Source of the DNA: Meiothermus sp.
GTDB taxonomy: Bacteria; Deinococcota; Deinococci; Deinococcales; Thermaceae
NCBI RefSeq assembly: GCF_026004075.1
Contig: NZ_BPIK01000002.1
Coordinates: forward strand, 124,001-188,000
DNA: 64,000 nt
Reading direction: 5' to 3'
The notes beneath the pieces are model-generated. The model worked only from the letters and a program-made list of their open reading frames with translations. It did no database searches and was not told the origin of the DNA. This document shows, one piece after another, positions 1 through 64,000 of this stretch. Each line of letters begins with the position of its first letter. Position 1 is the stretch's first letter. Both the position numbers and the translations under genes were made by a program.

Positions 1-243
1 CTTCGGAGCACCAATCCGATGGAACGGTTTATCCGGGAGATAAGACGCAGTACCAAGGTACGGGATCACAAGTTTCCTACAACGGAGGCGGTGTTCAAAG
101 TGCTGTATCTGGAGAGCGAAAGGCAGGAGGGCAAATGGACAGAGCGTACACTCAGAGGCTTTGCCGAGGCAAAGGAGATGCTAGAACAGATGCTGAAGGA
201 GCGGTACTTCCCCTCTACACAGACTGCTACACATAAATCTTGA
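1..243 (+). CDS. IS256-family transposase, C-terminal fragment (runs off left edge)
   Basis: The frame is open from base 1 and reads LRSTNPMERFIREIRR, followed by FPTTEAVFKVLYLE. This matches the conserved C-terminal part of mutator/IS256 DDE transposases (xTTNPIERxNxEIRRR...FPxxxA), including the region around the last catalytic Glu. It is the last 80 residues only; the rest lies outside the window. The stop TGA (241-243) falls inside the presumed right terminal inverted repeat, as is usual in compact IS256 elements. Whether the element is complete and active cannot be judged here. Confidence 0.85.
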   Translation, partial: LRSTNPMERFIREIRRSTKVRDHKFPTTEAVFKVLYLESERQEGKWTERTLRGFAEAKEMLEQMLKERYFPSTQTATHKS

Positions 244-247
244 CACG
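1..247 (+). mobile_element. Right end of an IS256-family insertion sequence
   Basis: The transposase C-terminus is followed at once by CTACACATAAATCTTGACAC (227-246), which has the look of an IS256-type terminal inverted repeat. The flanking DNA from about 247 is the middle of a hairpin repeat found elsewhere in the window, so the IS end can be placed at about 245-248. An 8-9 bp target duplication such as GACCGAGG would be expected on both sides; the left side is not visible. Confidence 0.7.
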
Positions 248-346
248 ACCGAGGTGAAGGATTCAAGCCGACCGAAGGGAGTAGAAAAGCATTTCGGTAG
301 TATCGTTTAGGCTTGTCAGAATGATACTACCGAAATGCGTATTACG
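248..346 (+). repeat. REP/MITE-like hairpin repeat, copy 1 (left part displaced by the IS)
   Basis: This contains GGTGAAGGATTCAAGCCGACC and then an imperfect hairpin, GCATTTCGGTAGTATCGTTT paired with ATGATACTACCGAAATGC, ending GCGTATTAC. The same block is present at 41541-41687, 45366-45509 and (inverted) 55824-55963. Unlike those copies it lacks the 5' arm (GCTTGAATCCTTCACC), because the IS256 end abuts the loop of that first hairpin. It lies between converging genes. Confidence 0.85.
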
Positions 347-359
347 CGCAGAATTGATA

Positions 360-1139
360 TCAATCCGCAGCAGCCGAACGGGGCTCAAACACCGGACGGG
401 CCTGCCGGGAAAGCTGATTGTACAGTTCCAGGAATTGCGCCTTGGCCTGCTGCCCCAAAAAGCCCGGCGGGGTGAGCTCGGGCGGTAGGCCGGGGTCTAA
501 GAAAAGGTTCTTGCGGGCCTGGTGAATCATGTGGGTCAGGCGCACAAAGGCCTCCTCGGCGCTTTGGGCCCGCGGTGGCTTCTGGGCCAGAAAAGCCCGG
601 TAGCGGGTCTGGGCCGCCTTCAGGTTGAAGGATTTTTCGATGAGCTCGAGGGAGGGTGTGCTGGAAAAACGCTCGGCCTGGAACAGCTCAACGTAGTTTT
701 GCAGGCCGTAAAAGCCCACCAGGTCGCGGGCGGCCTCGAGCGAGCCGTTGGGGCTGATCCAGACGCCCGGCGCCGGCGTACCGAAGCCAAGGAGGATTAG
801 CTCATTGCGAAAGCGATCCCGCACGGTGCGCTTGGTTTCCGGCACGGCATAGACCAAAATGCGCCACTTGCCATCCCATGGCGCACCATAGCTATACAGG
901 CGCTCCCGCACCTTCTCGACCTGCCAGGATACCCGCGGCGAAAGCCGGTAGTAGGCGCGGCGTCCATCCTTCTCTGGCATAATCCAGCCCCGTTTGACGC
1001 TGCGCGAGACCGCGGCCCGCACGGCGGGTTCGCTGAATTGCAGCAGTTCCATCCAGCGAATCAAGTCCCCCACCCAGGCCCGGTTTTCTGGGTAAAGGTA
1101 CTCCATGTAGAGTGTAAATAGATAAGACCGCGCCCGCAT
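360..1139 (-). CDS. paaX: PaaX-family transcriptional regulator
   Basis: This is 259 aa from ATG 1139. The N-terminus RARSYLFTLYMEYL, then a winged-helix region with AVRAAVSRSVKRGWI and a central RILVYAVPETKRTVRDRFRNELILLGFG, match the PaaX repressor family (DNA-binding domain, PaaX-like central domain, C-terminal helical domain). Family members repress phenylacetate degradation genes and respond to phenylacetyl-CoA. The in-frame ATG at 1178 would add 13 residues with no family match. A TATTAT/TATACT box lies about 10 nt upstream of 1139, so the leader is very short. No paa catabolic genes adjoin it on the right; any would lie left of the window, beyond the IS. Family is clear; effector is inferred. 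Confidence 0.82.
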   Translation of the reverse strand: MRARSYLFTLYMEYLYPENRAWVGDLIRWMELLQFSEPAVRAAVSRSVKRGWIMPEKDGRRAYYRLSPRVSWQVEKVRERLYSYGAPWDGKWRILVYAVPETKRTVRDRFRNELILLGFGTPAPGVWISPNGSLEAARDLVGFYGLQNYVELFQAERFSSTPSLELIEKSFNLKAAQTRYRAFLAQKPPRAQSAEEAFVRLTHMIHQARKNLFLDPGLPPELTPPGFLGQQAKAQFLELYNQLSRQARPVFEPRSAAAD

Positions 1140-1316
1140 TGAAGCACAGTATAATACGGATTTTTGCCCTACCAACAAAAAAGCGTTTGCATTCAGAGTC
1201 AGGGTTTGAGCCCCCCATTACCATACGCCAGGTGCTTTTTTTCTGGGGCTCCCGTGGAAAGCGCAAATACGCTGTTTGCTGCGACGGGCTAAGGAGCGAA
1301 GCTTCCCGTGAAGCAC

Positions 1317-2669
1317 CTAATCGGAAGCCGCTGGCTGGGCCTCGAGGCGAAACCACCGCCCACTTCGATAACGCCACAAAAACATGCTCACCCGCACCGT
1401 CTCCTCACCCAGCAGCCGCCCCAGAAATATGCCCCACAATCCCAAACCCAACGGAAACGCCAGCAGCCAGGCCAGGGGCAAACCCACCACAAACACTGTC
1501 ACAAAATCGGAGAACAGTAAAAAACGGGTGTCCCCCCCGCTGGCCAGGGTGCCAAAAAAGATGAAGTTGGACACCTTAACCGGCTGGAACAGCGCGTTGA
1601 GCAGCACGGCCCAGAAAGCCCATTCCTGCACCTGCGGGGTGGTGTTGGGGTAGAGCACCGGCAGGAGAAAAGCGAACAGGGCAAAAATAAAGCCAAAGAT
1701 GGCGGCCGAAGCCAGCCCAATCTGCCAGATTTGGCGCGAGACTGCCCAGACGCCGGGGGAGTCGGCCCGCCCAATGAACTGGGCCACCAGCACGGTAGCC
1801 GCGTAATGCAGGCCCGCCGAGGCGGTGATGAAGACCATCTCGAGGTTGCTCACAATCTGAAACACCGCCAATTCCTGGGTGCCCAGACGCTCGAACAGCA
1901 GGGCGAACAAAAACACCCCGCCGCTGAATACCACCTCGGTGATGAACAGCGGCAACACCAGCGGCACGGCCTGGGCCAGCAGCGGCCGGATTTGCCTCAG
2001 GTCGGGCCAGGCCCAACGCAGCCCCCAGCGGCTTGCAAACAGCAGCCCCAGCAACAGCGCCGCCCGGATGCCCTGCGCCACCAGGGCCGCCACCGCCGCC
2101 CCTACTGCGCCCATCCCCAACGGAAACGCAAACAACCACGACAATAGCGGTATCAGGGCGATGGTTGGGATGGTTACCAGCATGGGGATGCGGGCCTTAC
2201 CAATACTGCGAAAAGCTGCGCTGCTCACCACGCTGAGGGTGATTAGGGGCAAGGACAGTGCCACCAGCGAAAGATAGGGCCCACCAATCGAGATAACCTC
2301 GGGGTTGGCCCCTACCAAGTTCAAGAATGGGGTGGCCTCCAGACCCAACGGTAGGGCCAGCGCAAGTGCCAGAAGCGAAGAAAATCCGATGAAAAAACTC
2401 ACGATGCGCCGCACCGCGGCCTCATCGCCCCGTCCCCTGGCCCGGCTGGCCAGAATGGCGCACCCCGCACCCAGGGTATTGAGGCACAGAATACCGATGA
2501 ACAGAACGTTATTAGCCAGCCCCACCGCAGCAATGGTGGCGGTGCCCAGGGTTCCCACAATCACCTGATTGACGAAGCCAAGGGCTAGCTGAACGGTGGA
2601 CTCGAGGCTCACCGGCAGGGCAATTGTGAATATTTCGCGCCGGGTATCGGCAGTCACAAAGGCCAGCAT
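1317..2669 (-). CDS. MATE-family multidrug/Na+ antiporter
   Basis: This 450-aa integral membrane protein has about 12 hydrophobic segments in two similar halves (MatE domains). The opening FTIALPVSLESTVQLALGFVNQVIVGTLGTATIAAVGLANN is characteristic of MATE exporters. They expel cationic drugs or metabolites in exchange for H+ or Na+. Start: ATG 2669 (MLAFVTADTRREIFT) begins at the usual position before helix 1. The longer frame to 2762 would add a charged, cysteine-containing extension that overlaps the divergent aminotransferase promoter. The neighbours give no clue to its substrate. Confidence 0.88.
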   Translation of the reverse strand: MLAFVTADTRREIFTIALPVSLESTVQLALGFVNQVIVGTLGTATIAAVGLANNVLFIGILCLNTLGAGCAILASRARGRGDEAAVRRIVSFFIGFSSLLALALALPLGLEATPFLNLVGANPEVISIGGPYLSLVALSLPLITLSVVSSAAFRSIGKARIPMLVTIPTIALIPLLSWLFAFPLGMGAVGAAVAALVAQGIRAALLLGLLFASRWGLRWAWPDLRQIRPLLAQAVPLVLPLFITEVVFSGGVFLFALLFERLGTQELAVFQIVSNLEMVFITASAGLHYAATVLVAQFIGRADSPGVWAVSRQIWQIGLASAAIFGFIFALFAFLLPVLYPNTTPQVQEWAFWAVLLNALFQPVKVSNFIFFGTLASGGDTRFLLFSDFVTVFVVGLPLAWLLAFPLGLGLWGIFLGRLLGEETVRVSMFLWRYRSGRWFRLEAQPAASD

Positions 2670-2757
2670 ACTACGCAGCCAGCCATCTATCCCGTCGCTT
2701 GCCCTGTCGCCGGTGCTGCAGGGCCGGAAGGCTCGAGCCGCCCACTTCCGGGCGGGG

Positions 2758-2773
2758 TACAATCAGCAACACT
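2758..2773 (+). promoter_or_regulatory. -10 box and near-leaderless start of the aminotransferase
   Basis: TACAAT (2758-2763) lies 10 nt before ATG 2774, and no Shine-Dalgarno sequence separates them. Transcription would begin within a few bases of the start codon. The same arrangement recurs at many genes in this window. Confidence 0.5.
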
Positions 2774-4129
2774 ATGAACACCCCCATCTGGAACACCGAG
2801 CGCCTGATTGAACAGGACATCGCCCATCACCTGCACCCCGTCACCAACCTGCACCGCCACAAAGAACAGGGCCCGCTGGTGCTGGTCGAGGGGAAGGGCT
2901 CTAAGGTGCGTGACAGCGAGGGCAGGTGGTACATTGATGGGTTCGCCGGGCTCTGGAATGTGAATGTGGGCTACGGGCGCCAGGAGCTGGTGGAGGCCGC
3001 CCGGCGGCAGATGGCCCAGCTGGCCTTTCAGCCCACTTTTTTTGGGCTGGCTACCCCCCCGGTCATCGAGCTGGCGGCCAAGATGCACCAGCTTCTGCCG
3101 CACCACTCCCATTTCCAGTTCACCTCGGGCGGGGCCGAGTCCAACGAGACCGCCATCAAGATTGCCCGCTACTACTGGGCCCTGTCGGGCCAGCCCCAAA
3201 AAACCAAGATTATCTCGCGGCGCATGGCCTACCACGGGATCGCCATGGGAGCGCTGGCCGCCACCGGCGTACCGGCCTACCACGCCGATTTTGGGCCGCT
3301 GCCGCCGGGGTTCTTGTACCTGAGCGCGCCACTGGCCTACCGCAACAATCCGGGGCTTTCGGAGGCCGGGTTTGTAGCCATGCTGGCCCAGGAACTCGAG
3401 GACTTAATCCTTCGGGAAGGCCCCGAGACCATCGCGGCCTTTATCGGAGAACCGGTGCAGGGGGCGGGGGGCGTGGTGCCACCCCCCGAGGGCTACTGGC
3501 AGGCCATCGTCCCCATTCTGAAGAAGTACGAGATTCTGCTAATTGCCGACGAGGTGATTACCGGCTTTGGCCGCACCGGCGAGATGTTCGCCCAGACCAC
3601 CTACGGCTTCCAGGCCGACATCACCAGCTTTGCCAAGGGCATCACCTCGGGGTATGTGCCGCTGGGCGGGGTGGGCATCAGCCCGCAAATTTTCGAGCGC
3701 ATTTCGGCCCCCGACCGCATGTTCATGCACGGTTTCACCTACTCGGGGCATCCGGTGGCCTGTGCGGTGGCCCTGGCCAACATCGAGATTATCGAGCGCG
3801 AGCAGCTTTGGATTAATGCCCAAAAGCGGGGTGAGCAGCTTTTGCGGCGGCTCCAGGCGCTCGAGACCCACCCCCACGTGGGCAACGTGCGCGGCAAGGG
3901 CCTGATGGCCCTGGTCGAGGTGGTGGAGGACAAAGCCAGCAAAAAGACCTTTGACCCAGCTAGAGGCATTGGGGGGCGGCTAATGCAGGTCAGCCGGGCA
4001 AAGGGCGTGATCGTGCGCTGCAACGATACCGGCTTTGCCATCGCCCCACCTCTGGTTATTACCGAGCAAGAGATCGACGAGCTGGTAAACGCCCTGGCCG
4101 AGACCCTGGACGAAGTCCTGGGTGCCTAA
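2774..4129 (+). CDS. Class III omega-aminotransferase, putrescine/beta-alanine:pyruvate type
   Basis: This 451-aa PLP-dependent fold-type I enzyme carries FTSGGAESNETAIKIAR (PLP phosphate-binding region), LLIADEVITGFGRTGEMF (Asp contacting the pyridine nitrogen) and SFAKGITSGYVPLGGV (Schiff-base Lys). The motifs and the SGPLVLVEGKGSKVRDSEGRWYIDG-like N-terminus fit the SpuC/omega-amino acid:pyruvate subgroup, which transfers amino groups from diamines or omega-amino acids to pyruvate. Start ATG 2774 (MNTPIWNTERLIEQDIAHHL) was chosen over the upstream ATG at 2699, which lies in MATE gene sequence. The presence of aminobutyraldehyde dehydrogenase, PotABCD, GabT-like and GabD-like genes elsewhere in the window makes putrescine a plausible substrate; this is inference. 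Confidence 0.85.
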   Translation: MNTPIWNTERLIEQDIAHHLHPVTNLHRHKEQGPLVLVEGKGSKVRDSEGRWYIDGFAGLWNVNVGYGRQELVEAARRQMAQLAFQPTFFGLATPPVIELAAKMHQLLPHHSHFQFTSGGAESNETAIKIARYYWALSGQPQKTKIISRRMAYHGIAMGALAATGVPAYHADFGPLPPGFLYLSAPLAYRNNPGLSEAGFVAMLAQELEDLILREGPETIAAFIGEPVQGAGGVVPPPEGYWQAIVPILKKYEILLIADEVITGFGRTGEMFAQTTYGFQADITSFAKGITSGYVPLGGVGISPQIFERISAPDRMFMHGFTYSGHPVACAVALANIEIIEREQLWINAQKRGEQLLRRLQALETHPHVGNVRGKGLMALVEVVEDKASKKTFDPARGIGGRLMQVSRAKGVIVRCNDTGFAIAPPLVITEQEIDELVNALAETLDEVLGA

Positions 4130-4136
4130 ACCCCCA

Positions 4137-5348
4137 TCAAACCGATTCGGCGGTGAGCAGACCGTCTACAGCGCGCCCCTGCAGCAGCCGGAGCATCTCC
4201 CCTACCAGGTACAGCGAGCCCGTCACCAGCACCGGGCTGCCGTCCTGTTGAGACGACTGAACAGCGTGTTGGAGGGCCTCGAGCGGGTGGTCGAAGTAGG
4301 GCGCCGGGTATGCCTGCAACAGTTCTTCCGCGCGCAAAGCGCCTCTGGCGGCATAGGTGTAGCGCACGCTCCTGGCTTTGGGTAGCAGGGTTTGCAGGAT
4401 GGTGCGGTAGTCCTTGCGGGGAAAAGCCCCGAAGACCAGGTGAAAGCCCTCGAGCTCTTCTACCAAAGCCCTGGCCGCAGGGGGATTGTGGGCCCCATCG
4501 AGTACCACCGGGACGCCCTGATAGGTGAGTTGCTGCATCCGGCCTGGGTGCTGGGCTGTGGATAAACCTGTGGATATGGTGGACTCGTCGTAGCCCAGCA
4601 GGCGCAACACCGCCGCGGCCAGGCGGGCATTTTGGCGCTGGAAGCGGCCCTGCAGCGAAGGTTGCACCGGCAGATCAAATAAAGGGCCGCTTTCCGAAAG
4701 CACATAAAGCGGTGCTGCCCGTTCGGCAGCTATGGCGCGGATTACCTCCAGCCCAATCCCCTCGGCCCCGGTTACCACCGGAACCCCTGTCCGAACGGCG
4801 CCTGCTTTGTCCCTGGCCACGCCCTCGAGCGACCCCCCCAAGGTTTCTAGGTGGTCTTCCCCGATGTTGGTCAAGACCGTGGCCCGCACCCAGGGCAACA
4901 CGTTGGTAGCGTCCAGCAGCCCACCCACCCCCGCCTCGATGGCCGCTATGCTGATACCCACCGCTGCAAAGTGCCGAAAAGCCAGCGCCGTGGTGAGGTC
5001 GAAGAAGGCCACCGGCTCGGAAAACTGCTGGCCCTGGGCCCACTCCACAAAATGCACCACCTCCGCCTCGGGAATCAGGCCCAGGTGGGTGCGAATACGC
5101 TCGCGAAAGTCCAGCAGATGGGGGCTGGTGGTGGCCCCGTAGCGTTCACCGGCCGCCTTGAAAGCCGCCTCTAAATAGGCCACCACGCTGCCTTTGCCGT
5201 TGGTGCCAATCACGTGAACGGTAGGGAAAGCGACCTCGGGGTGGCCCAGGCGTTGCAGCAGCGTTCGAATCCGCGACAGGCCCCTGGGTGCCCCGGCACG
5301 GGTCTGGGCATACAACCATTCCACCGCTTCCGAATAAGTCACGGGCAC
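4137..5348 (-). CDS. folC: Bifunctional folylpolyglutamate synthase/dihydrofolate synthase
   Basis: This 403-aa Mur-ligase-type protein has the ATP loop VHVIGTNGKGSVVAYLEAA (residues about 45-63), TTSPHLLDFRERI (folate/Omega loop region), AIEAGVGGLLDATNVL and TNIGEDHLETLG, and the C-terminal VVLDGAHNPPAARAL. These are diagnostic of FolC, which adds glutamate to dihydropteroate and extends folate glutamyl tails in the cytosol. It converges on the aminotransferase with only 7 bp between stops, leaving no room for separate terminators. Two DnaA-box-like 9-mers lie inside the gene. Confidence 0.93.
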   Translation of the reverse strand: MPVTYSEAVEWLYAQTRAGAPRGLSRIRTLLQRLGHPEVAFPTVHVIGTNGKGSVVAYLEAAFKAAGERYGATTSPHLLDFRERIRTHLGLIPEAEVVHFVEWAQGQQFSEPVAFFDLTTALAFRHFAAVGISIAAIEAGVGGLLDATNVLPWVRATVLTNIGEDHLETLGGSLEGVARDKAGAVRTGVPVVTGAEGIGLEVIRAIAAERAAPLYVLSESGPLFDLPVQPSLQGRFQRQNARLAAAVLRLLGYDESTISTGLSTAQHPGRMQQLTYQGVPVVLDGAHNPPAARALVEELEGFHLVFGAFPRKDYRTILQTLLPKARSVRYTYAARGALRAEELLQAYPAPYFDHPLEALQHAVQSSQQDGSPVLVTGSLYLVGEMLRLLQGRAVDGLLTAESV

Positions 5349-5426
5349 AGTCTACCGCGGTTGGCACATACGCCTAGATGGGCTCGTGATCCGCAGCAAA
5401 TGGAACGAAAGGCTATGCACTCGGCC

Positions 5427-6368
5427 CTACAGCACCTGGCGGCGCAGGTTGGATAACAGCAGGCTCGAGGCCAGCAGCAGCCCGGCTCCCAGCCCAAATA
5501 AACCGCTGACCTCGGTGCGCTGGGGCTTCCAGCCCACCACCCGGCCCAGGTTGCGGTAGGCTTCTCGCAACGCCTCGGCCGACTCGGCTGCGTAGTACTG
5601 GCCCCCGGTGGAGTCGGCGATGGCCCGCAGGGTTTCTTCGTCGAACTGCATCCAGTAGCCACCCCAGTACTGATCGGGGTCGCCTGGGTTGCTGCGACGG
5701 CCCAGCCCGATGGTGTGTACCACCACCCCCATATCCTTGGCAAATGGGGTGACCTCGAGCGGGTCTATGCCGCTGTTGGTTCGGCCGTCTGAAAGCAGCA
5801 CCACCGTAGAAGATCCCAGGGGCTTGTCGTTTTCGTCCTTAGGAATGGCCTTGAGGCTCTCCAGCAAACCATCGCCAATGGCCGTTCGGCGGGCCATCTG
5901 CAGTAGCTCAATCTGGTCTATCACCCGTTGGTGATCGGTGGTGGGCTCCACTTCCAGGGTGGCGTAGCCAGCGAAGCTCACCAGCCCCACTTTGACGCTA
6001 TCCGGCAGCGCCCGCACAAAATTCTGCGCCTCGCGCTTGGCCGCCTCGAGGCGGCTCGGCTGGATATCCTGGGCCCGCATCGAGAGGCTGATGTCGATGG
6101 TCACAATCACGGTGGCCGTGTTGTCGGGTGCGGGGATGGTAGCCTCGGGACGGGCCAGGGCCGCAATAGCCAGCGCCAGGGCCAGGCCGTACAGCTAAGC
6201 CCCCAGGTGGCGTTTCCAGCGGGGTTCGGATAAACGGGCCAGCTGGGCCAGGTTGGGGTACAGCACATAGCCGCTCGAGCCCTCCGCTCCTACCCTGCGC
6301 CAGTAGACCCAGGCCAGCAGTGGTAAAAGTAGTAGCAGCAACAGCAGGAGCGGAAACTGGAACCCCAC
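5427..6368 (-). pseudogene. BatA-like VWA-domain membrane protein interrupted by an in-frame TAG
   Basis: Reading from GTG 6368, the frame gives a 57-residue start typical of BatA/aerotolerance proteins: a leucine-rich membrane helix (FQFPLLLLLLLLPLLAWVYW), a PxLAxLxxL-like stretch, then RWKRHLGA followed by TAG (6195-6197). The same frame resumes immediately with LYGLALALAIAALARPE, the second helix, then the VWA domain with MIDAS motif DISLS, and a C-terminal membrane helix (GLFGLGAGLLLASSLLLSNL). Stop excluded, the two parts add up to about 312 codons, the usual BatA length. One base change (CAG to TAG) would explain it. Without readthrough, only a VWA fragment from an internal GTG such as 6110 could be made. 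No moxR, batB or batD neighbours are seen. Confidence 0.72.
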
Positions 6369-6497
6369 GGCTCACCCCCTCGAGCAGCGCTTCGGCAAAT
6401 AAACTACCTCTCGAGTTTGCCGGCTAATGCCCTGCCAGATGGTAGGCCCATTTACGGTTGATCTTCAAAAAACGCGGTATCTCCTATCAAAGGCGCA

Positions 6498-7973
6498 TTA
6501 CCCATGGGTCATCGCCGGCTGGACTTCTGCTTGAGGTTGAGCCGGGGTGCCCAGCAAGTAGGCCACCACATCCCGTGCGCTGTACTCGGTGCCAAACTGA
6601 CGCACAAAGCGACCGATGCGCTCGAGGTCGTCGCCGCTTGTTACCAGGGGTAGCTCGCGGTCGCCGTTTTTCTGTAGCTGCCCCATCCCCACCGCCGCCA
6701 AAAGGGCGTTGCACAGACACTTGCGCCCCTCGGTGTTGGCGAGTTCACCCCCTTTAGCCAGGTACTGCTCGATGGGTTCGGAAGCGCAGCGGAAGCCAAT
6801 TTTTCCTTGGGGGGTCTGGTAGGCCTCGCGCAGATAGCCCAGGTCGCAGACCCGCGTTCGCCGCTGGTATACCTCAGGTTGCGACAGGGTGCCCTCGACT
6901 TCGGCTACCTTGAAGGGAAAGCCGGTGGGCGAGGCCTTGGGGTCGGTAAAGACCCTGACCTCCCCCCGGGCGGCCTGCTCGAGGATGCTCCGTTTGAGGC
7001 TGGCCTCGAAGCCCGACTCCTGGCTGTAGGCGAACAGCGTCCCTACCTGAATGCCAGCGGCCCCTCGTGCAAGGGCTTCTTGTAAGGCCTCGGGCGAGCC
7101 GGTGCCCCCTGCCAGCCAGAAGGGCAGGCCCAGGGCTTTGATCTGCTCGAGATCCACCACGTCCCGCTCGCCGTACACCGGCTGCCCGCGCTCGTCAAAA
7201 ACCGGGGCACCCCTGGGCGGCGCGTTGTGCCCACCCGCGGTGGGGCCCTCGATAACGAAGCCTTGAATGGTACCCGTTACCTTGCGGGCCAGCAGGGTCG
7301 CCAGCGAGTTGGAGGCGATGATGGGCAAAAAGTGGGGGCGCTTGAGGGTTTGCGCGCCGCCCAGCACCTCGCGTGGGTCGAAGTAGAGCCGGGGGGCTTC
7401 GGCGCCCGTCCAGCCGGTTACGTCAATTTTGAGCGAGGCGGTCTCACCGGCAGCCAGCTTATCGAGCGCTTCGGGAATCTCGCGGGGAATGCCGGCCCCC
7501 ATCAAAACGTAGTCCACCCCGGCCAGCATGGCCCCATACAGCGTGCCCAGGGTGGGCAGTTGCAGCTTGGTCAGGAGGTTGATGCCCACCAGGCCCGAAT
7601 GCCCTTCCTTGGCCAGAAACACCTCCACATAGCCCCCCAGCACGTGCATGATTTGCGAGGCCGTATCACCCAGCCGGCTGGGCATGGGCAGGCGCAGGTA
7701 GGGCTTGCCTTTATGGCCTTCGGGCAGGAAGTATTTTTCCAGCACCGGCTTAACCCAGTGCTGCACAGGGAAGGAAGCCAGCGCGCGGCGCATCAGCCCG
7801 CCGGGGTCGCCCTCCTGCAACCGCCGCACCAGCACGGTATCCATGGCGGTTCCAGAAACCACCCCCAGTTGCCCCAGCATCGAAACTGTTTTAGCCAGAC
7901 GCCAGTTGGAAACAGAAACACCCATCCCACCCTGGATAATGCGCGGTAGGGCTACAGTAGAAACACTTTGCAC
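6498..7973 (-). CDS. Nitronate monooxygenase-family flavoprotein
   Basis: This 491-aa TIM-barrel flavoenzyme resembles 2-nitropropane dioxygenase/enoyl-reductase-like FMN proteins: PRIIQGGMGVSVSNWRLA at the N-terminus, FVIEGPTAGGHNAP (the GGH flavin/catalytic motif), FWLAGGTGSPEAL and GAAGIQVGTLFAYSQESG (phosphate-binding region). Length exceeds classical nitronate monooxygenases (about 320-360 aa) and fits the longer PfaD-like subgroup, with a C-terminal extension containing CLCNALL. Start: GTG 7973 is preceded at 9 nt by GGAGG (7983-7987); the ATG at 8000 would place that SD inside the gene. Substrate is unknown. Confidence 0.75.
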   Translation of the reverse strand: MQSVSTVALPRIIQGGMGVSVSNWRLAKTVSMLGQLGVVSGTAMDTVLVRRLQEGDPGGLMRRALASFPVQHWVKPVLEKYFLPEGHKGKPYLRLPMPSRLGDTASQIMHVLGGYVEVFLAKEGHSGLVGINLLTKLQLPTLGTLYGAMLAGVDYVLMGAGIPREIPEALDKLAAGETASLKIDVTGWTGAEAPRLYFDPREVLGGAQTLKRPHFLPIIASNSLATLLARKVTGTIQGFVIEGPTAGGHNAPPRGAPVFDERGQPVYGERDVVDLEQIKALGLPFWLAGGTGSPEALQEALARGAAGIQVGTLFAYSQESGFEASLKRSILEQAARGEVRVFTDPKASPTGFPFKVAEVEGTLSQPEVYQRRTRVCDLGYLREAYQTPQGKIGFRCASEPIEQYLAKGGELANTEGRKCLCNALLAAVGMGQLQKNGDRELPLVTSGDDLERIGRFVRQFGTEYSARDVVAYLLGTPAQPQAEVQPAMTHG

Positions 7974-8131
7974 GTCAACAAACCTCCATAAGCAACTCAA
8001 GACGACGACGAGATGGTTGATTGTATGGGATGGGCAGGTGAGAACTAAAGGTTAAAGCACAAAAGCCGCCGGGTCTGTACTGAGTCCAGCCTTGAAGCGG
8101 CAACCCGGTTGGATGGTGTAATGGGGCCTGT

Positions 8132-8797
8132 ATGAGCCTCGAGGCCCTCTACGACCAGCTTACCGCCTGCCGGGCCTGCCCCCGGCTGGTGGCCTGGCGC
8201 GAACAGGTTGGACGGGAAAAACGCGCCGCTTTTCGCAATAACCAGTACTGGGCCAAACCCGTACCGGGCTTTGGCGATCCCAAGGCCCGGATTTTGATTT
8301 TTGGCCTGGCCCCCGGCGCCCACGGCTCCAACCGCACCGGGCGGCCTTTTACCGGCGATGCCTCGGGTGATTTTCTGTACCCTGCCCTCTACCGGGCCGG
8401 CCTGGCCAGCCAGCCCACCTCGAGCCACCTGGACGATGGCCTTGCGCTCGAGGGGGTGTACATCACCGCGGCGGTGCGCTGTGCCCCACCACAAAACAAG
8501 CCCAGCCCGCTCGAACTTCGCACCTGCGCGAGCTGGACAGCTCAAGAACTGGCCCTCTTGCCCCATATCCGGGTCTACCTGGCCCTGGGCCAGATCGCCC
8601 ACCAGGCCCTGCTGGAATACCACAGCCTGCCCAAGGCCCACCTCCCCTTTCGGCACGGCAGCGAGTATCGGGTAGGAGAACGGATTCTGCTCAGCTCCTA
8701 CCACGTGAGCCGCCAGAACACCAACACCGGCAGGCTAACCGCGGCGATGTTCGACGCCATCTTGCAGCGGGCCAAAACGCTGGCCGGAGTCAGGTAA
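8132..8797 (+). CDS. udgB: Family 5 uracil-DNA glycosylase (UDGb), Fe-S type
   Basis: This is a 221-aa protein. Motif 1 is GLAPGAHGSNRTGRPFTGD (residues about 58-76) and the C-terminal DNA-contact motif is LSSYHVSRQNTNTGRLT. In motif 1 the catalytic Asp of other families is replaced by Ala, the hallmark of UDGb. CRACPRL near the N-terminus plus later CAPP and CAS cysteines would ligate the [4Fe-4S] cluster. The enzyme removes uracil, and in Thermus also hypoxanthine and other deaminated bases, which matters at high temperature. It stands alone and converges on the aquaporin gene. Confidence 0.93.
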   Translation: MSLEALYDQLTACRACPRLVAWREQVGREKRAAFRNNQYWAKPVPGFGDPKARILIFGLAPGAHGSNRTGRPFTGDASGDFLYPALYRAGLASQPTSSHLDDGLALEGVYITAAVRCAPPQNKPSPLELRTCASWTAQELALLPHIRVYLALGQIAHQALLEYHSLPKAHLPFRHGSEYRVGERILLSSYHVSRQNTNTGRLTAAMFDAILQRAKTLAGVR

Positions 8798-8831
8798 AAA
8801 GCTGGCCTGGAGAAGAACCCCCCAGGCCAGC
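8796..8831 (-). terminator. Intrinsic terminator of the aquaporin gene
   Basis: A perfect 10-bp stem, GCTGGCCTGG (8801-8810) with CCAGGCCAGC (8822-8831), is followed on the minus strand by TTTTTAC. It lies between converging udgB and the aquaporin gene. It could also slow plus-strand transcription, but that side lacks a U-tract. Confidence 0.75.
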
Positions 8832-8852
8832 GGTGCGCTTGCGAAAAGCCGT

Positions 8853-9503
8853 CTAGCTTTCTGCTTTCTTGCTGTACAAGAAGTCGTAGAGCAAAGCCGC
8901 CAACCCGGCCCCTACCAGCGGGCCCACCCAGTAGACCCAGTGCGCGGCCCATTCACCGCCAATAATGGCCGGGCCCAGCGCCCGCGCGGGGTTCATGGCC
9001 GCCCCGGAGACGGCCCCACCGGCCAGGATGTCCATGGTGATTGCCAGACCAATCGCCAGCCCGGCAAAGCTAAAGTTGTTGAAGATCGCCGAGCCGAAGA
9101 TGACCGAGACCAGGAAAAAGGTCAGGAAAACCTCCATCATGAGGGCCTGGATGGCAGTGTGGTTCGCGCCGGGGGCCGGGGTTCCGTCGGCCACCGCCGT
9201 ACCGCCATACAAAGCGCCGATAAAGAAGGCCGCGACCAGCCCCCCCAGCAACTGCGCCACCCAGTAACCCACTGCGCCCACCGGGGTAATACGACCGGTT
9301 ATGAGCATGGCGAAGGTAACGGCAGGGTTAAAGTGCCCGCCCGAGATAGCCCCCAAGGCCACCACCGAAAGACCAATGGCCAGGCCGTGGGCTAGGGCGA
9401 TGGCCATCAGATCACCGCCCTGGGTGGCCGCAATGGCCCCAATCCCCACAAAACACAGGGCAAACACCCCCAAAAACTCTGCAACAAGGGCACGTAGGTT
9501 CAT
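8853..9503 (-). CDS. MIP-family aquaporin
   Basis: This 216-aa protein has six membrane segments and the two pore motifs, GGHFNPAVTFAML in the first half and SGAAMNPARALGPA in the second. Such channels pass water or small neutral solutes across the inner membrane. The short loops and length resemble AqpZ/archaeal AqpM more than GlpF, which usually has NPARD and longer loops; here it is NPARA. ATG 9503 (MNLRALVAEFLG) is preceded by GGAGGAAAGC. No glycerol genes adjoin it. Confidence 0.85.
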   Translation of the reverse strand: MNLRALVAEFLGVFALCFVGIGAIAATQGGDLMAIALAHGLAIGLSVVALGAISGGHFNPAVTFAMLITGRITPVGAVGYWVAQLLGGLVAAFFIGALYGGTAVADGTPAPGANHTAIQALMMEVFLTFFLVSVIFGSAIFNNFSFAGLAIGLAITMDILAGGAVSGAAMNPARALGPAIIGGEWAAHWVYWVGPLVGAGLAALLYDFLYSKKAES

Positions 9504-9598
9504 GCTTTCCTCCCGCCCATACGTTACCGTAGGCCACCGGCTTTTCACAAATGGCCGAATTCACACCCTAAACGGGCCGGCCTACGTAGGATAAAACC

Positions 9599-10060
9599 GT
9601 GTGGTTGCGACTCAAGCGTTTATATAAGGCCTTTGTCCCAGCCCAAGCCCAGCCAGATGACGCCTGGGCACTGGCCGAACTCAGCATCGAGGAGGCCCAC
9701 CTGTACAAAGCCATGGACGTACGCGACCGCGAGCACGCCGTGCGGGTAGCCAAAAGGCTGCTGGAGCGCTACCCGGACGCCCCCAGCTATGCCGTGCGGG
9801 CCGCCCTGCTGCACGACTGCGGCAAAGCCCTGCGCCCCTACCGTCCCCTGGAGCGCATCCTGACCGGGCTTATAAGCCTGGATGTACCAATTGAGCCGCT
9901 ACACAAGGGATGGCGAGGAGCCTGGCAGATTCGCCAGCACCACCCCGAGTATGGCGCCATGCGCATCCTCGAGCCCCAGGTAGCCCAGATTGTGCGGGAG
10001 CACCACCAGCCGGTAAGCCTGTGGGCTAAGCGGTTACACGAAGTAGACGAAGAGTTCTAG
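9599..10060 (+). CDS. HD-domain phosphohydrolase (YqeK-like)
   Basis: This 153-aa protein contains the metal-binding HD pattern: REHAVRVAKRL (first His), then AALLHDCGKALRPY (HD) and later VREHHQP. Single-domain HD proteins of this size hydrolyse nucleotides or phosphoesters; the true substrate is not visible. GTG 9599 is preceded by TAGGAT (9587-9592) at 6 nt with no SD, which is a leaderless arrangement. Its last 4 bases overlap the 3' end of the convergent P5C dehydrogenase gene. Confidence 0.75.
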   Translation: MWLRLKRLYKAFVPAQAQPDDAWALAELSIEEAHLYKAMDVRDREHAVRVAKRLLERYPDAPSYAVRAALLHDCGKALRPYRPLERILTGLISLDVPIEPLHKGWRGAWQIRQHHPEYGAMRILEPQVAQIVREHHQPVSLWAKRLHEVDEEF

Positions 10061-11604
10061 AACCGCTCGGTGACGCTTTTCATCTGCAAAAAGTTGAGCA
10101 GGTAGTCGGGCCCCCCGGCCTTGGTATCGGTGCCCGAGAGGTTGAAGCCGCCGAAGGGCTGCACCCCCACCAGGGCCCCGGTAATTTTGCGGTTGAAGTA
10201 GAGGTTACCCACGTGGAACTCGCGCCGGGCCCGCTCGAGGCGCTCGCGCTTGCGCGAGAAGACCCCGCCGGTCAGACCGAAGCGCGTGCCGTTGGCTACC
10301 TCCAGGGCGGCGTCGAAGTCGGGGACGCGGATCACCGAGAGCACCGGGCCAAAAATCTCCTCCTGGGCGATGCGGGCGTCGGGGGATACGTTTTCGAAGA
10401 TGGTGGGTGAGATAAAGTAGCCGCCCCCCTCGAGCCGCCGTCCCCCCAGCGCAAGCCTGGCCTCCTGCTGCCCAATCTCGATGTAAGAGAGCACGGTTTT
10501 CTCCTGCTGGGCGCTGGCCACCGGCCCCATATCGGGGTTCTCCTCGGCCGGGCCTACAATCAGGTTTTCGGCACGATCCAGCACTCGCTCCATGAGCTGG
10601 TCGTAGATTCCATCTACTACGATGAGCCTCGAGGCCGCCGAGCACTTCTGGCCCTGGAAGCCAAAGGCGCTCTGCACAGTGGCTTGCGCAGCAGCAGCAA
10701 TATCCGCGGTTTCGTCCACAATCAGGCCGTCTTTGCCGCCCAATTCCAGGAAAACCCGTTTGAGCCAGACCTGCCCCGGCGAAAGCCGGGCCGCGCTCTC
10801 GTTGATCTTTAGGCCCACCTCGAGCGAACCCGTAAAGTTGACGAAACGAGTGCGAGGGTGCTGTACCAGATAGGCTCCAATTTCGCTGCCCGACCCCGGC
10901 AAAAAATTGGCAACCCCTGGTGGAAGACCGGCTTCTTCCAAAATCTCAAAGAGCTTGGCCGCAATCACTACCGTGTCTTCAGCGGGCTTGGAGACCACGC
11001 AGTTGCCCACCGCAATGGGGGCCACCGTCATGCCAGCTAGGATGGCCAGGGGGAAGTTCCAGGGGGCAATTACCACCCCCACCCCCAGCGGGATGTAGAA
11101 GGCCTCGTTGTCCTCGCCCGGATAGGGCACCACCGGGGCTCCATCCTTGTACTTGAGGGCCGAGATAGCGTAGTAGCGAATAAAGTCTATGGACTCGGCC
11201 ACGTCGGCGGCGGCCTCCACCCAGTTCTTGCCAATCTCGTAGACCAGCCAGGCCTCGAGCTCCCGCTGGCGGCGCTTCATAATCTGGGCTGCCTTCAGCA
11301 AAACCCGGCTGCGGTGCTCCTGGGGCCAGTCGCGCCAGGTTTTAAAGGCCCGCCAGGCCGCGTCCAGGGCGGCATCGGCCTCGGCGATGCCGGCCTTGGC
11401 GCTCACCCCCACCACCTCGCTGGGGTTGGAGGGGTTGGTGGAGGTGATGGTGGCCGGGGTGTGCACCCGCTCCCCCCCGATGACGAGGGGATAGTGGCGG
11501 CCAAACTGGGCCCGCACCTCGGCCAGGGCCTTGCGCATGGCCTCGAAGGCTTCGGGGCTCTGGAAGGTTTCAATAGGTTCGGGACGGTAGGGTTCGGTGG
11601 TCAT
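10057..11604 (-). CDS. pruA: L-glutamate gamma-semialdehyde (1-pyrroline-5-carboxylate) dehydrogenase
   Basis: This 515-aa aldehyde dehydrogenase shows VIAPWNFPLAILAGM (NAD-binding entry), FTGSLEVG, VFLELGGKDGLIVDETAD (catalytic Glu) and FGFQGQKCSAASRLIV (catalytic Cys). The FGFQGQKCSA signature and the C-terminal GAVVGVQPFGGFNLSGT-like end are specific to P5C dehydrogenases. It oxidises glutamate semialdehyde to glutamate with NAD+, the second step of proline catabolism. It is the third gene of the gntR-proDH-pruA operon, 98 bp after proDH, with GAAAGGAGC ahead of ATG 11604. Confidence 0.94.
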   Translation of the reverse strand: MTTEPYRPEPIETFQSPEAFEAMRKALAEVRAQFGRHYPLVIGGERVHTPATITSTNPSNPSEVVGVSAKAGIAEADAALDAAWRAFKTWRDWPQEHRSRVLLKAAQIMKRRQRELEAWLVYEIGKNWVEAAADVAESIDFIRYYAISALKYKDGAPVVPYPGEDNEAFYIPLGVGVVIAPWNFPLAILAGMTVAPIAVGNCVVSKPAEDTVVIAAKLFEILEEAGLPPGVANFLPGSGSEIGAYLVQHPRTRFVNFTGSLEVGLKINESAARLSPGQVWLKRVFLELGGKDGLIVDETADIAAAAQATVQSAFGFQGQKCSAASRLIVVDGIYDQLMERVLDRAENLIVGPAEENPDMGPVASAQQEKTVLSYIEIGQQEARLALGGRRLEGGGYFISPTIFENVSPDARIAQEEIFGPVLSVIRVPDFDAALEVANGTRFGLTGGVFSRKRERLERARREFHVGNLYFNRKITGALVGVQPFGGFNLSGTDTKAGGPDYLLNFLQMKSVTERF

Positions 11605-11702
11605 ACTTGCTCCTTTCAGTCAGATTACGATAAGGCGTTTGCGATACCCGGGATGGAACAGAGCTGGAGTCCCTCAGCGCGCGTACATCGAGCAGCTCAT
11701 AT

Positions 11703-12626
11703 CTACCCCTGGATCAGGCTGCGCGCCACAAACAAAAGGTTCTCGGGGCGCTCGGCGATGCGGCGCGAGAAATAGGGATACCAGTCGGTACCGTAGGGCA
11801 CGTAGGCCCGCACGGTATAGCCCTCGGCGGCCAGCTTTTTCTGCTCGTCGCGGCGCACCCCGTAAAGCAGTTGAAACTCGAAGCGATCCGGCCCGATGCC
11901 CATCTGCGCCGTCCAGCGTTTCATCTCCTGGATGATCTGGGGGTCGTGGCTGGCAATGGCCGTGTAGAGGCCGTTTTCCAGGGCTTTCTTGCACAGCAGC
12001 ACAAACTGGGCATCCACCAGGCGCTTATCCTGAAAAGCCACCTCGGGGGGTTCTTTGTAGGCACCCTTCACAATGCGCACCGGCGCTTTGAGGGGTATCA
12101 GGGCTTGCAGGTCTTGCTCAGTGCGCTTGAGGTAACTTTGCAGCACCACCCCGGTGTTATCGAAGCCGGCCTCGCGCAACCGCCGGTACATCCGGAGCGT
12201 GGCGTCTACGCGGGGACTGTCCTCCATGTCCATGCGCACGAAGCAGTCGTGCTGCCGGGCCTCGCTCAGAATCTCCACCATCAACGAAAAAGCCAGGTCT
12301 TCGGAGATATCCAGACCTAGCTGGGTGAGCTTGAGGGCCACATAGCGGGGGTAAGGTCGCTCACCCAAGGCCTGCACCAGCCGGATAATCTCGCGCTGGA
12401 ACTGCCGGGCCTGGGCTTCGGAAGTGACCATCTCGCCCAGCAGATCCAGGATGGCGTGAATCCGGTCGCGCTCGAGGGCCTCCACTGCCTGCAAGGCCTC
12501 CTCGAGGGTATCCCCGGCGATGAAGCGGCGGGCAAAGTTGCGGCCACGGGTGAGCACCAGATGCTTGATGCTGGGATTCTGGGCAATGGCCAGCACAAAC
12601 GAGCGATAGCTTTGGTTGAAATCCAT
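11703..12626 (-). CDS. putA: Proline dehydrogenase (monofunctional)
   Basis: This 307-aa FAD enzyme has the length known for the Thermus ProDH. Visible family motifs are [31 protein letters not shown] and the C-terminal [22 protein letters not shown], which holds the two Arg residues that bind the proline carboxylate. It oxidises proline to P5C at the membrane face, passing electrons to quinone. Start ATG 12626 ([17 protein letters not shown]) is preceded by GAGGAG. It starts 10 bp after the regulator gene and is followed by pruA, giving a complete proline-to-glutamate pathway. Confidence 0.94.
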
Positions 12627-12636
12627 AGGGGCTCCT

Positions 12637-13296
12637 CTACTGCCAGACCTGCGCCTGAAGGCTTTGCATGACCAGGTCGCGGAAATAGCGCACATGCGCC
12701 CGGGCGGCCTCGGCGGCCTCGGCTGGGTTGCGGGCCTTGAGCGCCGACAGAATGGCCCGGTGCTGCTGGCGGGTTTTGGGGTGCTGGGAAAGGGTTTGCT
12801 GAAACGAGCGGACGAGGGTGAGGCTCGAGCGCAGATCGGCGTAGATGCGGGCCAGGGTTTTGTTGTGGGCCGCTTCGATCAGGGCGGTGTGGAAGTCGAA
12901 GTCCACCTGCATCTGCTGGGCATAGGCTTCCTTGGGCAGGACATCGAGCGCCTGGAGCAGCCGCTCCAGCCGGCTCAGTTCGTCCTCGGTGGCGTTTTGC
13001 GCCGCCAGGGCCGCCGCCTCGCCCTCGAGCAGGGCTCGCACATCGTAAACCTCGCGTACCTCCTCGGCCGAGAGCACCCGCACCCGCGCTCCCTTGCCTG
13101 GCAGCAGTTCTACCAGCCCTTCCTGGGCCAGGCGCTGCAAGGCCTCGCGCACCGGGGTACGGCTGACCCCCAGTTCCTGCGCCAGCCCCGGCTCGGAGAT
13201 GCGCGCCCCCGGCAACAAGGCCCCCATCAGGATGGCCCCCCGCAAATGGGCATAGGCCGCCTCCCGCACCGAGTGGGGTCGCTGAAACTGGGCCAT
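12637..13296 (-). CDS. GntR/FadR-family regulator, probable autoregulated repressor of the proline operon
   Basis: This 219-aa protein has an N-terminal winged helix ([46 protein letters not shown], the classical GntR signature). The all-helical FCD effector domain follows, with metal-ligand-type residues in [14 protein letters not shown] and RQQHRAIL. It is the first gene of the operon with proDH and pruA. Its own promoter carries a perfect palindrome (13301-13315) overlapping the -10 box, and an equivalent site stands before the FAD oxidoreductase at 29.9 kb. The effector is probably proline or a breakdown product; that is inference from context. Confidence 0.87.
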
Positions 13297-13300
13297 AAAC

Positions 13301-13315
13301 TGTATACAGTATACA
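13301..13315. promoter_or_regulatory. Palindromic operator in the proline operon promoter
   Basis: TGTATAC-A-GTATACA is a perfect 7-1-7 palindrome and a typical size for GntR/FadR dimers. It covers the -10 hexamer TATACT (minus strand, 13308-13313). A 15-mer differing only at the central base lies at 29934-29948. Confidence 0.75.
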
Positions 13316-13335
13316 TGTGGATTTCCCTAGGTCAA
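13308..13335 (-). promoter_or_regulatory. Promoter of gntR-proDH-pruA
   Basis: On the minus strand TTGACC (13330-13335) is separated by 16 bp from TATACT (13308-13313). The start codon follows 11 nt later, so the leader can be only a few bases. The -35 box abuts the U-tract of the upstream metK terminator. Confidence 0.65.
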
Positions 13336-13362
13336 ACAAAAAGGACGGCCTGTGGGCCGTCC
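13335..13362 (-). terminator. Intrinsic terminator of metK
   Basis: A perfect 8-bp stem, GGACGGCC/GGCCGTCC (13343-13350 with 13355-13362), with a 4-nt loop is followed on the minus strand by TTTTTGTTT. It sits 17 bp after the metK stop codon. Confidence 0.88.
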
Positions 13363-13379
13363 GGAGCAATTACTGAGCA

Positions 13380-14555
<1,176 letters not shown>

Positions 14556-14843
14556 CTTTGTCCTCCTCAGCACACGGTCAAGCCGCGTCAACCGACAGAG
14601 TATAGCACCCCATCTTTCCGCTCGACATAAATTGCCAGTAACGGTTGTGCCAAACCGGTTCCAGTATATTGTACCGTGCCCAGCTGCTCGCCATGCAGAC
14701 CACTAACGGGGTGAAAAAGGGCAGGTTTAGAAGCTCGCTGGGTAAAGAAGGAGCTGCCAGTATCGATTTTACCGATAGCCGGCCCGACAACAGTGGAAGA
14801 GAGCCTCGCGCGAGGGTGTTGCATCCGCGTAGAATCTGGGCTA

Positions 14844-16115
14844 GTGACGCTCGAGGACACCCACCAGCACCTGCAACTGCTGCTCGAAGACCCGCTACAC
14901 GCCCTGCCCAGCTTGCAGGTGGCGGTGGTTCGGGCCGGGGAGGTGGTCTATGCCCGATCGTTTGGGTATCGCTACCTTGACCCCGACCCCAGCCAGTGCC
15001 TGCCCGTCAACAACCAGACCCGCTTCCGGGTGGCCTCCATCTCCAAGCTGGTGGTGGCGCTGGGGGCCATGCGGCTGGTGGAGCAGGGGAAGCTCGACCT
15101 CGAGGCCGATGTAAGCCAGTACCTGGGCTTTCCCCTGCGCAACCCGGCGTTTCCGCAGGCGCCCATCCGGGTTCAGCACCTGCTCTCGCACACCTCCTCG
15201 TTGCGCGACGGCTCGTGCTACGCCATTCCCAGCCCCTACACGCTTCAGGACTTTTTTCATCCCCAGGGGCGTTTTTTTGAGGCCGGGGCCCACTTCGACC
15301 CAGCCCACCCGCCCGGCAGTTACGCCTGCTATGCCAACCTCAACACCGGCGTACTGGGCACCCTGCTGGAGTGCGTGTCGGGCCAGCGCTTCGACCTGTT
15401 TATGGAGAACGAGGTGCTGCGCCCGCTGGGCCTGGGGGGTGGCTTCAACCTGAGCCGCTTCACCCCGGAAGCTATGGGCAACTTAGCAGTGCTCTACCGC
15501 AAGCAAACCGGCGGGGTATGGAACCCGGCTGGCCCCTGGGTAGCCCAGGTGGACGACCACTGCGGGGTGGTTCCAGCAGGCCCCCTCGTCCCCGACCCCA
15601 ACCGGCCCGACGGGGGGTTTGCCACCGTGGATCTGCGTACCTACCGGCCCGGCACCAACGCCACCTTCTTCTCGCCGCAAGGGGGCTTGCGAGCCTCGGC
15701 CCTCGAGCTGGCCCGGATAGCCCAGCTTTTTTTGCACCAAGGCCGGGTGGGGAGCGTCCAGTGGCTCGAGTCAAAGACGCTCGAGCAGGTGTGCGCACCC
15801 CAGTGGACCTACAACGGCCACAACGGCGACACCCTGGAAGGCCAGGCCCTAAGCTGGGGGCTGGGGGTCTGGCGTTTTACCAACCAGCCGGGCCAGGACT
15901 GCCCGGTGCAGGGCCACCCCCGGCCCTGGTTCGGCCACTTAGGCGATGCCTATGGCCTTCTGAGCGGCCTACTGTTCGACCCGCAGGCCGCTCACGCGCT
16001 GGTGTACATCCTGGGGGGCCAGGGCTGTGACCCCGCCCAGCACAGGGGCCTTTACTCGGCCTACACCCGCTGGGAAGAGCAGGTTCTAAGCGCGCTGTAC
16101 GGTCTGCTAAGCTAG
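14844..16115 (+). CDS. Serine beta-lactamase-like hydrolase (class C/EstB family)
   Basis: This 423-aa protein has the beta-lactamase/transpeptidase fold triad: RVASISKLVVALG (SxxK), a YxN-type motif in YACYANLNTGVLG, and WFGHLGDAYG (HxG in place of KTG). SISK with YAN and HLG is typical of the family that includes class C beta-lactamases, DD-peptidases and esterases such as EstB. No clear signal peptide is seen, so a cytoplasmic esterase or amidase is possible. GTG 14844 has TAGAAT (14830-14835) 8 nt before it; an earlier in-frame GTG at 14793 lacks both a promoter and an SD. Confidence 0.75.
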   Translation: MTLEDTHQHLQLLLEDPLHALPSLQVAVVRAGEVVYARSFGYRYLDPDPSQCLPVNNQTRFRVASISKLVVALGAMRLVEQGKLDLEADVSQYLGFPLRNPAFPQAPIRVQHLLSHTSSLRDGSCYAIPSPYTLQDFFHPQGRFFEAGAHFDPAHPPGSYACYANLNTGVLGTLLECVSGQRFDLFMENEVLRPLGLGGGFNLSRFTPEAMGNLAVLYRKQTGGVWNPAGPWVAQVDDHCGVVPAGPLVPDPNRPDGGFATVDLRTYRPGTNATFFSPQGGLRASALELARIAQLFLHQGRVGSVQWLESKTLEQVCAPQWTYNGHNGDTLEGQALSWGLGVWRFTNQPGQDCPVQGHPRPWFGHLGDAYGLLSGLLFDPQAAHALVYILGGQGCDPAQHRGLYSAYTRWEEQVLSALYGLLS

Positions 16116-16277
16116 AGGCAAATGGATGTGCAAAAGGCGTGCATTCCGCCCCCTGCAGGCCTGGTGAGCCCCGGTCTCCTTCGGTAGGCCTTACTCCGAC
16201 AAGCTCAGCAACCATGCTTCGACCCCTTCGACCAGGGCAGGGGTCGGCCCAGCGACTAGCAACTATTAGAGGAATCT
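16116..16277. other. Intergenic region with a hairpin
   Basis: It contains an 8-bp stem, CGACCCCT (16220-16227) with AGGGGTCG (16239-16246), without a U-tract, and GAGG ahead of ATG 16278. Its function, weak terminator or processing site, is not evident. Confidence 0.35.
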
Positions 16278-17630
16278 ATGGCGTATATCCAGCTCAAAAC
16301 CCCCATCCCTGGCCCCAAAAGCCAGGAACTCCAGGCCCGCCGGGCTGCCGCCGTCTCGAGCGCGCTGGCCCAGGCCAACCCCATCGCGGTTAAGAGAGCC
16401 CACGGCTCGCTGGTGGAAGACGTGGACGGCAACACCCTCGTTGACCTGGCCGGTGGCATTGGCGTACTGGCCGTGGGGCACACGCCCCAGAGCGTGGTGG
16501 AAACCCTCAAAGCCCAGGCCGACGAACTCTTGCACATGTGCAGCATCGTGGCCAACTACGAGCCTTATGTGGCGGTCTGCGAGGCCCTGAACCGCCTGAC
16601 CCCCGGCGACTTCCCCAAAAAGACCCTTCTGGCCAACGGCGGGGCCGAGGCGGTGGAAAACGCCGTGAAGTTTGCCCGCCGCTACACCGGACGCCCTGGG
16701 ATTATCGTCTTCGAGGGGGCCTACCACGGGCGCACCAACCTGACCATGGCCATGACCAGCAAATGGGGCCTGTTCAAGAAGGGCTTTGGCCCCTTCGCCC
16801 CCGAGGTCTACCGGCTGCCGGTGCCCAACCTCTACCGCACACCGCCGGGCATGACCCCCGAGGAATACGTAGACTGGGCCTGCTGGAACCTGGAAAACGC
16901 CCTTACCGCGCACATCGACCCCTCGGCCCTGGCGGCCATCGTGATAGAGCCGGTGATTGGCGAGGGGGGTTTTATCCCGGTGCCGCACAAGTTTTTGCGC
17001 AAGATTCGCGAGGTCTGCGACCAGACCGGGGCGGTGATGATCGCCGACGAGATTCAGTCGGGCTCGGGCCGCACCGGAAGGCTCTGGGCCATCGAGCACA
17101 GCGGGGTGGTGCCCGACCTGCTCATCAGCGCCAAGAGCCTGGGGGCCGGCCTGCCCATCAGCGCCGTCACAGGCCGGGCCGAGATTCTGGACAGCCCCCA
17201 CGTGGGCGGGGTGGGCAGCACCTACGGCGGCAACCCACTGGCCTGCGCGGCGGCCCTCGAGGCCCTGCGAATCCTGACTTCGCCGGGCTTCCTCGAGCAG
17301 GCCCAACACATCGAGCGGATCATCCGCGAGACCTTCACGCCCTTGCAAAAAGAAATCCCGGTGCTGGGCGACGTGCGCGGGCTGGGGGCCATGATGGTGC
17401 TCGAGTTCGTCAAAGACCCCACAACCAAAGAACCCTGGCAGGAGTTCGCCATGGAGACCATCAAGCTGGCCTCCCGCCGCGGGGTGATTCTGATCCGGGC
17501 CGGGCTCTACACCAACTGCATCCGCTTCCTGCCCGCCCTCGACATCCCCGAAGCCATGCTGCGCGAGGCCCTGGGGGTGGTGGCGGGGGCCATCCGCGAG
17601 ACCTACCAGACCCTGGCGGTGGGGGCCTGA
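16278..17630 (+). CDS. gabT: 4-aminobutyrate aminotransferase-like class III aminotransferase
   Basis: This 450-aa PLP enzyme has LVDLAGGIGVLAVGHTPQSVV, LLANGGAEAVENAVKFAR, the conserved FEGAYHGRTNLTMAMTSK, VMIADEIQSGSGRTGRLWA (pyridine-N Asp) and LLISAKSLGAGLPISAVTGR (Schiff-base Lys). GAYHGRT and the overall length match GABA:2-oxoglutarate aminotransferases. The product would be succinate semialdehyde, for which a GabD-like gene exists at 40.0 kb. It is the first gene of an operon with a threonine dehydratase-like gene (7 bp later), a PotD-like binding protein and a GNAT protein. 5-aminovalerate or ornithine as substrate cannot be excluded. Confidence 0.83.
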   Translation: MAYIQLKTPIPGPKSQELQARRAAAVSSALAQANPIAVKRAHGSLVEDVDGNTLVDLAGGIGVLAVGHTPQSVVETLKAQADELLHMCSIVANYEPYVAVCEALNRLTPGDFPKKTLLANGGAEAVENAVKFARRYTGRPGIIVFEGAYHGRTNLTMAMTSKWGLFKKGFGPFAPEVYRLPVPNLYRTPPGMTPEEYVDWACWNLENALTAHIDPSALAAIVIEPVIGEGGFIPVPHKFLRKIREVCDQTGAVMIADEIQSGSGRTGRLWAIEHSGVVPDLLISAKSLGAGLPISAVTGRAEILDSPHVGGVGSTYGGNPLACAAALEALRILTSPGFLEQAQHIERIIRETFTPLQKEIPVLGDVRGLGAMMVLEFVKDPTTKEPWQEFAMETIKLASRRGVILIRAGLYTNCIRFLPALDIPEAMLREALGVVAGAIRETYQTLAVGA

Positions 17631-17637
17631 GTCCAGC

Positions 17638-18594
17638 ATGAACTGGCCCGAGGCCATCCGGCAGGCCCACGCCCGCCTGCGGCCCCACGTGCGCGAGACG
17701 CCGCTGGAGCTTTCGCCGGCCCTTTCCCAGACCACCGGGGCCGAGGTCTACTTGAAGCTGGAAAACCTTCAGCACACCGGTAGCTTCAAGGTGCGGGGGG
17801 CCCTGAACAAGCTGCTCTCGCTATCCCCCCAGCAACTGCAACAAGGCGTGGTAGCGGCCAGCAGCGGCAACCACGGGGCGGGGGTGGCCTTTGGCCTGGC
17901 CAAGCTGGGCGCGCGGGGCCTGGTCTTCGTGCCGGAGGGGGCCAGCCCCACCAAGCTCGAGGCCATCCGGCGCTATGGTGCAGAGGTGCGGTTCTACGGG
18001 CAGAGCGGCGACGACACCGAAGCCTACGCCCGGAGCTACGCCGCCCAGCACGGCCTGACCTACATCTCGCCCTACAACGACCCTGAGGTGATCGCCGGGC
18101 AGGGCAGCATCGGGCTGGAAATCGCACAGCAGCTATCCCAGCCCCCCCAGGCCGTTTTCGTGACGGTGGGGGGCGGGGGGATGATCTCCGGCATCGCCGC
18201 GTACCTTAAGTCGCTCAACCCAGCAACCCAGATAATCGGCTGCCAGCCGACAAACGACGCGGCCATGTGGGCCTCGGTGCAGGCGGGGCGCATCGTGCGC
18301 CTCGAGGCCCAGCCCACCCTCTCGGACGGCAGCGCGGGGGGCCTCGAGGCCAGCACCATCACCTTTGAACTGTGCCGAACCCTGGTGGACAACTGGGTTA
18401 CAGTGAGCGAGGAAGAAATCAAGGCCGCCATGCGGCTTTTTATCGAGACCCAGCACCAGCTTCTGGAAGGGGCCGCCGGTGTGGCCCTGGCCGCTTTGCT
18501 CAAACAGGCCGCGCACTACCGGGGGCAGCGGGTGGTGGTGGTTATCTGCGGGGCCAACATCGGGCTATCGGCCCTGCAAACGGTGCTGTGTTAG
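17638..18594 (+). CDS. Threonine/serine dehydratase-like PLP enzyme
   Basis: This 318-aa fold-type II enzyme has KLENLQHTGSFKVRGALNKL (PLP Lys in SFKVRG), AASSGNHGAGVAFGLAKLG (Asn loop), the TVGGGGMISGIAAYL phosphate-binding glycine loop, and VVVICGANIG near the C-terminus. It lacks the regulatory ACT domain of biosynthetic IlvA, so it is the catabolic or EutB-like (hydroxyectoine dehydratase-related) type. It probably deaminates threonine, serine or a related hydroxyamino acid to a 2-oxo acid and ammonia. It sits 7 bp behind the GabT-like gene and is followed by a polyamine-type binding protein, suggesting a catabolic operon. Confidence 0.82.
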   Translation: MNWPEAIRQAHARLRPHVRETPLELSPALSQTTGAEVYLKLENLQHTGSFKVRGALNKLLSLSPQQLQQGVVAASSGNHGAGVAFGLAKLGARGLVFVPEGASPTKLEAIRRYGAEVRFYGQSGDDTEAYARSYAAQHGLTYISPYNDPEVIAGQGSIGLEIAQQLSQPPQAVFVTVGGGGMISGIAAYLKSLNPATQIIGCQPTNDAAMWASVQAGRIVRLEAQPTLSDGSAGGLEASTITFELCRTLVDNWVTVSEEEIKAAMRLFIETQHQLLEGAAGVALAALLKQAAHYRGQRVVVVICGANIGLSALQTVLC

Positions 18595-18644
18595 TTGCGC
18601 GGGCACACACCCAGACGGTATCTTGACGAAAAAAGGAGCCAACC

Positions 18645-19673
18645 ATGCGAACGATTCTTGCGCTTGTGGTAGCCATGTCCCTGGCCTGGGCCCAGAACCA
18701 GACCCTCCAGCTTTACACCTGGACCGACTACATTGACCCCAGTATCGTCAGGGACTTCGAACAGGCCACCGGCATCAAGGTGCGCATCACCTATTACGAG
18801 TCCAACGAGGAGATGCAGGCCAAACTCCAGGCCGGGGGCGTGAGCCAGTTCGATCTGGTGGTACCCTCGGATTTTATCGTGCCGGTGCTGATTAACCTGA
18901 AACTGCTGCAACCCCTGGACAAGAGCAAAATCCCCAACCTGAAAAACCTCGACCCCAAGTTTGCCAACCCGCCCTACGACCCCGGCAACCGCTACACCGT
19001 GGGCTATTTGTGGGGCACGGTGGGCCTGATGTACCGCACCGACATCTTCAAAACCCCGCCTGCCTCCTGGAGCGTGCTCTTCGACCCCAAAGAGCAGAAA
19101 GGGCCCTTTACCCTGATGGACTCCCCGCGCGAGATGCTGGGCATTGGCCAGCGCTACCTGGGCCTCTCGGTCAACAACACCGACCCCGCCCAGGTTCGCC
19201 GGGTGATAAACACCCTTCTAGCAGCCAAGCAAAGCCGCAACTTCAAGGGCTTCCAGGGTGGGGTCTCGGCCACCAAGTTGCTCCTGGCCAACCAGATTGT
19301 GGCGGCGGTAGTCTACAACCAGGATGCCCTGCGCACCGCCGAGGGCAACCCCCGCTACGGCTTCACCATCCCCCGCGAGGGCAGCACCCTGTTTATTGAC
19401 AGCATGGCTATCCCGGCCAAGGCTCCCAACCCCGAGGCCGCGCACAAGTTCATCAACTTTATTCTGGACGCCAAGATTGGGGCCCGCCTGGCCGAGTACC
19501 AGCAGTCGGCCACCCCCAACGCCGCAGCCAAGAAGCTCTTGAAGCCCGAGATGCTCAAGAACCCCGCCATCTGGCCCACCGAGGCGCAGATGAGGGTGCT
19601 CGAGTTCATCCTCGACCAGGGCAGCAACAACCGCGTGCTGGACGAAGCCTGGACACGGGTCAAAAGCCGCTAG
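18645..19673 (+). CDS. potD: Spermidine/putrescine-type periplasmic binding protein
   Basis: This 342-aa protein has a short signal peptide (MRTILALVVAMSLAWAQ) and the PotD opening LQLYTWTDYIDPSIVRDFEQATGIKV. Other family stretches are FDLVVPSDFIVPVLI and YTVGYLWGTVGLMYRTD. It would deliver a polyamine or similar cation to an ABC permease. No permease or ATPase lies in this operon; a full PotABCD set with a different PotD is at 33.9-38.0 kb. GGAGCC precedes ATG 18645. Confidence 0.87.
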   Translation: MRTILALVVAMSLAWAQNQTLQLYTWTDYIDPSIVRDFEQATGIKVRITYYESNEEMQAKLQAGGVSQFDLVVPSDFIVPVLINLKLLQPLDKSKIPNLKNLDPKFANPPYDPGNRYTVGYLWGTVGLMYRTDIFKTPPASWSVLFDPKEQKGPFTLMDSPREMLGIGQRYLGLSVNNTDPAQVRRVINTLLAAKQSRNFKGFQGGVSATKLLLANQIVAAVVYNQDALRTAEGNPRYGFTIPREGSTLFIDSMAIPAKAPNPEAAHKFINFILDAKIGARLAEYQQSATPNAAAKKLLKPEMLKNPAIWPTEAQMRVLEFILDQGSNNRVLDEAWTRVKSR

Positions 19674-19682
19674 CCCAAAAAT

Positions 19683-20342
19683 ATGACCGAACTCCTCCAA
19701 AGCCCCGATAACCGCTTTGCCGTGGTGCAGTCCGAGCCCTGGATGGCCGAGGCCCTCGAGGCCATCCAGCAGGCTTCCTTTCCTTCGCTGGCCAAAGACG
19801 AGCTCATTACTGCCGAGCATTACCGGGCCCATATGCAGGTCTTCCCCGAAGGCCAGCATGCTGTAATCGAGCGCGAGACCGGCCGGGTGGTGGCCTGCTC
19901 CACCGACCTCTGCACCCAGGTAGACTTTAGCCACTTCCAGCACCGCTACCTCGAGGCCGTAGGCGGCAACTGGCTGACCACCCACAACCCCAGCGGCGAC
20001 TGGCTCTACGGCGCCGACATTGGCGTGCACCCCGACTACCGCGGCCTGGGCCTGTCTACCCTGCTCTACACCGCCCGGCAAAACCTGGTGCGCCGCCTGG
20101 GCCTCAAGGGCCACGTGGCCGGGGCCATGCCCAAGGGCTACGCCCCCTTCCAGCGCGACCTTGCCATAGAACAGTACGTGCAAAAAGTGGTGCGCGGCGA
20201 GATGTTCGACCCGGTGCTCTCGGTACAGCTCAAGCGGGGCTACTGTGTGTGGGGCATTATGCCGGATTACCTCGACGACCCCAGTTGTGGCAACTACGGG
20301 GTGTTTATCGTGTGGCGGAATCCGGAGCGGTTGCTATCGTAA
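19683..20342 (+). CDS. GNAT-family N-acetyltransferase
   Basis: This 219-aa protein has the GNAT acetyl-CoA loop in ADIGVHPDYRGLGLSTLLYTARQNLVRRLG (V-x-P-x-Y-R-G-x-G-x-S). The N-terminal part is longer than in minimal GNATs. It starts 9 bp after the PotD-like gene and so belongs to the gabT-dehydratase-potD operon. Acetylation of a polyamine or amino acid is a reasonable guess from this context only. Confidence 0.75.
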   Translation: MTELLQSPDNRFAVVQSEPWMAEALEAIQQASFPSLAKDELITAEHYRAHMQVFPEGQHAVIERETGRVVACSTDLCTQVDFSHFQHRYLEAVGGNWLTTHNPSGDWLYGADIGVHPDYRGLGLSTLLYTARQNLVRRLGLKGHVAGAMPKGYAPFQRDLAIEQYVQKVVRGEMFDPVLSVQLKRGYCVWGIMPDYLDDPSCGNYGVFIVWRNPERLLS

Positions 20343-20471
20343 GGCAAAGATGAAATGAATTCATGGCACGCAAACTCCCTAACTTCCAATCCGGTTCGCC
20401 TCATCAAACTCGGTTCGTTCGCAGTTGATATTCAGTTATACACAGTTTGGTTCATCTTTTAGGAAGCGAAC

Positions 20472-20774
20472 ATGCTATCAAAAGAACAAACCCTGGCCTT
20501 GCTCAAGCAAAACCGTGCCCACCTCTCCGACGTTTATGGGGTACAACGGATTGGTGTGTTTGGGTCGTTTGCCAAAGGACAACCCACGGACGAAAGCGAT
20601 GTGGATCTGGTCGTGGAGTTTGAGCAACCCATTGGCTTTAGGTTCGTTGAGCTGGCCGAGTATCTCGAGGGATTAATAGGTCGCCAGGTGGATATACTCA
20701 CGCCGGCAGGCATACAGGGGATTAGGGTAGCCCCCATTGCCAAGGACATTGCTGAGAGCATCGAGTATGTCTGA
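20472..20774 (+). CDS. MNT-type nucleotidyltransferase (HEPN-MNT antitoxin-like)
   Basis: This 100-aa minimal nucleotidyltransferase has IGVFGSFAKGQPTDESDVDLVVEF, the GSxAKG...DxD motif of the polymerase-beta superfamily. Stand-alone MNT proteins usually act as antitoxins that AMPylate a neighbouring HEPN ribonuclease toxin. Here the expected HEPN gene is missing: only a 27-codon frame overlaps the stop. AGGAAG precedes ATG 20472. The coding sequence is AT-richer than the neighbouring metabolic genes, suggesting an accessory origin. Confidence 0.82.
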   Translation: MLSKEQTLALLKQNRAHLSDVYGVQRIGVFGSFAKGQPTDESDVDLVVEFEQPIGFRFVELAEYLEGLIGRQVDILTPAGIQGIRVAPIAKDIAESIEYV

Positions 20775-20850
20775 GCGAGCGAAATGTAATTTCTCAAGCA
20801 GCATAAAAGAGGACATCAACACGAACTGGGCTGCTAGGGATTGTGTGTAG
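20767..20850 (+). other. 27-codon frame overlapping the MNT gene; possible remnant of a HEPN partner
   Basis: ATG 20767 overlaps the MNT stop by 8 nt, the usual arrangement for HEPN-MNT pairs, and reads MSERAKCNFSSSIKEDINTN and WAARDCV before TAG. It is far too short for a HEPN domain and shows no RxxxxH motif. Either the partner has been deleted or this is chance. Confidence 0.25.
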
Positions 20851-20886
20851 CGAGCCTCGAGCCCCCCAAAGCCATACAATAACCCC

Positions 20887-22428
20887 ATGCCCCAGCACCT
20901 CCTGTTTGGCGGTAACATCCTCTCCCCTACCCTTGAAGGGTCAGGCTACGTTCTAAAGCCCCTCGAGGCCCTCCTCATCCGCGAAGGCAAAATCGCCGCG
21001 GTGGGCAGGCTCTCGGAGGTGGAGCACCTGACCACCCCCGATACCCAGCGCATCCACCTGGAAGGCCGCACTGTGTTGCCGGGCTTCAACGACGCGCATA
21101 TTCACGTCTGGAAGGTGGGGCAGCTCCGCACCACCCTGCTCGACCTGCGGGGGGTGCCCAGCCTGGAGGAACTCTACCGCCTTGTGGAGGCGCGGGCCAA
21201 AACGCTAAAGCCCGGCGAGTGGCTGTGGGGGCGCGGCTGGAACGAGGCCCTGCTGGCCGAGAAGGCCATGCCCGATAAGGCCGCGCTGGATCGGCGGGCC
21301 CCCCACAACCCGGTGCTGCTCACCCGCACCTGCGCCCATATCCACGCGGTTAACTCGCAAGCCCTACAGCTCGCGGGCATCACCCCCGAGACCCACGTGC
21401 CGGGCGGCGAGATTAATTTCGAGCAGGGCATCCTGTACGAGACCGCCTACGGGCTGGTGTTCAGGGCCATGGGCGAGCCCAGCCAGGCCCAGTACGAGCA
21501 CTGGATTCGGGCTGGCCTGGAATATCTGCAGAGCCTGGGCATCACCAGCGCCACCGACCCGGCCGTAGACCCCCCGCTCTACGCGGCCTACCGGGCCCTA
21601 GACGCCCGCGGTGAGCTGCCCATCCGGGTTAATCTGCTCTACATCCGCCGCCCGGACGGGGGAAGCGAGACCTTCCCGCTGCCCGAGAAGCACCGTTCGG
21701 ACTGGCTGCGCTGCGACTCGGTCAAGTTTTTTGCCGATGGGGGCCTCTCGGGGGCCACGGCGGCCATCTCACAGCCGTATAAAACCCTCGAGCCCCCCCA
21801 GTACGGCATCCTGCGCTTCGAGGAAGAGGAGCTGCTCGAGCTGGCCCAGGAAGCCCACCGCGCGGGTTTTCGCATTGGCACCCATGCCATTGGCGACCGG
21901 GCGCTGGATCAGGTTTTACGGGTCTACGAGCGGCTGTACCAGGAAGCGCCCGGCCCGCGCCACCGCATCGAGCATTTCGGGCTGGCCGGCCCCGAGCACC
22001 TGCACAAAGCCCGCCAACTGAGGGTTATCGCCGTGCCCCAGCCCATCTTCCTGCGCGAGCTGCGGGCCAACTACCAGCGCTACGTACCCGACGCCTGGCT
22101 GGGGCGCTGCTTCAACCTGCGGGCCATGTTCGAGGCGGGCCTGACGGTGGCCTTCAGTTCCGATGGGCCGGTGGTGCAGCAGGTGGAGCCGCTCAAGGGC
22201 CTGCAGGCCGCTCTGCGGGAGCCTTTGGTGGAGGGCAACCAGGTGACCCTCGAGCAAGCCCTCTGGGCCTACACCGTGGGCGGGACCGTAGCCCAGGGCG
22301 ACGGGGCCAACCGGGGGACTTTAGAGGTGGGCCAGTGGGCCGACCTGGTGGTGCTCGAGGGCGACCTGCGCGACCCCTATAGCCTGAGCATTTCCCAGAC
22401 GGTAGTGGGCGGAAAGGCGGCCCCATGA
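20887..22428 (+). CDS. Amidohydrolase, YtcJ-like
   Basis: This 513-aa metal-dependent hydrolase has GRTVLPGFNDAHIHVWKVG (HxH metal site), KFFADGGLSGATAA, GTHAIGDRALDQVL and HRIEHFGLAGPEHL (further His ligands) and FSSDGPVVQQVEPLKGL (Asp). The closing TLEVGQWADLVVLEGDL is the small beta-sandwich domain. The layout is that of the YtcJ/exoenzyme-regulatory-protein-like amidohydrolases, whose substrates are mostly unknown. TACAAT (20875-20880) lies 6 nt ahead of ATG 20887, giving a leaderless start. Its stop overlaps the next gene by 4 nt (ATGA). Confidence 0.83.
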   Translation: MPQHLLFGGNILSPTLEGSGYVLKPLEALLIREGKIAAVGRLSEVEHLTTPDTQRIHLEGRTVLPGFNDAHIHVWKVGQLRTTLLDLRGVPSLEELYRLVEARAKTLKPGEWLWGRGWNEALLAEKAMPDKAALDRRAPHNPVLLTRTCAHIHAVNSQALQLAGITPETHVPGGEINFEQGILYETAYGLVFRAMGEPSQAQYEHWIRAGLEYLQSLGITSATDPAVDPPLYAAYRALDARGELPIRVNLLYIRRPDGGSETFPLPEKHRSDWLRCDSVKFFADGGLSGATAAISQPYKTLEPPQYGILRFEEEELLELAQEAHRAGFRIGTHAIGDRALDQVLRVYERLYQEAPGPRHRIEHFGLAGPEHLHKARQLRVIAVPQPIFLRELRANYQRYVPDAWLGRCFNLRAMFEAGLTVAFSSDGPVVQQVEPLKGLQAALREPLVEGNQVTLEQALWAYTVGGTVAQGDGANRGTLEVGQWADLVVLEGDLRDPYSLSISQTVVGGKAAP

Positions 22429-22856
22429 CTATCCGCCCATTACAACCCCAAGACCTACCCGCCTACTTTGCCCTCCGCACGGCCCTGTGGCCCGACAGCG
22501 CAGCCGACTTCGAGCTCGAGGTAAGCAAAATCCTGAACAACCATCGCCTCGCCAGCTTTGTGGCCGAGCAAAACGGGCAGCTTGTTGGCTTTGTGGAGGT
22601 TTCGCTCCGCGACTATGCCGAGGGTTGCGAGAGCAGCCCGGTGGGCTATCTGGAGGGCTGGTACGTCGTGCCAAAGCACCGCAAGACCGGCATTGGGCGC
22701 CGACTGGTGCAGGCCGCCGAAGACTGGGCCAGGGCCAGGGGCTGTAGCGAGATGGCCTCCGACAGCGAGCTATCCAACACCCCGAGCCACCAGGCCCACG
22801 CGTGTCTGGGCTACCAGGAAGTTGAGCGCATCGTCTGTTTTCGCAAATCGCTATAA
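22425..22856 (+). CDS. AAC(6')-like GNAT acetyltransferase
   Basis: This 143-aa protein matches the aminoglycoside 6'-N-acetyltransferase pattern over its whole length: LRTALWPD near the N-terminus, GQLVGFVEVSLRDYAEGCES, PVGYLEGWYVVPKHRKTGIGRRLVQAAEDWARARGCSEMASDSELSN, HQAHACLGYQEVERIVCFRK. That order is shared by chromosomal AAC(6')-I enzymes, which acetylate aminoglycosides. In an environmental thermophile another amine substrate is possible. It is translationally coupled (ATGA overlap) to the amidohydrolase and followed by an aminotransferase. Confidence 0.8.
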   Translation: MTIRPLQPQDLPAYFALRTALWPDSAADFELEVSKILNNHRLASFVAEQNGQLVGFVEVSLRDYAEGCESSPVGYLEGWYVVPKHRKTGIGRRLVQAAEDWARARGCSEMASDSELSNTPSHQAHACLGYQEVERIVCFRKSL

Positions 22857-22868
22857 AGGAGAGGCGCC

Positions 22869-24230
22869 ATGCCCCACACCGCAACCATAGACCGCAACAA
22901 AGTCAGGGCCTTGATGCAAGCCGAGCAGCAGCGCTTTTCCGAGCAGCACCCGCATTCGCAGGCGCTCTACCAGCGCGCCCAGCACTCTCTCCTCGCGGGC
23001 GTGCCCATGCACTGGATGACCCGCTGGCCGGGGGGCTTCCCCATCTTTGTGGCTGAGGCCAGGGGTGCTACTTTCCGCGATGTGGACGGGCACGAATACA
23101 TTGACCTCTGCCTGGGCGACACCGGGGCCATGACCGGCCACTCCCCCGCCGCCGCGCTACCAGCCATTGCCGAACAGCTCCACAAGGGCATCACCACCAT
23201 GCTGCCCAGCGAAAACGCCTTCTGGGTGGCCGAGGAGTTGCAGCGCCGCTTTGGCCTGAAATACTGGCAGTTTGCCCTCTCGGCCACCGATGCCAACCGC
23301 TTTGCCCTCCGGCTGGCGCGGGCCATCACCGCCCGGCCCAGGGTGCTGGTCTTCCACGGCTGCTACCACGGCACCGTGGACGAGGCCTATGCCTGGCTGG
23401 TAGAGGGCAAACCCGCCAGCCGCCCCGGCAACATCGGGCCGCAGGTAGACCCCACCCTCACCACCAAGGTGGTGGAATGGAACGACCCGGAGGCCCTGGA
23501 AGAAGCCTTGCGCCCCGGCGACGTGGCAGCGGTGCTGGCCGAGCCGGTGATGACCAACGTGGGCATCGTGCAGCCTGCCCCCGGCTTTCATCAGACCCTG
23601 CGCGAGCTCACCCGCCGCTACGGCACGCTTTTGATTCTGGACGAGACCCACACCCTCTCGGCGGGGCCGGGCGGCTATACCCGCGCCCACGGCCTCGAGC
23701 CCGACATGCTTACGGTGGGCAAGCCCCTGGGCAGCGGCATTCCCAGCGCCGCCTACGGCTTTAGCGAGGAAGTGGGCCAGCGGGCCCAGGCGGTCATCCA
23801 GCCCCCCTACGCCGATACCGGCGGGATTGGCGGCACCCTGGCGGCCAACGCCCTCTCGCTGGCGGCCATGCGGGCCACCCTCGAGCACGTCCTGACCGAG
23901 GCCGCCTACCAGCACATGATCGCCCTGGGAAGGCAGCTCGAGGCCGAGGTGCAGGAGGTGATGACGCGCTACCGCCTGCCCTGGCACGTCACCCGCGTAG
24001 GCTGCCGGGTCGAGTACCTCTTCCGCCCCAACCCCGCCCAAAACGGCAGCGAGGCCCTGGCCGGCCAGGACCCCGACCTCGACCCCTTCATCCACCTCTT
24101 CATGCTGAACCGCGGCATCCTGCTCACCCCCTTCCACAACATGACCCTGATCTCGCCCGAGACCACCGCGGCCCAGGTGCGGCGGCATACCGAGGTGTTC
24201 GAGGAGGCGGTTAGGGCGCTTATCGGGTAG
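22869..24230 (+). CDS. Class III aminotransferase, glutamate-1-semialdehyde-mutase-like
   Basis: This is 453 aa. The N-terminal half resembles HemL-like transaminases (LLAGVPMHWMTRWPGGFPIFV, DGHEYIDLCLGDTGAMTGHSP). The Schiff-base Lys is in LTVGKPLGSGIPSAAYGF. The Asp-Glu motif reads LLILDETHTLSAGPGGYT instead of the usual DEVxTGFR, so the enzyme is not a standard HemL and its substrate differs. It has AGGAGAGG ahead of ATG 22869 and follows the AAC(6')-like gene by 12 bp, making a three-gene operon with the amidohydrolase. Confidence 0.78.
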   Translation: MPHTATIDRNKVRALMQAEQQRFSEQHPHSQALYQRAQHSLLAGVPMHWMTRWPGGFPIFVAEARGATFRDVDGHEYIDLCLGDTGAMTGHSPAAALPAIAEQLHKGITTMLPSENAFWVAEELQRRFGLKYWQFALSATDANRFALRLARAITARPRVLVFHGCYHGTVDEAYAWLVEGKPASRPGNIGPQVDPTLTTKVVEWNDPEALEEALRPGDVAAVLAEPVMTNVGIVQPAPGFHQTLRELTRRYGTLLILDETHTLSAGPGGYTRAHGLEPDMLTVGKPLGSGIPSAAYGFSEEVGQRAQAVIQPPYADTGGIGGTLAANALSLAAMRATLEHVLTEAAYQHMIALGRQLEAEVQEVMTRYRLPWHVTRVGCRVEYLFRPNPAQNGSEALAGQDPDLDPFIHLFMLNRGILLTPFHNMTLISPETTAAQVRRHTEVFEEAVRALIG

Positions 24231-24299
24231 CCTCAATCAGCGCACCCGCGGATGTGCAATCAAGCGATCGGTTGAGTGTTCCCAACTCGGCTCTTGCGG

Positions 24300-24752
24300 T
24301 CAGAAATCCACTACCTCAATGTCAAATCCGTGAGGTGAGGCAGGGTTTTCAGTAATACGCAGCCCTTTTATGGTCGACTGACCACCATAGTAGGTAAACC
24401 GCACCCCTAGTGGCTGTTTATCAGGCAGACACCTCCAAGTTAGGTCGACCTCTGCGAAGTTACGCACGGAACCATCAAAACCAAGAATATAGCTGGTTCG
24501 CCTGGGCTCAGGGTTCGGGTCTGGAATGCGCACAGGCTGGCCTGGTGTCAGGCGTACTGAGTCGGCTCTACCCTCTGTTCTGTACAGGTAGCCAATACTC
24601 GTTATTTTTTGGTTGTTGGTGGTCAGTTCAACCCCCGAACATACCCCTTTTGATGTGTATTCCGCTTCAGTAACAGACACATAGTAACTCAACTGCAACT
24701 GGCAGCTTGTTGCAGCAACGGCCAGGAGGGGAAACAGCCGGTAGAACTTCAT
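24300..24752 (-). CDS. Putative lipoprotein, CLPD family member A
   Basis: This is 150 aa from ATG 24752 (a GTG-GTG-AAG precedes in frame). A short signal peptide ends in LAVAATSC, a lipobox with the lipidated Cys. The mature part has KGVCSG, WRCLPDK and ITENPASPHGFDIEV, motifs shared in the same order with the proteins at 24811-25272 and 27345-27800. The two conserved cysteines probably form a disulfide. I recognise no known family. It follows member B by 58 bp in the same minus-strand operon. Confidence 0.65.
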   Translation of the reverse strand: MKFYRLFPLLAVAATSCQLQLSYYVSVTEAEYTSKGVCSGVELTTNNQKITSIGYLYRTEGRADSVRLTPGQPVRIPDPNPEPRRTSYILGFDGSVRNFAEVDLTWRCLPDKQPLGVRFTYYGGQSTIKGLRITENPASPHGFDIEVVDF

Positions 24753-24810
24753 CTTCACCACCCATCTAAGTACATGCCGTTAGAACAGTCCGAGCCATCC
24801 TACATGCGCA

Positions 24811-25272
24811 CTAGGGCGGCGGGGGCGTATACCTGAACTGCTCAACGATTATCTCCAAGCTTTCGGGTTTGGAGGCATCTTCCTTGACTCTAAGCCGTAT
24901 TCGCGGGAAATTTGCTATCGGAACAACAAAGTCTACCCTCACCACTGACTTATCAGGTAAACACCTGAAAGCAAGGGAGAGTGGCACGTTGGTTTCGACC
25001 TGACCCCCTACAAGGAAGCTGTACTCGGTGGTTTGGGTTGGCGCGTCTATTTCCAGTGGGGGGAGGTTGGGTCCAACAAAACCAATATGCTTCAAATCCG
25101 GTGGGGCGGTCTGCAGTGAAAATCCCCTATCTGTAAGGGTTGCAATGGAAAACTTCTGACAGACCCCAGCAGGTTCGTAACGAATATAAGCAGGAGTAGC
25201 CACGTAGGCCCGTAGGTCACAGCCGGTCACAATGGCCAACAAAACCAATGGCACAAACAAGCGAAGCAACAC
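24811..25272 (-). CDS. Putative lipoprotein, CLPD family member B
   Basis: This 153-aa protein has signal sequence LFVPLVLLAIVTGC with a clear lipobox. Conserved points are AGVCQK, FRCLPDKS and VKEDASKPESLEIIV, as in members A and C. The C-terminus is FRYTPPPP. GTG 25272 has AGGAGG at 8 nt. It starts 5 bp after the truncated peptidase-like gene, repeating the peptidase-then-lipoprotein order seen at 27.3-29.7 kb. Exported and membrane-anchored by prediction; role unknown. Confidence 0.68.
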   Translation of the reverse strand: MLLRLFVPLVLLAIVTGCDLRAYVATPAYIRYEPAGVCQKFSIATLTDRGFSLQTAPPDLKHIGFVGPNLPPLEIDAPTQTTEYSFLVGGQVETNVPLSLAFRCLPDKSVVRVDFVVPIANFPRIRLRVKEDASKPESLEIIVEQFRYTPPPP

Positions 25273-25277
25273 CGCCT

Positions 25278-25757
25278 TTACCTCCTGAACATCCCAAACG
25301 CCCCGCTGTAATAGCTGGCCATGTCGGTAACATTAACAAAAGTGCCGTCTAAGAAACCTTCCTTACCCCTTGAAATCCACAGGAGCACGTTCGCTGAAAA
25401 CCAGCCCTCGTGCACAATATAAGCCTGGGACATAGCAAAGTGGCCTAAAGTGCCCTGCCCGTACATCGCAATCACCGGCTCATTGTCTCGCCCAATCTTG
25501 CCACGCGCTATATCGCGCACGCGCCAGGTGTGTTGACTGAAGTCTATCCAGGCGATGGGAATTGCCACAACAGTCCATCCCGTGGCCGCGTAGACTATAT
25601 TCACCCAGGCTTTGTGGCTCCCCCGCATCTCCCAGTTTTTCCCTTCCGCACTCGCCCTATCCCGAATCCAGTTGTTTGCACCTGGGATCATGTTGGTGTC
25701 TCGGGTAAGACCTTGATCTGAGTTCTGAAACCACAACGACCAACGACCAACGACCAA
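25278..25757 (-). CDS. Truncated paralogue of the 626-aa papain-like lipoprotein
   Basis: The C-terminal half (TVVAIPIAWIDFSQHTWRV, EPVIAMYGQGTLGHFAMSQAY, ANVLLWISRG) aligns with residues about 490-580 of the protein at 27856-29736 (VVTVGKAFDSGFNQFTWDV, EPYIALYNSGNKGGHYAPVFAY, VDVNVWVNGR). The upstream DNA is also duplicated. Most of the body, including the proposed catalytic Cys, is missing, and the start runs directly from the heptamer-repeat signal region into the C-terminal part. Only a TTG (25757) opens the frame, and it lacks a lipobox. It is probably a deletion remnant, though still an open frame of 159 codons. Confidence 0.55.
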   Translation of the reverse strand: MVVGRWSLWFQNSDQGLTRDTNMIPGANNWIRDRASAEGKNWEMRGSHKAWVNIVYAATGWTVVAIPIAWIDFSQHTWRVRDIARGKIGRDNEPVIAMYGQGTLGHFAMSQAYIVHEGWFSANVLLWISRGKEGFLDGTFVNVTDMASYYSGAFGMFRR

Positions 25758-25829
25758 CGGATGAAAAACGCATAGCTGAATTCACCTCCATAGTCCAGGC
25801 TACATTTTGGGCAGCCTGCCTCAGTTTAG
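25734..25829 (-). repeat. Duplicated upstream segment, copy A
   Basis: It is about 90% identical to 29695-29799: heptamer tract, GGAGGTG Shine-Dalgarno, and a hairpin CAGGCT-N11-AGCCTG. It marks the 5' end of the truncated peptidase-like copy. Confidence 0.8.
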
Positions 25830-26065
25830 TTCGTAGCGGTGCATTTTAGCAACCTACTAAGCACTAAATATACTTGGTTTATTTTGTAATGAACCCCTCG
25901 TCTTTTGTTTGTGCAAGTGCAGTTTCAGAAAATGACCTGAGCCCTCCACAGTTGTTCAACGGGCAAGTCTGGCCTGATGAGGCTTGCAGGTTTGAGAGAG
26001 GGTGGTGTGTACGCAGTTGGGTTTCCCAACACCCTCCCGAGCTTCGTCCCGAACCATCGGAGCCC

Positions 26066-27127
26066 CTACCGGGTGGGTTGTCCTCCCCTGAAGACGGATT
26101 CATCCATCACTTCTGGGGGGTCGAAGACCAGCTCGAGCATCTCCGACTGAACCATGGTTTTGCTCCCAACAACCCCTCGGTAGTACAGCAGCAGCCCCGA
26201 TTCCATATCTATCGCCAGCTCGTAGTAGTCGCACACCAGCCACCAGTCGTCTGGCACACCCCACCATCCCACCCAGAAAATTGCGTCTTCCTCTTCATCG
26301 GTGATGCGGGGCACCCCCCGAACCAACACCGCAGGTCGGCCCAGGTGGCTACACTCCCCCAGCACCTCGAGCTTCAGGTCCTTGGCCATTGGGCGCAGGT
26401 AGAAATGTTCGTTGACTATGGTCAGGTTGGGGTGCCGGGCCCGGACATTGACCGGATCGCAATAGAAGGCATCGGCGGGATCTTGGCTGCGGCAGCGATA
26501 AACATCCTCCATGCTCACCACGCTTCTATTCAGTTGATTCTGGGGATCGAGCAGAGGTTTTAGAATCCGTTCCACCTCTTCGTTAATCTCGTCACTCGTC
26601 TCATCTACTGAAATTTCTATACCCACTTGCGGGGGTCTGATTGCTGCCCGTGCATGCTTTATTTCCCGCAACATGCTGGCTGCTAGGAACTTCATTCCCT
26701 CTCGCCGCAGTTCCTCTCTCTGCCGCCTATCTATTTGTGTTTTTACCTGCCCATGTTCATCAAAGTACTTCTCCACATCTTTATAAAAAGCCTCGTCTGA
26801 GTGCCCTTGGAATCCCGATTCGTGGCTTGAATACCTGAGCGATTTGGTTCTGTATCCCACACCCGGCTTGAACCAGAACTGACTCTCGATAACGTTTTTG
26901 CCAGGTGGGCGAAGTTTAACTTCTAAATTTCGCTCTGCCGCTCCACTCTGATACGGCGTAATTTTGTCGTTGTCACGAGGCAACCGAGCTGTTGTAACAG
27001 CCCATAGGCCGGTATCCTCTTCCCAACGAATCTTGTAGTACACTCCCGTGGCGGGGAAATGAAAGAGTGGTGGGCTGAGCATTCGCAGAACAACATCCTG
27101 CGTGGCGTACGTTCTTGTATCATTCAT
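26066..27127 (-). CDS. Unknown 353-aa protein, possible LolA/RseB-like C-terminal domain
   Basis: I do not recognise the whole protein. There is no signal peptide or membrane segment. The middle is charged and helical (about residues 125-185). The C-terminal part has LEVLGECSHLGRPAVLVRGVPR, WWLVCDYYELAIDMESGLLLYY and ELVFDPPEVMDESVF. This order (Tyr-x-hydrophobic-Asp-x-x-x-Gly-hydrophobic, then phi-x-FdPP...F) resembles the end of LolA/RseB-fold domains in actinobacterial and Deinococcota proteins. It lies between lipoprotein C and the truncated peptidase gene, on the same strand, 217 bp after lipoprotein C. Base composition is lower in GC than the flanking core. Confidence 0.5.
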   Translation of the reverse strand: MNDTRTYATQDVVLRMLSPPLFHFPATGVYYKIRWEEDTGLWAVTTARLPRDNDKITPYQSGAAERNLEVKLRPPGKNVIESQFWFKPGVGYRTKSLRYSSHESGFQGHSDEAFYKDVEKYFDEHGQVKTQIDRRQREELRREGMKFLAASMLREIKHARAAIRPPQVGIEISVDETSDEINEEVERILKPLLDPQNQLNRSVVSMEDVYRCRSQDPADAFYCDPVNVRARHPNLTIVNEHFYLRPMAKDLKLEVLGECSHLGRPAVLVRGVPRITDEEEDAIFWVGWWGVPDDWWLVCDYYELAIDMESGLLLYYRGVVGSKTMVQSEMLELVFDPPEVMDESVFRGGQPTR

Positions 27128-27344
27128 TCGGGTTTCTCTCTATGAAGTACGGTGGTTTTCCTTTCAAGGCTCAGTTCTCTGCTTTGAACCGTTCACCGGT
27201 GGTGGATCGCTCACATAAATTCGCAGGGGAGATGCGTGAATTTTGGTCAGGTGAGGGTATATGTACGCTGCTCGCAATTATTCACGTACCTAGATCAAAT
27301 CCCCAGCGCCAGATAGGCATCCCATGCAACCGGCAACCCCAAAA
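27128..27344. other. Intergenic region inside the accessory island
   Basis: No coding frame is credible here. It has the inverted repeat CGTGAAT (27236-27242) with ATTCACG about 40 bp on, and is AT-richer than average. It presumably holds the promoter of the 353-aa protein, but no clear -35/-10 pair was identified. Confidence 0.3.
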
Positions 27345-27800
27345 CTAAGGCAGGTCTCCGGGGTTTACCATACGCGTGATTTTGAGCTTACTGGGTTGCG
27401 AAGCGTCCTCCTCTATTCTTACGCCAAAGTAGCTGCTCTGGTAGCCCACCCCCTCGTACCGCCGATGCTCGACCTGGCCATCCGGCAAGCAGTGGAAGTC
27501 GAACTCCATTGTGATCCCTGACCGTGACCCACCAATCGAAGAGGCGTATCTCTTTCCTGGCGTGGGCAATATGAATGTTTTTTCGTCTTGGGGGTAAACT
27601 ACCGACTCTATTGTGCCGTAATCCAAGGGGTATATAGCAAGCGCAACGATCTGTCGCCTGTAATCCACCACCTTCAAACCCTGGCACAGCCCCGTTCCCA
27701 GATAGACCAACTCCACTGGACTAGGTCCTCTGGATATCAAATCAACGTCGCAACCGACAAGGGCGGCCGTTGCGATAACCATAAGTAGAAACCTTTTCAT
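27345..27800 (-). CDS. Putative lipoprotein, CLPD family member C
   Basis: This is 151 aa from ATG 27800 (MKRFLLMVIATAALVGC, clear lipobox), with GAGG at 6 nt. Upstream in-frame starts to 27887 would give a polar, non-signal extension. Conserved family points are TGLCQG, FHCLPDG and IEEDASQPSKLKI. It follows the 626-aa peptidase-like lipoprotein by 55 bp, so each peptidase copy is followed by a CLPD lipoprotein. Immunity protein, inhibitor or structural partner are all possible; none is shown. Confidence 0.68.
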   Translation of the reverse strand: MKRFLLMVIATAALVGCDVDLISRGPSPVELVYLGTGLCQGLKVVDYRRQIVALAIYPLDYGTIESVVYPQDEKTFILPTPGKRYASSIGGSRSGITMEFDFHCLPDGQVEHRRYEGVGYQSSYFGVRIEEDASQPSKLKITRMVNPGDLP

Positions 27801-27855
27801 CGTTTGCCTCATCTCGCAGTGGTTCCACCATATCCCAGGATATATGGGCGACTTT

Positions 27856-29736
27856 CTACTTCTTGTATATTGCCCAGCCGCCACCATATATGTCCCATCG
27901 GTTGGTTATGTTCCATCGGTTGGTTATGTTCACCCAACCGGTGATTCCTATCCCTTCACTTCCCCAGAAACCGTTTGGATACGCTTGAAAATTGGTATTG
28001 AAAACCAAATCAAGACCCCCTCGGTTGCCATTGGGGTTGTTTACAACATTACCGTTATCGTCGGTGTACTTTCGACCCCTACCATTGACCCAGACGTTCA
28101 CGTCCACATAAAAGGGGTTGGCGTAGTTCCTGTATGCAAACACGGGGGCGTAGTGCCCTCCTTTGTTGCCCGAGTTGTAGAGGGCAATGTAGGGCTCACC
28201 GTTGGTGTAAATGGCATAGCGGGTTTTATGGTGAACATCCCAGGTAAACTGGTTGAAACCCGAATCGAACGCTTTGCCAACAGTTACAACCTGCGTAGGA
28301 AGAAGTAGGTTGGTCCAGTCGAAGAAGCCGTAGCCACGAAGTTCGTATCTGTCGGCAAGGCCGCCATTCACCGCCGCATAACGGTTAGAAAGCTCATCGA
28401 GCCAGGCGTTAGCACCCCTCTGGAAACTCGGGGGATCAATTAGGGTGCCCCCCATAAACTCGCCCGCACCCATCAGTTGGGAAATATATGGTTGGTACAC
28501 GTTTTCGCTGGCACTTATGCCCGCCGCTGGGACAGGGCGGTTGAGGTCGCGGGCCAACTCGACATCCGAGCCATAAAAACGGCTCAGCAGGTCACGCACA
28601 CGGTTGACTCCCTGGTTGGTGCGGAAGTACCACCCCATCAGGCGGGTAAAGGTTTGCGCCCCGCATCCATTCACGTAGTGATTGCTGGCGTAGCCTCCAA
28701 CCAGCGGGTTGTAGTACCGAAGACCCCACTTGGAGCCTGGCCCCATCGGTTGTTGAGAAAAGTAAAATGGGGCGGAGTAAACGTATTGCTGGTTACCCCA
28801 GCTCTCGTTAAGTAGCTGAGCTTGGAGCCGCGGATCGTCTTTTGGATTGTCCCAGTTCGGAATGGTTTCGTTCTGCCCATACCCTGCGATATGAGAAAAA
28901 ACACTGATACTGCAAAACCAGCCCACGCAGGTTTTGTAATCGTTCTGGGCTCTGACCGCCGAACTCTGGGCCGAGGGTCTGACTTGTTGAACCGCTTCCA
29001 GTATCCGGGCAAGGTCTAGGGTCCCTTGGGCAGTCGCATACGATGCTACATCTATGTTGTCTGCCGAGCCGGGTGTAACCTTGCTGTTGTTGGTCACCAG
29101 TGCCCAGGCCTGCTTGGTCTGACGCACCAGTTCGGGATCGGAATCGAAAAAACGTTTGAGCGACTGGTAGGTTTTCCGATCTTCACTAAGGCGCTCGGCT
29201 GAAACCACCTCGAGCTTCCACACGTCCCAGTAGCGACCAAGCCTGTCTTCAAGGTATAGAACAGCACCGTAGGGAGAAACAAGACGGCGATACGAGCCAG
29301 CGAGTTTGCGAACCTTGCCAAGATTCTCTACCAATCCGCCATCGAACTGGAAGTTGTAAATGCCGCGAATGTCCGACCCCCCTGTTCCGTATACAGTGTA
29401 GGAGGAGCCAGGCTTATAGGTGCTCACGGCATCCCAAATGCTGGCCCAGTTGCTGGTTACACCCTGTGCTGCGACGGTCAGGTGGTAGAACGGAGCGCCC
29501 AACAAATCGTACACCTTCTCAGTCACGAGTTGCAGGTTATTGGCTGCCTGCGCATTTACAGCACCTGTCTCCAACAAATCTTTTAGAGCAAGGGCTTGAC
29601 CAACCACAACGGGAATCTCTTCGACTTCACTACCTGGGTTAGAAACTGAGGTTTGTTTTTGCGTCTCGCACGCCGCCAGCAACAGAACTAGCCCAACGAC
29701 CAACGACCAACAACCAACGACCAAAAGATAAAACAC
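27856..29736 (-). CDS. Large lipoprotein, possible papain-like (C10/C39-type) cysteine peptidase
   Basis: This 626-aa protein has a signal peptide with lipobox VGLVLLLAACE. At about residues 350-365 the sequence NHYVNGCGAQTFTRLMGWYF resembles the nucleophile helix of papain-fold peptidases (GCxAxxxxQxMxY). At about 528, NKGGHYAPVFAYRNY could supply the His. Between them lies a region rich in Tyr and Asn. The C-terminus ends in a tandem hexapeptide NITNRW. GTG 29736 gives the signal peptide frame, but the better-spaced ATG at 29740 is out of frame because of a heptamer tract. It is the first gene of the island's operon. Peptidase assignment is from motif shape only. Confidence 0.5.
   Translation of the reverse strand: MFYLLVVGCWSLVVGLVLLLAACETQKQTSVSNPGSEVEEIPVVVGQALALKDLLETGAVNAQAANNLQLVTEKVYDLLGAPFYHLTVAAQGVTSNWASIWDAVSTYKPGSSYTVYGTGGSDIRGIYNFQFDGGLVENLGKVRKLAGSYRRLVSPYGAVLYLEDRLGRYWDVWKLEVVSAERLSEDRKTYQSLKRFFDSDPELVRQTKQAWALVTNNSKVTPGSADNIDVASYATAQGTLDLARILEAVQQVRPSAQSSAVRAQNDYKTCVGWFCSISVFSHIAGYGQNETIPNWDNPKDDPRLQAQLLNESWGNQQYVYSAPFYFSQQPMGPGSKWGLRYYNPLVGGYASNHYVNGCGAQTFTRLMGWYFRTNQGVNRVRDLLSRFYGSDVELARDLNRPVPAAGISASENVYQPYISQLMGAGEFMGGTLIDPPSFQRGANAWLDELSNRYAAVNGGLADRYELRGYGFFDWTNLLLPTQVVTVGKAFDSGFNQFTWDVHHKTRYAIYTNGEPYIALYNSGNKGGHYAPVFAYRNYANPFYVDVNVWVNGRGRKYTDDNGNVVNNPNGNRGGLDLVFNTNFQAYPNGFWGSEGIGITGWVNITNRWNITNRWDIYGGGWAIYKK
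27899..27946 (-). repeat. Tandem 18-bp repeat encoding NITNRW
   Basis: The unit CCATCGGTTGGTTATGTT occurs twice in a row with a partial third copy (plus-strand reading), encoding the C-terminal repeat of the large lipoprotein. Confidence 0.8.
29693..29725 (-). repeat. Heptanucleotide tandem tract TTGGTCG x4 at a lipoprotein start
   Basis: On the minus strand TTGGTCG-TTGGTTG-TTGGTCG-TTGGTCG lies in the first codons of the 626-aa lipoprotein. Copy A of this region has three units. Seven is not a multiple of three, so unit gain or loss shifts the frame. Confidence 0.8.
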
Positions 29737-29799
29737 GCATAGCTGAATGCACCTCCATAGTCCAGGCTACATTTTGGGCAGCCTGGCTCAGTTTAGGTT
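29695..29799 (-). repeat. Duplicated upstream segment, copy B
   Basis: This is the partner of 25734-25829. It carries GGAGGTG (29750-29756), 9 nt before ATG 29740 and 13 nt before GTG 29736, and the hairpin CAGGCT-N11-AGCCTG. Confidence 0.8.
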
Positions 29800-29933
29800 G
29801 GATGCGCAGGTATGGTCAATCGGATAATCACTATATAAACTTGGTGCAATTTAGTTTTTTCCTTTTCAATCCAAACATGAATGGCAGACCCGGTTTTACA
29901 TAGCTGCGCTGTTCTCTGGTTTCTATTTCTAGA

Positions 29934-29948
29934 TGTATACTGTATACA
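29934..29948. promoter_or_regulatory. Palindromic operator shared with the proline operon
   Basis: TGTATAC-T-GTATACA differs from 13301-13315 only at the central base. It contains TATACT (29936-29941) and ends 4 nt before ATG 29953. Spacing from -10 box to start codon (11 nt) is the same as at the gntR gene. Confidence 0.75.
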
Positions 29949-29952
29949 CCTT

Positions 29953-31311
29953 ATGCCAGAGCAAACAGCCGAGGTCGCGATCTGTGGGGCCGGCATTGCC
30001 GGGGTGGCGGCGGCCTACCACCTGGCGGTGAAGCGGGGCTTGAAGGAGGTGGTGATCGTTGAGCAGGGCGACCCACTCTCGCTCACCTCGGACAAGTCCA
30101 CCGAGGCCTACCGCAACTGGTGGCCCGGCCCCGACGGGGCCATGGTGGCCTTTATGAACCGCAGCATCGAGCTGCTGGAGGAGATTGCCCAGCGGTCGGC
30201 CAACCGCATCCGGCTCAACCGGCGCGGCTATCTGTACGCCACCGCCGAGGCCAGCAAAATTGAGCGTCTGGCCCAGGCCGCCGAGCAGGCCGCCCAGCAG
30301 GGCGCGGGGGCCCTGCGGGTGCACAGCCACCCTTCTGCGGCCTACCCCGGTGGTCCCCAGGACGGGGCCGACCTGCTCACCTCGCAAAGCCTGATTCGCC
30401 AGCACTTCCCCTACCTGTCCCCCGACACCCAGGCCGTGCTGCACGTGCGGCGGGCAGGGTGGCTCTCGGCCCAGCAGTTGGGTATGTACCTGCTGGAGGA
30501 GGCTCGAGGCCACGGGGTGCGGCTGGTGCAGGGCCAGGTGGTGGGGGTCGAGACCGCGGGGGGCGCGGTGCAGGGTGTGCAGGTGCGGCAGAAGGACGGT
30601 GCGCTGCTGTTCATTCAGGCTCCGGTCTTCGTCAATGCCGCCGGGCCCATGCAGCAGGAAGTGGCGGCCTTGCTGGGGCTCGAGCTGCCGGTGTTTGCCG
30701 AGCTACACCGCAAGATGAGCTTCAGCGAGCACCTGGGCGTGGTGCCCCGCGAGGCCCCCATGCTGATCTGGCTGGACGAGGTGGAGCTACCCTGGAGCCC
30801 CCAGGAGCGCGCCCTGCTGGCCGAGGACGCCTCCACCCGGTGGCTGCTGGAACGGCTGCCTTCGGGGGTGCATGGCCGGCCCGACGGCCACGGGGAAAGC
30901 ACCACCTTAATCGTGCTGTACAACTACCACACCGAGCCCCTTACACCCACCTTCCCCATTCCCCCGGATCCCCACTACGCCGATGTGGCCCTGCGCGGCT
31001 TCTCGGTGATGCTACCCGGCCTGCGGCAGTACTTCGACAAGGCCCCCCGGCCCTGGATAGACGGCGGCTACTACCTCAAGACCCAGGAAAACCGCCCCCT
31101 GATTGGCCCGCTACCGGTCAAGGGGGCCTATCTGGTGGGGGCTTTGTCGGGCTTTGGGGTCATGGCCGCCTGCGCGGCAGGGGAACTGCTGGCCGCCCAT
31201 CTGACCGGCGCGGCTCTGCCCAGCTATGCCCCGGCCTTTTTGCTGTCGCGCTACCAAGACCCGGCCTACCAGCAACGGCTGAAGGGCTGGGGCGATACCG
31301 GCCAGCTTTAG
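29953..31311 (+). CDS. FAD-dependent oxidoreductase (DAO/sarcosine-dehydrogenase-like)
   Basis: This 452-aa protein has the Rossmann motif VAICGAGIAGVAAAYHLAV at residues about 7-25, VIVEQGDPLSLTSDKSTEAYRNWW (ribose-binding Glu and FAD contacts) and the C-terminal TQENRPLIGPLPVKGAYLVGALSGFGVMAACAAGELLA, typical of the DAO family (glycine/sarcosine/D-amino acid oxidases and dehydrogenases). The ATG at 29881 would include the promoter and operator, so ATG 29953 was chosen. It stands alone but carries the same operator as the proline operon, so an amine or imino acid such as proline, hydroxyproline or an N-methyl glycine is a plausible substrate. Confidence 0.82.
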   Translation: MPEQTAEVAICGAGIAGVAAAYHLAVKRGLKEVVIVEQGDPLSLTSDKSTEAYRNWWPGPDGAMVAFMNRSIELLEEIAQRSANRIRLNRRGYLYATAEASKIERLAQAAEQAAQQGAGALRVHSHPSAAYPGGPQDGADLLTSQSLIRQHFPYLSPDTQAVLHVRRAGWLSAQQLGMYLLEEARGHGVRLVQGQVVGVETAGGAVQGVQVRQKDGALLFIQAPVFVNAAGPMQQEVAALLGLELPVFAELHRKMSFSEHLGVVPREAPMLIWLDEVELPWSPQERALLAEDASTRWLLERLPSGVHGRPDGHGESTTLIVLYNYHTEPLTPTFPIPPDPHYADVALRGFSVMLPGLRQYFDKAPRPWIDGGYYLKTQENRPLIGPLPVKGAYLVGALSGFGVMAACAAGELLAAHLTGAALPSYAPAFLLSRYQDPAYQQRLKGWGDTGQL

Positions 31312-31392
31312 CCCTAAATCGGTGCTGTAGCGGTATGTGATAGCTGCGCTTGACAGGCTTCCCCCCGAAATGTACCTTTTATCTTGATAAAG

Positions 31393-31423
31393 CCCCCTCT
31401 AGGCTCCTAGCCTCATGAGGGGG
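31393..31423 (+). promoter_or_regulatory. Hairpin that pairs the Shine-Dalgarno of the Abi gene
   Basis: CCCCCTC (31393-31399) pairs with GAGGGGG (31417-31423), and AGGCT (31401-31405) with AGCCT (31409-31413). The 3' arm is the ribosome-binding site, 9 nt before ATG 31433. Formation of the stem would hide it. Confidence 0.65.
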
Positions 31424-31432
31424 ACGTTTATT

Positions 31433-32347
31433 ATGCAAAATAAAATCCCGTATTCCAAACCTTCACTTACCATTGAGGAGCAAATCAAACAGCTCAAGCG
31501 CCGCGGCATGGTATTCAAAGACGAAGGCAGAGCAGTAGATGTTCTGAAGCGCATTCAGTACACTCGACTTCGCCCCTACTGGCATCCATTCGAGTTGGAT
31601 CGAAACACCCATAGCTTTCAGGATGGCACAACTTTCGAGCAGGTTCTGCTTCTCTATGAATTTGATCGCAAGTTGCGTCTGCTGATTCTGGAGGCCATCG
31701 AGCGTTTTGAGATAGTACTAAGGACACAATGGGCCTACCATCTGGCTGTCATGCACGAACCATTCGGATACCATCAGAGGAACTTTCTGTATAAAAACCT
31801 CGATTATCACCAGAAAAACATTGAACGCCTCCGAGAGGAATGGGAACGTCTACGGGAGGAAGATCCGATATTCCAAAACTTCCAAGAGAAGTACGAAGAG
31901 TCGCTGCCCCCAGTCTGGCTAGCCTGTGAGGTGATGGCGTTTGGTACCTTGAGTCGGTGGTTCTCCAACCTTGGTGACGACCGGGTATCCCAGGCCATTG
32001 CCGCGCTGTTTGACCTACCCCACAGCTACCTCAAAGGAGCTACCCGGCATCTGGTGGCGGTTCGCAACTACGCCGCACACCACGCTCGGGTGTGGGATCG
32101 AGTTTTTAGCGTAAACACCCTACCTGTGTTGCGCAAAAGACCGCCTGAGCTGCGAAGAAGCCTCGAGCCAAACCAGCACGCACAGAAGATTTACCGGACG
32201 CTCACTTTGCTTATGTACCTAATGCCCAGGCTGGTACCCGAGAGCGACTGGGGAACCCGGATAAAAGAGTTGCTTTCCGAACAAGCCCCTCTGCTCGGAC
32301 GGATGGGGTTCCCAGAAGACTATCAAAGCCGCCCGGTTTGGAAATGA
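31433..32347 (+). CDS. Abi-family (AbiD/F, HEPN) abortive infection protein
   Basis: This 304-aa protein has the Abi_2 pattern: SLTIEEQIKQLKRRGM, LKRIQYTRLRPYWHPFE, FEQVLLLYEFDRKLRLLILEAIERFEIVLRTQWAYHLA, and near residue 215 HLVAVRNYAAHHARVWDR, the HEPN RxxxxH ribonuclease motif. Family members cut RNA on phage infection and arrest growth; activity here is inferred. ATG 31433 is preferred because the GAGGGGG Shine-Dalgarno lies between it and the upstream ATG 31415. The gene is AT-richer than its neighbours and single, as is common for AbiD/F. Confidence 0.83.
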   Translation: MQNKIPYSKPSLTIEEQIKQLKRRGMVFKDEGRAVDVLKRIQYTRLRPYWHPFELDRNTHSFQDGTTFEQVLLLYEFDRKLRLLILEAIERFEIVLRTQWAYHLAVMHEPFGYHQRNFLYKNLDYHQKNIERLREEWERLREEDPIFQNFQEKYEESLPPVWLACEVMAFGTLSRWFSNLGDDRVSQAIAALFDLPHSYLKGATRHLVAVRNYAAHHARVWDRVFSVNTLPVLRKRPPELRRSLEPNQHAQKIYRTLTLLMYLMPRLVPESDWGTRIKELLSEQAPLLGRMGFPEDYQSRPVWK

Positions 32348-32393
32348 CCTCAGTCTCGCCCTGAACCTAAGTTGAGCCCAAGCACCGGTCTGC

Positions 32394-33836
32394 TTAATGT
32401 TTGACCATAATATGCCGCGCCACGGTGTAGTCCTCGAGCGCGTACAGGCTCATATCCTTGCCGTAGCCCGACTGCTTGAGCCCCCCGTGGGGCATCTCGT
32501 TGACCAGCATGAAGTGGGTGTTGATCCAGGTGCAGCCGTACTGCAAGCGGCTGGCAATGCGCATGGCCTTGCCCACATCCTGCGTCCAGACCGAGCTGGC
32601 CAGGCCGTAGTCGGAGTCGTTGGCCCAGGCGATGGCCTCCTCGGGGTCGGAGAAGCGGGTGACCGAGACCACCGGCCCAAACACCTCACGCCGCACAATT
32701 TCGTCGGACTGCAAGGCCCCGGCCACCACCGTGGGCTCGTAGAAGAAGCCCCGGCCCTCCACGGGGTGTCCACCGGCGGTAATCTCGATGTGCTTCTGCA
32801 TCTTGGCCCGCTCCACGAAGCTGGCCACCCGCGCCCGCTGCCGCTCGGTAATCAGGGGGCCCATCTCCACCCCTTCGTCGGTCTGGGCCCCCACCTTAAT
32901 GGACTTGACCGCATCGGACAGCTCGGCCACGAATTTGTCGTAGATTTTCTTGCCGGCGTACACCCGGCAGGCTGCGGTGCAGTCCTGGCCGGCGTTGTAG
33001 TAGCCAAAGATTTTGATACCCTGCACGGCGGCCTCGAGGTCGGCGTCGTCCATCACGATCACCGGGGCCTTGCCGCCAAGCTCGAGGTGGGTGCGCTTGA
33101 GGCTACCGGCGGCGGCCTCGAGCACCCGCTTACCGGTGGCCACATCGCCGGTCAGCGAGATCATCCGCACCGCCGGTTGGTGGATGAGCGTAGAACCCAC
33201 ACTCTCCCCAACCCCGGTGATCACATTAACCACCCCCGGCGGGAAAATTTCCGCCATAAACTCGGCCAGCTTGAGGGTGGTCAGGGGGGTCTGCTCGCTG
33301 GGTTTGAGCACCACCGTGTTGCCCGCCGCCAGGGCCGGGGCCAGCTTCCAGGCCGCCATCATCAGGGGGTAGTTCCAGGGGGCAATGCTCGCCACCACCC
33401 CAATGGGGTCGCGCCGAATCATGCTGGTGTGGCCGGCCAGGTACTCGCCCGCCAGCGCCCCGGTCATCGAGCGCACCGCCCCGGCAAAAAAGCGGAAGCA
33501 GTCCGAGATGGCCGGGATTTCGTCGTTCAGCGCCGCCAGGTAGGGTTTGCCGCAGTTGAGCGATTCCAGCCGGGCCAGCTCCTCGGCGTGCTCGTCAATT
33601 TTGTCGGCCAGCTTGAGCAGCATCATGGAGCGGTCTTTGGGGGTGGTCTGTGACCAGGCGTCAAAGGCCTTTTCTGCGGCGGCTACGGCTTGCTTAACCT
33701 GCTCCACCGAGGCCTCCGGCAGCTTCAAGAGCACCTCGCCGGTGGCCGGGTTAAGGATCTCCAGCGGGGTGCTCTCCCCGGCCACAAACTCGCCACCAAT
33801 CAGCATCTTGTCCTGTGTTATGCGGGTTTTTACCAT
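32394..33836 (-). CDS. patD: Gamma-aminobutyraldehyde dehydrogenase
   Basis: This 480-aa NAD-dependent aldehyde dehydrogenase has [68 protein letters not shown] (Glu base) and [16 protein letters not shown] (Cys nucleophile). [11 protein letters not shown] together with [21 protein letters not shown]-type C-terminus is characteristic of PatD/YdcW enzymes that oxidise 4-aminobutanal to GABA. It lies just before the PotCBAD genes on the same strand, supporting a polyamine role. GGAAAG precedes ATG 33836. Confidence 0.88.
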
Positions 33837-33885
33837 ATGGGCTTTCCTCTCTTTCGTCCGAAGATGTGGGAATGGTTTTACTGCC

Positions 33886-34695
33886 TCAGCCCGTTTTACC
33901 GCCGCCGTGCAGGTCGTCGGTGTCGCGGGTCAGCCACTGGGCCAGCACGATGGGCAAAAAGGTTATGAGCATCACGAAGACCGCCACCACGTTGGTGATG
34001 GGGCGCTCGCGGGGCCTGAAGAGCTCGTTCAGGAACCAGATGGGCAGGGTCTTCTGGTCGGCAGCGGTAAAGGTGGTGACGATCACCTCGTCAAAGGACA
34101 GCGCAAACGAGAGCATCCCGCCGGCCAGCAAAGCCGTGGCGATGCTGGGCAGCACCACCATCCGCCAGGTGGTAAACCAGTCGGCCCCCAGATCCATCGA
34201 GGCCTCGATCTGGGAGTAGCCGGTGCGGCGGAAGCGGGCCACCACGTTGTTGTAGACCGTGACGATACAAAAAGTGGCATGGCCTATCACAATCGTCCAG
34301 AAGCCGGGCTCGAGGGCCAGCCGCTTGAAGGTGGTGAGGAGGGCAATGCCGGTCAGGATACCCGGCAGGGCGATGGGCAGAATGAGCAGCACGGTGATAA
34401 AGTCCTTGCCCCAGAACTGAAAGCGGTACATGGCCGCCGCCACCATGGTTCCCAGCACCAGCGCGATGGCGGTCGCCATGGCCGCCACCTGCAGCGATAA
34501 CCACAAGGCCGCCCACATATCCTGCCGCTGGAAAGCCTCGCCAAACCAACGCAGGGTCAGGCCGGGGGGCGGGAACTGGTAGGTGCGGTCTTCGGTAGTC
34601 AGGGCATACAGAACAATGATCAGGATGGGGAAATGCAAAAAGAGCATCCCCAGGTAAAAGGCCAGCCGCAGGCCCAGCGATGGCTTACCCGGCAT
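33886..34695 (-). CDS. potC: Spermidine/putrescine-type ABC permease (PotC-like)
   Basis: This 269-aa inner-membrane protein has six helices. The cytoplasmic EAA loop reads [33 protein letters not shown], which contacts the ATPase. FDEVIVTTF(T) is typical of PotC/PotI. GGAGG stands ahead of ATG 34695. It is the fourth transport gene in the order potD-potA-potB-potC and is followed by patD 49 bp later. Confidence 0.9.
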
Positions 34696-34727
34696 ACCCG
34701 TCCCTCCTGGCTACCGGCGTGGAGCGT

Positions 34728-35651
34728 TTACAGCGCATTGAAAGCCCCCAGCCGCCGCACGATGAGCAGGTAGATGGCGATGATCACCACCGGCACCACC
34801 GAGAAGGCCGCCGCCAGCGGCAAATTGCCCGCGGTACCCTGCTGCACATAGACCATCTGTCCGATAAAAAAGCCCGGCTGCCCCACCACCTGCGGAATGA
34901 TGTAATCGCCCAGGGTCAGCGAGAAGGTGAAGATGGAGCCTGCCGCCACCCCCGGTATCACCAGCGGCCAGATCACCTTGCGAAAGGTCTGGCCGGGCCG
35001 GGCCCCCAGGTCGGCCGAGGCCTGGATGAGCGAGCGGGGGACGCGCTCGAGGGCCGCGATGATGGGCAGAATCATGTAGGGAAGCCAGATGTAGGTAAAG
35101 ACCAGAAACATACCCAGGTAACTGTTGGACAGGCTGGGGCCGCCGATCACCGGCAGGCCCAGGATGCCTTGCAAAAGCCAGCCCAGCCCCAGCAGGTTGA
35201 AAAACCAGCTCACCACCCCCTCGCCCGCCAGAATCAGGCGCCAGGCATACACCTTGACCAGGTAGCTCGACCACAGCGGCAGCAGCACCATCAGATACCA
35301 GAAGGTTCGGGCTGTGCCGTGGGTATAAAAGGCGATGTAGTAGGCAATGGGAAAGCCAATGGCCGCGCAGGCCAGCGTGACCGCCAGGGCCATCAGGGTG
35401 GTACGTAGCACGATGTCTACGTTGGCCGGGGAGCTAAACAATTGCCGAAAAGCCGAGAGTGAAAACTTATATTCCACCTGCCCGGTAAAGTCGTTGAGGG
35501 AGTAAAAGCTGTAGAGCATCAGGTTAAAAAGCGAACCCAGGTAGATGATGCCCAGCCATAGCAAAGGGGGTATTAGCAGCAGCAACAGCAGCAGCAGCGG
35601 GCGCACATACAGCGCGTCGGAAAGGCGACGGCGCAGGGTCATACCGCTCAT
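34728..35651 (-). CDS. potB: Spermidine/putrescine-type ABC permease (PotB-like)
   Basis: This 307-aa protein has an N-terminal helix (PLLLLLLLLIPPLLWLGIIYLGSL), a periplasmic part, then the MetI-like domain with EAA loop IQASADLGARPGQTFRKVIWPLVIPGVAAG. TLGDYIIPQVVG is a PotB/PotH signature. Its start overlaps the potA stop by 4 nt (ATGA), so the two are translationally coupled. Confidence 0.9.
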   Translation of the reverse strand: MSGMTLRRRLSDALYVRPLLLLLLLLIPPLLWLGIIYLGSLFNLMLYSFYSLNDFTGQVEYKFSLSAFRQLFSSPANVDIVLRTTLMALAVTLACAAIGFPIAYYIAFYTHGTARTFWYLMVLLPLWSSYLVKVYAWRLILAGEGVVSWFFNLLGLGWLLQGILGLPVIGGPSLSNSYLGMFLVFTYIWLPYMILPIIAALERVPRSLIQASADLGARPGQTFRKVIWPLVIPGVAAGSIFTFSLTLGDYIIPQVVGQPGFFIGQMVYVQQGTAGNLPLAAAFSVVPVVIIAIYLLIVRRLGAFNAL

Positions 35652-36670
35652 GAGGCCTCCTGCATGGGCCGCAGTGCGCTATGCTCCCAGCGCAGGGTAA
35701 CGGCGCCGCCCACCTGCAAGCCCTGCTCTTCCGATGAGGTGAGCACCGTGAGCCGCTCGTTGCCAACCTGAACCTCGTACCGGGTCTGTGCGCCCAGGTA
35801 GTGAATGTCCAGCAAGGTGCCGCAGAGGCTGTTGGGCCCATTGTGGCTTCCTGCCTGGATGGCGATGCGCTCCGGGCGCAGGGCGTATTTGCCGGTTCCA
35901 AGCCCCAGCAGGCGGCCCTCGAGCACGTTGGCGCTCCCCACAAAGCGGGCCACAAACTCGGTTTTGGGGTACTCGTAGAGGGTCTTGGGGTTGTCGAGCT
36001 GCTCGATTTTGCCGTGATTAAACACCGCGACCCGATCCGACATCGAGAGTGCTTCGCCCTGGTCGTGGGTCACGTAGATGAAGGTGATACCGAGCTGGCG
36101 CTGCAGGGCCTTGAGTTCGATCTGCATCTCCTCGCGCAGCTTCAGGTCCAGGGCCCCCAGGGGCTCGTCCAGGAGCAGGAGCTTGGGCCGGTTGATGAGG
36201 GCTCGAGCCAGCGCCACCCGCTGCCGCTGCCCACCCGAAAGCTGCCCAGGCCGCCGATCCCCCAGCCCCGAGAGCTTCACCAGTTCCAGCATCTCCTCGG
36301 CCCGCCGGTGACGTTCAGGTTTGGGAACCCCCCGCACCATCAGCGCATAGGCCACGTTGTCGCGCACGTTCATATGGGGAAAGAGCGCGTAGTCCTGAAA
36401 GACCGTGTTGACGTCGCGGGCATAGGGCGGCAGCTTGGAAGCGTCCTGCCCAAACAGCACAATCTGCCCCGCGGTGGGTTGCTCGAAGCCGCCGATCAGG
36501 CGCAGGCAGGTGGTCTTGCCCGAGCCCGAGGGCCCCAGCATGGAGAAGAATTCGCCGGGCAAGATTTCCAAGTCCACCCCGTCCACCGCCTTCACCGGGC
36601 CGAAGTAACACGACACCCCGCGTAGCTCCACAGCAGCCTGAACAGATTGGGTTTTGGGTTCTTTATACAT
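35648..36670 (-). CDS. potA: Spermidine/putrescine-type ABC ATPase
   Basis: This is 340 aa. Walker A is [18 protein letters not shown], the signature LSGGQRQRVALARALINRPKLLLLDEP (Walker B), with the H-loop THDQGEALSMSD. The C-terminal TOBE_2 domain has YALRPERIAI and TRYEVQVGNERLTV. Start ATG 36670 (MYKEPKTQSV) has TACGAT ending 7 nt upstream with no SD, fitting leaderless translation; an ATG 9 nt earlier (36679) is possible. Confidence 0.9.
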   Translation of the reverse strand: MYKEPKTQSVQAAVELRGVSCYFGPVKAVDGVDLEILPGEFFSMLGPSGSGKTTCLRLIGGFEQPTAGQIVLFGQDASKLPPYARDVNTVFQDYALFPHMNVRDNVAYALMVRGVPKPERHRRAEEMLELVKLSGLGDRRPGQLSGGQRQRVALARALINRPKLLLLDEPLGALDLKLREEMQIELKALQRQLGITFIYVTHDQGEALSMSDRVAVFNHGKIEQLDNPKTLYEYPKTEFVARFVGSANVLEGRLLGLGTGKYALRPERIAIQAGSHNGPNSLCGTLLDIHYLGAQTRYEVQVGNERLTVLTSSEEQGLQVGGAVTLRWEHSALRPMQEAS

Positions 36671-36833
36671 CTGTACCATCGTAGCGAGGTTGTCGTCTGT
36701 TGCTGTGGGTGGGGGCTGGGCGCTATGCCAGACTCTGCCGCGCCCAGCCCTACCCACGAAGTGCTTCGCTCTTTTAGGTGGTGCGGTTCCTGGTTATAGT
36801 CTTACCCTTCGTGCCGGGACACCAAGCATCGTT

Positions 36834-38003
36834 TTAGCGGCCTCCCTGGATGGCGATGTAGTCGCTCACCCAGCGGCTATAGGGCACGCACTGGTTGTTC
36901 TGGGTGCGGCACTGGGTGGTGGGGGTGCGCCAGAAGAAAATCTTGTCGAAGTCGTTGAAGCCCTGGTTCTTGCAGCCATCGGCAGGCAGCAGGGAACCGG
37001 GGGTGTTGCAGGCCGCCGGCACCACCGGGTTGGAACCAAACCAGCCCGCGATATCGGCCTGCACCTTGTTGGTGAGCTGCCAGTTGAGCCAGCGGTAGGC
37101 GCAGTTGGAGTTCTTGGAGTTGGCCGCCAGCATGGTGGTATCGGCCCAGCCGGTGGCGCCCTCCTTGGGAACCACCCAATCGATGGGTCGCTTGTTGGCC
37201 TTGAGGGTGTTTACCTGGAAAATCCAGGTGGTCGAGGCCACCACCCCTTCGTTGGTGAAGTCCTGCACCTGGGCGTTGGCATCGTTCCAGTAGCGCTGGA
37301 GCAAGGCCCGTTGCTGGCGCAGCAGCTTGAGCACCTCCTGGTACTGCCGCTCGTTGAGTTCGTAGGGATCCTTGATGCCCAGTTCGGGCCGGGTACGCAT
37401 CAGATAGAGTGCGGCGTCGGCTACGTAGATGGGCCCATAGTAGGCCTGAATACGGCCTTTGTTGCTCTTGCCATCGGGCAAAATCATCTCCTCGAACACC
37501 ACTTTCCAGCTATCCGGCGGGGTCTTGAAGACGTTGGTGTTGTAGGCCAGCACGTTCACGCCAAACTGGTAGGGCACCCCGTAGCGCACCCCGTTCACCA
37601 CGTACCAGGGGGCGTTGAGCAGGCGACGGTCAATGTTGCGGGTGTTGGGGATCAGGTTCCAGTTGATGGGGGCCACCACATTACCGGCAATCAGGCGCTG
37701 GGTGGCATCGCCGGAGGCGGTCACCAGGTCGTAGCCCCCCTGGTTCATCAGGCGCACCGCTTCGTCGGAGCTGCCAAACACCTTGACCGTAACCTTGCAG
37801 CCGGTCTCTTTTTCGAAGCCCGTAACCCAGTCGGCGCTCTTATCGGTAGAGCCGTTTTCCACATAGCCCGGCCAGGCCAGGATGTTGAGCTGGCCCTCGC
37901 CTGGCCCCAACGACTGCTTGGCCCGGCTGGCCGGGAGCTGCGCCACAGCCAAACCCGCCACTGCTGCTAAACCCACCACGGCCAAGAACCACTGTGTTCT
38001 CAT
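36834..38003 (-). CDS. potD: PotD/PotF-type polyamine-binding protein
   Basis: This is 389 aa with signal peptide MRTQWFLAVVGLAAVAGLAVAQ. The mature domain shows LNILAWPGYVENGSTDKSADWV, TGFEKETGCKVTVKVFGSSDEAVRLM, and VPYQFGVNVLAYNTNVF. The NGSTDKSADWV form is typical of binding proteins linked to PotABC with putrescine/spermidine or related ligands. Length is above the usual 350 because of a C-terminal Cys-containing stretch (CNTPGSLLPADGCKNQG and CRTQNNQC), which may form disulfides. GAGGAGG precedes ATG 38003. First gene of the pot cluster. Confidence 0.88.
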   Translation of the reverse strand: MRTQWFLAVVGLAAVAGLAVAQLPASRAKQSLGPGEGQLNILAWPGYVENGSTDKSADWVTGFEKETGCKVTVKVFGSSDEAVRLMNQGGYDLVTASGDATQRLIAGNVVAPINWNLIPNTRNIDRRLLNAPWYVVNGVRYGVPYQFGVNVLAYNTNVFKTPPDSWKVVFEEMILPDGKSNKGRIQAYYGPIYVADAALYLMRTRPELGIKDPYELNERQYQEVLKLLRQQRALLQRYWNDANAQVQDFTNEGVVASTTWIFQVNTLKANKRPIDWVVPKEGATGWADTTMLAANSKNSNCAYRWLNWQLTNKVQADIAGWFGSNPVVPAACNTPGSLLPADGCKNQGFNDFDKIFFWRTPTTQCRTQNNQCVPYSRWVSDYIAIQGGR

Positions 38004-38160
38004 ACGTCCTCCTCAATCAAACACGACAGCCCCTAAGGCCTAGCCATGCCAACGAGACGACTCGAGCTGTCGAACTGCTCCTACGATAAAGCCCCCCCGG
38101 CCCTCCAACAAGAAACCTGGGGATATAGGAGGTATCGGGAAAATAGATTGATGGCCGGGC

Positions 38161-39099
38161 CTACTCCCCCGCGCTCAGCAAATCGCTGTAGCTCATCCCG
38201 TAGGTCTGCACCCGGCTATGCTCCCCCACCACCACCAAAAACTGCCGGGCGGCCTCGCTCAGCGCACTGCCCCGCCGCCAGGCCACCCCAATCTGCAGGC
38301 GGGGCAGATCTTCGAGCAAGGGCCGCGACTCCAGGCGGTCGCCCTCCAGGCTCCAGGGCCGGTACATCAGGCTGGGCAGAACCGCCACACCAATGCCCAG
38401 GGCCACCAGGCTGCGCATGGCCTCGATGGAATCGGTGCGCACGGCCACTCGAGGAAACCCGCTCAGGCGGTAGATCTGCTGGGTGACCTCCTCGAGCTCG
38501 TCGTTTTTCAGGTACAAGAACCGCTCCTCCCGCAAATTCTCCAGCGAGACCGCCTCCTGCTGTACCAGGGGGTGGTTGGTGGGCAGCCAGACCCGCCAGG
38601 GCGCGCGCAGCAGGGTGCGGGTCTCCAAGGCCTGCTTATCCACCATAGAAACGTTCATCACCGCCACATCCAGCTCGCCATTAATCAGCAGGTGCTCGAT
38701 GTAACCCCGCCGGTCTTCCACCACGGCCACCTGAACACCCGGAAACACCCGCTCGAAGCGGTCGAGCAGGTAGGGCAGATAGTAAGCCGTTACCAGGCTG
38801 GTCACGCCCAGGTTGAGCTGCCCCGTGGTGGCATCGGGGCGCTCGCGGATGGCCTGCTCGGCGTTGCGTAGCGCGGCCAGCACCTCGTGGGCGTGGCGCA
38901 AAAACTGGTGTCCGGCGTGGGTCAAAATCATGCCTCGAGCGTGCCGGGTAAAAAGCTCGGCCCCCAGGGTGTCTTCCAGCTTTTTGATGGCCTCCGTAAC
39001 CACCGACTGGGTCACGTTGAGCGAGGTGAGGGCTTTGGAAATCGAGCCCGACTCGGCCACCGCTATGAAGTACACCAACTGTTTGAGTGATATCTGCAC
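38161..39099 (-). CDS. LysR-family regulator
   Basis: This 312-aa protein has the N-terminal helix-turn-helix LVYFIAVAESGSISKALTSLNVTQSVVTEAIKKLEDTLGAELFTR. The periplasmic-binding-like effector domain follows (LGVTSLVTAYYLPYLLDRF, SIEAMRSLVALGIGVAVLPS). It lies 157 bp upstream of the pot operon on the same strand, so it may control polyamine uptake. LysR targets are more often divergent; the gene to its left, reading away, is the M23 peptidase. Inducer unknown. Confidence 0.87.
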   Translation of the reverse strand: MQISLKQLVYFIAVAESGSISKALTSLNVTQSVVTEAIKKLEDTLGAELFTRHARGMILTHAGHQFLRHAHEVLAALRNAEQAIRERPDATTGQLNLGVTSLVTAYYLPYLLDRFERVFPGVQVAVVEDRRGYIEHLLINGELDVAVMNVSMVDKQALETRTLLRAPWRVWLPTNHPLVQQEAVSLENLREERFLYLKNDELEEVTQQIYRLSGFPRVAVRTDSIEAMRSLVALGIGVAVLPSLMYRPWSLEGDRLESRPLLEDLPRLQIGVAWRRGSALSEAARQFLVVVGEHSRVQTYGMSYSDLLSAGE

Positions 39100-39201
39100 C
39101 GAGGCCTCCCATCGGTAGAACCGATAAATAGAGTCTAGCCGTCCCGGCCTGCCCTGACCAGTTCTTTTGTAAAACTAATCTTGTGGCCGCAAACTAAACC
39201 T

Positions 39202-39885
39202 ATGTTGGCTCGACAGGTGGGTTTTTCTGCGCTGCTATGTGTGCTCCTGTGGGGCAGCGAGGGCCTGGCCCAGCGGGGAGAGCCCGACCCCGAGCCCGGG
39301 CGGGTATGCACCTCGAGCTGGAGTCCACCCGAGCCCCGCACCGAAGCCGAGCGGCGTGAGCGGGAACGCTGGGCGGCCTACCGGGCCAAACTGCAAAGCT
39401 ATCTGGCACTGCTGCCCAAAGAACCCGACACCCGGCTGGCCATGCCGGTACAGGGGGCGCGGGTACGCCAGGTGGCCAACACCTTCGGCGCCCCCCGCAG
39501 CGGCTGGCGTACCCACGAAGGGCAGGACATCTTCGCCCCCAGGGGCACCCCTGTCTACTCGGCCACCCGTGGGTTTGTCTGGCGCATCGGGCAGGGGCAG
39601 TTGGGCGGGTTGTACGTGTTTGTGGTTGGGCCGGGCGGCTGGCGCTACTACTACGCCCACCTCGACCGCTACGCCCCAGGCCTCCAAGAGGGCCAGCGGG
39701 TAACCCCCCAGACCCTGCTGGGGTACGTGGGCAACACCGGCAACGCCCGCACCACCCCACCCCACCTGCACTTTGGGGTGTATGCCGGCAGCCGGCGCAC
39801 CTGCGATTACCGGGTGATTGACCCTTTGCCCCTGCTGGTGGATCGCGACTGGAAAAGCTTCTTGAGCCCGGCCCGTAACCCCTAA
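39202..39885 (+). CDS. Secreted M23-family metallopeptidase
   Basis: This 227-aa protein has signal peptide MLARQVGFSALLCVLLWGSEGLAQ. The LytM/M23 domain has THEGQDIFAPRGTPVYSATRG (His and Asp zinc ligands) and PPHLHFGVYAG (HxH). Such enzymes cut peptidoglycan cross-links or serve in envelope remodelling. YYYAHLDRYAPGLQEGQRV and GYVGNTGNA are also typical. TAAACT 6 nt before ATG 39202 suggests a leaderless message; the GTG at 39181 would spoil the signal peptide. Confidence 0.87.
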   Translation: MLARQVGFSALLCVLLWGSEGLAQRGEPDPEPGRVCTSSWSPPEPRTEAERRERERWAAYRAKLQSYLALLPKEPDTRLAMPVQGARVRQVANTFGAPRSGWRTHEGQDIFAPRGTPVYSATRGFVWRIGQGQLGGLYVFVVGPGGWRYYYAHLDRYAPGLQEGQRVTPQTLLGYVGNTGNARTTPPHLHFGVYAGSRRTCDYRVIDPLPLLVDRDWKSFLSPARNP

Positions 39886-40041
39886 GATTATTTTGGTTGC
39901 CTCACCGAGGTCTTTTTGTCAAAGATTCAGGCAGTGCGGAGCTGAATCAGACCGAATCGCGTGGGTTCAGGTTTGTAGTGCTTTAATTGCGAGCCTCCCC
40001 CTACCACCCGCGCGCAGGCCAGGCGTATGCTAGGCCTTGCT

Positions 40042-41484
40042 ATGGTCAAAAACTTCGATTTTCCAAGCCTCGCCTATGTGGGCGGTCGGTGGCAGCCAAC
40101 CTCCAAAACCTTTGCGGTTAAAAGCCCCTACAGCGGCGAACTGGTGGCCGAGGTGGCCGACTGCGGCGAGGCCGAGGCCCACATGGCCGCCGACGCTGCG
40201 GTGGCGGCCTTCAAGGAGTGGAAAAAGCTGACCGGCTTTGAGCGGGGCAAGATTTTACGCAAGTGGAACGACCTGCTTATCGCCCATCAGGAAGAGCTGG
40301 GGCGGCTGACCGCGCTGGAGATGGGAAAGCCCATCACCGAGGCCAAGGGGGAGGTGCTGTATGCCGCTAGCTTTGTGGAGTGGTGCGCCGAGGAAGCCCC
40401 TCGAGTAACCGGGGAACTCATCCACTCGCGCTTCCCCAACAAGCGCCAGATGGCCGTGTACGAGCCGGTGGGGCCGGTGTACGCCGTTACCCCCTGGAAC
40501 TTCCCCACCAGCATGATCACCCGCAAGGCCGCCCCGGCGCTGGCTGCGGGCTGCACCATCATCATCAAGCCGGCCGAACAGACCCCCTTGTGTGCGCTTT
40601 ATCTGGCCAAGCTCTGGGAAGAGGCCGGGGGGCCTGCCGGAACCCTGCAGGTGCTGCCGGCCTCTGACCCGGTGCCGGTCTCCAGGGTCTTGATGGACGA
40701 TATGCGTATCCGCAAAATCACCTTCACCGGCTCCACCCCGGTGGGCAAAATCCTCTACCGCCAGGGGGCCGATACCCTCAAGCGGGTCTCGCTCGAGCTC
40801 GGCGGAAACGCTCCGTTTATCGTCTTCGAGGACGCCGACATCGAAAAGGCCGTGCAGTTTACCCTGCTCTCCAAGTACCGCAACGCCGGCCAGACCTGCG
40901 TGACCACCAACCGCATCTATGTGCACAGGAAGCTCGAGGCCGACTACGCCGGGGCTTTGGCCGAGGCCGTTAGCAAGCTAAAGGTGGGCGACCCCCTGGA
41001 TCCCAGCACCAACGTAGGACCCCTGGTGGAGCAGCAGGGCCTGGATAAGGTGGCCTCGCACGTGGAGGATGCGCTCGCCAAAGGGGCCAGGGTGGTCACC
41101 GGTGGCAAGGCCCTGGGCGGGCTGTTGTACGCCCCCACGGTGCTCACCGGCATCCAGCCCGGGATGCGCATCCTGGAGGAGGAAACCTTTGGGCCGGTCG
41201 CCCCCCTGATGCCCTTCGAGGACGAGGAACAGGCCATCGCCTGGGCCAACAACACCGACTACGGGCTGGCCGCCTACATCTGGACCAAAGACCTCTCCCG
41301 CGCCTTCCGGGTGGCCGAGGCCCTGGAGTATGGCATTGTGGGCGTGAACGACCCGGTTCCCAGCGCCATGGGCTCCAACCTGCCCTTTGGCGGTTACAAA
41401 AACTCAGGCCTGGGCCGCGAGGGCGGGCACTGGGGCATGGAGGAGTTCCTCGAGACCAAGCTCATCTCGTTCCTGTTGCCCTAG
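40042..41484 (+). CDS. gabD: Succinate-semialdehyde dehydrogenase
   Basis: This 480-aa aldehyde dehydrogenase has TPWNFPTSMITRKAAPALAAGCTIIIKPAEQTPL, FTGSTPVGKIL, SLELGGNAPFIVFEDADI (Glu) and YRNAGQTCVTTNRIYV (Cys). KYRNAGQTCVxxNR and the ending GGYKNSGLGREGGHWGMEEFLETK are the GabD signature. It would oxidise succinate semialdehyde to succinate with NAD(P)+. Start ATG 40042 (MVKNFDFP) is favoured over ATG 40027, which lies inside a TATGCT box. A strong terminator follows. Confidence 0.9.
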   Translation: MVKNFDFPSLAYVGGRWQPTSKTFAVKSPYSGELVAEVADCGEAEAHMAADAAVAAFKEWKKLTGFERGKILRKWNDLLIAHQEELGRLTALEMGKPITEAKGEVLYAASFVEWCAEEAPRVTGELIHSRFPNKRQMAVYEPVGPVYAVTPWNFPTSMITRKAAPALAAGCTIIIKPAEQTPLCALYLAKLWEEAGGPAGTLQVLPASDPVPVSRVLMDDMRIRKITFTGSTPVGKILYRQGADTLKRVSLELGGNAPFIVFEDADIEKAVQFTLLSKYRNAGQTCVTTNRIYVHRKLEADYAGALAEAVSKLKVGDPLDPSTNVGPLVEQQGLDKVASHVEDALAKGARVVTGGKALGGLLYAPTVLTGIQPGMRILEEETFGPVAPLMPFEDEEQAIAWANNTDYGLAAYIWTKDLSRAFRVAEALEYGIVGVNDPVPSAMGSNLPFGGYKNSGLGREGGHWGMEEFLETKLISFLLP

Positions 41485-41499
41485 CGCGGTGGCGATAAA

Positions 41500-41545
41500 A
41501 ACCCAGTACAGCGGCTTTGGCTGTACTGGGTTGCGTTGTTGTTAT
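41500..41545 (+). terminator. Intrinsic terminator of gabD
   Basis: A perfect 13-bp stem, AACCCAGTACAGC (41500-41512) with GCTGTACTGGGTT (41520-41532), is followed by GCGTTGTTGTTAT. It lies 16 bp after the stop codon. Confidence 0.8.
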
Positions 41546-41687
41546 ACCGTTTTTGCTTGAATCCTTCACCGTCCTGCGGAGGCAGAGGAGAAGGATTCAA
41601 GCCGACCGAAGGGAGTAGAAAAGCATTTCGGTAGTATCGTTTAGGCTTGTCAAAGTGAACGATACTACCGAAATGCGCATTACGCCA
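41541..41687 (+). repeat. REP/MITE-like hairpin repeat, copy 2 (complete)
   Basis: It has two successive hairpins. The first pairs GCTTGAATCCTTCACC with GGAGAAGGATTCAAGC around a variable loop. The second pairs GCATTTCGGTAGTATCGTT with AACGATACTACCGAAATGC around AGGCTTGTCAAAGTG. Termini resemble a short inverted repeat (TATACC...GCATTA; TAATACC...GTATTA in copy 4). It lies between the convergent 3' ends of gabD and the MFS gene. No coding capacity. Confidence 0.88.
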
Positions 41688-41700
41688 ATTCAAGCCTGGT

Positions 41701-44391
41701 TCAGGCTCGAGCCCCCCAGCCGCCACGCAGCTCTTCGTTGGGTAGCGGTAAAATAAAAATCAATGAGATAAGAACAAACAGGGCCGCATAAAGGAAGATT
41801 TCTTGCTCCGCCTTGGTAATACCGTTGTTGAGGGCTTCTTGCAGCTTGTGTTTGGTTTCCTCGAGCTGTGCTACTACCTTGCGGGGCACCTCCTCGAGGG
41901 CCTGCCGCTCGGCTTTGACCAGGTTCTCGTGGGCGGCCTGTACGGCCTGCTCCAGGGCCTGGGCCTGGGCTTTTTGCAGGTTTTCCCGGACTGCTGCAAT
42001 GGCTGCCGCCTGGGCCTGGGCTTGGGCCCGGCTCAAACCCGTCTTGACCCCGGCAATAGCCTGAGCAAGCGCCTGGGCCTTAGCCTGTTCCAGACCCGCC
42101 TTAATCTGGGCTGTGGCCTGTTGCAAAGCGGCCTCGACAAGCTGGGGAGCCTGGGCCTGTACCTGGGCCAGCACCCCTGGCCGGGCCTCCACGGGCGGCG
42201 GGTTGTCGAGCAAGCTCCGCAGACGGGGGTCGAGTCTGGGGTTCTGACGCAGGGCTTGTTGTGCGCTTTCGTCCCCCTGCCAGGCTGCCTCGAGCAGGCG
42301 CGCGGTTGCTTGTAGCTGGGCCTCAACCTGGGCAGCCAGGCCGCCCTGTGGAATCTGGCTTTTGAAGGCAGGGGGAATCTGTGGGTTCTGCTGCACCGCC
42401 TGATAGGCTCGAGCATCCCCGTTCAAAGCCGCCAAAAGCAGCTTCTCTAGCTGGGCAAACTGGGCAGGTATACCACCCTTCACCAGCCGGGCCTTCAGAT
42501 CAGCCGGGATCTGAGGGTCGTTGATGAGCTGGTTGTAGGCGGCCACATCCCCCTCGAGCGCCGACACCACCAGGCGTTCCATCTGCTCAAACTGCGCTGG
42601 AATACCCCCTCTGGCCAGCTTCGATTTGAACTCCGCCGGCAGGTTGGGGTCGCGCATCAGGGCCTCGTAGGCTTTGATATCCCCCTCGAGCGCCGACACC
42701 ATCAGGCGTTCCATCCGCTCAAACTGCGCTGGAATACCCCCTCTGGTCAGCTTCGATTTGAACTCCGCCGGCAGGTTGGGGTCGCGCATCAGGGCCTCAT
42801 AGGCCTGGATATCGCCCCTGAGGGCCGCTACCACCTGGCCCTCGAGCCGCTCAAACTGCGCCGGGATGCCGCCTTTGATCAGGCCTTCCTTAACCTGGGT
42901 GGGCACCTGGGCATCCTGTAGTAGGGCGCTGTAAGCCTGGGTATCCCCCTTGAGGGCGGCTACAATCTGGGCCTCGAGCCTGGCAAACTGCTCATCGAGG
43001 TTAAGACCAACCCCCGCCTCGTTACTCCGCTGCACCAGCGCACCCGGGCGGCAAGCCGCATCGTCGGGGAATACCTTGCAGGTTTCGGCGCTAAGGCTCT
43101 TGGCTAAGAGCGTGCCCATCAAAGCGATGCCCACAGTCGAGCCAATCTGCCGCATCAACTGGGTAAAGGCCGTGGCCGAGCCCAACCGCTGGGGCGGTAC
43201 CTTGTTCTGAGCAGCAATCTGCAGAAGCGACTGGGCAGGCCCCAGCCCCAGCCCCAGCAGGAAGAAGAACAGCACCGCCAGCCAGAGGGGGGTATCTACT
43301 TTAATCAGGAAGTGCAGGGTGAGAAAAATTGCCAGCAGCCAGCCGGTTCCCAGCAGCAATAGGGGCTTGAAGCGGCCCAGCCGCCCCGAGAGCACCCCAC
43401 TGCCGGTGGCCCCCAAGACCACCCCTAGCGTAAGGGGCAGCACCGTCACCCCCGAAGCCGAGGCCGAGACCCCCTTGACCACCTGCAAGTACAGGGGCAA
43501 GAAAGCCACCGCCCCCAGGAAAGCAGGGCCATAGAAAAAGGTCGCCGCCGAGGCCAGGCTAAAGCTGCGCACGCGCAGAATCGAGAGGTCAAAAAGCGGG
43601 TGTTGTACACGGTTCTGCGACCAGACCCACAACACCAGGGCCAGCGCGCTCAACCCCAGAAGGCCCAGAATCTGAGCGCTTAACCAGGGGTAGGTACTGC
43701 CCCCCCAGGAAAAAGCCAGCATCAGCGGCACCGTCCAGACCACCAGCAAGGCAGCCCCCAGGTAGTCGAAGCGTTCGCGGTGCTCCGGGCTAAGGCGGGG
43801 CATATAGCGCAGAATGAACCACAGCGCCACCGCCCCTACGGGCATATTGATGTAAAAAACCCAGTGCCAGGAGAAGTGGTCGGTTAGGAGACCCCCCAGC
43901 CACGGCCCCACCGCACTGCTCACCCCAAAGATGGCCCCAAACAGCCCCCCCACCCGTCCACGCTCGCGTGGGGGGAAGAGCACCGCGATGGTGGTCAGGG
44001 CGAGGGCGAATAAAGCCCCACCGCCTATCCCCTGAACGCCCCGGAACAGGATTAACTCGGGCATGTTCTGCGACAAACCTGCAAGCGCCGAGCCCAGGAG
44101 GAAGATGGCAATCGCCACCAGCAAAATAGCCTTACGGCTGAAAAGCTCGGTCAGGCGACCAAAGATGGGGGCCGAAACGGTAGAGGCCAGCAAATAAGCG
44201 GTGGTCACCCAGGCATAAAGCTCTGCACCGTTGAGATCGGCGATGATTTTTGGTAACGCTGTTGAAACGATGGTCTGATCCAGTGCAGCCAGAAAAAGTC
44301 CGAGCAAAATACCAATCAGAGTTAGCCGGGTCTCACGGGAGACGTCATTAGAAGAAACTTGGGTGTTGGGTTCGCTCGAGGGGTTGCTCAT
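41701..44391 (-). CDS. DHA2-family MFS exporter with a large repeat/coiled-coil insertion before the last helix
   Basis: This 896-aa protein is nearly twice the usual 480-520. Residues about 1-440 are a standard 14-helix EmrB/QacA-type transporter minus its last helix: FLAALDQTIVSTALPKI, the motif-A loop FGRLTELFSRKA, and motif C-like GGLFGAIFGVSSAVGPWLGG. Residues about 465-735 carry six repeats of 44 residues (GGIPAQFERLEG...GDxxAYxxLxxDPxxPxxxK). Then comes a long Ala/Gln-rich coiled coil (about 740-860) and a final helix FLYAALFVLISLIFIL. The insertion falls on the outer face. It is 9 bp behind a MarR gene, so probably a drug or solvent exporter under that repressor. Confidence 0.88.
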   Translation of the reverse strand: MSNPSSEPNTQVSSNDVSRETRLTLIGILLGLFLAALDQTIVSTALPKIIADLNGAELYAWVTTAYLLASTVSAPIFGRLTELFSRKAILLVAIAIFLLGSALAGLSQNMPELILFRGVQGIGGGALFALALTTIAVLFPPRERGRVGGLFGAIFGVSSAVGPWLGGLLTDHFSWHWVFYINMPVGAVALWFILRYMPRLSPEHRERFDYLGAALLVVWTVPLMLAFSWGGSTYPWLSAQILGLLGLSALALVLWVWSQNRVQHPLFDLSILRVRSFSLASAATFFYGPAFLGAVAFLPLYLQVVKGVSASASGVTVLPLTLGVVLGATGSGVLSGRLGRFKPLLLLGTGWLLAIFLTLHFLIKVDTPLWLAVLFFFLLGLGLGPAQSLLQIAAQNKVPPQRLGSATAFTQLMRQIGSTVGIALMGTLLAKSLSAETCKVFPDDAACRPGALVQRSNEAGVGLNLDEQFARLEAQIVAALKGDTQAYSALLQDAQVPTQVKEGLIKGGIPAQFERLEGQVVAALRGDIQAYEALMRDPNLPAEFKSKLTRGGIPAQFERMERLMVSALEGDIKAYEALMRDPNLPAEFKSKLARGGIPAQFEQMERLVVSALEGDVAAYNQLINDPQIPADLKARLVKGGIPAQFAQLEKLLLAALNGDARAYQAVQQNPQIPPAFKSQIPQGGLAAQVEAQLQATARLLEAAWQGDESAQQALRQNPRLDPRLRSLLDNPPPVEARPGVLAQVQAQAPQLVEAALQQATAQIKAGLEQAKAQALAQAIAGVKTGLSRAQAQAQAAAIAAVRENLQKAQAQALEQAVQAAHENLVKAERQALEEVPRKVVAQLEETKHKLQEALNNGITKAEQEIFLYAALFVLISLIFILPLPNEELRGGWGARA

Positions 44392-44400
44392 GATTGCTGC

Positions 44401-44823
44401 TTACTCCTTTGGGGTGGAGGCCTCTTCCTGGGCTAGAATTTCCAGCCATTCGGCAAATTGCTGACGCTGGGTGGGGCTCAACCGCTCCAGTCTGCGTTCC
44501 AGGGCCTCCAGCATGTGCCGACGGCTTTCTTCCAGCACCGCCTGACCGGCCTGGGTCAGCGCAAAACGGTAGCGGCGCAAGTCGGTAGGGTCGAGTGAGC
44601 GCACCACCAGACCGGCCTGCTCGAGCCGCTTCAGCATCTGGCTCACAGTCGGAGCCGGTATCTGCATAGCCCGCACCGCTTCAGTCGGGTAGTGGTGCCG
44701 TTCGATTTCAGCCAGGAGCCAGGGGTCGGTTGGGGCTAAACCAAGGCGCTCGAGGTGGGGCGTTACCTCTTCCCGCAAACCACGGGATAGCCGCCATAGG
44801 TTGGTAAGCAAGCCCCAGGTCAT
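44401..44823 (-). CDS. MarR-family regulator
   Basis: This 140-aa winged-helix protein has LGLAPTDPWLLAEIERH, TEAVRAMQIPAPTVSQMLKRLEQAGLVVRSLDPTDLRRYRFALTQAG (recognition helix plus the DxRR wing) and a C-terminal dimer helix. It is the first gene of an operon with the MFS exporter and probably represses both through the repeated AAGTAT sites in the divergent promoter region. The usual ligand class is phenolic or lipophilic compounds; not determinable here. Confidence 0.87.
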   Translation of the reverse strand: MTWGLLTNLWRLSRGLREEVTPHLERLGLAPTDPWLLAEIERHHYPTEAVRAMQIPAPTVSQMLKRLEQAGLVVRSLDPTDLRRYRFALTQAGQAVLEESRRHMLEALERRLERLSPTQRQQFAEWLEILAQEEASTPKE

Positions 44824-44835
44824 ACTTCCGTCAAT

Positions 44836-44870
44836 ATACTTTCAAAATGAAGTATTATCAAGTGAAGTAT
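44836..44870. promoter_or_regulatory. Repeated AAGTAT/ATACTT sites, probable MarR operator
   Basis: ATACTT (44836-44841) and AAGTAT (44850-44855) form an inverted repeat. A second direct TGAAGTAT ends at 44870, and TGAAATATT follows at 44878-44886. The cluster lies between the divergent marR and the 44949 gene and could control both. Confidence 0.5.
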
Positions 44871-44948
44871 TCATGAATGAAATATTTGCGAATCTACTTT
44901 TCACTCGCAAAACACCAAGGTTACAAACAGGACGATAAAATGGTGATT

Positions 44949-45359
44949 ATGGAAATTGTAGGCCTTCGCGGCGCACCCCAAGAAACCCTTCGAGCTCTCA
45001 AGGAAGCCCTGAAAGGCATTGACTTCCCCGAGGCCGTAGTGACCTATATCACCGACTGGCAGGATCAGCGGGCCAGGGCTCGTTTTGCCGTTTTTGTACG
45101 GCAGGGCAAACACCGCGTTTTGAGCCGGGATGCCTTCGGCCCGCGGTTCGGCCTCGAGGGCGACGCAGCCCTCAAAGAGCTAACCCTTTGGTTTATCGAA
45201 CGCGGCGTAACCGAGTTTAGGGAGGCTGTGATTCCCCCCTCCGAGTACGCCGCCTTGTTTGAGCTCGAGGCGGAAGAAGCCCAGAAGCTGATTGTGGCCA
45301 GCTCCAACCCCACCGACCCCGCGCTCTACGTCAAGCGGGAGTTCACCAGCCGCATGTAG
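44949..45359 (+). CDS. Uncharacterised protein divergent from marR
   Basis: This is 136 aa from ATG 44949; in-frame ATGs at 44940 and 44877 are possible. TAAAAT (44936-44941) ends 7 nt before 44949, in the leaderless pattern, which is why that start was chosen. The sequence (MEIVGLRGAPQETLRALKEALKG, VVTYITDWQDQRARARFAVFVRQGKHRVLSRDAFGPRFGLEGDA) has no signal peptide or membrane segment, and I recognise no family. It looks like a small alpha/beta cytosolic protein. Sharing of the MarR operator region suggests linked regulation. Confidence 0.65.
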   Translation: MEIVGLRGAPQETLRALKEALKGIDFPEAVVTYITDWQDQRARARFAVFVRQGKHRVLSRDAFGPRFGLEGDAALKELTLWFIERGVTEFREAVIPPSEYAALFELEAEEAQKLIVASSNPTDPALYVKREFTSRM

Positions 45360-45365
45360 CAGGCC

Positions 45366-45509
45366 GTTATACCATTTCCGCTTGAATCCTTCACCATTAG
45401 ACGTAGTCAGGAGGTGAAGGATTCAAGCCGACCGAAGGGAGTAGAAAAGCATTTCGGCGGTATCGTTTAGGCTTTCAAAAGTGACTGATACTGCCGAAAT
45501 GCGTATTAG
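45366..45509 (+). repeat. REP/MITE-like hairpin repeat, copy 3
   Basis: It has the same two-hairpin layout as copy 2. The second stem has changed on both sides (GGCGGTATC with GATACTGCC instead of GGTAGTATC with GATACTACC), which keeps one C-G pair and one G-U pair. The right end GTATTA supplies the TAA stop of the convergent DUF59 gene. Confidence 0.87.
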
Positions 45510-45835
45510 ACGTTGAAGCCAAACATCCGCATCTGGCGCTTGCCATCCTCGGTCATGCGGGCGGGTGTCCAGGGGGGCGTCCAGACAAAATCCACGTTTA
45601 CCGCATTGACGCCTTCCAGGCGCATGACCGCAATCTCGGCATCGGCCTTGACAATGTCCTGCGCGGGGCAGCCAATGGAGGTCAGGGTCATGGTGATGTC
45701 TACAATGCCCCCTTCCTTGACCTCGGCGTCGTAGACCAACCCCAGGTCCACCACGTTCACCGGAATCTCCGGGTCGCGCACAACCTTGAGGGCCTCCAGA
45801 ACCTGTTCTTTGGTGGGCAGCGTGGTCTCGCTCAT
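45506..45835 (-). CDS. MIP18/DUF59-family Fe-S assembly protein (PaaD/SufT-like)
   Basis: This 109-aa protein has VLEALKVVRDPEIPVNVVDLGLVYD, DITMTLTSIGCPAQDIVKADAE and VNVDFVWTPPWTPARMTEDGKRQMRMFGF. The DPE-x-x-x-N-VVDLGLVY and TSxGCP Cys are the core of the family, which helps insert Fe-S clusters (SufT, CIAO2/MIP18, PaaD). ATG 45835 has TACCAT ending 7 nt upstream. It is single; whether it serves general assembly or the phenylacetate epoxidase is open, although a PaaX gene is in this window. Confidence 0.85.
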   Translation of the reverse strand: MSETTLPTKEQVLEALKVVRDPEIPVNVVDLGLVYDAEVKEGGIVDITMTLTSIGCPAQDIVKADAEIAVMRLEGVNAVNVDFVWTPPWTPARMTEDGKRQMRMFGFNV

Positions 45836-45882
45836 GGCTCCCATGGTACTTTAGGCCGGGCCGGTTCATTCTGACCTATGTT

Positions 45883-45913
45883 GCAAAAAAAAAGAGCGAG
45901 CCCTCGCTCGCTC
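45883..45913 (-). terminator. Intrinsic terminator of the liv operon
   Basis: An 8-bp stem, GAGCGAGC (45894-45901) with GCTCGCTC (45906-45913), with a 4-nt loop is followed on the minus strand by nine T. It lies about 20 bp after the livF stop. Confidence 0.9.
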
Positions 45914-45932
45914 CTCCAAGCCATACCGGCCC

Positions 45933-46751
45933 TCACATAAAGCGCTTGCGCCGCCGGTAGCTCTTAACGTCCTTGAAGCTCTTGCGCCCGCCCGACTTGG
46001 CTACGCCTAAATAGAACTCCTTCACGTCGGGGTTGGTTTCCAGGTATTCCTTGGTGCCCTCGAGGGCAATCCGGCCCGACTCCATGATGTAGCCGTAGTG
46101 GGCCACCGAAAGGGCCACTCGAGCGTTCTGTTCCACCACCAGCACCGTCACGCCTTCCTCGGCGTTGATCTGGGCTACGATGTCGAAAATTTCCCGTACC
46201 AGCAGAGGGGCCAAACCCAAACTCGGCTCATCCAGTAGCAAAAGCTTGGGGTTGGCAAGAAGCGCCCGCCCAATGGCCAGCATCTGCTGCTCACCCCCCG
46301 AGCAGTAGCCCGCCAGGCGGTTTTTGATCAGGGCCAGCTTGGGAAAGTAGTGGTAGATGCGCCCCAAGTCCTCCTTCACCTTGGCTCCATCCCGCCGGGT
46401 CGCCGAGCCCACCCGCAGGTTTTCCTCCACCGTCAGGTGCTTGAACACCCGCCGTCCCTCCGGCACCTGCACAATGCCCTTTAGCACAATCTGCTCGGGC
46501 GGCTTGTTGGCAATGTTTTCGCCCCGGTACAGGATGGAGCCCGCCACCACCTTGCCGTCCTCGGGCACCAGTAACCCCGAGATGGCCCGCAGGGTGGTGG
46601 TTTTTCCAGCTCCGTTGGGGCCCAGCAAAGCGGTAATCTGACCTTCAGGCACCTTCAGCGATACCCCGCGTAGCACCTGGATGATGTCCTTGTACACCAC
46701 CTCGATGTTGTTGACTTCCAGTAGGATGTTCCCAAGGTCTTCGGGGCGCAT
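45933..46751 (-). CDS. livF: Branched-chain amino acid-type ABC ATPase LivF
   Basis: This is 272 aa. Walker A is GPNGAGKTTTLRAISGLL, the signature YCSGGEQQMLAIGRALLANPKLLLLDEPSLGLAPLLV (Walker B), and VLVVEQNARVALSVAHYGYIMESGRI is the LivF-type switch region. About 30 C-terminal residues beyond the usual end are strongly basic (GGRKSFKDVKSYRRRKRF). It is the last gene of a six-gene minus-strand operon and is followed by a strong terminator. Confidence 0.93.
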   Translation of the reverse strand: MRPEDLGNILLEVNNIEVVYKDIIQVLRGVSLKVPEGQITALLGPNGAGKTTTLRAISGLLVPEDGKVVAGSILYRGENIANKPPEQIVLKGIVQVPEGRRVFKHLTVEENLRVGSATRRDGAKVKEDLGRIYHYFPKLALIKNRLAGYCSGGEQQMLAIGRALLANPKLLLLDEPSLGLAPLLVREIFDIVAQINAEEGVTVLVVEQNARVALSVAHYGYIMESGRIALEGTKEYLETNPDVKEFYLGVAKSGGRKSFKDVKSYRRRKRFM

Positions 46752-46825
46752 ATCACCTCACAGGAAATTGAAGGCCAAAAGCATCGAGCATAGGTCTGCC
46801 TTTGGCCTTCAGCTTTTTGCCTCCT

Positions 46826-48034
46826 TTAGGGGTTCCGTACCTGCCGGAACAGCGCCGAGGTAAAGGGGTCGGTTACCGGAACAAACTTACCGCCTTTGGC
46901 CTCCAACACCCGCAGGCCCTCGGCCCCAGTCTGCTCGGTACGGGTAAAGTCAATCTCGATACCTGCCTTGGTCGAAACCGCAAAGCCGGGCTTGAAGGCG
47001 TTGGGGCCGTTCATACCAATAATAGCCTGGTAAACGGTCTCGTTGTCTATGCGCCCATTAAAACGCTGGGCCGCCCGCTTCATGGCCTCTACCGCAATGG
47101 CCGCTGCCAACATCCCGGCGGTGTAGTTGGTGGAGTTGAGGATATCGGCGCTGCGGTTGTATTTTTGGGCTAGTTGTTTCTGCAGGTTGATGCCAGGGGC
47201 GTTCTCGTCCAGGGTATAGTAGCTGCTGGCCCACAAGAAGCCTTCGGCCGCATCGCCTGCCAGGCGAATCAGGTCAGCGCCACCGGTATAAACCGCCCCC
47301 ATCTGCTTAATCTTTTTGTCCAGGCCCAAGCGCTTCGCGTCCTTGAGAATGTTGGCCACCGGCCCGGCTACATTTTGGTGGATGATGAACTGAGCACCAG
47401 CCGCATCAAGGGCCCGCAGCAAAGCAGTATTGTCCAGGTTTCCACCACCCACCTCCCGTACATCCACAATGGTCTGCCCCAACCGCTGGGCAGCCCGGCG
47501 GGCATGGTCTACCACTGCCCGCCCAAAGGGGCTGGGGTTAACCACCAGGGCAATCTTGGCATTCTTAGTGGTGCGGTTGATGTACTCCATCAGCGCCACC
47601 ACCTGCTCGGAGTAGCTGCTTACTGGCAAGAACATGTACTGGTTGTTGGGTGGGTCAATCAGGCCAATATGGGCCGAAGCCGGAATGGTGGGCATCTTCA
47701 CTTCGTTGATGAGGGGCTTGAGTTGCAGCATGGCCCCAGTGGAGTAGCCCAGATAAATAGCTGGCTTGGCCCGATCCAGGGCTTCTTCAAAGATACGCTG
47801 AGTATTGGGGTTCTGGTACTGGTCGTCACGCACCGTGCAGTTCAGGGTTACGTTGGGAATCAGCTTTTGCTCGTTGGCATACTTGCAGTAATCCTCAATG
47901 CCCGCCCCATACGGCCCCCCCACATCCGAAGTAGGGCCGGTTATGGCCCCCGACCACAGCAGGTTCACCGTGCGCCCCTGGGCCATGGCCAGCCCCAGGC
48001 ATGCCACCGTTGCTAACACTATTGCTCGCTTCAT
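46826..48034 (-). CDS. livJ: LivJ-type periplasmic binding protein
   Basis: This 402-aa protein has signal peptide MKRAIVLATVACLGLAMAQ. It is a type 1 periplasmic binding fold: LLWSGAITGPTSDVGGPYGAGIEDYCKYANEQ, GYSTGAMLQLKPLINEVKMPTIPASAH, FPVSSYSEQ-like LPVSSYSEQVVALMEYI. Proteins of this subgroup bind amino acids, amides or aromatic/short-chain acids. It sits between livM and livF. The presence of an acyl-CoA ligase in the operon favours an organic acid ligand, by inference. GAGGAGGCAAC precedes the ATG. Confidence 0.88.
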   Translation of the reverse strand: MKRAIVLATVACLGLAMAQGRTVNLLWSGAITGPTSDVGGPYGAGIEDYCKYANEQKLIPNVTLNCTVRDDQYQNPNTQRIFEEALDRAKPAIYLGYSTGAMLQLKPLINEVKMPTIPASAHIGLIDPPNNQYMFLPVSSYSEQVVALMEYINRTTKNAKIALVVNPSPFGRAVVDHARRAAQRLGQTIVDVREVGGGNLDNTALLRALDAAGAQFIIHQNVAGPVANILKDAKRLGLDKKIKQMGAVYTGGADLIRLAGDAAEGFLWASSYYTLDENAPGINLQKQLAQKYNRSADILNSTNYTAGMLAAAIAVEAMKRAAQRFNGRIDNETVYQAIIGMNGPNAFKPGFAVSTKAGIEIDFTRTEQTGAEGLRVLEAKGGKFVPVTDPFTSALFRQVRNP

Positions 48035-48135
48035 GTTGCCTCCTCTGCTCTGTTTACTTCAGCTCTGATTGCAACGCGCTTAACGCGATGTTGCCCATCT
48101 CGACGGGAGAATACATTTGCTTCACTCCCCAGCAG

Positions 48136-49212
48136 CTAGTACTTAAACGGCCACGTTCGGAAATAGCTTCGCAAAAGCCGCCACCAGTTGTACAAGCCCC
48201 TTGGCTCGAAAACCAGGAACAGCACGATCACCAGGCCAAAGGAAAGGGGCAGCAGGGCCGAGGCCACATCCACACCCGCTGGAGTGATGCTCTGGATGAA
48301 GGCGTTGGACTTCATCCACTCAGAGAGGCGCTCCATGTAGAGCCGCAAGAACTCGATAAAGGCCGGGCCCAGTAGGCTACCCACCACAGTGCCCAGCCCG
48401 CCCACAATGGCCATGGCCAGGAGTGCCACCGAGCGGCCCAGGGTAAACTCTTCAACCACCACCGCCCGCTGCATATAGGCCAGCAAGCCTCCGGCCACCC
48501 CGCCATAAAAGGCCCCCAGGGCAAACGCCATGAGCTTGGTGCGGCCCGGATCCATGCCCATGGCATCGGCTGCGCGGTCGTTATCGCGCACGGCGATAAG
48601 CGCCCGGCCATACTTGCCCCTTAGCAGGTTGCGCCAGGCTATCACCATAAGCACCAGCACGAACAAAATTACGTAGTACCAGAAGTAGTTGTGGTTGCGG
48701 AAACCGATTTCCAGGCCCAAAAAGTTGCGCATCTCCACCGGAATGGCCGCCCCCTGTGCCAGGGCCGGGCTGCGCCCCACCACCCAGACGAAAATCTCTT
48801 GGAAGGCCAGCGTGGCCAGCGCCAGGTAGAGGTGTTTGACCCGAAGGCTGGGAATCCCCACGATGAACCCGACGATGGCCGCCGTAAAACCACCCAGGGG
48901 GATGGTCAGCCAGAAGGGCAGGCTGGGTGCACTCAGGGCCACCGTATAGGCCCCTACCCCCATGAACGCTGCCTGTCCCACACTGATCAGGCCCGCGTAG
49001 CCGGTGGTGATGTTGAGCCCCAGCACCGCAATGGCGTAAATCAGGATGAAGTTGAGCACCAGCACCTGTGAGCGCTCCAAAAACATGGGCAGGACACACA
49101 GGGCCACCAGCAGCAACACCACCGAGACAATCTCGCGGTAGTTGGCAAAAATGGTGGTGTCCTGCACGTAGGAGGTGCGGTAGTTGCCGGTCTGGGCCCA
49201 GGGGTTACGCAT
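48136..49212 (-). CDS. livM: LivM-type ABC permease
   Basis: This 358-aa inner-membrane protein shows IYAIAVLGLNITTGYAGLISVGQAAFMGVGAYTVAL, the LivM hallmark, and RDNDRAADAMGMDPGRTKLMAFALGAFYGGVAGGL as the ATPase contact region. ATG 49212 (MRNPWAQTGNYRTSYVQD) has GGAGG at 5 nt; an upstream ATG at 49239 would include that SD. It follows livH by 111 bp. Confidence 0.92.
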   Translation of the reverse strand: MRNPWAQTGNYRTSYVQDTTIFANYREIVSVVLLLVALCVLPMFLERSQVLVLNFILIYAIAVLGLNITTGYAGLISVGQAAFMGVGAYTVALSAPSLPFWLTIPLGGFTAAIVGFIVGIPSLRVKHLYLALATLAFQEIFVWVVGRSPALAQGAAIPVEMRNFLGLEIGFRNHNYFWYYVILFVLVLMVIAWRNLLRGKYGRALIAVRDNDRAADAMGMDPGRTKLMAFALGAFYGGVAGGLLAYMQRAVVVEEFTLGRSVALLAMAIVGGLGTVVGSLLGPAFIEFLRLYMERLSEWMKSNAFIQSITPAGVDVASALLPLSFGLVIVLFLVFEPRGLYNWWRLLRSYFRTWPFKY

Positions 49213-49323
49213 GGGCACCTCCGGTGCGGCAAAGTGCAAGCTTCGATGGTTGGCTCATATCAACTCTGCGCGTCCGAGGGACGTTTTCCCAACCTTTTGA
49301 GCCACTCATTACCAGGCTTGGAA

Positions 49324-50232
49324 TCATACCCGCTCGATCTCCTCGGTGCCAAACAGTCCGTGTGGCTTGAACCAAAGCATGACCAGCAGCACCACAAAGG
49401 GCATCACGTATTGCGAACCACCCCCCACCAGTCCAATCTGGCTGAAGAGGCCATCCAGGTAGGCAGTGGAAAAAGACTGCAAGATACCGATGACGATACC
49501 CCCCACCACCGCACCCGGCACCGAGTCCAAACCGCCCAGAATTACAGCGGGGAACACCGCCAGACCAATGGCGATAAGGCCATCCTGGTTCAAGCCCGAG
49601 ACCGTCCCCACCACAATACCGGCTGCGGCTGCAGTCAGACCAGCCACCGCCCAGGCCAGCGCAAACACCCGCTGCACCGAGACCCCCACGCTCATTGCGG
49701 CCATCTGGTCGTCGGCCACAGCCCGCATCGAGACCCCCAGCACCGAGCGCTGGAAGAACCAGCCAAAAAGCAGCAAGAAAACCACGGTGAAGCCAATGGC
49801 CAGAAGCTGCGGGTACGAGATGTTGATGGCCCCCAGATTGAGCCCTCCTGCGGGCAAAAAAGCCGGGAAGGTAAAGTTGCCCGAGCCAAAGGGGGTGAGG
49901 TACATCAGCCCGTCTAACACGCTGGCCAGCCCAATGGTCACCATGATGACCGAGATAATCGGCTGGCCCACCATCCGGCGCAAAAATACCCGCTCTACCA
50001 GAAAGCCCAGCCCCGCCGTCAGCAGCATGGCGGCCAGCGCTGCCAGCCATATGGGGAGTTTGATCCAGACCGCCAGGGCATAGGCCATGAAAGCCCCAAT
50101 GGCAATAAACTGACCGTTGGCAAAGTTAATAACCCGGCTGGACTTGTAAATCAGCACAAATCCCAGCGCTGCCAGGGCGTATATGCAGCCCACGGCCACA
50201 CCAGAAATGAGGTTTTGCATAAAGTCAATCAC
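49324..50232 (-). CDS. livH: LivH-type ABC permease
   Basis: This 302-aa protein shows NLISGVAVGCIYALAALGFVLIYKSSRVINFANGQFIAIGAFM, the conserved LivH start, and MRAVADDQMAAMSVGVSVQRVFALAWAVAGLTAAAAG near the middle. It forms the membrane channel with LivM. The ATG lies 1 bp after the stop of the acyl-CoA ligase gene, so translation is probably coupled. Confidence 0.92.
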   Translation of the reverse strand: MIDFMQNLISGVAVGCIYALAALGFVLIYKSSRVINFANGQFIAIGAFMAYALAVWIKLPIWLAALAAMLLTAGLGFLVERVFLRRMVGQPIISVIMVTIGLASVLDGLMYLTPFGSGNFTFPAFLPAGGLNLGAINISYPQLLAIGFTVVFLLLFGWFFQRSVLGVSMRAVADDQMAAMSVGVSVQRVFALAWAVAGLTAAAAGIVVGTVSGLNQDGLIAIGLAVFPAVILGGLDSVPGAVVGGIVIGILQSFSTAYLDGLFSQIGLVGGGSQYVMPFVVLLVMLWFKPHGLFGTEEIERV

Positions 50233-50233
50233 A

Positions 50234-52174
50234 CTACACCCCCACCAATTCGGGCTTTCCGTCGGCCTCGAGCACCCGTACCTCCACCGAGACTTTTTGC
50301 ACCGTGCCGTCCTGGTATTTGAACTCGGTATCTACCTGTACTTTGTCGGTGCCGCCATACAGCGCATCCACAATGGGCTGGTAGCGCTGCATGATGAACT
50401 TCCGGCGCACCTTGCCGGTGCGGGTTAGCTCGTCGTCGTCGGCGTCGAGCAGCTTATAGAGCAGCACGAAGCGCTGAATGCGCAGGTGCTCGGGCAGCCC
50501 CTCATTGACGGTCTGGACCTCCTTGCGGATGAGTTCGGCCACCTGCGGTTTTTGCGAGAGGTCAATGTAGGTGGTGTAGGCAATCCGGTTGTCCTCGGCC
50601 CATTTGCCCGCGGTCTGCGGGTCTACGTTGATGAAAGCGGTTAGGAAGGGCTTCTGGTCCCCAAAGACCACCGCTTCTTTGATGTAGGGGCTAAACTTGA
50701 GTTTGTTCTCGATAAACTGCGGACTGAACATCTGCTGGGTACTGGTGTGCATCACATCCGATACCCGGTCAATTACCACCAGGTGCCCTTCAGGCGTGAG
50801 GTAGCCGGCGTCACCGGTGTGCAACCAGCCATCGGCAAAGGTCTCGGCGGTGGCCTCGGGATTCTGCCAGTAGCCCGCCACCACCGCGTCCGACCGGCAT
50901 AGAATTTCGCCGCGCTCACTGATTTTTACCTCGCCGCCGGGAATGGGAACCCCCACTGTGTCGGCCCGCACATCGCCGTCGCGGTGCACGAAAGCAATCC
51001 CGATAATCTCGGTCTGGCCGTAGATTTGCTTGAGGTTGACCCCAATGGCGTGGTAAAAGCGGAAGACATCCGGGCCCAGCGCCGCCCCCCCGGTATAGGC
51101 CCGGCGCAGCCGCAAAAAGCCGAGCTGGTCGCGCAAGGGCTTGAACATAATCTGGTCGGCGAACCAGTAGGCCAGGCGCAATCCTAGGGGCATGGGTTTA
51201 CCGCGCATGCGATAGTCGGCGGCGCGGTAGCCAATTTTGAGCATCTGCTGGTAGACCCAACGGTTGAAGGCGTAGGTCTCGGAGATGCGCACCCAGATCT
51301 GGCTCTGTGTACCCTCCCAGACCCTGGGCGGGCTGAACATCACGTGCGGCCCGATCTCCTTGAGGTCGCTCATGGCGGTCTCCACCGACTCGGGCATGTT
51401 GACGGCAAACCCACCGGCCAGGGCCATCCCCACCGACATCATCTGCTCACCAATCCAGGCGAAGGGCAGGAACGACAGGTAGTCATCGGTGGGCTTTAGA
51501 GGGTCAATCTCCTGCAGCGCCACCCCCATGTGCAGCAGGTTGCGGTGCCGCAGCATGGCGGCCTTGGGGCGGCCCGTGGTGCCGGAGGTGAGCGAGAGGT
51601 GGCAAACGTCCTCGGGATGGCCCTGAGCGATGCGTTCCTCAACGGCCTGGGGGTGCTTCTGCAGGTATTCCTCGCCCAGCCGCTCCACCTCGTCGAAGCC
51701 GATAATCCAGGGGTCGTCGCGGTAGGCCCGCATCCCCCTGGGGTCTTCGTAGATGACCTTACGCACGCTGGGAATTTCGCTGCGGATTTCCAGGAGTTTG
51801 TCTACTTGCTCCTGGTCTTCGGCCACCACGAAGGCTGCCCCGGTGTACGAGAGCACATAGGCGATCTCGGGGGGCAGTGAAGACTGATACACACCCACCG
51901 AGATGCCCCCTAGAGCCTGCGTGGCCAGTTCGGCGTAGAGCCACTCGGGGATGTTGTCGGCAATTACCGCCAGCCGCTCCCCTTTTTCAAAGCCCAGGGC
52001 CAGAAGTCCCGCAGCGAAACGGGTCACGTGGCGGTAGTAGTCGGCAAAGGTGATCTCGTTCCAGATGCCCAGATCCTTCTCGCGGATAGCCACCTGTTTG
52101 GGCATCGCTTTAGCCCGCATTTGCAGCACTTGCGGGAGGGTGTATTTCTTGAGTTCGTAGCCCGAAGGCATCAT
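50234..52174 (-). CDS. Long-chain/aryl acyl-CoA synthetase (AMP-forming) within the liv operon
   Basis: This 646-aa ANL enzyme has the AMP-binding motif LSLTSGTTGRPKAAMLRHRNLL, GGAALGPDVFRFYHAIGVNLKQIYGQTE (A5), DGWLHTGDAGYLTPEGHLVVIDR (A7/A8), and TGKVRRKFIM with the A10 Lys. The size matches FadD15/long-chain types. It activates a carboxylic acid with ATP and CoA. Start ATG 52174 has AGAGG at 6 nt (ATG 52171 is equally possible). Placement between livG and livH suggests that the acid carried by the transporter is trapped as its CoA thioester. Confidence 0.88.
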   Translation of the reverse strand: MMPSGYELKKYTLPQVLQMRAKAMPKQVAIREKDLGIWNEITFADYYRHVTRFAAGLLALGFEKGERLAVIADNIPEWLYAELATQALGGISVGVYQSSLPPEIAYVLSYTGAAFVVAEDQEQVDKLLEIRSEIPSVRKVIYEDPRGMRAYRDDPWIIGFDEVERLGEEYLQKHPQAVEERIAQGHPEDVCHLSLTSGTTGRPKAAMLRHRNLLHMGVALQEIDPLKPTDDYLSFLPFAWIGEQMMSVGMALAGGFAVNMPESVETAMSDLKEIGPHVMFSPPRVWEGTQSQIWVRISETYAFNRWVYQQMLKIGYRAADYRMRGKPMPLGLRLAYWFADQIMFKPLRDQLGFLRLRRAYTGGAALGPDVFRFYHAIGVNLKQIYGQTEIIGIAFVHRDGDVRADTVGVPIPGGEVKISERGEILCRSDAVVAGYWQNPEATAETFADGWLHTGDAGYLTPEGHLVVIDRVSDVMHTSTQQMFSPQFIENKLKFSPYIKEAVVFGDQKPFLTAFINVDPQTAGKWAEDNRIAYTTYIDLSQKPQVAELIRKEVQTVNEGLPEHLRIQRFVLLYKLLDADDDELTRTGKVRRKFIMQRYQPIVDALYGGTDKVQVDTEFKYQDGTVQKVSVEVRVLEADGKPELVGV

Positions 52175-52288
52175 GGTTGACCTCTGAAGAGCGGGTAAAG
52201 GCGAAAAAAGAGAAAGGTGGAAAGAGGTAAGCAAAGGCCTTTGAATTCCCTTTTATCTTTGCTCTTTCCCCTTTCCACGCCTCTCGCT

Positions 52289-53059
52289 TTATGCCACATG
52301 ATCCACCCCCACATAGGCCTCCTGTACCCGCGGGTTCTGGCTGACCTCCTCGGGCAAGCCGGAAGCGATGACCTGACCGAAATCCAGCACATACACCCGG
52401 TCGGAGATGTCCATCACCACGCCCAGGTCGTGCTCGATGAGGATGATGGTGGTGCCCCGTTCGGCCCGGATATCCAGGATGAAGCGCACCATGTCTTCTT
52501 TTTCTTCCAGGGTCATGCCAGCCATGGGCTCGTCCAGCAGCAAGAGCTTGGGCGAGAGGGCCAGGGCACGGGCCACCTCGACCCGCTTGCGCACCCCGTA
52601 GGGCAGGTCGCCCACCAGGGCTTTGCGGTAGGGCTCGAGCTCCATGAAATCTATAATCTCTTCGCAAAAACGGCGGTTCTCCACCCCCACCCGCATGGCC
52701 CGGCCATAGATCAGAATGTTGTCCAGCAGGTTGTAATGGCCAAAGGTATGGCGGGCCATCAGGAGGTTCTCCAGCACCGACATGCCGGTGAATAATTCGA
52801 TATTTTGGAAAGCCCGGGCAATGCCAAATTTTGTGACCTGGTGTGGCGAGGCGTGGGTCAGGTCGTGGCCCTCAAAGGTAATGCGGCCCGCGCTGGGGTG
52901 GTAGAAACCGGAGATGCAGTTAAGCAGGCTGGTCTTGCCCGCGCCGTTGGGGCCAATCACCGAAACCAGCTCGCCCTGGGCGACCTCGAGGGAAACGTCG
53001 CTCAACGCTTTTACCCCGCCAAAGTTTAGTGAAACGTGTTCTACCTTGAGCTGCACCAA
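52289..53059 (-). CDS. livG: Branched-chain amino acid-type ABC ATPase LivG
   Basis: This 256-aa protein has VSVIGPNGAGKTSLLNCISGFYHP (Walker A), LPYGVRKRVEVARALALSPKLLLLDEPMAGMTLEEKEDMVRFI (signature and Walker B) and IILIEHDLGVVMDISDRVYVLDFG. The LPYG signature and EHDMxxVM motif are typical of LivG. It is the first gene of the liv-acyl-CoA ligase operon, with AGGAGG upstream of the ATG and a 5' leader of about 80 nt. Confidence 0.92.
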   Translation of the reverse strand: MVQLKVEHVSLNFGGVKALSDVSLEVAQGELVSVIGPNGAGKTSLLNCISGFYHPSAGRITFEGHDLTHASPHQVTKFGIARAFQNIELFTGMSVLENLLMARHTFGHYNLLDNILIYGRAMRVGVENRRFCEEIIDFMELEPYRKALVGDLPYGVRKRVEVARALALSPKLLLLDEPMAGMTLEEKEDMVRFILDIRAERGTTIILIEHDLGVVMDISDRVYVLDFGQVIASGLPEEVSQNPRVQEAYVGVDHVA

Positions 53060-53122
53060 GCCTCCTGAAACTTCCTAATGAACACCTCTAAGGCGCGTCG
53101 CTTTCGTTGCCCAAATGACTAA

Positions 53123-53136
53123 CAAACGAGCGTTTG
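53123..53136. promoter_or_regulatory. TetR/PaaR-like palindromic operator
   Basis: CAAACGAGCGTTTG is a perfect dyad (AAACG-AG-CGTTT with flanking C/G) lying about +4 to +17 from the predicted liv transcription start. It fits the Thermus PaaR consensus as I remember it (CNAACGNNCGTTNG). A bound repressor would block the operon. Confidence 0.6.
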
Positions 53137-53146
53137 GTTGGGGCTG

Positions 53147-53176
53147 AGTATACCGATGGGCCCTGTGGTATGTCAA
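53147..53176 (-). promoter_or_regulatory. Promoter of the livG-acsL-livHMJF operon
   Basis: On the minus strand TTGACA (53171-53176) and TATACT (53147-53152) are separated by 18 bp, close to the sigma-70 consensus. Transcription would start near 53140. Confidence 0.8.
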
Positions 53177-53469
53177 CGCTTTACGGCTTGACATGCAAAA
53201 AAACGTTATATTGCAGGTATTGCACAAAACCTTGGTTTTTTGTCATGGGAGCGGTTCCCGGCAACAACCCGCGCCAAGCAACCCACATCCTAGTTCCGTC
53301 GCAGGGATCACTTCAAAAGGCTCAGAAACTCCCTACCTTCCCATCTCTTCGGCCCTCGGCCCTACCCCCGCTTCCCGCTTTTGGGTGAGTGTGCTACACT
53401 TTTGGGGTTGCCTGGCTCGACCCGGCAGGATATCTCATCTGGCCTCGCAGCCAGTTTTTGGAGGAAGCG
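53177..53469. other. Intergenic region upstream of rpmH
   Basis: No coding frame is supported. TACACT at 53395-53400 is a likely -10 box for rpmH, and GGAGGAAGC lies 4 nt before its ATG. A direct repeat TTGCA (53211 and 53220) and the TTGACA at 53188-53193 are present, but no -10 box at good spacing follows the latter. No cluster of DnaA boxes was found here. Confidence 0.4.
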
Positions 53470-53628
53470 ATGAAACGCACTTGGCAACCCAACAAGCGCA
53501 AACGGGCTAAAACCCACGGTTTTCGCGCCCGCATGAAGACCGCCGATGGCCGCAAAGTTCTGGCCCGCCGCCGCGCCAAAGGCCGCGTAAAGCTGACTGT
53601 CAGCAGCGAGCCCCAGCTCCGTCGCTAG
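53470..53628 (+). CDS. rpmH: 50S ribosomal protein L34
   Basis: This is 52 aa. [22 protein letters not shown] followed by [19 protein letters not shown] is unmistakable L34, with the slightly longer C-terminus ([10 protein letters not shown]) seen in Thermus relatives. It has GGAGGAAGCG ahead of ATG 53470; the longer frame from 53389 is promoter sequence. It starts the classic rpmH-rnpA-yidD-yidC-jag block. Confidence 0.97.
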
Positions 53629-53647
53629 GCCCAGGGCGGCCTCCTAG

Positions 53648-53671
53648 CTCCCCGTTGCTGGGGAGTTTTTT
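53648..53671 (+). terminator. Intrinsic terminator between rpmH and rnpA
   Basis: CTCCCC (53648-53653) pairs with GGGGAG (53660-53665), followed by TTTTTT. It probably gives partial termination, so more L34 than RNase P protein is made. Confidence 0.8.
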
Positions 53672-53707
53672 CCTGCTTTTGGTCGCTCCTTTTCTTTTAG
53701 CGCACCC

Positions 53708-54040
53708 ATGCCATTCTCTTCCCTCAAAGGTGAAAAAGCCTTCCAGCGCCTTCGTGGGGGGCGCGTGGGGCGTGGCAGGTATCTGACCGTGCGCTGGTTT
53801 CCGCTGCGGCCCACCGCCTTCAACCCGGTGCGGGTGGGTATTGTGGTCTCGAATAAGGTCTCTAAAAAGGCCACCGTGCGGAACAAAATTCGGCGTCGCC
53901 TGCGGGAGATTCTGCGAAAAATGTACCTTCCGCCGTGTGAGATGGTGGTCGTGGCCCAGCCCGAAGCGGTAAACGCGTCCTACTGGGACTTGCTCAAAGA
54001 TTTAACCCATGCCCTAAAAAAGAGCGGGCTGGTACAATGA
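53708..54040 (+). CDS. rnpA: Ribonuclease P protein component
   Basis: This is 110 aa. The family signature [25 protein letters not shown] (the RNR RNA-binding helix) is present, with the N-terminal [18 protein letters not shown]. It binds the 5' leader of pre-tRNA and the catalytic RNA. In Thermus rnpA overlaps rpmH and encodes an extended N-terminus; here the genes are separate, with 79 bp and a terminator between. Its stop overlaps the yidD-side ATG 54037. Confidence 0.95.
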
Positions 54041-54084
54041 CACAGGTTGGTTTGCTCTATCGTAGGAGCTTGGAGCATCGGGTG

Positions 54085-54342
54085 ATGATCAATCTGTTCT
54101 TAAAAGGAAGCGTGCGCTTCTACCAGCGCTTCATATCCCCCTTAAAACCACCCACCTGCCGCTTTTATCCAACCTGCAGCCACTACGCGCTGGAGGCGCT
54201 CGAGCGTCATGGGCCTTTTTGGGGCCTGTACCTGAGCGTCAAGCGCATTCTCAAGTGCCACCCCCTGCATCCGGGTGGGCTGGACTATGTACCCACAGAA
54301 AGGCCTCGAGTCCGCTGGAATCCCCTGGACTCGCTGAAATAG
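54085..54342 (+). CDS. yidD: Membrane protein insertion efficiency factor YidD
   Basis: This is 85 aa from ATG 54085 ([43 protein letters not shown]). The [19 protein letters not shown] motif and [19 protein letters not shown]-like end define YidD, which aids insertion by YidC. TTGGAG lies about 9 nt upstream. A longer frame from ATG 54037, overlapping the rnpA stop (ATGA), would add 16 residues and cannot be excluded. Confidence 0.93.
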
Positions 54343-54355
54343 AAGGAGCAACTGG

Positions 54356-55732
54356 ATGAAACGTTGGTTCTGGATAAGTTTGGCTTTATTTGCCCTAGCC
54401 CCCGCCTTTGCCCTCACCCCCGAGTGGCGCGATGTGGACGTAAACAAAGACGGCAAGCCCGAGAAGGTGGCCGTCACCAACCTGGCCGATATCGCCTTCA
54501 ACGAGCAGGGGCAGATAGTGGGTTGGTACATCAAAACCGTGCGCGCCACCGACTTCAAGGGCAACTACGACCGCGCCCCCAACCTGGTACGGGCTGGCCA
54601 GACCTTGCCCGGAACCCTCGAGGGCTTCACCCCCACCAGCCGCGAGTTTACCCGCCGGGAACAGGGCAACCCCGAAGCCGACTTCATCGCCCGCTTCAGC
54701 GACGGCAGCACCACCCTGACCTACACCATCCACCCCCGTTTCCTGACCATAGACGTAGACGTGCAAAGCCCCACTCCGCGCAAGCTGGTCTGGACGGGCA
54801 TCGGCGGCACCGACACCCCCATCACCAAGTGGCTGGGGCAGGGCAACAACCAGCCCCTCAATGCGGGGCAGGGCCCGGCGGTGTATGTGGGCTGGCAAAC
54901 CCAAAGGGGCGCGGGTTTTGCCATGTTTGTGCGCCCACAGACCCCCACCCCCATCACCCTCACCCAGCTCAACGGCGCGGGAATTGCCGAGATTAGCGTT
55001 CCGGCGGGCAACTTCAACCTAAAGGTATACGGTGGGGCCAACGAGCTGGTGCGCCTGAGCGTGGAGAACTTCTACGAGCTGCCGGGGGTTTTCCAGCCCA
55101 ACATCTGGGGTCAGGTGTCGCTGGGCCTGCTGTGGCTGCTGGAGGAAGCCCACCGCCTGGTAGGGGGTAGCTGGGTACTGGCCATTGTGTTGGTGACCAT
55201 CCTGATCCGGCTCTTGATGTGGCCCCTGATGCACCAGCAGTACAAGAGCATGGCCGAAATGCAAAAAATCCAGCCCCTGATCAAGAAAATTCAGGAAAAG
55301 TACAAAGACAACAAAGAAAAGCAGCAGGAAGAGATGATGAAGCTCTACCAGGAACACAAGATTAACCCCCTGGGCGGCTGTTTTCCCTTGCTGCTCCAGA
55401 TGCCCATCTTGTTCCTGATGTACAAGATTATGGTGGGCTACGAGTTCGGGCAGGGCTTTTTGTGGATCAGAGACCTCGCGCTACCCGACCCCCTGTATAT
55501 CCTGCCATTTTTGTATGTGGTGGTGTTGCTGGCCTCTACCTGGCTCTCGGCAGCCGGGAACAAAGATGCCCTGCGGCAGGGCATGCTAATCAACCTGGTG
55601 TTCGCTTTTCTTCTGTTCAGCTTCCCTGCCGGTGTAACGCTGTACTGGCTACTCTCAACGGTTATTAGCGTGGGGCAGCAGTGGTTCATCAACAAGCAAC
55701 TGGGCCTGCCCATGTACCCAGCCAAAAGCTAA
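54356..55732 (+). CDS. yidC: Membrane protein insertase YidC
   Basis: This 458-aa protein has an N-terminal signal/anchor helix (WFWISLALFALAPAFA). A periplasmic beta domain of about 240 residues follows. The conserved insertase core then has HRLVGGSWVLAIVLVTILIRLLMWPLMHQQYKSMAEMQKIQPLIKKIQEKYKDNKEKQQEEMMKLYQEHKINPLGGCFPLLLQMPILFLMYKI, with Arg in the groove helix, and three more helices. It inserts membrane proteins alone or with SecYEG. AGAAGGAG precedes ATG 54356. Confidence 0.96.
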   Translation: MKRWFWISLALFALAPAFALTPEWRDVDVNKDGKPEKVAVTNLADIAFNEQGQIVGWYIKTVRATDFKGNYDRAPNLVRAGQTLPGTLEGFTPTSREFTRREQGNPEADFIARFSDGSTTLTYTIHPRFLTIDVDVQSPTPRKLVWTGIGGTDTPITKWLGQGNNQPLNAGQGPAVYVGWQTQRGAGFAMFVRPQTPTPITLTQLNGAGIAEISVPAGNFNLKVYGGANELVRLSVENFYELPGVFQPNIWGQVSLGLLWLLEEAHRLVGGSWVLAIVLVTILIRLLMWPLMHQQYKSMAEMQKIQPLIKKIQEKYKDNKEKQQEEMMKLYQEHKINPLGGCFPLLLQMPILFLMYKIMVGYEFGQGFLWIRDLALPDPLYILPFLYVVVLLASTWLSAAGNKDALRQGMLINLVFAFLLFSFPAGVTLYWLLSTVISVGQQWFINKQLGLPMYPAKS

Positions 55733-55748
55733 TCGGTCTGATCACGCT

Positions 55749-55786
55749 CACCGGTACGGAACATGCGCCGTACCGGTGTGATTTTT
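55749..55786 (+). terminator. Intrinsic terminator of yidC
   Basis: An 11-bp stem, CACCGGTACGG (55749-55759) with CCGTACCGGTG (55768-55778), is followed by TGATTTTTGG. It separates yidC from jag transcriptionally. Confidence 0.8.
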
Positions 55787-55823
55787 GGAAAATTCTGGAC
55801 ACCCGCCTGGTTACGGTGCTTCT

Positions 55824-55963
55824 TATACGCATTTCGGTAGTATCGTTCACTTTGACAAGCCTAAACGATACTACCGAAATGCTTTTCTACTCCCTTCGGT
55901 CGGCTTGAATCCTTCACCTCTGACTGCGGCGGGCGGTGAAGGATTCAAGCGGAACCGGTATTA
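55824..55963 (-). repeat. REP/MITE-like hairpin repeat, copy 4 (inverted, complete)
   Basis: This is the reverse orientation of copies 1-3. It starts with TATACGCATTTCGGTAGTAT and ends with GGATTCAAGCGGAACCGGTATTA, so both hairpins and the TAATAC/GTATTA-like termini are present. It lies between yidC and jag, which are co-directional. Confidence 0.87.
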
Positions 55964-55994
55964 TGCCTGGTAAGCTATAATCGGACGATTAGTT

Positions 55995-56612
55995 ATGGAT
56001 GACAAAAAGCGCGGACTCGACGATCTGTTATCCGACCTGGGGATTGGGGAAAACGAAACCGCCCCCGAGGTCGTACCGAAGGAGGAAGAGGCGGCCCCCA
56101 TCGTGGCCCAACCCGCCCCAGCGCAAGACCCTAAAAGTGTCCTCGAGCACTTCATGGTGGGGCTCTTGTTGCGCCTCGACCCGGCTTACTCGGTGGATAT
56201 TGTTCAGGAGGAGAACCTCTTCCGGGTCGAGATTCTAGGGGGCGACTCGGGGCGGGTGATTGGGCGCGAGGGCAAAACCCTGCAAAGCCTCGAGTTCATC
56301 GCCAACGTAGCCATGGCTAAACACTTTGGCTCGGCCTACCGAGTGGTGCTGGACGCTGCCGGTTACCGCCGCCGCAACGAGGAGCGCATCCGGCGGATAG
56401 CCTCGGACGCCGCGCTGCAGGTGGAGGTGAGCGGCCAGCCCATCGAACTACCCCCCATGCGCCCTAGCGAACGGCGCATGATTCACGTAATGCTCAAGCA
56501 GCACCCCAAAGTGACCACCACCTCGGTGGGCGAGGGGGAGGAGCGTCACGTCGTCGTGATGCCTAGGGATACCAGTAACCCCCCTGCCTCACTAGATGAA
56601 GCCGACGGGTAA
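55995..56612 (+). CDS. jag: RNA-binding protein Jag/KhpB
   Basis: This 205-aa protein has an acidic N-terminal linker. A KH domain follows with VEILGGDSGRVIGREGKTLQSLEFIANVAM (the GxxG loop is GREG). An R3H domain comes next, with LPPMRPSERRMIHVMLKQHPKVTTTSVGEGEERHVVV. Family members bind RNA and affect cell elongation and division. It is last in the rpmH block; the next gene overlaps its end by 17 nt. Confidence 0.95.
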   Translation: MDDKKRGLDDLLSDLGIGENETAPEVVPKEEEAAPIVAQPAPAQDPKSVLEHFMVGLLLRLDPAYSVDIVQEENLFRVEILGGDSGRVIGREGKTLQSLEFIANVAMAKHFGSAYRVVLDAAGYRRRNEERIRRIASDAALQVEVSGQPIELPPMRPSERRMIHVMLKQHPKVTTTSVGEGEERHVVVMPRDTSNPPASLDEADG

Positions 56613-57525
56613 AAGTTACCTGGAACTCCTGAGGGAGTTTCAGCGAAGGCTCGAGGTTGCTGGAAAGCCGGCTGTGGAGTCCCGCTGGATTCTGGGCCAC
56701 GCCGCCCGCCTGGGTGAAAAAGAGCTGACCACCCGGCTGATGCAGCCGGTTCCGGTGGATGTAGAAGAGGCGGCCTGGGGCCTCTTGAATTTGCGCCTGA
56801 GCGGCCACCCCCTGCAACTGCTGCTGGGCGAGGCCGAGTTTTATGGGCTTAGGCTCAAAGTAGAGCGCGGGGTTTTGATCCCAAGGCCGGAGACCGAAGG
56901 GCTGGTCGAGCAGGCCCTGGTTCACCTGCCATCGGATGCACCCGCACGGGTTCTGGATATCGGCACGGGCAGCGGGGCCATTGCGCTGGCCGTCAAGGCC
57001 ATGCGGCCCCAGGCCACGGTCTGGGCCACCGATATTAACCCCAAAGCCCTCCGGCTCGCCAGAGAAAATGCCCTGCGCCTGGGCCTCGAGGTCTCCTTCC
57101 TGGAGGCCCCCTTTACCGCCAACCTGACGGGGCTCGACCTGATTATCTCCAACCCGCCCTACCTGCCCGACAGCTACCGCGAGGAGGCCCCACCCGAGCT
57201 GGCCTACGAGGATACCAGCGCCCTCTACGCCGGCCCCGAGGGGCTCGACGTGGCTCGAGCGCTCCTGCCCCAGGCCTGGGAGGCCCTCCAGCCCGGCGGC
57301 TGGTTGTGGCTCGAGCTGGCTCCAGAAAACATCTACACGCTACTGGCCGAGGCCGCCGCCCAGGGCTGGCGGGAGGCTCGAGTACTGTACGACCTGGCCC
57401 AAAGGCCCCGTTACCTGAGCGCTCAAAAACCTGCCCAGGCCGCTGCTGAGCTTGAAGATGAGAAGGCTGGGCTGGCTGGCCTCGAGCAGGAACTAACTCA
57501 GCAGCCCCAGCAAAAACCGCGATAG
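56596..57525 (+). CDS. prmC: Peptide chain release factor N5-glutamine methyltransferase
   Basis: This 309-aa SAM-dependent enzyme has an N-terminal helical domain. Then come LGEAEFYGLRLKVERGVLIPRPETEGLVEQAL, VLDIGTGSGAIALAVKA (SAM loop) and LIISNPPYLPDSYREEAPPELAYEDTSALYAGPEGLDV. NPPY is the glutamine-methylation motif. It methylates the GGQ glutamine of RF1/RF2. The C-terminus is extended by about 30 residues rich in Ala, Glu and Gln. It overlaps jag and is followed 10 bp later by the inositol phosphatase-like gene. Confidence 0.95.
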   Translation: MKPTGKSYLELLREFQRRLEVAGKPAVESRWILGHAARLGEKELTTRLMQPVPVDVEEAAWGLLNLRLSGHPLQLLLGEAEFYGLRLKVERGVLIPRPETEGLVEQALVHLPSDAPARVLDIGTGSGAIALAVKAMRPQATVWATDINPKALRLARENALRLGLEVSFLEAPFTANLTGLDLIISNPPYLPDSYREEAPPELAYEDTSALYAGPEGLDVARALLPQAWEALQPGGWLWLELAPENIYTLLAEAAAQGWREARVLYDLAQRPRYLSAQKPAQAAAELEDEKAGLAGLEQELTQQPQQKPR

Positions 57526-57535
57526 AATCTGACCC

Positions 57536-58312
57536 ATGGACTTGCGTGCCTATCTGCAAACCGCCCTCGACGCTGCCTATTTAGCCAAAGGTATCCACCA
57601 GTACTACCAGGAAAAAGGCTTTACCCAGAGCACCAAGTCCACCCCCACCGATCTGGTCACCCAGGCCGACCACGAGACGGAGGCGGCCATCCGAGAACTC
57701 ATTGCTTCGCGCCACCCCGACCACGTGGTGCTGGGCGAGGAGCAGGGCCAGGACAAAGAGGGGGCCTTCCGCTGGATTGTAGACCCCCTGGACGGCACCG
57801 TAAACTATGCCCACGGTTTTCCCTTTTACGCAGTGAGCATTGGCCTGGAAGCCCACGGCGAGGTGGTGCTGGGGGTGGTTCTGGATACCGCCCGGGGCGA
57901 ACTGTTTACCGCTACCAAGGGAGGTGGGGCCTTTATGAATGGCCGCCCTATTCGGGTCTCCACGCGTTCAAACCTGGTAGGAAGCCTCCTGGCCACCGGG
58001 TTCCCCTACGATGTGAACAAAGACGCCGAGAACGTGACCTACTTCCAGCGGGCCCTGTCCAAGGGACTTATGGTGCGACGGCCCGGTGCGGCGGCCCTCG
58101 ACCTGGTGTATGTGGCCGCCGGGCGCCTGGATGGCTTTTGGGAGGTGAAGCTCAACCCCTGGGATGTGGCCGCGGGCTGGCTCATCATCACTGAGGCCGG
58201 GGGGCGGGTAACCGGCCTTCAAGGGGAGGAGTACCGGCTGGGCAACCGCTACCTGGTGGCCTCCAACGGCCTGATCCACGAGTCGCTCCTGGACACCATC
58301 CACGGACGATAA
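57536..58312 (+). CDS. suhB: Inositol monophosphatase family protein (SuhB-like)
   Basis: This 258-aa protein has TDLVTQADHETEAAIRELIA, VVLGEEQGQ (metal Glu), RWIVDPLDGTVNYAHGFPFYAVSIGL (DPLDGTxNF-type metal site) and the closing LNPWDVAAGWLIITEAGGRVT. All Mg2+ ligands are in place. It dephosphorylates inositol-1-phosphate or related sugar phosphates; SuhB members also touch rRNA transcription. It probably forms one transcript with jag and prmC. Confidence 0.92.
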   Translation: MDLRAYLQTALDAAYLAKGIHQYYQEKGFTQSTKSTPTDLVTQADHETEAAIRELIASRHPDHVVLGEEQGQDKEGAFRWIVDPLDGTVNYAHGFPFYAVSIGLEAHGEVVLGVVLDTARGELFTATKGGGAFMNGRPIRVSTRSNLVGSLLATGFPYDVNKDAENVTYFQRALSKGLMVRRPGAAALDLVYVAAGRLDGFWEVKLNPWDVAAGWLIITEAGGRVTGLQGEEYRLGNRYLVASNGLIHESLLDTIHGR

Positions 58313-58330
58313 ATAGGGGGTATTTTGGAG

Positions 58331-58450
58331 AAATCCCCTGGAGTTAGGGTGGCCCTGGGGTACACAGTACCCGCTGCCGACGCGGACATATTCCTCGACC
58401 CCACCAGGCGGGTCTGCCTGACCTGTGGAATGGAACTGCCCAGGGATTTT
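58331..58450 (+). ncRNA. Candidate structured RNA
   Basis: AAATCCC plus TGG (58331-58341) pair with CCA plus GGGATTT (58440-58449), and AGTT (58342-58345) with AACT (58434-58437). Inside, GGGTAC-ACA-GTACCC and CAGGC-GGGTCT-GCCTG are perfect hairpins and GGTGG can pair with CCACC. The closing stem ends in ATTTT. A TATTTT box at 58321-58326 could start it. I could not assign it to 6S, SRP or any riboswitch; no good protein-coding frame exists. Confidence 0.35.
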
Positions 58451-58676
58451 GCGACTGCTTGTGGTTTGCAACGGCGCTGCCCCATACTGTGCGCACAAAT
58501 ACCCACTGGGTGACTGTGCAGATTGATGGAGGATTCGCTCGCTGGTCGAGGCCGCCCCTGCACCGGAACCGGGAGGCTACCCTGTTGCTGCTTTAAGCCG
58601 CTATCAGTTGTTGGCTTGGGTGGTTCGGGCGTTGCAGCTTTCCGCTTCTAAAAGCGTTGCACTGGATATGCGTGGT
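58451..58676. other. Intergenic region between the structured segment and the ABC operon
   Basis: No credible gene or further clear terminator. GATGGAGG at 58525-58532 resembles an SD, but the frames behind it are short. It separates plus-strand suhB from the end of the minus-strand ABC genes. Confidence 0.3.
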
Positions 58677-59384
58677 TTATCGAATACTCGAGGCAGTTGG
58701 TGTAGCTGAGGTGGCTTCTTCCATCTCTACCAGCCGGCCATCCCTTAGTCGAAGAATGCGATCGGCTTTGCGAGCCAGCTCGAGGTCGTGCGTCACCAGA
58801 ATCACCGTGCGACCCTCCTGGGCTTGCTGTAAAAGCAACTCCACCACACGGGCCCCTGAAACCGAGTCGAGGTTGCCGGTAGGCTCGTCGGCAAACAGGA
58901 TGGGGGGATTCAGGGCCAGGGCGCGGGCAATGGCTACGCGCTGCTGCTCCCCGCCCGATAGCTTGCTAGGCAGGTGTCTGGCCCGCTGGCCCAGCCCTAC
59001 CGCCTCCAGAAGTGCAGTAGCCCTGGCGGTGCGCTCCTTGGGGCTAACGCCCGCCAGCATCATGGGGAAAGCCACGTTTTCCAGCGCGGTTAGGGTGGGA
59101 ATCAAATTCCACTGCTGAAATACAAAGCCCATGTATTTCAGGCGCACCTCCGAGCGGCCATCCTCGGTTAAGGCAGAAAGTGGAATGCTGCCCATGCGCA
59201 CCTCTCCCTCGCTGGGGACATCAAAGCCGGCCAGCAGGTTCAAGAGGGTAGTTTTACCCGAACCCGAGGGCCCCACAATAGCCGTTAAGCCCGCCGGAAA
59301 CCGGTATGTGAAGTGATCTACAGCCACCACGTCAATCTCGCCCTGGTGGTAGCGCTTTTGTAAGTTAATGGCCTCGAGCATCAC
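58677..59384 (-). CDS. LolD/MacB-type ABC ATPase
   Basis: This is 235 aa. [22 protein letters not shown] is Walker [44 protein letters not shown] is signature and Walker B, and [20 protein letters not shown] is the H-loop region. [10 protein letters not shown] is specific to the LolD/MacB/FtsE branch, which does mechanotransmission rather than import. It overlaps the permease gene upstream by 4 nt. Confidence 0.9.
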
Positions 59385-60526
59385 AGCCTCCCCAGCGCCT
59401 CGACCACCTTGAGCCGGCTGGCGGTTCGGGCCGGCAAAAACCCAGCCAGCAGCCCCAGCACCACCGCCACCAGGAGCGCGAAGAAGGCCAGGCGAAAGGT
59501 GATGGCGGAGAGGGCCAGGCCCACCTCGCGCCCGGTGAACCAGTTCACCAGCCCGGAGGCTACCTGGCCCAGGAGCAGGCCCAGAAGCCCCCCCACCACC
59601 CCCAACAGCAGGGCTTCCAGGAGCACCAGCCTAAAGATAAAACCCTGCTTGGCCCCCAGGGCCCGCATCAGGCCAAACTCCCGGATACGCTCGTAGACCG
59701 ACATCATCACCGTGTTGGCGACCAGCAAGCCCCCCACCACCAGCGCCACCAGGCTGATGCCAAAACGCACCAGATCGGAGATGCGCACCGCGCGCTCGGC
59801 GAAGCGCAGCACATCCCCGGTGGTCTGGGCGTTCACCCCGGCGATCCGGGCCTTGATGGCCGCGGCCACCTGGTCGGCTTTGAATCCTTCCCGCACACCT
59901 ACCGCCGCTGCCGTGTAGTTGCGTGTGCCCAGGGCCTCCTGCACGACGCTAGAAGGAACGTAGATGATGTTGTCGGAGAGGCCCCCGTTGGGCTTCAAAA
60001 TACCCTCTACCCGCAGCGAGATGCTGGGCGAGAGGCGCAGCACCTTACCAAGGCCGAGTTGGTTGCGCTCGGCCAAGCGGCTACCCACCACCGCACCTTT
60101 GGGGCCTGGAACCAGGCTGCCCGCGGCCAGGGTAAGGTTGGGGTACAGCGCTTGGGGGCTGAGACCTTCGGGGATCCCCTGAAAAACGAAGGCGCTCTGG
60201 GGATCCAACCCCCCTCGAGTCAGTACTACATACGGGATCACCTGGCTGATACCCAGTTCGGAGGCAGATTTTTTCAGGGCCTCTACCGTTTCGGGCCGCA
60301 GCTCTGGGTAGCCTGGGCTAAAGGCTTCGACACCCTCCGGCAAGACCAGCACCGCAGGCCCCACGGTGGATAACTCGGCTCCCAGGGCTTTACGCAGCCC
60401 CTCGCCAAATGACAAAAAAAGCACCATAGAGGCTGTCGAAACTACGATGCCCAGCAAAGTTAGGATGCTGCGAACAGGCCGGGCCCGCAGGTTGCGGTAG
60501 ATGAGTGCCAGAACTTCCACGCCCAT
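59381..60526 (-). CDS. MacB/LolC-type ABC permease
   Basis: This 381-aa protein has one N-terminal helix ([24 protein letters not shown]), a large extracytoplasmic MacB-PCD domain (about residues 50-250) and three C-terminal helices with the FtsX motif ([36 protein letters not shown]). Start ATG 60526 ([20 protein letters not shown]) fits the family; the longer frame to 60571 runs into the divergent LOG promoter. With the following ATPase it forms a two-gene lipoprotein- or efflux-type exporter. Confidence 0.88.
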
Positions 60527-60601
60527 CAGAATACCTGTAAAAGGTGGTCGGAGGTGGGTAATCCACGCCAAGATTCTCGCCAGCGGCCCTCCTACCCACG
60601 A

Positions 60602-60613
60602 TAGACTGTAGGC
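60602..60613 (+). promoter_or_regulatory. -10 box, leaderless start of the LOG gene
   Basis: TAGACT (60602-60607) is followed 6 nt later by ATG 60614, with no SD. This is the same geometry as several other genes here. Confidence 0.5.
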
Positions 60614-61162
60614 ATGCAGCTCATTACGGTGTTTGGTTCATCGAGGGCACAGCCGGGCACACCTGCTTTTGCCGAGGCCCAGGCCTGGGGGCGGGCCATT
60701 GCCCAGGCCGGGTTCGGCGTGGCCACCGGCGGCTACAACGGGGCCATGGAGGCCGTCTCGCAGGGGGCCAAGGAAGCCGGGGGGCTGGTAATAGGCATTA
60801 CCGCACCCAGCCTGTTTCCCCAGCGCAACGGGCCCAACCTGCACGTGGATTTGGAGCTGCCCTCCTCCTCGCTGCTCACCCGCATCGAGCGGCTGATTGA
60901 CGTGAGCGTGGCCTGCCTGGCCCTGCCCGGTGGGGTGGGCACCCTGGCCGAGATTCTGGCGGCCTGGAACCTCAACCACATCGCGCAGCTACACGGCAAG
61001 CCGCTCAAACCGCTGGGGGTGCATGTGGGCTGGCTCGAGGTCATCCGCCCCGGCCTCGAGGTCACCCCCGACAACCTGGAGCTGCTCACCCCCATTGACT
61101 CGCTGCAAAGTCTGAAAAGGTTTCTAAACGGGCTTCCTAGCTCTCCAGCTCCCAGAAGGTAA
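60614..61162 (+). CDS. LOG-family protein (cytokinin riboside 5'-monophosphate phosphoribohydrolase-like)
   Basis: This is 182 aa. ITVFGSSRAQPGTPAF, VATGGYNGAMEAVSQGAKEAGG (variant of GGGxxGLMG) and LALPGGVGTLAEILAAWNLNHI (PGGxGTxxE) define the LOG/TIGR00725-like Rossmann fold. These enzymes cleave nucleoside 5'-monophosphates to base and ribose phosphate; in most bacteria the true substrate is not known. Confidence 0.85.
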   Translation: MQLITVFGSSRAQPGTPAFAEAQAWGRAIAQAGFGVATGGYNGAMEAVSQGAKEAGGLVIGITAPSLFPQRNGPNLHVDLELPSSSLLTRIERLIDVSVACLALPGGVGTLAEILAAWNLNHIAQLHGKPLKPLGVHVGWLEVIRPGLEVTPDNLELLTPIDSLQSLKRFLNGLPSSPAPRR

Positions 61163-61191
61163 AGCCGCTCGAGGCCCCGGCTCACCCGCCC

Positions 61192-61734
61192 TTACTTTTT
61201 GCTCAAGAGGGCAATTAGGTTCTTGAGGTTATCGGCCGCACGGGGCTGCTCTTTGAAGGGGTTATAGGGCTTGCCCTGGGTCACGGCCTGGAAGAACCCC
61301 CCTGGGCCCCCCTGCCGCGGCTGGCCCTGGAAGTTGCCCTGACCGGCCTGGGGGTTCTGCCCGGCGCTTTCGCGCCGCTGGCGGGCCTCCTCCCGCTGCT
61401 TGAGGATGGTCTGGTCGATCCACTTGAGCTGGGCCGGGGTGAGGATGTTGTCCTCGATGTTGCTCAGTATCTTGCTGGCCTCGGCGGGCTTGAGGTCGGT
61501 GCGGTTTTGCAGGTCGCGCAGAATGGGCAGTAGCTTCTGGGCCTGGGCCTTGGTAAAGGCCAGGCCCCGCTGCTTGTCCAGCTCGTCCAGAAGCCCAATG
61601 GTAGCCACCAGATCCAGCACCGGACGGTAGGCCTCGAGCCGCTGTCGCATCTCCGGGCTAAGGTTGGGTGGCCCGCCCTGGGCCAGCGCTAAACCTAAAG
61701 CCAGTATGGCCAATAAGCCCATCAGTCTCTTCAT
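61192..61734 (-). CDS. Small exported helical protein, CpxP/Spy-like
   Basis: This 180-aa protein has signal peptide MKRLMGLLAILALGLALAQ. The mature part is helical and charged, with LTPAQLKWIDQTIL resembling the LTxxQ motif of CpxP/Spy periplasmic chaperones and of Zn/metal-responsive relatives. A Gly/Gln-rich linker (NPQAGQGNFQGQPRQGGPGG) precedes a short C-terminal tail. It is 69 bp downstream of the MacB-type permease, so probably co-expressed with that exporter. Function not established. Confidence 0.6.
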   Translation of the reverse strand: MKRLMGLLAILALGLALAQGGPPNLSPEMRQRLEAYRPVLDLVATIGLLDELDKQRGLAFTKAQAQKLLPILRDLQNRTDLKPAEASKILSNIEDNILTPAQLKWIDQTILKQREEARQRRESAGQNPQAGQGNFQGQPRQGGPGGFFQAVTQGKPYNPFKEQPRAADNLKNLIALLSKK

Positions 61735-61803
61735 GTGTGCCTCCCGTTTGGGTAGTTTGCAACCGCTTTGTGTAGAAGCGATAAAGATTGGCCTGGCCGG
61801 ATG

Positions 61804-63096
61804 CTACTCGTACCTGAGCGACTCCACCGGGTCGAGCCGGGCCGCCCTCGAGGCCGGGTAAAAGCCGAAGAACACCCCCACCGCCACCGAGAAGACAAAG
61901 GCCAGCACCATGCTAAAGGGGTCGAAGACCGGTGTCACCCGCAGCAGTTGCCCCACACTGCCGGCCATGGCCAGACCCAAAAAGATGCCCAGAATGCCGC
62001 CCCCCACCGAGAGCACCACCGACTCCACCAAAAACTGGGTCAGGATGTCGCGGGGCTTGGCCCCCAGGGCCTTGCGGATGCCAATCTCGCGGGTGCGCTC
62101 GGTCACCGAGACCAGCATGATGTTCATGATGCCGATGCCCCCCACCAGCAGGCTAATCCCGGCCACCCCGCCCAGGAATAGGGTCATGGTCTGGGTTACC
62201 TGGTTGACCGAGGCCAGCGCGTCGGCCTGGTTCTGCACACTGAAGTCGTACTCGCTGGGGTCGGTCACTTTGCGGCGCTGGGCCATAAAGTCGGTGAGTT
62301 CCTGCTGCAAGCGGCTGAGTGAGTCCTTGTCGGGAGCCTGCACATAGATGGCATTTACCCTGGGCTCGCCGGTGCTGCTGCGCGAGAGGCGTTGGAGGTA
62401 GGTCGAGAGCGGCACCATCACCTGGTAGTTGGGGCTGGCAAAGCCGGAGTCGCCCTTGTCGGGCAGCACCCCCACCACCGTAAAGGAGATGCCGGCGATG
62501 CGGATACGCTGCCCCAGGGGATCCTGGCCGCCGAACAGGTCCTGGGCGATGCCATACCCAATCACCGCCACCCGGCGGCGGCTTTGCAGGTCGGCCTCGC
62601 TAAAGAAGCTGCCCTGGGCGGGCTGGGCGTTGCGCACGCTGGCGTAGTCGGGCCAGGTGCCAATCACGGTGACGTTGAGGTTGTTGGCCCCCACCTTGAC
62701 CTGCTGGTTGCTTTGCAGGGCCGGTGCCACACCGGCCAGGCGATCCGCGAAGGCCGATTTCACCGCTTCGGCGTCGGCCAGGGTGATGGTCTGGGGACCT
62801 CCAAAGCGCACCAGGCCAAAGCCCCCGCCCCGCCCCCCGGTGTTGCTGCCGATGGTGAGCAGGTTGGTGCCCAGGCTTTGCAGGCTGCGGGTGATGTTGG
62901 CCGTGGAACCCTGCCCCACCATGGTCAGGGCCACCACCGCCGCCACCCCGATAATCACCCCCAAGGTGGTGAGCACCGAGCGCAAAGGGTTGCCCAGAAT
63001 GGCCCGCCAGGCAATGCGGAACACCTGCCAGAGGTTCATGCCGGCTGCGTGCGAACGCACTTTTTTGGGTGCTTGCGTCGCTATGGATGCGCTCAT
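61804..63096 (-). CDS. macB: MacB-type ABC permease
   Basis: This is 430 aa. The N-terminal helix after GNPLRSVLTTLGVIIGVAAVVALTMVGQG carries the MacB motif. A periplasmic domain follows with VTVIGTWPDYASVRNAQPAQGSFFSE and RVAVIGYGIAQDLFGGQDPLGQRIRI. Three C-terminal helices include VSVTERTREIGIRKALGAKPRDILTQFLVESVVLSVGGG. It extrudes macrolide-like compounds, peptides or lipids with the ATPase and adaptor upstream. It overlaps the ATPase gene by 4 nt. Confidence 0.92.
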   Translation of the reverse strand: MSASIATQAPKKVRSHAAGMNLWQVFRIAWRAILGNPLRSVLTTLGVIIGVAAVVALTMVGQGSTANITRSLQSLGTNLLTIGSNTGGRGGGFGLVRFGGPQTITLADAEAVKSAFADRLAGVAPALQSNQQVKVGANNLNVTVIGTWPDYASVRNAQPAQGSFFSEADLQSRRRVAVIGYGIAQDLFGGQDPLGQRIRIAGISFTVVGVLPDKGDSGFASPNYQVMVPLSTYLQRLSRSSTGEPRVNAIYVQAPDKDSLSRLQQELTDFMAQRRKVTDPSEYDFSVQNQADALASVNQVTQTMTLFLGGVAGISLLVGGIGIMNIMLVSVTERTREIGIRKALGAKPRDILTQFLVESVVLSVGGGILGIFLGLAMAGSVGQLLRVTPVFDPFSMVLAFVFSVAVGVFFGFYPASRAARLDPVESLRYE

Positions 63097-63806
63097 GCCA
63101 CACCTCCTACAGCCCGTTTGCGGTGGGGGTTGGGGCCGTCGGACTCGATCTGCCCGTCCCGGATGCGCACGATGCGCCCGGTGTACTCGGCGATATCGGC
63201 CTCGTGGGTCACGATAATCACGCAGGTGCCCTCGTCGTTGAGCTCCTGGAACAGCCGCATCACCTCGGCGGCGGTTTTGGAGTCGAGGTTGCCGGTCGGC
63301 TCGTCGGCCAGCAGGATGGAGGGGCGCATGGTCAGGGCCCGGGCGATGGCCACCCGCTGCTTCTGGCCGCCCGAAAGCTGGGAGGGCAGGTTCTTGAGCT
63401 TGTCGCCCAGGCCCACTTTTTGCAGCACCTCGAGGGCGCGCTCCCGCCGTTCGTGGGGGCTATAACCGGCGTAGGTAAGAGGAACCTCCACGTTCTCCAG
63501 CACATTCAGGCGCGGCAACAGGTGAAAAGCCTGGAAAACAAAGCCGATCTCCTGGTTGCGCACCTCGGCCCGCTCGTTTTCGGTCAGGGTGGTGACGTCC
63601 CGCCCGGCTAAAACATAGCGCCCCTCGGTGGGCCGGTCGAGCAGGCCGATAATCTGCATCAGGGTGGTTTTGCCCGAACCCGAAGGCCCCATCAGGGCCA
63701 CCATCTCGCCCTGGCGAATCTCCAGCGAAACGCCCTTGAGGGCCTCGAACTCGAGCGCCCCGCTTTTGTACACCTTGCGCACCTGGTGGAGGGCCACCAC
63801 CGTCAC
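63093..63806 (-). CDS. MacB-type ABC ATPase
   Basis: This is 237 aa. [28 protein letters not shown] is Walker [43 protein letters not shown] is signature and Walker B, and VTHEADIAEYTGRIVRIRDG is the switch region. GTG 63806 overlaps the adaptor stop by 4 nt (GTGA). Unlike E. coli MacB, ATPase and permease are separate polypeptides here. Confidence 0.92.
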   Translation of the reverse strand: MTVVALHQVRKVYKSGALEFEALKGVSLEIRQGEMVALMGPSGSGKTTLMQIIGLLDRPTEGRYVLAGRDVTTLTENERAEVRNQEIGFVFQAFHLLPRLNVLENVEVPLTYAGYSPHERRERALEVLQKVGLGDKLKNLPSQLSGGQKQRVAIARALTMRPSILLADEPTGNLDSKTAAEVMRLFQELNDEGTCVIIVTHEADIAEYTGRIVRIRDGQIESDGPNPHRKRAVGGVA

Positions 63807-64000
63807 CGGCCACCTCCGATAGGCAGGCGCAGGCCGCCCTGGCCGCTGGAGTTGTTGGAGGTGGGCTGTACCCGGCTGGGCAGCACCACGGTCTGGCGCG
63901 GCTCGAGGCCCTCTAATATCACCTGGTTCACCCCGTCGTCGGGCCCCAGCACCACCCGCACGGTCTCCCTGCTGCCGTCGGGTTGCAACACGTCCACATA
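63803..64000 (-). CDS. MacA/HlyD-type membrane fusion protein, C-terminal part (runs off right edge)
   Basis: The frame stays open to the window end. VDVLQPDGSRETVRVVLGPDDGVNQVILEGLEPRQTVVLPSR is the beta-barrel/membrane-proximal domain of RND/MacA adaptors (PxGxxxxxxVxxGxxxxxxxEIxxGLxxGxxVV). The tail GLRLPIGGG is short. It is the first visible gene of the adaptor-ATPase-permease operon. Confidence 0.8.
   Translation of the reverse strand, partial: YVDVLQPDGSRETVRVVLGPDDGVNQVILEGLEPRQTVVLPSRVQPTSNNSSGQGGLRLPIGGGR

What the first reader, a model, noticed from the sequence alone, without database searches (positions are those of the whole stretch)
24300..29799. Accessory island: papain-like lipoproteins each paired with a member of an unrecognised CLPD lipoprotein family
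Three exported lipoproteins of about 150 aa (24300-24752, 24811-25272, 27345-27800) share GxC, (F/W/H)xCLPD and E-(D/N)-x-AS-x-P-x-x-L/F-x-I in the same order, though most other positions differ. Each of two copies of a large lipoprotein with a GCGAQTFTRLMGWYF-type nucleophile motif is followed at once by one of them. The island has only three CTCGAG sites in 5.5 kb against about 24 per 10 kb outside. A peptidase with a rapidly diverging partner on the cell surface could be a toxin/immunity or inhibitor pair, or a surface-processing system. I know of no description of it.
Basis: partly seen in the sequence, partly recalled or inferred. Interest (0 to 1): 0.72.

Follow-up and report, generated by a model that had tools for sequence, protein, structure and literature searches.

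The report
Repeat-switched lipoprotein peptidase with partner
Heat-loving bacteria of the Meiothermus/Thermus group carry a surface-anchored, papain-like enzyme whose gene is probably flipped on and off by a slippery DNA repeat, and it is always followed by a gene for a small, fast-changing lipoprotein that probably keeps the enzyme in check.

Summary
The three ~150-aa lipoproteins are homologous, and among 111 Deinococcota genomes every peptidase locus examined whose downstream DNA is held has such a lipoprotein gene right behind it. The 626-aa family has invariant Q, GCG and H, as expected of a papain-like enzyme, but no Pfam or PDB match. The second 'copy' in the window is a dead C-terminal fragment without the nucleophile. 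The surprise is the gene start: a conserved promoter, Shine-Dalgarno and ATG are followed, always 16 nt from the ATG, by (TTGGTCG)n, n = 1 to at least 7, so repeat number sets the reading frame. Other genera have (GGAA)n or (TC)n there. In 19 of 20 scorable copies the ATG is out of frame, yet the peptidase is under strong purifying selection. The same leader drives an unrelated lipoprotein (LpB) paired with a homologue of the window's 353-aa gene, and one chromosomal site carries different cargo in four species. Best reading: a phase-variable surface peptidase with a cognate lipoprotein inhibitor or immunity protein. Pairing is shown, phase variation strongly inferred, the inhibitor role inferred and untested.

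The parts
29790..29819 (-). promoter-like site TTGACC-18-TAAACT of the leader
   Evidence: conserved in most leaders; a consensus match, no experiment
29738..29756 (-). Shine-Dalgarno GGAGGTG and start codon ATG (29740-29738); out of frame with the peptidase
29697..29724 (-). heptanucleotide array, 4 units (TTGGTCG, TTGGTTG, TTGGTCG, TTGGTCG) that sets the frame
27856..29736 (-). 626-aa papain-like lipoprotein peptidase (GTG-initiated frame; Cys358 codon 28665-28663, His528 codon 28155-28153)
27345..27800 (-). CLPD lipoprotein P0003, cognate partner of the 626-aa protein
26066..27127 (-). P0005, 353 aa, no signal peptide; homologue of the partner of lipoprotein LpB in sister genomes; orphan here
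25737..25773 (-). second leader: ATG at 25773 and 3 heptamers
25278..25757 (-). peptidase remnant (C-terminal part with the His, no nucleophile)
24811..25272 (-). CLPD lipoprotein P0002 with its own strong Shine-Dalgarno (GGAGG)
24300..24761 (-). CLPD lipoprotein P0001 (ATG at 24752)

Best explanation
The island is a cluster of phase-variable surface lipoprotein effectors and their partners. The large protein is a lipid-anchored papain-like cysteine peptidase. Its production is switched by slippage of a short tandem repeat between the start codon and the lipobox. The small CLPD lipoprotein encoded just downstream sits in the same compartment and most likely binds its cognate peptidase and blocks it (inhibitor/immunity). 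Cells that lose or switch off the peptidase keep the partner and stay protected. A shared leader (promoter, Shine-Dalgarno, ATG, repeat, signal peptide) is where one effector cassette is exchanged for another. Shown: pairing, co-divergence, repeat number setting the frame, purifying selection, different cargo at one site, orphan partners. Inferred: catalysis, switching in living cells, inhibition, target.
For: A small lipoprotein gene follows every peptidase locus examined with downstream sequence (24 of 25; the other ends at a contig edge). Partner and peptidase identities correlate (Mantel r 0.86 without one chimeric locus, 0.58 with it). Partners occur without peptidase in four genomes and beside peptidase remnants in five; no intact peptidase without partner was seen. 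Invariant Q, GCG, H. Leader with (TTGGTCG)n 16 nt after the ATG, n 1 to at least 7; (GGAA)n and (TC)n in other genera; 1 of 20 scorable copies in frame, P about 0.003 if independent. Peptidase dN/dS 0.07-0.26. Different cargo at one chromosomal site in four species. Analogue: Bfp proteases with contiguous lipoprotein inhibitors (PMC2873492).
Against: No fold or family match proves a peptidase: the AF2 model is poor and the C39_2 profile match is weak. No complex was modelled and no inhibitor family was recognised. G040 has a type-A peptidase followed by a type-B partner, which weakens strict specificity. Peptidase genes are about four times longer than partner genes, so more damage is expected by chance. 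Repeat switching was not observed within a strain.
Confidence: 0.5

Rival explanations
1. The CLPD lipoprotein is a helper, not an inhibitor: a periplasmic chaperone, activator or anchoring subunit needed to fold or display a phase-variable surface peptidase.
For: Strict adjacency, shared compartment and co-divergence fit a subunit or chaperone equally well.
Against: Partners persist as orphans and in tandem copies beside dead peptidases, which a dedicated helper would not be expected to do; they diverge faster than the peptidase.
Confidence: 0.2
2. There is no switch: the SD-linked ATG is not the real start, or the genes are decaying and the repeats are a by-product.
For: Nearly all sequenced copies are out of frame with the SD-linked ATG; some peptidases are broken; in the window copy a GTG 4 nt downstream of the ATG is in frame with the peptidase.
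Against: Out-of-frame copies stay under purifying selection. The lipobox frame is +1 in some copies and +2 in others, so no single alternative start serves all. Three different repeat units occupy the same place in different genera.
Confidence: 0.15
3. The pair is a contact-dependent or lipoprotein-exchange toxin system used against kin, like SitA/SitI of myxobacteria.
For: Lipoprotein effector, cognate downstream gene, orphan partners, cargo swapping behind a shared leader, two unrelated effectors (PMC5562445).
Against: No shared delivery domain between the effectors beyond the leader and signal peptide; no delivery machinery identified; toxicity untested.
Confidence: 0.15

Closest known systems
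Bacteroides fragilis C10 proteases Bfp with inhibitors Bfi (PMC2873492); also staphopain/staphostatin and SpeB/Spi
   Same: Papain-like protease gene directly followed by a small gene for an exported or lipoprotein inhibitor; proteases are lipoproteins; low identity between inhibitors.
   Different: No sequence relation found; here the protease gene has a repeat leader, partners occur as orphans, and the hosts are free-living thermophiles.
Peptidase_C39_2 (PF13529) and other papain-like peptidases
   Same: CGP/CGA nucleophile followed by GHY; a weak profile alignment pairs Cys with Cys and His with His.
   Different: No Pfam hit at E<=1 in 17 members; Cys-His spacing about 170 residues against roughly 90; large N-terminal region.
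SitA/SitI lipoprotein toxins of myxobacteria (PMC5562445)
   Same: Lipoprotein effectors of more than one type, each with a cognate downstream gene.
   Different: No shared N-terminal delivery domain found; partner of the peptidase is itself a lipoprotein; repeat switch; toxicity untested.
Phase-variable contingency loci (simple sequence repeats) of Haemophilus, Neisseria, Helicobacter
   Same: Short tandem repeat just after the start codon of a surface-protein gene, unit length not a multiple of three.
   Different: Different phylum; homologous genes use 7-, 4- and 2-base repeats; nearly all copies out of frame.

Membership tests
Papain-like cysteine peptidases, C39_2 branch | Invariant catalytic Cys and His in the order C then H, with an oxyanion-hole Gln | tested here: met
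   Q317, C358, H528 invariant in 17 relatives; whether Q317 is the oxyanion Gln is not established (it lies 41 residues before the Cys)
Papain-like cysteine peptidases, C39_2 branch | Significant profile match or papain fold | tested here: inconclusive
   No Pfam hit; hhalign P=0.025; AF2 model too poor
Staphostatin/Bfi-type protease inhibitors | Small exported beta-rich protein encoded next to a cysteine protease | tested here: met
   Adjacency and all-beta AF2 model
Staphostatin/Bfi-type protease inhibitors | Staphostatin (lipocalin-like) or chagasin fold | tested here: inconclusive
   Foldseek and VIA give only generic beta sandwiches; neither family was listed
Staphostatin/Bfi-type protease inhibitors | Inhibits its cognate protease | not testable with these tools
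   needs purified proteins
Translational phase-variable (contingency) locus | Tandem repeat, unit not a multiple of three, inside the reading frame near the start, with variable copy number between alleles | tested here: met
   n 1 to at least 7 in leaders with constant 16-nt spacing; LpB-P0005 genes 96% identical between G031 and G039 with n=2 and n=7
Translational phase-variable (contingency) locus | Copy number changes within a clone and switches expression | not testable with these tools
   one genome per species, no reads
SitA/SitI-like polymorphic lipoprotein toxins | Cognate gene immediately downstream; partner genes kept without the effector | tested here: met
SitA/SitI-like polymorphic lipoprotein toxins | Shared N-terminal delivery region with different C-terminal toxin domains | tested here: not met
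   Peptidase and LpB share only the leader/signal peptide

The most novel reading that the evidence does not exclude
Deinococcota carry a previously undescribed class of phase-variable lipoprotein effector/immunity cassettes. Unrelated effectors (a papain-like peptidase and LpB) plug into one repeat-bearing leader, each followed by its own partner gene, and are exchanged between species at fixed chromosomal sites. Being in frame is costly enough that nearly all sequenced copies are out of frame.
Probability: 0.3. Interest if true: 0.8.

Novelty: new variant of a known kind. Interest (0 to 1): 0.62.

Why it matters
Neither protein family matched Pfam or the PDB, and window members matched none of the other libraries searched. 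If right, it is a new peptidase/inhibitor (or effector/immunity) pair and a clear case of repeat-driven phase variation in free-living thermophiles, a trait studied mostly in host-associated bacteria (my knowledge; no paper on it in this phylum turned up). Homologous genes in different genera use a 7-, 4- and 2-base repeat at the same place, which points to repeated selection for a switch. Both the switch and the pairing can be tested directly in non-pathogenic laboratory thermophiles.

Tried and rejected
Second peptidase copy as an active gene: rejected, it lacks the nucleophile part. A shared N-terminal domain between peptidase and LpB (suggested by HMM hits): rejected, the overlap is the leader/signal peptide only. 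CTCGAG depletion as a sign of foreign DNA: weak, the island is also poorer in GC. PDB search with the CLPD profile: antibody light chains at E 0.01 or worse, taken as chance. Foldseek and VIA for CLPD: only generic beta-sandwich matches; staphostatin and chagasin did not appear in the rows listed. Foldseek on the peptidase model: meaningless at pLDDT 51. Phage or plasmid origin: no match in the phage, plasmid or viral collections. The heptamer occurs in ten viral contigs, not read further. The search for related loci with a deep alignment failed for lack of conserved stretches; the narrower one found four loci, all Meiothermus/Thermus/Thermaceae. Programmed frameshifting: rejected as a general answer because copies need opposite shifts. 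The L080 (G075) lipoprotein hit of the iterated HMM was dropped: it is a 3-oxoacyl-ACP-synthase-like ORF (judged by eye).
Full report
WHAT IS THERE. The window is G000:C2:124001-188000, a Meiothermus-like genome (the genus rests on named relatives found). On the minus strand, reading 5' to 3': a leader (29819-29697), a 626-aa lipoprotein (27856-29736), a CLPD lipoprotein P0003 (27345-27800), a 353-aa gene without signal peptide, P0005 (26066-27127), a second leader (25773-25737) fused to a peptidase remnant (25278-25757), then two CLPD lipoproteins, P0002 (24811-25272) and P0001 (24300-24752). A FAD oxidoreductase lies on one side and an aminotransferase on the other (named from their sequence, not searched).

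CLPD FAMILY. The three lipoproteins are homologous (E 1e-8 to 4e-12 pairwise). In 24 relatives the lipobox Cys, two further Cys and one Glu are invariant, so a disulphide is likely (inference). No Pfam or NCBIfam family. AF2 with nine sequences gives a confident all-beta model (pLDDT 87, pTM 0.81, ten strands). Foldseek finds nothing at E<=0.001; VIA Z is at most 7.1 against unrelated beta sandwiches, which by the tool's own note may mean only a common arrangement.

PEPTIDASE FAMILY. In 17 relatives Q317, G357, C358, G359, G441, P515 and H528 are invariant, as expected of a papain-like enzyme. No Pfam, NCBIfam or PDB match. A profile comparison with C39_2 proteins of the same bacterial family aligns CGP with CGP and GHY with GHY but only at P=0.025. 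The AF2 model is poor. The papain assignment rests on the motif pattern and is probable, not proven.

PAIRING. Searches of 111 Deinococcota genomes found peptidase sequence in 24 and HMM-detectable CLPD in 20 (a few of these matches are leader-only or very short). Of the 25 peptidase loci examined, one (G041b) ends at a contig edge; every other has a small lipoprotein gene starting about -40 to +100 bp from the peptidase end on the same strand (for G038 the partner was found), including distant orders where the CLPD profile no longer reaches. For those distant ones homology to CLPD is suggested only by position, size and a Cys followed by G(I/L), not tested. Two more adjacent pairs, G041:C123 and the G046 remnant, are. 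Peptidase and partner identities are correlated (Mantel r=0.86, p=0.0002 without the chimeric G040 locus; 0.58 with it); partners are less conserved in 78 of 91 comparisons. Selection is purifying on both, weaker on CLPD (dN/dS 0.19-0.47 against 0.07-0.26, leaving out the near-identical G042-G040 CLPD pair). Shared descent of the genomes also raises such correlations; no species-tree correction was made.

ASYMMETRIC LOSS. Peptidases are reduced to fragments next to intact CLPD genes in G000 (window), G040, G029, G038 and G046, and several others are split by frameshift or, in G108, by an IS200-like ORF. CLPD occurs without detectable peptidase in G026, G036, G045 and G065. No intact peptidase without a partner was seen. 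Because the peptidase gene is about four times longer, damage counts alone do not prove selection to keep the partner; the orphan loci are the stronger evidence.

THE SWITCH. The leader is conserved at the DNA level (77-93%) in front of peptidases and of LpB. It has a TTGAC/-10-like promoter in most copies, a GGAGGTG (once GAAGGTG) Shine-Dalgarno and an ATG; exactly 16 nt from the A of the ATG begins (TTGGTCG)n, which reads LVVGRWS in every frame, then the hydrophobic core and lipobox. n ranges from 1 to at least 7, and three G041 contigs end inside arrays. In the 18 genus genomes the array pattern was found at these leaders and at one unrelated place, G034:C201:12666. In the leaders whose lipobox the script located, the lipobox frame is +1 or +2 from the ATG, never 0; one LpB copy with degenerate units is in frame. 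In genus g14 the repeat is (GGAA)n and in g13 (TC)n, again with the ATG out of frame (five copies, frames read by eye). Counting copies that could be scored, 1 of 20 is in frame; with one third expected this has P of about 0.003, treating copies as independent, which they are only in part. Because the body is under strong purifying selection these are not simply pseudogenes, and since copies need different shifts no single alternative start or fixed frameshift explains them. Repeat-driven phase variation with selection against the in-frame state in sequenced isolates is the best account. Switching itself was not observed. The CLPD genes have their own upstream sites; P0002's GGAGG is strong, P0003's and P0001's are weaker, so the partner could be made when the peptidase is off.

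CASSETTE EXCHANGE. At the site between the oxidoreductase and the aminotransferase the window holds peptidase-CLPD-P0005-remnant-CLPD-CLPD; G031 one peptidase-CLPD pair; G039 LpB plus a P0005 homologue; G043 a leader and LpB remnant plus a P0005 homologue. Sequence matches flank to flank at about 95-97% and breaks at the leader repeats. LpB is an unrelated ~230-aa lipoprotein; in G031, G039 and twice in G040 it is followed by a P0005 homologue. P0005 in the window and in G043 thus look like orphan partners.

MECHANISM AND NOVELTY. The nearest working analogue is the Bacteroides Bfp/Bfi pair: lipoprotein C10 proteases with contiguous, co-transcribed, staphostatin-like inhibitors, most of them lipoproteins (PMC2873492). 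By analogy the CLPD protein would cap the active site on the producing cell. The retained orphan partners and cargo exchange fit immunity genes of effector systems such as SitA/SitI (PMC5562445), but no shared delivery domain was found. Membership in either is not claimed. The kind (protease/inhibitor or effector/immunity pair; phase-variable surface protein) is known; the protein families, the host group and the combination appear undescribed in what could be searched, so it is filed as a new variant of a known kind.

Noticed in passing
window 26066-27127; L059:4821-6346, L059:13504-15008, L070:5469-7248, L073:10929-12640: A second pair: LpB (~230-aa lipoprotein behind the same repeat leader) followed by a P0005-type gene without signal peptide. 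Neither matched a family in the libraries tried; P0005 in the window has lost its LpB.
   Followed up: partly
window 29755-29785 and the same place in the other leaders: The leader's 5' untranslated part holds an inverted repeat (CAGGCT...AGCCTG in the window; TGGCTAC...GTAGCC in others) just before the Shine-Dalgarno; it may be a regulatory hairpin.
   Followed up: no
L056, L059, L062, L073, L075, L076, L143: A second recurrent site of these cassettes lies beside a polyamine-type ABC transporter, a serine-hydrolase-like gene and aminotransferases (genes named from sequence only).
   Followed up: no
L059:6492-8842: Chimeric locus: a type-A peptidase followed by a type-B partner that carries a type-A partner's signal peptide, as if one partner gene had been deleted into the next; the one clear exception to co-divergence.
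   Followed up: partly
window 27856-27930: Short tandem duplication near the 3' end of the 626-aa gene (NITNRWNITNRW).
   Followed up: no
window 31415-32347 and 20472-20774: ORFs that look by eye like an Abi-type abortive infection protein and a MNT-type nucleotidyltransferase, both possible defence or toxin-antitoxin genes near the island; no search was run.
   Followed up: no
L065:7709-8146: In G108 an IS200/IS605-like transposase ORF (named by eye) interrupts the peptidase gene, with both halves and a downstream lipoprotein still present.
   Followed up: no
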